From: an archaeon
Lineage (GTDB): Archaea > Asgardarchaeota > Hermodarchaeia > Hermodarchaeales > Hermodarchaeaceae
Assembly (NCBI GenBank): GCA_016550405.1
Contig: JABXGX010000039.1
Location: 1-12,685, forward strand
Length of the DNA: 12,685 nt
Direction: 5' to 3'
The stretch's first letter is position 1; each line of letters starts with the position of its first letter. This document shows positions 1 to 12,685 of the stretch, in pieces. The notes under the pieces were generated by a model, which saw only the letters and a program-made list of their open reading frames with translations, made no database searches and was not told where the DNA came from. A program made the translations under genes and the position numbers.

Positions 1-533
1 AGTTTAACCTGATTTTCACCAGCTGGTCCAATACAGGCGACTTGAGCTTTGCTATCTGTTTCTTCAAGAAGTTGCTCAGTGGTAGGACTCACTTCCTTGC
101 CCCAGATATCTTTTGCAGATCGAAACTCAAGTGCACCATTATCAATCCACAAGTAAGTAGGTGATGGTGCTCGTCCTTCCAAAATCAAGGCAGCATATCC
201 TGCTTTACGAAGCTGAGGACCAAAATGCCCACCACAATTTGAATCAAACATCGTCCCAGTTAATGGAGACTTGGTAACGGCTGCAAATCGTCCTGCTGTT
301 GGAACCGAGGTCGCCGTTAATGGACCGACTGCAAACACCAATAGATTATCTGGAGCAAAAGGAGAAATGGACGGATCAACGTGATCATATACTAATTTCA
401 CTCCGAGCCCACGTCCACCAAGATAATGTGAAAAGAGTTCTTTCGACAAAGGTTGTTCTTTCACTTTCTGATTAGTGAGTGAAACCCACAGCAACTTGGA
501 ATCCATATATGTTTCATTTATTTCTGCAGACAT
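1..533 (-). CDS. Aldehyde:ferredoxin oxidoreductase family protein, N-terminal part (cut by window edge)
   Basis: This is the first 177 codons of a tungsten-pterin aldehyde:ferredoxin oxidoreductase (AOR family). Such cytoplasmic enzymes oxidise aldehydes to carboxylic acids and pass electrons to ferredoxin. Visible family motifs are LGGRGLG (residues 38-44), GPLTATSVPTAGRF (70-83), KSPLTGTMFDSN (88-99) and GGHFGPQLRKAGY (101-113), all in the pterin-binding N-terminal domain. The iron-sulfur and tungsten ligands lie in the missing C-terminal part. The ATG at 533 is chosen because GGGGG lies 7 bases upstream; an in-frame ATG at codon 10 is a weaker choice. The gene begins 12 bases after the deoC stop, so the two are probably one transcript. 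Substrate specificity within the family (AOR, FOR or GAPOR type) cannot be read from this fragment. The family assignment is secure. Confidence 0.9.
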   Translation of the reverse strand, partial: MSAEINETYMDSKLLWVSLTNQKVKEQPLSKELFSHYLGGRGLGVKLVYDHVDPSISPFAPDNLLVFAVGPLTATSVPTAGRFAAVTKSPLTGTMFDSNCGGHFGPQLRKAGYAALILEGRAPSPTYLWIDNGALEFRSAKDIWGKEVSPTTEQLLEETDSKAQVACIGPAGENQVK

Positions 534-540
534 TTGACAG

Positions 541-548
541 CCCCCTTA
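541..548 (-). promoter_or_regulatory. Shine-Dalgarno site of the AOR gene overlapping the deoC stop codon
   Basis: Read on the minus strand, TAAGGGGG combines the deoC TAA stop with a G-rich Shine-Dalgarno sequence 7 bases before the AOR ATG. This supports the 533 start and suggests translational coupling of the two genes. Confidence 0.5.
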
Positions 549-1367
549 GTCATTGAAGATATTTTGATCGCGATGCGGGCATGTGACACATCGCTGTTTA
601 TACCAAAGATACACCTCTTTAGGTTGCTTGGCTAAGCTAGCTTGACGGCTCGGGCAGGTCCAGCAGGGTTTATCCGGTTCGAGGAAGGAATCACTATACC
701 CTGCCCATCGAAAGCCTTCAACAATAGCCACTCCCGAACTGGTTCCGAGACGAGTTGCCCCCGCATCAATCATTCGCAAAGCATCCTTGAAAGACCGAAT
801 TCCCCCCGCTGCTTTCACTCCCATTTTCGTTCCAACGGTTTCTCGCATTAATCGAACATCATAGGGAGTAGCGCCCATGGGACCAAAGCCTGTCGATGTC
901 TTGACAAAATGTGCCCCAGCCTCCTTACAGAGGAGACAAGCTTGCCGTTTTTCATCATCAATTAAGAAACCTGTTTCAAGAATTACTTTCACAACAGCAC
1001 CGTCAGCAGCGCTAACAACACTTTCAATATCCGATTGAACTAGAGAATAGTTTTGTTCTTTCAAAGCTCCGATATTGATAACCATATCAATTTCCTGAGC
1101 ACCTTTGGCTATGGCTTCCTTGGTCTCATAGGCTTTTACTTCAGAGAAGGTAGCGCCCAGAGGAAATCCAACGACAACACACACATTCACAGGTGAGTCC
1201 TGTAATAATTCGGCAGCATATGCCGTGTGGACGGGATTAATACACACTGAGGCAAACTCATAGGCGAGAGCCTCTTCGCAGAGCTCTTTAATTTTAGACT
1301 GTTTCGTCTCTGGCTTTAGCCGAGTATGGTCGATGAATTTAGCCAACTCTTCGACTGTTAAGTTCAT
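546..1367 (-). CDS. deoC: Deoxyribose-phosphate aldolase with C-terminal CxxC/CxxC extension
   Basis: DeoC is a class I aldolase that reversibly cleaves 2-deoxyribose 5-phosphate to acetaldehyde and glyceraldehyde 3-phosphate in deoxynucleoside catabolism. The product is 273 residues. FIDHTRLKP is at 11-19. The catalytic set is visible: Asp94 in EIDMVIN, the Schiff-base Lys156 in HFVKTSTGF, and Lys185 in GVKAAGGIR. The phosphate-binding end [11 protein letters not shown] is at 208-218. The usual family ends near there; this one continues for about 50 residues with CWTCP (235-239) and CVTCP (260-264), a possible metal site. The ATG at 1367 is preferred over the one 36 bases upstream because GGAGTG (1374-1379) lies 6 bases before it and a TATA-like box near 1410 would place the RNA start downstream of the longer start. 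The AOR gene follows immediately. Confidence 0.93.
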
Positions 1368-1406
1368 CTTAAACACTCCGTTACATCTGAATTGTCCACT
1401 CATGTG

Positions 1407-1414
1407 GGATAAAC
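1407..1414 (-). promoter_or_regulatory. Putative TATA box of the deoC-AOR operon
   Basis: GTTTATCC on the minus strand resembles an archaeal TATA element. A start about 25 bases downstream (near 1383) would give a leader of about 16 bases containing the deoC Shine-Dalgarno. This is an inference from spacing. Confidence 0.3.
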
Positions 1415-1467
1415 TTGTTTCTTCTTGAAAAAGCTGTAATTCCGGTAAATGGTGCGTGCTGAAAAAA

Positions 1468-1476
1468 ACTTATCTA
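1468..1476 (+). promoter_or_regulatory. Putative TATA box with A-rich BRE before the M42 peptidase
   Basis: ACTTATCTA preceded by GAAAAAA looks like a BRE/TATA pair. The expected RNA start near 1498 leaves a leader of about 13 bases before the ATG at 1511. It is divergent from the deoC promoter in the same 143-base gap. Confidence 0.35.
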
Positions 1477-1510
1477 GTTAATCAGGTGAATTCGTGGCAG
1501 GTGCCTTATT

Positions 1511-2599
1511 ATGGATTCTCGACGAACCAAACTATTACAATCCCTTGTTGATTCCTTTGGACCAAGTGGCTTTGAACGCGAAGCTTCTGCCCTTGTTGCT
1601 AAGGCAATGCGCCCAATCGCAGATGAGATCACCATTGACAAGCTCGGAAGCGTTCAATTCATCAAGAAGGGAACAGCAGATAAACCACGTATCCTTCTTG
1701 CTGGCCATGTAGACGAAGTTGGTTTCATCGTCTCTGGAATTACAAAGGAGGGATTCCTCAAAGTTAACCCGTTGGGCGGCTGGTGGAGCCAGGTCGTGCT
1801 AGCCCAAAAAGTGATTATCCGAACACGAAGCAACAACCGAATTTTCGGCGTTTTTGGGGCTAAGCCACCCCACATCCTCTCGCCTGACGAACGGAAAAAA
1901 GTCGTTGAACTTCAAGATATGTTCATCGATGTTGGTGCATCCTCCGAAGATGATATCAAAGAGATGGGAATTCAGGTTGGAGATCCCATTATACCCGACA
2001 CATCATTTCAGCTGATTCGGAACGGTAAATTGGCCGCAGCCAAAGCATTCGATGATCGCCTTGGTGCGTTCATTGCAATGGAAGTCATCTACCAATTAAA
2101 GAAAGACAATATCAGTCATCCAAACACCGTTGTTGGAGCGGCGACTGTGCAAGAAGAGGTTGGTCTCCGTGGAGCACGTACAACCGCCCATCTCATTGAA
2201 CCTGATGTTGGATTTGCCTTGGAGGTAGATCTTGCTGGGGACATGCCTGGAATCAAACCAGAACAAGCCGCAACAAAACTCGGTGAAGGCCCGGCTATTT
2301 GTACAATGGATCGATCAATGATCCCGAATCAGCCACTTCTTGAATTTGTAATCAATACCGCGAAAAAGGAGAAAATTCCTTATCAGTTATCTCAAATGTA
2401 CGGTGGTGGAACAGATGCGGGAATCATTCACCTAGATAGGACTGGGTGTCCAAGCTTAGTCATCGGAGTGCCAACACGGCATATTCATAGTCATGTAGGA
2501 ATCCTCAATTTGGAGGACATAGAAAAGACGATCAACCTTCTTGTTGCCATTGTTAAAGGATTGGATAAAAAGACAGTAAAAAGTTTCACAGAACTTTAG
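1511..2599 (+). CDS. M42 family metallo-aminopeptidase (TET/FrvX type)
   Basis: This is a 362-residue cytosolic di-metal aminopeptidase of the M42 family. Relatives form large tetrahedral complexes that trim peptides released by the proteasome. The metal ligands and catalytic residues can be placed: His66 and Asp68 in AGHVDEVGF, Asp181 in KAFDDRLGA, the Glu215-Glu216 pair in VQEEVGLRGA, Asp240 in LEVDLAGD, and His326 in TRHIHSH. GGGTDAG is at 298-304. The length is normal for the family. The ATG at 1511 has GCAGGTG about 7 bases upstream. The HAD phosphatase follows with only 38 bases between, so the two probably share a transcript. Family names such as endoglucanase M or deblocking aminopeptidase are often attached to these proteins; aminopeptidase activity is the best-supported role. 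Confidence 0.93.
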   Translation: MDSRRTKLLQSLVDSFGPSGFEREASALVAKAMRPIADEITIDKLGSVQFIKKGTADKPRILLAGHVDEVGFIVSGITKEGFLKVNPLGGWWSQVVLAQKVIIRTRSNNRIFGVFGAKPPHILSPDERKKVVELQDMFIDVGASSEDDIKEMGIQVGDPIIPDTSFQLIRNGKLAAAKAFDDRLGAFIAMEVIYQLKKDNISHPNTVVGAATVQEEVGLRGARTTAHLIEPDVGFALEVDLAGDMPGIKPEQAATKLGEGPAICTMDRSMIPNQPLLEFVINTAKKEKIPYQLSQMYGGGTDAGIIHLDRTGCPSLVIGVPTRHIHSHVGILNLEDIEKTINLLVAIVKGLDKKTVKSFTEL

Positions 2600-2637
2600 T
2601 GAATACTCATCACTCTGTAGAGTGGAGTAGTATTACC

Positions 2638-3327
2638 ATGGCAATTGAATTGATCATCTTTGACTTAGATGGCACCTTGGTTACAGCTGAAATCGATTTT
2701 CAGGCCATGCGTAATGCGATTCGAGACCTTCTTAGGGAACATGACTTTCCCACAGAAGTTCTACCAATGAATACCACCCAAGACCTACTTCGAAGTGCTT
2801 TTGCTTATGCCGGTGAAAGGGGATCTAGTCCAGTTGAAATCAGTAAACTACGCGATGAAGTATATGAAGAAGCCGTGAAATATGAATGGGAAGGCGCTAA
2901 AAAAGCTCAAATTGTGCCAGGCGCCCTAGACACATTACAACATCTCCATCATCAGCAAATCAAAATCGCTATCCTCACCAATGATAATCGACCAGTAGCC
3001 GAGTATCTCTTAAAAAAACACGAATTGGAACCCTTTGTAGATAGAATGGTCACCCGGGATGAGGCGCCTCACATGAAACCAGCTACTGAAGGATTAGAAC
3101 TAATTTTGGACCATTTCCAGAAAACCCCCGCTCAGTCTCTATTCATTGGCGATTCAATCATTGATATCATGACTGCCAAAAAGTTGAAGATACCGTGCAT
3201 TGCCCGCCAATCAAAACTTCAATCTAAAGAGGAGCTGCTGGCTGAAGGAGCCATCGCAGTATTTCCCACACTAGTTCCACTGATTCCATTCCTCCAAGAA
3301 CATGGATTCTTATCTCCCTCGAAATAG
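2638..3327 (+). CDS. HAD-superfamily hydrolase, phosphoglycolate-phosphatase-like
   Basis: This 229-residue HAD phosphatase has all four signature motifs: DLDGT (residues 9-13, nucleophile Asp9 and general acid Asp11), ILTNDN (112-117, Thr114), Lys147 in HMKPATEG, and IGDSIIDI (170-177, Asp172 and Asp176). The helical cap inserted after motif I (about 18-92) makes it a subclass I enzyme, similar to phosphoglycolate phosphatases. The natural substrate cannot be deduced. The frame is open back to a GTG at 2599 that overlaps the M42 stop. I prefer the ATG at 2638 because TGGAG precedes it at 10 bases and the DLDGT motif then sits at the usual distance from the N-terminus. The gene lies between the M42 peptidase and the GTPase, all on one strand. 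Confidence 0.88.
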   Translation: MAIELIIFDLDGTLVTAEIDFQAMRNAIRDLLREHDFPTEVLPMNTTQDLLRSAFAYAGERGSSPVEISKLRDEVYEEAVKYEWEGAKKAQIVPGALDTLQHLHHQQIKIAILTNDNRPVAEYLLKKHELEPFVDRMVTRDEAPHMKPATEGLELILDHFQKTPAQSLFIGDSIIDIMTAKKLKIPCIARQSKLQSKEELLAEGAIAVFPTLVPLIPFLQEHGFLSPSK

Positions 3328-3390
3328 AGTTCAATACAAAAGGCTGATATTCAGACAACTAAATTAGGTGGAGTAGAAAAAGACCAAATT

Positions 3391-5064
3391 GTGTGTGGAA
3401 ATCACGTGACACTGGATTTCAATCTCAAGCAATTGCTAGCAAATGGTGAAACGAGAAACACCGAATTCAAACGTTCCCTCACAGATCGCGATAAAACAAA
3501 AGATCGTAAGGCTAAACTAATCGCCCAATTGAAACTGATTACTAGTGAGGGGCTTGGGCAATTTGTAGTTGGTGTTGAAGACCTTCAAGGGAAAAAATGG
3601 GAAGTCTATGGTCTAACTGACGAGGAGATGGAAACCAGTAAGATTATTCTCAAAACTCTTTGCAAAGAAGCGGGAATTGAAATTCTAGAAGAAACCCATT
3701 ACAACACGGATCAAGGAATTGTAACCAGTTTCACTTTGGCTCGCGTAATAACACCCATGGTCCCAGAAACCGTTGGGATTAACATGGTTGGCAGAGTAAA
3801 TAGTGGAAAGACAACATTAGCTGGAGTTCTCATTCAATGTAAACTGGATGATGGGAGCGGACAAGCAAGAGCTGTACTCCTAACATACCCACAAGAGCTT
3901 AAGCGCGGACAGACTGCGGATTTACATGTTACATTTGCAGCCATCGATAAGGAAGGCGAATTCATTCCAATGGAAGCGCCTTTACAAAAATCAAAGCGCG
4001 CAAGAATCTTAGATAAGGCTCATCGAATTATTACTATCTTTGATGCCCCTGGTCATAAAGAATATGCAAAGACAATGATTCGCAGTGTTCTTGGAGCTTC
4101 TGCCCAATATAGTATGGTGCTAGTTCCTTGTTTAGACGAACACAAACTTGCCATTACTGAAGAACAACGAAGTGGAATACTTCGTTTAGATGACATAACG
4201 CGAGAACATTTGCTATTAGTGTCAAATCAAGAATTACCATTTTTCGTCGTTATCAACAAAACTGATGACTGTGATGAAGCTATCCGCTCTCGTGTTCGAA
4301 ACCTTGTCTTCGAGACGATTAAAGAAATTGGTCATGTTCCCCTACGGGTCACTTCCAATGACGATATACGGATAATTTGCCGCGAAATCGCCCATCGGGT
4401 TATTGTCCCAGTTTTCGAAGTCAGTTGTGTAACCGGAGAAGGACTTGATTTGCTACGAAAAAGTCTAGCATATATTCCTTCCCGCATACCAATTGAACGC
4501 ATCGAAAAACCTGCATTTGCGTACATCGACAAGGTATACCGTGGAATCCGAGGGACAAATGTTGTTATAACGGGAACAGTCCAAGAGGGTATCTTCAAAC
4601 CAGGTCAACCCATACTTTGTGGCCCAGATAACGACGGACGCTTTATGAAAGGCCGAATAGGTTCAATTGAAGTATTCAAAAAACGAGTTGAACGTGTGAA
4701 AGCGGGTGATGTCTTCGGATTCGATATCAAGCGGCTTCCACCTGAAAAGGTCCGGCGCGGACAGATTATCAGTGACAAAGATGCAGATACAAAAGCAGTC
4801 CAGGCTTTTGATGCCACAATTATCGTTACACGACACCCCACAAGGATACGCCCAGGATACGAACCGGTCTTTCACAGCGCTACCATTCAACAACCCGTTA
4901 TCTATGAAAAAATCTTTGACAAAGACTACCTAGTCGTCGGCGACGTAGCCCGGGTTCGTATGGTGTTCAAAAAGGGTCCAGAGATGCTAAGAATTGGTGA
5001 TCGTATAGTAACCCGTGAAGCAAATACTCGATGCATTGGAACAGTAACAGAACTCATCCGATAA
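3391..5064 (+). CDS. GTPBP1-like translational GTPase
   Basis: This 557-residue GTPase belongs to the EF-Tu-related GTPBP1/GTPBP2 group. In eukaryotes these act in ribosome rescue, mRNA surveillance and delivery of aminoacyl-tRNA; the archaeal role is unknown. Visible parts are an N-terminal domain of about 120 residues with NTEFKRSL (23-30), the P-loop GRVNSGKT (134-141), the family-typical segment KLDDGSGQAR (151-160) followed by a switch I region around Thr175, switch II DAPGH (218-222), NKTD (289-292), SCVTGEG (345-351), and two beta-barrel domains from about 373 to the end. Start choice is uncertain. GTG at 3391 is the longest start and has GGTGGAG 17 bases upstream; a GTG at 3406 is also possible. 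It follows the HAD gene by 63 bases and ends 14 bases from a convergent gene. Confidence 0.85.
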   Translation: MCGNHVTLDFNLKQLLANGETRNTEFKRSLTDRDKTKDRKAKLIAQLKLITSEGLGQFVVGVEDLQGKKWEVYGLTDEEMETSKIILKTLCKEAGIEILEETHYNTDQGIVTSFTLARVITPMVPETVGINMVGRVNSGKTTLAGVLIQCKLDDGSGQARAVLLTYPQELKRGQTADLHVTFAAIDKEGEFIPMEAPLQKSKRARILDKAHRIITIFDAPGHKEYAKTMIRSVLGASAQYSMVLVPCLDEHKLAITEEQRSGILRLDDITREHLLLVSNQELPFFVVINKTDDCDEAIRSRVRNLVFETIKEIGHVPLRVTSNDDIRIICREIAHRVIVPVFEVSCVTGEGLDLLRKSLAYIPSRIPIERIEKPAFAYIDKVYRGIRGTNVVITGTVQEGIFKPGQPILCGPDNDGRFMKGRIGSIEVFKKRVERVKAGDVFGFDIKRLPPEKVRRGQIISDKDADTKAVQAFDATIIVTRHPTRIRPGYEPVFHSATIQQPVIYEKIFDKDYLVVGDVARVRMVFKKGPEMLRIGDRIVTREANTRCIGTVTELIR

Positions 5065-5078
5065 AACCACGAATTATC

Positions 5079-5708
5079 CTACAAGTCTGCAAAAGCTCGG
5101 GCCAATTGGGTAATCTTAAAATGCAACTCGTCAACTGATGAAACAGTTGCAATAGAGTTTTTATCCCAAGCTAAGAAATTCCGTTGGGCAACTGCTTCCA
5201 ATTGTTCTGGAGAACACTTGGGGAAAGAGGCGCGTAATACTACCATACCATATTCCCCAGAACCTGTGGTTTTTGCTAATAACTTCGTGATCAGCAACCC
5301 CTTTGAATTAATTTTCGTCACATATTGACGATGAAGCCGAAGTTTTGTAGTTGATCCAATCCGTCGAAGTTCTAACTGAATTGTACGGTCGACCCTTCCA
5401 GGTATCCAGATAGCAAAATAGATAGTTACACTGATGGTGAGGACTAGGGCAGTAGTTGTTGCAAGACCTGCAGGCCAAACATAGGGGTGTTGGAATGCTA
5501 GCAATAACCATTGCCACCAAGTCTGTTCGGGTGTAGGCGTCCATGGGGGACCTAAGGAAGGGAGCAAGAGGAGATTGGTGACGAGGATATAGGCACACAC
5601 GATGCTGACAACCCATAAGACGCCAAGGAAAACCCATTCAATGATATATTGTTCGCGTACAATACCTGTGAGTAGTTGGTCATTCCTCTGCGTCAATGGA
5701 TGTTCCAT
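5079..5708 (-). CDS. Two-pass membrane protein of unknown function
   Basis: I do not recognise a family. The protein is 209 residues from the chosen start. Two hydrophobic helices are evident: about 22-49 (from IIEWVFLGV to LVTNLLLLP) and about 78-102 (WPAGLATTTALVL onward to the FAIWIP end). A tryptophan- and proline-rich loop lies between them (about 50-77). A basic, mixed-charge domain of roughly 105 residues follows TM2 and contains RVDRTIQLELRRIG. The two-helix topology puts both ends on the same side, probably the cytoplasm. The start is uncertain: the ATG at 5708 lies directly against GGAGG with no spacer, a TTG at 5696 has 12 bases of spacing, and the frame is open upstream to 5768. 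The 5' end overlaps the winged-helix gene upstream, which indicates one operon and probable coupling. Confidence 0.65.
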   Translation of the reverse strand: MEHPLTQRNDQLLTGIVREQYIIEWVFLGVLWVVSIVCAYILVTNLLLLPSLGPPWTPTPEQTWWQWLLLAFQHPYVWPAGLATTTALVLTISVTIYFAIWIPGRVDRTIQLELRRIGSTTKLRLHRQYVTKINSKGLLITKLLAKTTGSGEYGMVVLRASFPKCSPEQLEAVAQRNFLAWDKNSIATVSSVDELHFKITQLARAFADL

Positions 5709-6051
5709 CCTCCAAAGCTTGCGCATAAAGCTCCATGGTCTTTTTGCCATGAGTTTCGATAAGTTCAAGCAAGTATGCTATCAGTGGATGTATGTGGTTT
5801 ACCCGAATAGAATGAAGGCGCGGGGTTAACCGATCAACAAGAATTAATTCTTCTTTTTCAAGGCGTTCAAGTGGACCACGGTATAAAGACTTGGCCTTTC
5901 CACTATATCCAATCAAGGTAATGAGCTGTTTTCCTGAAGCTGCCCGAGGGTAGATGTGGGCTAACGAAATGAGAATCCGGCGTTGAATTTCACTAAGAGA
6001 AAGAAGGGACATTATAAGATCATATGTATCCTTTCCTCGGTTTTTTGACAC
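5680..6051 (-). CDS. Winged-helix protein, co-transcribed with a membrane protein
   Basis: This small protein has a predicted winged helix-turn-helix fold. SLSEIQRRILISLAHI forms the first helix. A segment with GKQLITLIGYSGKAKSLY and PLERLEKEELILVDR follows, as in the recognition helix and wing of transcriptional regulators. The C-terminus is helical and acidic. It lacks a recognisable ligand domain. Start choice is open: the GTG at 6051 gives 123 residues, and an ATG at 6012 gives 110 residues beginning MSLLSLSE. Just before the ATG, GAGGAAAGG precedes an out-of-frame four-codon ORF (6012-6023) whose TAA overlaps that ATG. The gene overlaps the membrane-protein gene downstream by 29 bases, so a regulator or sensor pair is possible. 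The DNA-binding role is inferred from fold only. Confidence 0.62.
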   Translation of the reverse strand: MSKNRGKDTYDLIMSLLSLSEIQRRILISLAHIYPRAASGKQLITLIGYSGKAKSLYRGPLERLEKEELILVDRLTPRLHSIRVNHIHPLIAYLLELIETHGKKTMELYAQALEDGTSIDAEE

Positions 6052-6066
6052 GCCTACCCACGCCAA

Positions 6067-6314
6067 CCGTGTTTTTCTTGCTTTAAGTCTAAATGTGTTG
6101 GTTAGTCTAACAAGGAGTACCTCTTATTATGAGTTTTTATCTACTGGATATTTCTAACATAATGCAGGTGAGCCACGAGCATTAATTCATCATCTAAAAT
6201 AACAAAACTTTACCTAAATAATTCATGTACGTATTTATGCCGCAAAGTATATATTTAAGAGGACAAAATAAATGTCAATCGAGTTGCTGGAGAACCACCT
6301 GGACGGTATAAGTA
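6067..6314. promoter_or_regulatory. Divergent intergenic region between two winged-helix genes
   Basis: This 248-base AT-rich gap separates two genes for winged-helix proteins transcribed in opposite directions. It holds a strong TATA box for the plus-strand gene (listed separately). It also has a weaker TATA-like ACTTAAAGC on the minus strand near 6080-6088, and GTTAG-T-CTAAC at 6101-6111, a short inverted repeat that could be an operator. The inverted repeat is short enough to be chance. Confidence 0.3.
6241..6258 (+). promoter_or_regulatory. BRE and TATA box of the small winged-helix gene
   Basis: CGCAAAG (BRE-like, 6241-6247) is followed by TATATATTTAA (6248-6258), the best match to an archaeal core promoter in the window. 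The predicted RNA start is near 6280, giving a leader of about 35 bases before the ATG at 6315. Confidence 0.65.
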
Positions 6315-6554
6315 ATGACACCAATCACTGAGAAAGTTTTACGCCATCGCACTCGTCGCCAGATTTTGGTAACCCTTAATGGACAACGTACGTTCTTGCG
6401 TGACATCGCTAGGGCGTTAGATATTCCCCCAAGTACCGCTGCTTACCATTTGAAGCGGCTACTTTCTGCCGGACTCGTCGAGCAACGTCGAGGAGTTTAT
6501 CATTCCTTCTACTTCTTAACTGAGCACGGCGAACGGATTGCCGCAGAATTCTAA
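6315..6554 (+). CDS. Small ArsR-like winged-helix transcriptional regulator
   Basis: The product is 79 residues and almost entirely one winged-helix domain of the ArsR/MarR-like class. RRQILVTLNG (14-23) is the first helix. FLRDIARALDIPPSTAAYHLKRLLSAG in two parts (27-40 and 41-53) forms the helix-turn-helix, with STAAYHLKRL as the recognition helix. VEQRRGVYHSFYFLT (55-69) is the wing, and it ends in HGERIAAEF. No cysteine pair is present, so metal sensing of the classic ArsR kind is not supported. GGACGG lies about 10 bases before the ATG at 6315. Its own promoter is clear. It diverges from another winged-helix gene and its operator may lie in the shared gap. The target is unknown. Confidence 0.85.
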   Translation: MTPITEKVLRHRTRRQILVTLNGQRTFLRDIARALDIPPSTAAYHLKRLLSAGLVEQRRGVYHSFYFLTEHGERIAAEF

Positions 6555-6642
6555 ATTCAACTGAATTGCATATTCACTGTCAAAAGGCTGTCCCATTAGC
6601 CTATCTAGATAGATTTGGAAAATGAGAAGTGTTCGTAAAATA

Positions 6643-7023
6643 TTAGGTTTCTAACGCACGAGCTTTAGCTGTAGCCGTCCAAGTTGGTTGGGCATGCATT
6701 TCTGCTTTCTTTAAATATCCTTGACTTACCAATTCATCTAATATTACGCGAACTTCATCTTCTTTGAGGGGCCTCTTCCCAATGGGAACTCGGGTACTGT
6801 TGACACCCTGCAAAATGCTAATGAACGATTGGTGCCCTCTTTGACAAATGAATAAGATTGCTTGTTGATCAGCAGACAATAATGATTCTTCTCCTTCTGC
6901 TTCAGCCACCTCCGCAGCTTCAGCCTGCTCAATTATTGTCTTGGGTATTGACACTTCTTGGTGTTTTACTGCAACCGGTTTCAGTTGTATCTTTCGCTTA
7001 ACCTTATTCTCATTTTCAATCAT
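6643..7023 (-). CDS. Hypothetical protein with C-terminal winged-helix-like domain
   Basis: I do not recognise a named family. The 126-residue protein has a basic N-terminus (VKRKIQLKPVAVK, 8-20), an acidic alanine/glutamate stretch (about 31-48, EQAEAAEVAEAEGEE) that is probably a helix or flexible linker, and a C-terminal domain from about 49. That domain reads like a winged helix: SADQQAILFICQRG, then LKEDEVRVILDELVSQGYLKKAE (split at 86-108), then a short strand and TATAKARAL. The start at 7023 is chosen over an upstream frame extension because GGGTGG lies 5 bases before it. The gene follows eL33 on the same strand with a 97-base gap and no clear promoter of its own, so read-through from eL33 is possible. 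A role in transcription or translation is a guess. Confidence 0.65.
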   Translation of the reverse strand: MIENENKVKRKIQLKPVAVKHQEVSIPKTIIEQAEAAEVAEAEGEESLLSADQQAILFICQRGHQSFISILQGVNSTRVPIGKRPLKEDEVRVILDELVSQGYLKKAEMHAQPTWTATAKARALET

Positions 7024-7120
7024 TCTAACCACCCTAACATTGAGACAAGGTTCATGCACCTAGATGTTGAGGGAAAGAGTGAGTCAAAAAGGTTTCTTTC
7101 AATAGAGATGAGAAGCGAGA

Positions 7121-7675
7121 TTAATAAACTAGGATCTCTTTAGCGATGGCTTCTGGGGCAAGGCCCCGTCTGAATCGTACACGCAAAACACCATTACGAC
7201 CATGGACGGACACAACTCGACCATGATTTGAAGTTTGATCATTGAAATGAATGATAACAGAGCGTCCAATATAATAAGCTGCTTGAGAAATCGAAGAGAC
7301 CCCCTCTAGTTGGATTAAGCCATATTGTGGTCGTTGTTGAATTGACCCCCGTTGGAAATTCAGCAGCACGCCCTTGACAGGTTTTTCAAGAGGCAGTCTG
7401 CGAGGTTTTTGGGGTTTGGTTTCGACTGTGGGTGCAACCTTTCGTTTTTTCTTTGTTTTTTTGGTGGGTGTTGTTTTCTTTGCCTTTGTCGTCGCCTTCT
7501 TCGGGGTCTTAGCCTTTGTCGTCGCCTTCTTCGGGGTCTTAGCCTTTGTCGTCGCCTTCTTCGGGGTCTTAGCCTTTGTCGTCGCCTTTTTTGGCGCTTT
7601 GGCTTTGTTTGAGCTAGTTGACTTAGATTTACTGCTTTTTGGTTTAGATTTGGATTTAGTAGATTTCTCAGGCAT
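7121..7675 (-). CDS. rpl35ae: Ribosomal protein eL33 (L35Ae) with a long histone-H1-like lysine-rich N-terminal tail
   Basis: Residues about 98-184 match the eL33/L35Ae family of the large ribosomal subunit: KGVLLNFQRG (101-110), QYGLIQLEGV (117-126), YYIGRSVIIHF (134-144), GRVVSVHGRNGVLRVRFRRGL in two parts (152-161 and 162-172), and the ending PEAIAKEILVY. This core of about 87 residues is the normal full length of archaeal eL33. The preceding 97 residues are extra: a Ser/Lys start (1-22), four units of the type KAKTPKKATT (24-66), a Lys/Thr stretch and KKKRKV (75-80). The T/APKK units resemble DNA-binding repeats of linker histone H1. The ATG at 7675 has AGGTGA 6 bases upstream. The tail may bind rRNA, DNA or both; this is not known. 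Confidence 0.9.
   Translation of the reverse strand: MPEKSTKSKSKPKSSKSKSTSSNKAKAPKKATTKAKTPKKATTKAKTPKKATTKAKTPKKATTKAKKTTPTKKTKKKRKVAPTVETKPQKPRRLPLEKPVKGVLLNFQRGSIQQRPQYGLIQLEGVSSISQAAYYIGRSVIIHFNDQTSNHGRVVSVHGRNGVLRVRFRRGLAPEAIAKEILVY
7482..7601 (-). repeat. 30-base tandem repeat inside the eL33 tail
   Basis: There are three nucleotide-identical 30-base copies (7482-7511, 7512-7541, 7542-7571) and a fourth diverged copy (7572-7601). Each encodes ten residues of the KAKTPKKATT type. Identity at synonymous positions points to recent expansion or homogenisation. There are no spacers, so it is not CRISPR. Confidence 0.95.
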
Positions 7676-7720
7676 TAACGGTCACCTAGCCTTAGGGTGG
7701 ACAAGGACACTAAGGAGTAG

Positions 7721-7730
7721 TTAATAAAAG
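7721..7730 (-). promoter_or_regulatory. Putative TATA box of eL33
   Basis: CTTTTATTAA on the minus strand fits an archaeal TATA element. A start near 7700 would leave a leader of about 25 bases carrying the AGGTGA Shine-Dalgarno of eL33. The same AT-rich segment could also serve the divergent Roadblock gene, but its spacing to that gene is long. Confidence 0.4.
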
Positions 7731-7841
7731 TATTGGCAACCCAACAGCAAAAGATAAGCTATGATGCAGATTCTTTGTATTGCTCGCTGGCTTTAGGGAG
7801 TGCGGGAAACACTAAAAGCTTCACGATGAGGGAAAACACGT

Positions 7842-8231
7842 ATGGAATCGGCTTCTGATATATCCGCTATGTCTAAGTTGGAGAACTATCTCGATGAGGC
7901 TGTTAGTCGTGAACCCGCGATTCATAGTGCAGCAGTCATGACCGCTGATGGATTGCCTCTTATTGTTCTAATGGGTAAAGGTGAAGTTGAAAAATTAGAA
8001 TTAGCTGCAGCAATTGCGTCATTAGGTGCTTTGTCAGAACAGACTGCAAACCGATTAAAAATTGGGAAGTACAAGGATTTAATGCTCAGGTGCGGGCGAG
8101 GCCACCTTTTTGTGCGACGAATTAGTGAGGCAAATGTTCTGGCGATATTGGCCGATCGTAATGCTCCACTTGGAGCTCTTACTTTATTGATAGATTCGAT
8201 GTCTAAACGTCTAAAAGCATTGTTAAAATAG
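7842..8231 (+). CDS. Roadblock/LC7 domain protein
   Basis: This 129-residue single-domain protein is of the Roadblock/LC7 superfamily, small dimeric proteins that regulate Ras-like GTPases (MglB in bacteria, Ragulator and dynein light chains in eukaryotes). Such proteins are abundant in Asgard archaea. The fold shows a first helix (SKLENYLDEAVSREP), strands HSAAVMTADGLPLIV (28-42), the long central helix EKLELAAAIASLGALSEQTANRL in two parts (50-60 and 61-72), strands KYKDLMLRCGRGHLFVRRI and ANVLAILADRNAP, and the C-terminal helix LGALTLLIDSMSKRLKALL. The ATG at 7842 has GAGGG 9 bases upstream; an internal ATG at 7869 is less likely. It is divergent from eL33. No GTPase partner of the Ras type is in the window. 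Confidence 0.85.
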   Translation: MESASDISAMSKLENYLDEAVSREPAIHSAAVMTADGLPLIVLMGKGEVEKLELAAAIASLGALSEQTANRLKIGKYKDLMLRCGRGHLFVRRISEANVLAILADRNAPLGALTLLIDSMSKRLKALLK

Positions 8232-8242
8232 AATTTTAGATA

Positions 8243-9136
8243 TTATTCTTCGGACTGCTTATGCTTAAGCAGTCTCAGATAATCTTCGATACGATTATGA
8301 GTACGGGCTTCTCGTTGGGAGAGATTTGGGTCAACTTCAAGCCAATGTGAAGCAGCGAGATTTTCCAAAATTCGATGGGCACCAGACCCATATTGAAGTG
8401 CTCGTTTGGGAGCGTTAACAACCTGAGATGGTAACTTCAAGGAGTTGGCAAGCAGTCGGAGCACTCGTTTTCGAACAACCCCTTCACTGGTTTGAACGAT
8501 TTTGCATGAAAGGGGAAGCGCCGATGAAAAATCCCTGATGGTCTGATCAAGGTAAGGCACAACTAATTTCAAGTTAAAATGCTCAGCAATTGTCGTCATT
8601 AGTGGAAGTGTTTCTTTATGGAGCACCTGGAAATCAGCCACCATTTGGGTTACGACGGCTTGCTCGTCTGCTTCGATCAATTGCTTTTCATGTTTTGCAT
8701 ATCCCCCAAAAAGCTCGTCAGCGCCTTGACCACTAAAAAGCGTCCTAATTCTGAAGCGTTCGGCACAACGAGTTGCAAAGAAATGTGGAATTGCTAACTC
8801 TGTATGTAAGACATCGACTCGTCCAAGAATAGAAAGAATTGAGGGGAGAGCTTCTTGAACATCCTCGGCAGTGAATAGTTGAATTGCAAGAGGAAGGTTC
8901 AAAGACTCTGCAGCCATTCGAGCTTGCACAATATCCTTTGCAGACTCAATCCCAACGACAAAGAGTTGAATGGGCTTCTGGTGTGTTTCTAATAACATCG
9001 CAGCGATCACGCTACTATCAAGACCACCAGAGAACAGGACTCCAAAAGGTTGTGAAGAGTCATGGTATTGTAATAACACATTGCTTAGAAGAAAGTGAAG
9101 GCGACTACTAGACAGAATGCAAGGATCCTTTTTCAT
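8243..9136 (-). CDS. Stand-alone asparagine-synthetase-type amidotransferase domain
   Basis: The 297-residue protein corresponds to the C-terminal ATP-pyrophosphatase domain of asparagine synthetase B. The PP-loop SGGLDSS (36-42) binds ATP. SGQGADELFGGY (135-146) and VPYLD (193-197) are the other family signatures, and a RKRVLRLLA helix and APKRALQYGSG (242-252) follow. The N-terminal glutaminase domain with its catalytic Cys2 is absent: only about 30 residues precede the PP-loop. It may use free ammonia or a separate glutaminase, or it may amidate something other than aspartate. The ATG at 9136 is preferred to a GTG 12 bases upstream because GGTG precedes it with normal spacing. Its 3' end lies 11 bases from the convergent Roadblock gene. 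Confidence 0.85.
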   Translation of the reverse strand: MKKDPCILSSSRLHFLLSNVLLQYHDSSQPFGVLFSGGLDSSVIAAMLLETHQKPIQLFVVGIESAKDIVQARMAAESLNLPLAIQLFTAEDVQEALPSILSILGRVDVLHTELAIPHFFATRCAERFRIRTLFSGQGADELFGGYAKHEKQLIEADEQAVVTQMVADFQVLHKETLPLMTTIAEHFNLKLVVPYLDQTIRDFSSALPLSCKIVQTSEGVVRKRVLRLLANSLKLPSQVVNAPKRALQYGSGAHRILENLAASHWLEVDPNLSQREARTHNRIEDYLRLLKHKQSEE

Positions 9137-9439
9137 TGTTAGACACACCAGTGATTAAAGTACAAGACATCGGCAGGTTTATTTGCATCGATAAGCTGAA
9201 AAAACTCTGGTCGCTTATCCGCGATGACAGGAAGGCATTTGTGTGACCGCACTTGCGGGATGAACTATCATAGTTACCTAGAGCGAGTGAGCGGCTAAGT
9301 TCATTTGGTCTATGCGCGCGCAAATGGGTGGATGGCTGGAAGAGCAATCTCATTGCTAAGGTTGATCAAGTCCAGCTGATTCAAGATTGTGATGATTTTT
9401 TGTGTTCTTTCATCACCCTCTCTGTAGGAGTACTCTCAA

Positions 9440-9538
9440 GTGCCACGAGATAACGCTAAAATCCTTCGAAGACAGGAAATACCCAAATCAAAAATTGACC
9501 TCACAGCTAATCGCGTAATCAAATCACTACCGACTTAA
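9440..9538 (+). CDS. Possible small protein, 32 residues
   Basis: A GTG-started frame of 32 codons, rich in Lys and Arg, opens shortly after an in-frame stop. GGAG (9427-9430) lies 9 bases before the GTG. The product begins MPRDNAKILRRQEIPKSK and has no recognised domain. It ends 53 bases before the redoxin gene. Length alone cannot separate it from chance. Confidence 0.2.
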   Translation: MPRDNAKILRRQEIPKSKIDLTANRVIKSLPT

Positions 9539-9542
9539 AATA
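9534..9542 (+). promoter_or_regulatory. Putative TATA box of the redoxin-nrdD operon
   Basis: CTTAAAATA is a TATA-like element. A start near 9565 would leave a leader of about 27 bases containing GGAAGGCGGG before the GTG at 9592. No NrdR-type box was recognised. Confidence 0.35.
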
Positions 9543-9591
9543 GGATTTTTATTGAAGGTCGTGAAAATAGATTGGAAGGCGGGATCTTTTC

Positions 9592-9858
9592 GTGGTCTGT
9601 GTGGTGTACTCGAGCAGTGTTTGTCCTCGATGCGAGGCTCTCAAACAATATCTCCAAGACCACAGTATTGATCACACAGTGCGCATGGTTGATGAGCCTG
9701 ATGCTCAAGTCGATGCACTGATGCTAAATATCTACAGCACACCTGCATTGGTCATCGGCAATAACGTGCTTCATCAAAAGGATTTGTTCGCCAAAAATCG
9801 ACTCGACGAAAACACACTCTTAACATTCCTGAGGAGCAACGGACATGGCCCGACGTAG
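9592..9858 (+). CDS. Glutaredoxin/NrdH-like redoxin
   Basis: This is an 88-residue thioredoxin-fold protein of the glutaredoxin/NrdH class. VCVVYSSSVCPRCEALKQYL covers the first strand, the CPRC redox motif (Cys11, Cys14) and the first helix. STPALVIGNNVL (49-60) holds the cis-proline Pro51 and the following strands. The length is normal for the class. It starts with GTG at 9592 behind a G-rich Shine-Dalgarno. Its last 14 bases overlap the start of nrdD, so translation is probably coupled. The pairing suggests it reduces the class III ribonucleotide reductase, as NrdH-type redoxins are known to do for redoxin-dependent NrdD enzymes. What reduces the redoxin itself is not encoded here. Confidence 0.85.
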   Translation: MVCVVYSSSVCPRCEALKQYLQDHSIDHTVRMVDEPDAQVDALMLNIYSTPALVIGNNVLHQKDLFAKNRLDENTLLTFLRSNGHGPT

Positions 9859-12187
9859 GAGGATACAAAAAGGGAAAACCCAGCGTACGGTATCATTAGA
9901 TCGGTGGATTCAGGCTGTCCGAAAAGAGGACGCTGGAATGCCGATGGTGCGGACCAGCGACGCTCTAATTCGCAGTTGGAATCGCAAGAAGATCGTTGAT
10001 GCCTTAGTTCGGGAAACGATGTTGGTGCAGGAACTTTTCAGAATTCCCTCGATTAGCCAAGATGAAGCCCGGGATATTGCCAGTACGGTTGAACAGAGAA
10101 TTCAACAGATGCAACTTCCCTTTGTAAGCGCCCCTTTGATTCGAGAAATTCAAAATCAGGTTCTGCTTGAGAAGGCGAAGCGGGATGCTCGATTTGCTGT
10201 TTATCGTAATGCTTTGACCCGCGTCGGTGTTCCTATGTGGGACTTTAGCCATATCATTGGTGGAAATGGATACGAAGCACAAGAAAACGCGAATATGCAA
10301 CCAAACCCGGAGACAATCCACAAAAAAATCGCAGATCGTCTGTGCAAAGAAGCCTATCTTCTAATGCTTCCACCTGAACTGGCAGATGCGCATCTTGCTG
10401 GAGATATTCACGTTCATGACCTCGAATATTTTGGTACCCGACCTTTTTGTGCGGATTATGACGCACGTTATTTCTTCAAATATGGGTTGATGTGTGATGG
10501 ACTTGGTGAAAGGACGGCAGTTGCAAAGCCAGCGTCGTACCCAACGGTGGCTATCTTGCACCTCATCAAAGTCTTGGCAGCCGGTCAAACCAACTGTGCC
10601 GGCGGTCAAGGACTCTTCAATTTTAATGTATTCTTGGCGCCTTACCTCCGCGGAAAGTCTCCACAAGAGATTAAGCAGCTTGCTCAAACAATCCTCTTCG
10701 AAGCCAATGAAACCTATGTCTCCCGAGGCGGACAACTAGTTTTTTCAAGTATCCAACTCGAATCCGGTATCCCCAAAATCTGGCAAGACGCACCTGTTAT
10801 CTATCGTGGAAAAGTTGGACCTGATACATACGGTGATTATCAGGACGAAGCGCGGACCTTCATGACAACTATACTCGAAACATATCTTGAGGGGGATGCT
10901 TGGGGTAAAATGTTCAGCTTCCCCAAACCCGAAATCCGGCTTCGCCGTGAATACTTTACAAAAAGTGAACACGAAGAAAACATGTATTTGGCTGCGAAGC
11001 TTTCCGCGAAGTTTGGTAGTAGCTACTTTGACAATGTCATTCCAGGATACAGAGATTCCGAAGGACAAGATTGCTATCAATGTTGTGCATTCCGGCTGGA
11101 GGAAGATGTCGGATCTGAAGAATTTCAGAACAAGATTATGTTTGAAGATGGCGCTCATTTCTCGATGGGCGGATTACAAGTTGTTACTTTGAATTTACCC
11201 CGATTAGCCTTTATTGCAAATGGGAACGATACTCTGTTATTAGAGAACCTCCGGAAAAATATGGAAATGGCAAAACGAGTGCTTTTAATAAAACGTAAGT
11301 TTGTCAAACGCCAACTCGAAAACGGTATGCTGCCTTTCCTTAACCAGCAACCTCAATCCAATGATCACAAAGCACCTCCGTTGTTTGATGTCCTGAATTC
11401 ATCACCAATTTTTGGCTTTGTCGGGATTAATGAGATGGTCCAATATCACACAGGGGCGCAACTCCATGAGAGCCAAGATGCCGTACGATTTGGACTACGA
11501 GTTATTGCTGAAATGGAACATCTCCGGAAAATATACAGTGACGAATTAGGGTTGCCCTTTGCAGTGGCTCGAACCCCCGCAGAATCTTGTTCTACACGTT
11601 TAGCAATTATGGACCTTCTCCATTACAATGGAGAGGCGAAATCTGTTGTCAAGGGTGATATATCGAACTGGCGGAATCAACTTGAAGAAGCAGGGAGGAC
11701 ATCGGTTCCCGCATATTACACTAACGGGTTTATGGTCGATTATGATGCCCACACCTCGCTAGCCCAAAAAATCGCAATTGAAGAAAAAGCCTTCCCCCTA
11801 TTATCTGGTGGAAATATCTTTCATGTTTTCCTTGGAGAGGTGGCTCCTGATGCCGATGCTCTAATGAAGTTGAATCAGCGAATTGCCATTAATACCCAAC
11901 TCGGGTATTATTCCTATACACGTGACTTATCTGTTTGTAAACGATGCCATCACACAGCTAGTGGTTTACTAGAAGTGTGTCCAAATTGTGGTAACATAGA
12001 TCTTGACTGGTTTAGTAGGATTACAGGATATTATCAGAACGTTTCGGGATGGAATGCAGGAAAGCGGGAAGAATTGAAACGCCGACATCGTGTACTCAAT
12101 GGATCTATGGTGCCTACCATTGACCTTTATCAGAGTCCACAGCAGATGCCACCAGTACGGTCAACGAGTAGTTCCCACTCTGTATAG
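9845..12187 (+). CDS. nrdD: Anaerobic (class III) ribonucleoside-triphosphate reductase
   Basis: NrdD converts ribonucleoside triphosphates to deoxy forms under anoxic conditions using a glycyl radical. The 780-residue protein has an N-terminal ATP-cone (about 34-128), the allosteric on/off module. The catalytic barrel includes DIHVHDLEYFGTRPFC (187-202), TNCAGGQGLFNFN (249-261) and CYQCCAF (410-416), the last a likely place for the thiyl-radical cysteine. Four zinc cysteines are CKRC (698-701) and CPNC (712-715). The radical site RITGY (725-729, Gly728) is followed by GWNAGKREEL (735-744). About 30 flexible residues close the protein. GAGGAG lies 9 bases before the ATG at 9845. It overlaps the redoxin gene upstream. 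The activating radical-SAM enzyme NrdG is not in the window. Confidence 0.96.
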   Translation: MARRRRIQKGKTQRTVSLDRWIQAVRKEDAGMPMVRTSDALIRSWNRKKIVDALVRETMLVQELFRIPSISQDEARDIASTVEQRIQQMQLPFVSAPLIREIQNQVLLEKAKRDARFAVYRNALTRVGVPMWDFSHIIGGNGYEAQENANMQPNPETIHKKIADRLCKEAYLLMLPPELADAHLAGDIHVHDLEYFGTRPFCADYDARYFFKYGLMCDGLGERTAVAKPASYPTVAILHLIKVLAAGQTNCAGGQGLFNFNVFLAPYLRGKSPQEIKQLAQTILFEANETYVSRGGQLVFSSIQLESGIPKIWQDAPVIYRGKVGPDTYGDYQDEARTFMTTILETYLEGDAWGKMFSFPKPEIRLRREYFTKSEHEENMYLAAKLSAKFGSSYFDNVIPGYRDSEGQDCYQCCAFRLEEDVGSEEFQNKIMFEDGAHFSMGGLQVVTLNLPRLAFIANGNDTLLLENLRKNMEMAKRVLLIKRKFVKRQLENGMLPFLNQQPQSNDHKAPPLFDVLNSSPIFGFVGINEMVQYHTGAQLHESQDAVRFGLRVIAEMEHLRKIYSDELGLPFAVARTPAESCSTRLAIMDLLHYNGEAKSVVKGDISNWRNQLEEAGRTSVPAYYTNGFMVDYDAHTSLAQKIAIEEKAFPLLSGGNIFHVFLGEVAPDADALMKLNQRIAINTQLGYYSYTRDLSVCKRCHHTASGLLEVCPNCGNIDLDWFSRITGYYQNVSGWNAGKREELKRRHRVLNGSMVPTIDLYQSPQQMPPVRSTSSSHSV

Positions 12188-12230
12188 TAAATTGCAGCTC
12201 TTAGGAAAATAATCCAAATAAGACAAATCA

Positions 12231-12240
12231 TTTAATCTTA
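12231..12240 (+). promoter_or_regulatory. Putative TATA box of the zinc-ribbon gene
   Basis: TTTAATCTTA lies in an AT-rich gap after nrdD. A start near 12262 would give a leader of about 20 bases before the GTG at 12284. This suggests the zinc-ribbon gene is transcribed separately from nrdD, although read-through is also possible. Confidence 0.3.
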
Positions 12241-12283
12241 TAGTACTGCTAGGTGCAGGCAAAGTTATACTGCGGTGAAAAGA

Positions 12284-12553
12284 GTGTCTGAAAAGATGAT
12301 CTGCCAAAAATGTGGTGGAACTAATTTTCGAAGAGTAACTGATGAGTGGATGCGGCGATCAATTCCATGGACCGCAGAGGGAATAGTTCGACAATGTGAA
12401 GCTTGTGGAGAGAAGCACTTTGCGTGCCCGAATTGCAATAATTTGCTAACACGTGTTAACATCACTAATGTCAGGGTTATGAAAAGTACGTGTCCTCATT
12501 GTGGATACCAAGATGCAACTATTCAACGTTGGATTCAAGAACAAAGAGGATAA
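12284..12553 (+). CDS. Small double zinc-ribbon protein
   Basis: The product is 89 residues with four CxxC pairs: CQKC (7-10), CEAC (38-41), CPNC (48-51) and CPHC (70-73). These could form two zinc ribbons, the first pairing CQKC with CEAC and the second CPNC with CPHC. Zinc ribbons of this size occur in transcription factors, ribosome-associated proteins and YgiT-like regulators; I cannot assign one. It ends in a polar helix (IQRWIQEQRG). The GTG at 12284 is chosen because GGTGA (12274-12278) lies 5 bases upstream; GTG at 12275 and ATG at 12296 are alternatives. It sits 96 bases after nrdD. Any link with deoxynucleotide synthesis is only positional. Confidence 0.7.
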   Translation: MSEKMICQKCGGTNFRRVTDEWMRRSIPWTAEGIVRQCEACGEKHFACPNCNNLLTRVNITNVRVMKSTCPHCGYQDATIQRWIQEQRG

Positions 12554-12647
12554 GTACAATAGAATGTGTTAATTTTAGACTCTGAAGAAGAAACCTTATT
12601 TGTTGATAAATGAAAACGCTTCTTGTAGAAAGATGGAGAGAAACAAC

Positions 12648-12685
12648 ATGTCGAAAAAAGGGCTTTCAGCAAAACCTTCTATGGG
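12648..12685 (+). CDS. Start of an unknown gene, cut by window edge
   Basis: An ATG at 12648 follows GGAGAG at 8 bases and stays open to the edge, giving only 12 codons (MSKKGLSAKPSM). A second ATG at 12610 in another frame is also open but lacks a good Shine-Dalgarno. Too little is present to name a product. Confidence 0.35.
   Translation, partial: MSKKGLSAKPSM

Follow-up and report, generated by a model that had tools for sequence, protein, structure and literature searches.

A lysine-rich N-terminal tail on ribosomal protein eL33 of Hermodarchaeia, and its possible role on ribosomal RNA

The gene for ribosomal protein eL33 (L35Ae) in a 12,685-nucleotide stretch of DNA from Hermodarchaeia, hereafter the window, encodes a complete eL33 core with 97 lysine-rich residues in front of it, and in its relatives the tail keeps a steady charge and length while its repeat units turn over. 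On the sequence evidence, we are inclined to regard the protein as an ordinary eL33 with a translated, disordered and polycationic tail, which would clamp or shield the rRNA of its own subunit and would be under selection for charge and length. Long cationic tails of ribosomal proteins are usually discussed for eukaryotes; here at least two Asgard classes are seen to have them, the tailed proteins differing in part from class to class and the repeats turning over by slippage. They offer features open to experiment in an archaeal ribosome that stands near the eukaryotic branch.

The gene lies on the reverse strand at 7121..7675 with 184 codons and a stop, and as the original prediction held, its core is complete behind a long N-terminal part. 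In fact, PF01247 (Ribosomal_L35Ae) matches residues 100-183 (7127..7378, reverse strand) with 59.9 bits against a gathering cut-off of 27 (E 2.9e-16), the only other Pfam match at E up to 0.1 being a weak one to RimM. The NCBIfam archaeal equivalog NF003326 gives 54.2 bits, below its cut-off of 85, and as this is a narrower archaeal model it is not taken as definitional for eL33 membership; the database protein P0001, with a core identical to that of the window, is named '50S ribosomal protein L35ae' by NCBI. The AlphaFold2 model from an alignment of 23 sequences has a beta-rich core, with predicted strands and a block of pLDDT 70-90, and an unstructured tail. By Foldseek, the best 50 of 1165 PDB matches (E up to 10) all belong to ribosomes or pre-ribosomes, 7qca_LFF at the head of the list being named L35a, and the Pyrococcus furiosus chain 9qf4_Bc aligns with the predicted core at a TM-score of 0.86 over the target. 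Moreover, each of the four Hermodarchaeia relatives searched (the window's own genome was not among them) has a single PF01247 match.

The surroundings agree with the Asgard type of source that had been proposed, most likely Hermodarchaeia. Downstream of eL33 lies a gene on the same strand (6643..7059) that serves as a marker of the syntenic block, and on the other side a divergent Roadblock/LC7 protein (7842..8231, forward strand; PF03259, E 6.4e-9); both also adjoin eL33 in L001 and L002, a Hermodarchaeota record and a record with Hermod in its isolate name, so that the gene order around eL33 is common to the three. In L003 ('Candidatus Hermodarchaeum yapensis') eL33 is tailed and its neighbours differ. 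Further out, the window encodes a 301-residue protein with an asparagine-synthase domain (8243-9148), a similar gene standing beside the eL33 block in L001 and L002; its profile match starts near the N-terminus, and it therefore appears to be without the glutaminase part. An EF-1alpha-like GTPase at 3391-5064 has about 125 additional N-terminal residues, with a weak match to Schlafen AlbA_2 below the cut-off.

The tail itself comprises codons 1-97 (7385..7675, reverse strand) and is predicted to be disordered, with a mean pLDDT of 40-45 over residues 11-70. It is composed of 34 K, 19 T, 11 P, 11 A, 9 S, 3 R and 3 E among its 97 residues, that is, 37 K/R against three acidic residues. Tandem Repeats Finder detects a 30-bp unit in 3.7 copies with 98% matches at 7477-7588, and by reading of the sequence, four 10-codon units AK(A/T)PKKATTK occupy 7484..7603 on the reverse strand (codons 25 to 64), AKAPKKATTK being followed by three copies of AKTPKKATTK that are identical in all 30 bases. 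The described richness in Lys, Ala, Thr, Ser and Pro with K(T/A)PKKATT repeats is thus confirmed, while the described SPKK/TPKK units are present only in part, as three TPKK and one APKK occur and SPKK is absent from the tail. Between the repeats and the core runs a conserved basic junction, KK.KKKRK...RRLPLEKP (7379..7462, reverse strand), found in the alignment A2 of 23 sequences. A Shine-Dalgarno-like GGTGA (7682..7686, reverse strand) precedes the ATG by six bases and may serve in initiation. Searched against solved structures, the tail has a sole match, at E 2, to a chlorophyll-binding protein, which we take as chance, and in the viral contigs searched no match was found.

Database homologues were gathered in two sets, 38 proteins found by core words (101-322 aa, the window itself included) and a further search giving 19, six of them already among the 38, which together give 51 homologues (P0001-P0051 less P0002, plus the window). 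A tail is visible in 39 of them, the window included, so that its sharing by relatives stands. The other 12 have their start at the core or within it and are for this reason left out of the tail statistics; they are the partial P0041 and 11 models of 80-81 aa starting at an internal Met, which are likely to be mis-starts of the gene caller. In the 39 tailed sequences, among which P0003 and P0005 are probably cut short, the tail has 28-133 residues (median 83), a lysine fraction of 0.29-0.43 (median 0.34) and a net charge of +10 to +40. A SEK-like start occurs in 35 of the 40 sequences longer than 130 aa (the window counted twice, as P0002, and P0052 included), the exceptions being the partial P0003 together with P0030, P0033, P0035 and P0038, and the basic junction recurs before the core in the 23 aligned sequences.

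The repeat units differ from one sequence to another: AKTPKKATTK in the window, AKTKKATTKKAA in P0007 and P0008, KTKTTKKSSAKA in P0010, PKKKTTTKK in P0031, and (KPKA)n in the genomes G069-G071. P0001 has the tail of the window less one 10-residue unit. Across 11 relatives the identity to the window is 0.66-1.0 without gaps in the core, and 0.4-1.0 with 10-39 gapped columns in the tail.

At the genome level, eL33 is matched in seven of the eight Hermodarchaeia genomes, and all seven have lysine-rich sequence before the core, none of them showing a tail-less eL33. The tails are whole in G001-G003; in G004 the tail is located at the end of another contig, and in G069-G071 the (KPKA)n stretch is cut short at a contig end. 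A profile search over the whole Asgard phylum gave PF01247 matches in 147 of 227 genomes, and all 36 matches with an open frame of at least 115 aa were read; a shorter frame has room for no more than about 30 residues ahead of the core. A lysine-rich extension was seen in six Hermodarchaeia genomes, G061, G044 and G173, and in none of the other 27 read frames, in which either a start codon is near the core or the frame upstream is not rich in lysine; the long open frames of G192, G159, G185 and G213 were read and set aside as not lysine-rich, and neither is L083 (G164). Two close eL33 relatives among the database records, the tailed P0036 and the short P0050, are labelled 'Candidatus Thorarchaeota archaeon' and 'Candidatus Hodarchaeota archaeon', respectively; either these records are misnamed or the tail has spread beyond Hermodarchaeia.

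Extended forms are also found in a second and larger Asgard class, that of G061, which is probably Heimdallarchaeia. The Pfam eL33 model matches in only two of its 58 genomes, one of them over the cut-off, while a profile of diverged eL33 built from the lead of G061 and G044 finds the gene in 33 genomes at 34 places, and this partly explains the apparent absence of eL33 from the class. We read 31 of the 34 places (among L060, L061 and L070-L113), leaving out G015, G026 and, at a contig end, G025, and every one of the 31 has an extension, either a K/T/S tail or a lysine-rich linker. Tails of K/T/S/A/P type stand at nine places, from G059-G067; the other 22 have a linker, ahead of which a helix-hairpin-helix-like start is seen in all but three (G014, G023 and G040, where the contig starts inside the linker). 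Of the linker type, four proteins were tested (G044, G016, G029 and G021) and Pfam HHH_5 was found in each, the others being judged by eye; HHH_5 is present too in G173, outside this class.

The Pfam eL33 model stays below its cut-off in all extended proteins that were scanned. Their kinship is supported by profile comparison, in which the two extended kinds match canonical eL33 with E 1.1e-14 and 9.3e-13 against 0.27-0.4 for reversed controls; the K/T/S kind matches the Hermodarchaeia cores more weakly (59% probability, E 9.2e-5). One database protein was found for the diverged form, P0052, a 'hypothetical protein' of an Asgard group archaeon in which Pfam finds nothing. In G065, both kinds occur in one genome, the tail type and the helix-hairpin-helix type (L080, L100), and this may be either a paralogue or contamination. 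Four matches, of G046, G049, G051 and G052, lie in long sensor-like proteins and were dropped as false; a later profile search did not repeat them.

Besides eL33, other ribosomal proteins are tailed as well. In two Hermodarchaeia genomes, the S10/spc cluster has lysine-rich runs of at least 30 residues on uS3 (L138 16242-17405), uL5 (L138 13120-13782) and uL15 (L138 8052-8693), and uS11 of G001 has 87 residues ahead of its domain (L140 2-379); as uS3, uL5 and uL15 are tailed besides eL33, the lysine-rich tail is a habit of these ribosomes and not of eL33 alone. A scan of 16 ribosomal proteins in 12 further Asgard genomes, where those without a Pfam test are named by gene order, gave lysine-rich runs on uS3, eL32 and uL18 in G061, on eL32 and uL18 in G185 and G214, and on uS3 in G029, and none in G006, G012, G044, G075, G082, G121, G122 and G124 (G006, G044 and G082 being partly covered).

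The rRNA that the tail might bind was sought at H98/ES39, where values came from four of the eight loci tried (none from G061, G012, G214 and G069). Compared with the archaeal consensus, the 23S of G003 has a 61-nt insert at this site (L123 2154-2214), and the inserts are 60 nt in the extended G044, and 64 nt and 48 nt in the untailed G075 and G006, so that no correlation of the tail with ES39 size is visible in the few genomes read. A partnership between the tail and ES39 is thus possible but not supported; enlarged ES9 and ES39 are known in Asgard archaea, as stated in passages of PMC9834061. The 23S genes of G061 and G012 measure about 4.1 kb where the model has 2987 (L156, L158), which points to large inserts. 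The 23S of G003 is split between two contigs (L124, L125), and on C60 its match spans 1065 bases where the model has 360 positions, owing to either an intron or an assembly break.

With these observations a scenario can be proposed for the tail. It would be translated and kept on the 50S subunit, would exit on the solvent face near the junction of domains II and VI, which is the ES7/ES39 side in yeast, and would clamp or shield the rRNA of its own subunit, either while the subunit is being assembled or in the mature ribosome. The tail may arise and be renewed by tandem slippage of codon repeats, and selection would act on net charge and length but not on sequence. This reading is favoured by the single eL33 in each related genome searched, by the steady charge with shifting units, and by the recurring junction and SEK-like start; it gains further from the contacts of eL33 in yeast and Leishmania, the tail of mosquito RpS6 and the tailed uS3, uL5 and uL15. 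It is weakened as the size of H98/ES39 does not track the tail, as NF003326 scores below its cut-off and 12 of 51 homologues are without a visible tail, and as the passages on Leishmania leave unstated which end of eL33 is extended. Binding of the tail to rRNA, which had been suggested among its roles, remains plausible by our analysis.

The alternative that survives best, although we think it rather improbable, is that of nearly neutral accretion, where slippage adds cheap K/T/A/P repeats to exposed termini of ribosomal proteins with no specific task, and these are tolerated since polycations are harmless on the ribosome. The variation of the units between lineages, the fact that the ribosomal proteins with tails vary from class to class, and the identical units, a mark of recent duplication, are what such a process would leave behind, but it does not easily account for lysine-rich sequence before the core in all seven Hermodarchaeia genomes with a match, for a lysine fraction held within such narrow bounds over 39 tails, or for the recurrence of the basic junction and SEK-like start. 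A broader and speculative scenario, to which we give little credence, is that several proteins of the ribosomes of Hermodarchaeia and of G061's class bear polylysine tails peculiar to each lineage, forming a coat that would hold ribosomes and nascent rRNA in charge-driven assemblies; these would be an archaeal functional forerunner of the nucleolar lysine-rich domains, rebuilt in each class on different proteins. It is likewise unlikely that the many tails of a ribosome act in trans, binding RNA so as to gather polysomes into clusters or to keep pre-ribosomes close to the rRNA being made. The presence of several tailed proteins per ribosome would suit such condensation or tethering, and the lysine-rich KKE/D domains of yeast snoRNPs are described to act so in passages of PMC11528048; but E and D stand beside K in the name of these domains, whereas the window tail has only three acids.

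A kinship with linker histones, as had been proposed from the S/TPKK units, is not upheld by the comparison with H1. Among the 38 tails of at least 50 residues, 10 contain the motif [ST]P[KR][KR], and shuffles of the 38 give 12.5 (SD 2.8), so that the count is not above expectation and kinship by this motif is rejected. For the window alone, shuffling of its tail gives the three copies a P of about 0.01, but they come from the duplication of one unit, as their identical DNA indicates. Neither the globular winged-helix domain of H1 nor a histone-fold family is matched by Pfam in the window protein at E up to 0.1. The histone-fold frames of G001 and G003 have 71-80 aa and thus no room for a long tail, and in G002 no such frame was found. 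With the tail as query, six genomes gave no H1-like source protein, the only matches being the eL33 tails of G003 and G004; this search is weak, since those of G001 and G002 escaped it.

It follows that a role of eL33 on DNA, moonlighting on the nucleoid or tying ribosomes to DNA by S/TPKK, is quite unlikely, and the chromatin-like function of the original prediction is not supported; since other ribosomal proteins of the class carry tails of a like kind, nothing requires eL33 in particular to act on DNA. In its favour, the extended eL33 of G061's class often bears a helix-hairpin-helix domain, a fold common in DNA-binding proteins. The Drosophila eRpL22, whose N-terminal extension has homology to H1 according to passages of PMC11883427, also speaks for it. 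An artefact of annotation or assembly, with the true start near residue 98 or the repeat mis-assembled, is hardly credible, because there is no ATG, GTG or TTG between codons 1 and 103, the GTG at codon 103 falls inside the first predicted core strand, a Shine-Dalgarno-like element precedes the ATG and tails are present in other records, even though the copy number is uncertain (P0001 having one unit fewer), the contigs of G069-G071 end inside the tail and 11 database models start within the core.

Compared with known systems, the window protein has the same core sequence and fold as eL33/L35Ae (PF01247) and differs by its tail; the solved archaeal chains have 87-95 aa in P. furiosus and 101 aa in Thermococcus kodakarensis (6skg_Bf) against 184 in the window. 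The PF01247 match starts at residue 8 in the P. furiosus chain 1sqr_A, but at residue 58 of 157 in 4v6w_Cf, which we take to be from Drosophila, 48 of 140 in Plasmodium (3j79_9), 42 of 144 in Leishmania (3jcs_g) and 47 of 149 in Trypanosoma brucei (4v8m_Bl). Accordingly, the view that known eL33 proteins have short N-termini holds for Asgard genomes outside the two classes and G173, but not for several eukaryotes, where the core begins at residue 42-58; in these kinetoplastids, Plasmodium and Drosophila the N-terminus of the same protein is longer, and differs from the Asgard one by having roughly 34-50 extra residues. According to passages of PMC5071889, the trypanosome-specific extension of eL33 in Leishmania binds an rRNA end, which adjoins the uL13 pin that fills the space of H98. 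In yeast, passages of PMC9700599 place eL33 in the domain II/VI cluster in contact with ES7 and ES39, its residues 4 and 6-8 contacting eL6.

Other lysine-rich proteins are alike in part. The KKE/D domains of yeast snoRNPs are lysine-rich and disordered as the window tail is, and act near nascent rRNA in vivo (passages of PMC11528048), but they belong to snoRNP proteins and have acidic residues by name. The tails of archaeal histones, mentioned as lysine-rich for Heimdallarchaeota in passages of PMC11764897, resemble that of the window, whose protein has no match to the histone fold. As for Asgard archaea, the titles and abstract openings listed from the mostly open-access literature searched yielded nothing on eL33/L35Ae tails or lysine-rich tails of ribosomal proteins, and the words L35ae, eL33, Hermod and extension are absent from the main text of PMC10833476, which treats Asgard ribosomal protein clusters.

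The closest parallels are the H1-like extensions of insects, on mosquito RpS6 and RpL23a and on Drosophila RpL22, where a long lysine-rich terminus is borne by a ribosomal protein as in the window, with an in-frame, low-complexity stretch. Hernandez and Fallon, in 2007, reportedly dealt with those of RpL23a and RpS6 in mosquito. In passages of PMC548281, the H1-like tail of mosquito RpS6 is judged to be convergent with H1 and is retained on ribosomal subunits, and such insect tails are also covered in passages of PMC11764897. Tails of this sort on insect proteins are therefore already known, and the eL33 tail of Asgard archaea is an apparent novelty within the literature as searched; it differs from the insect ones in belonging to an archaeon, in being on eL33 instead, in its tandem K/T/P/A repeats and in that a single class has four or more ribosomal proteins with tails.
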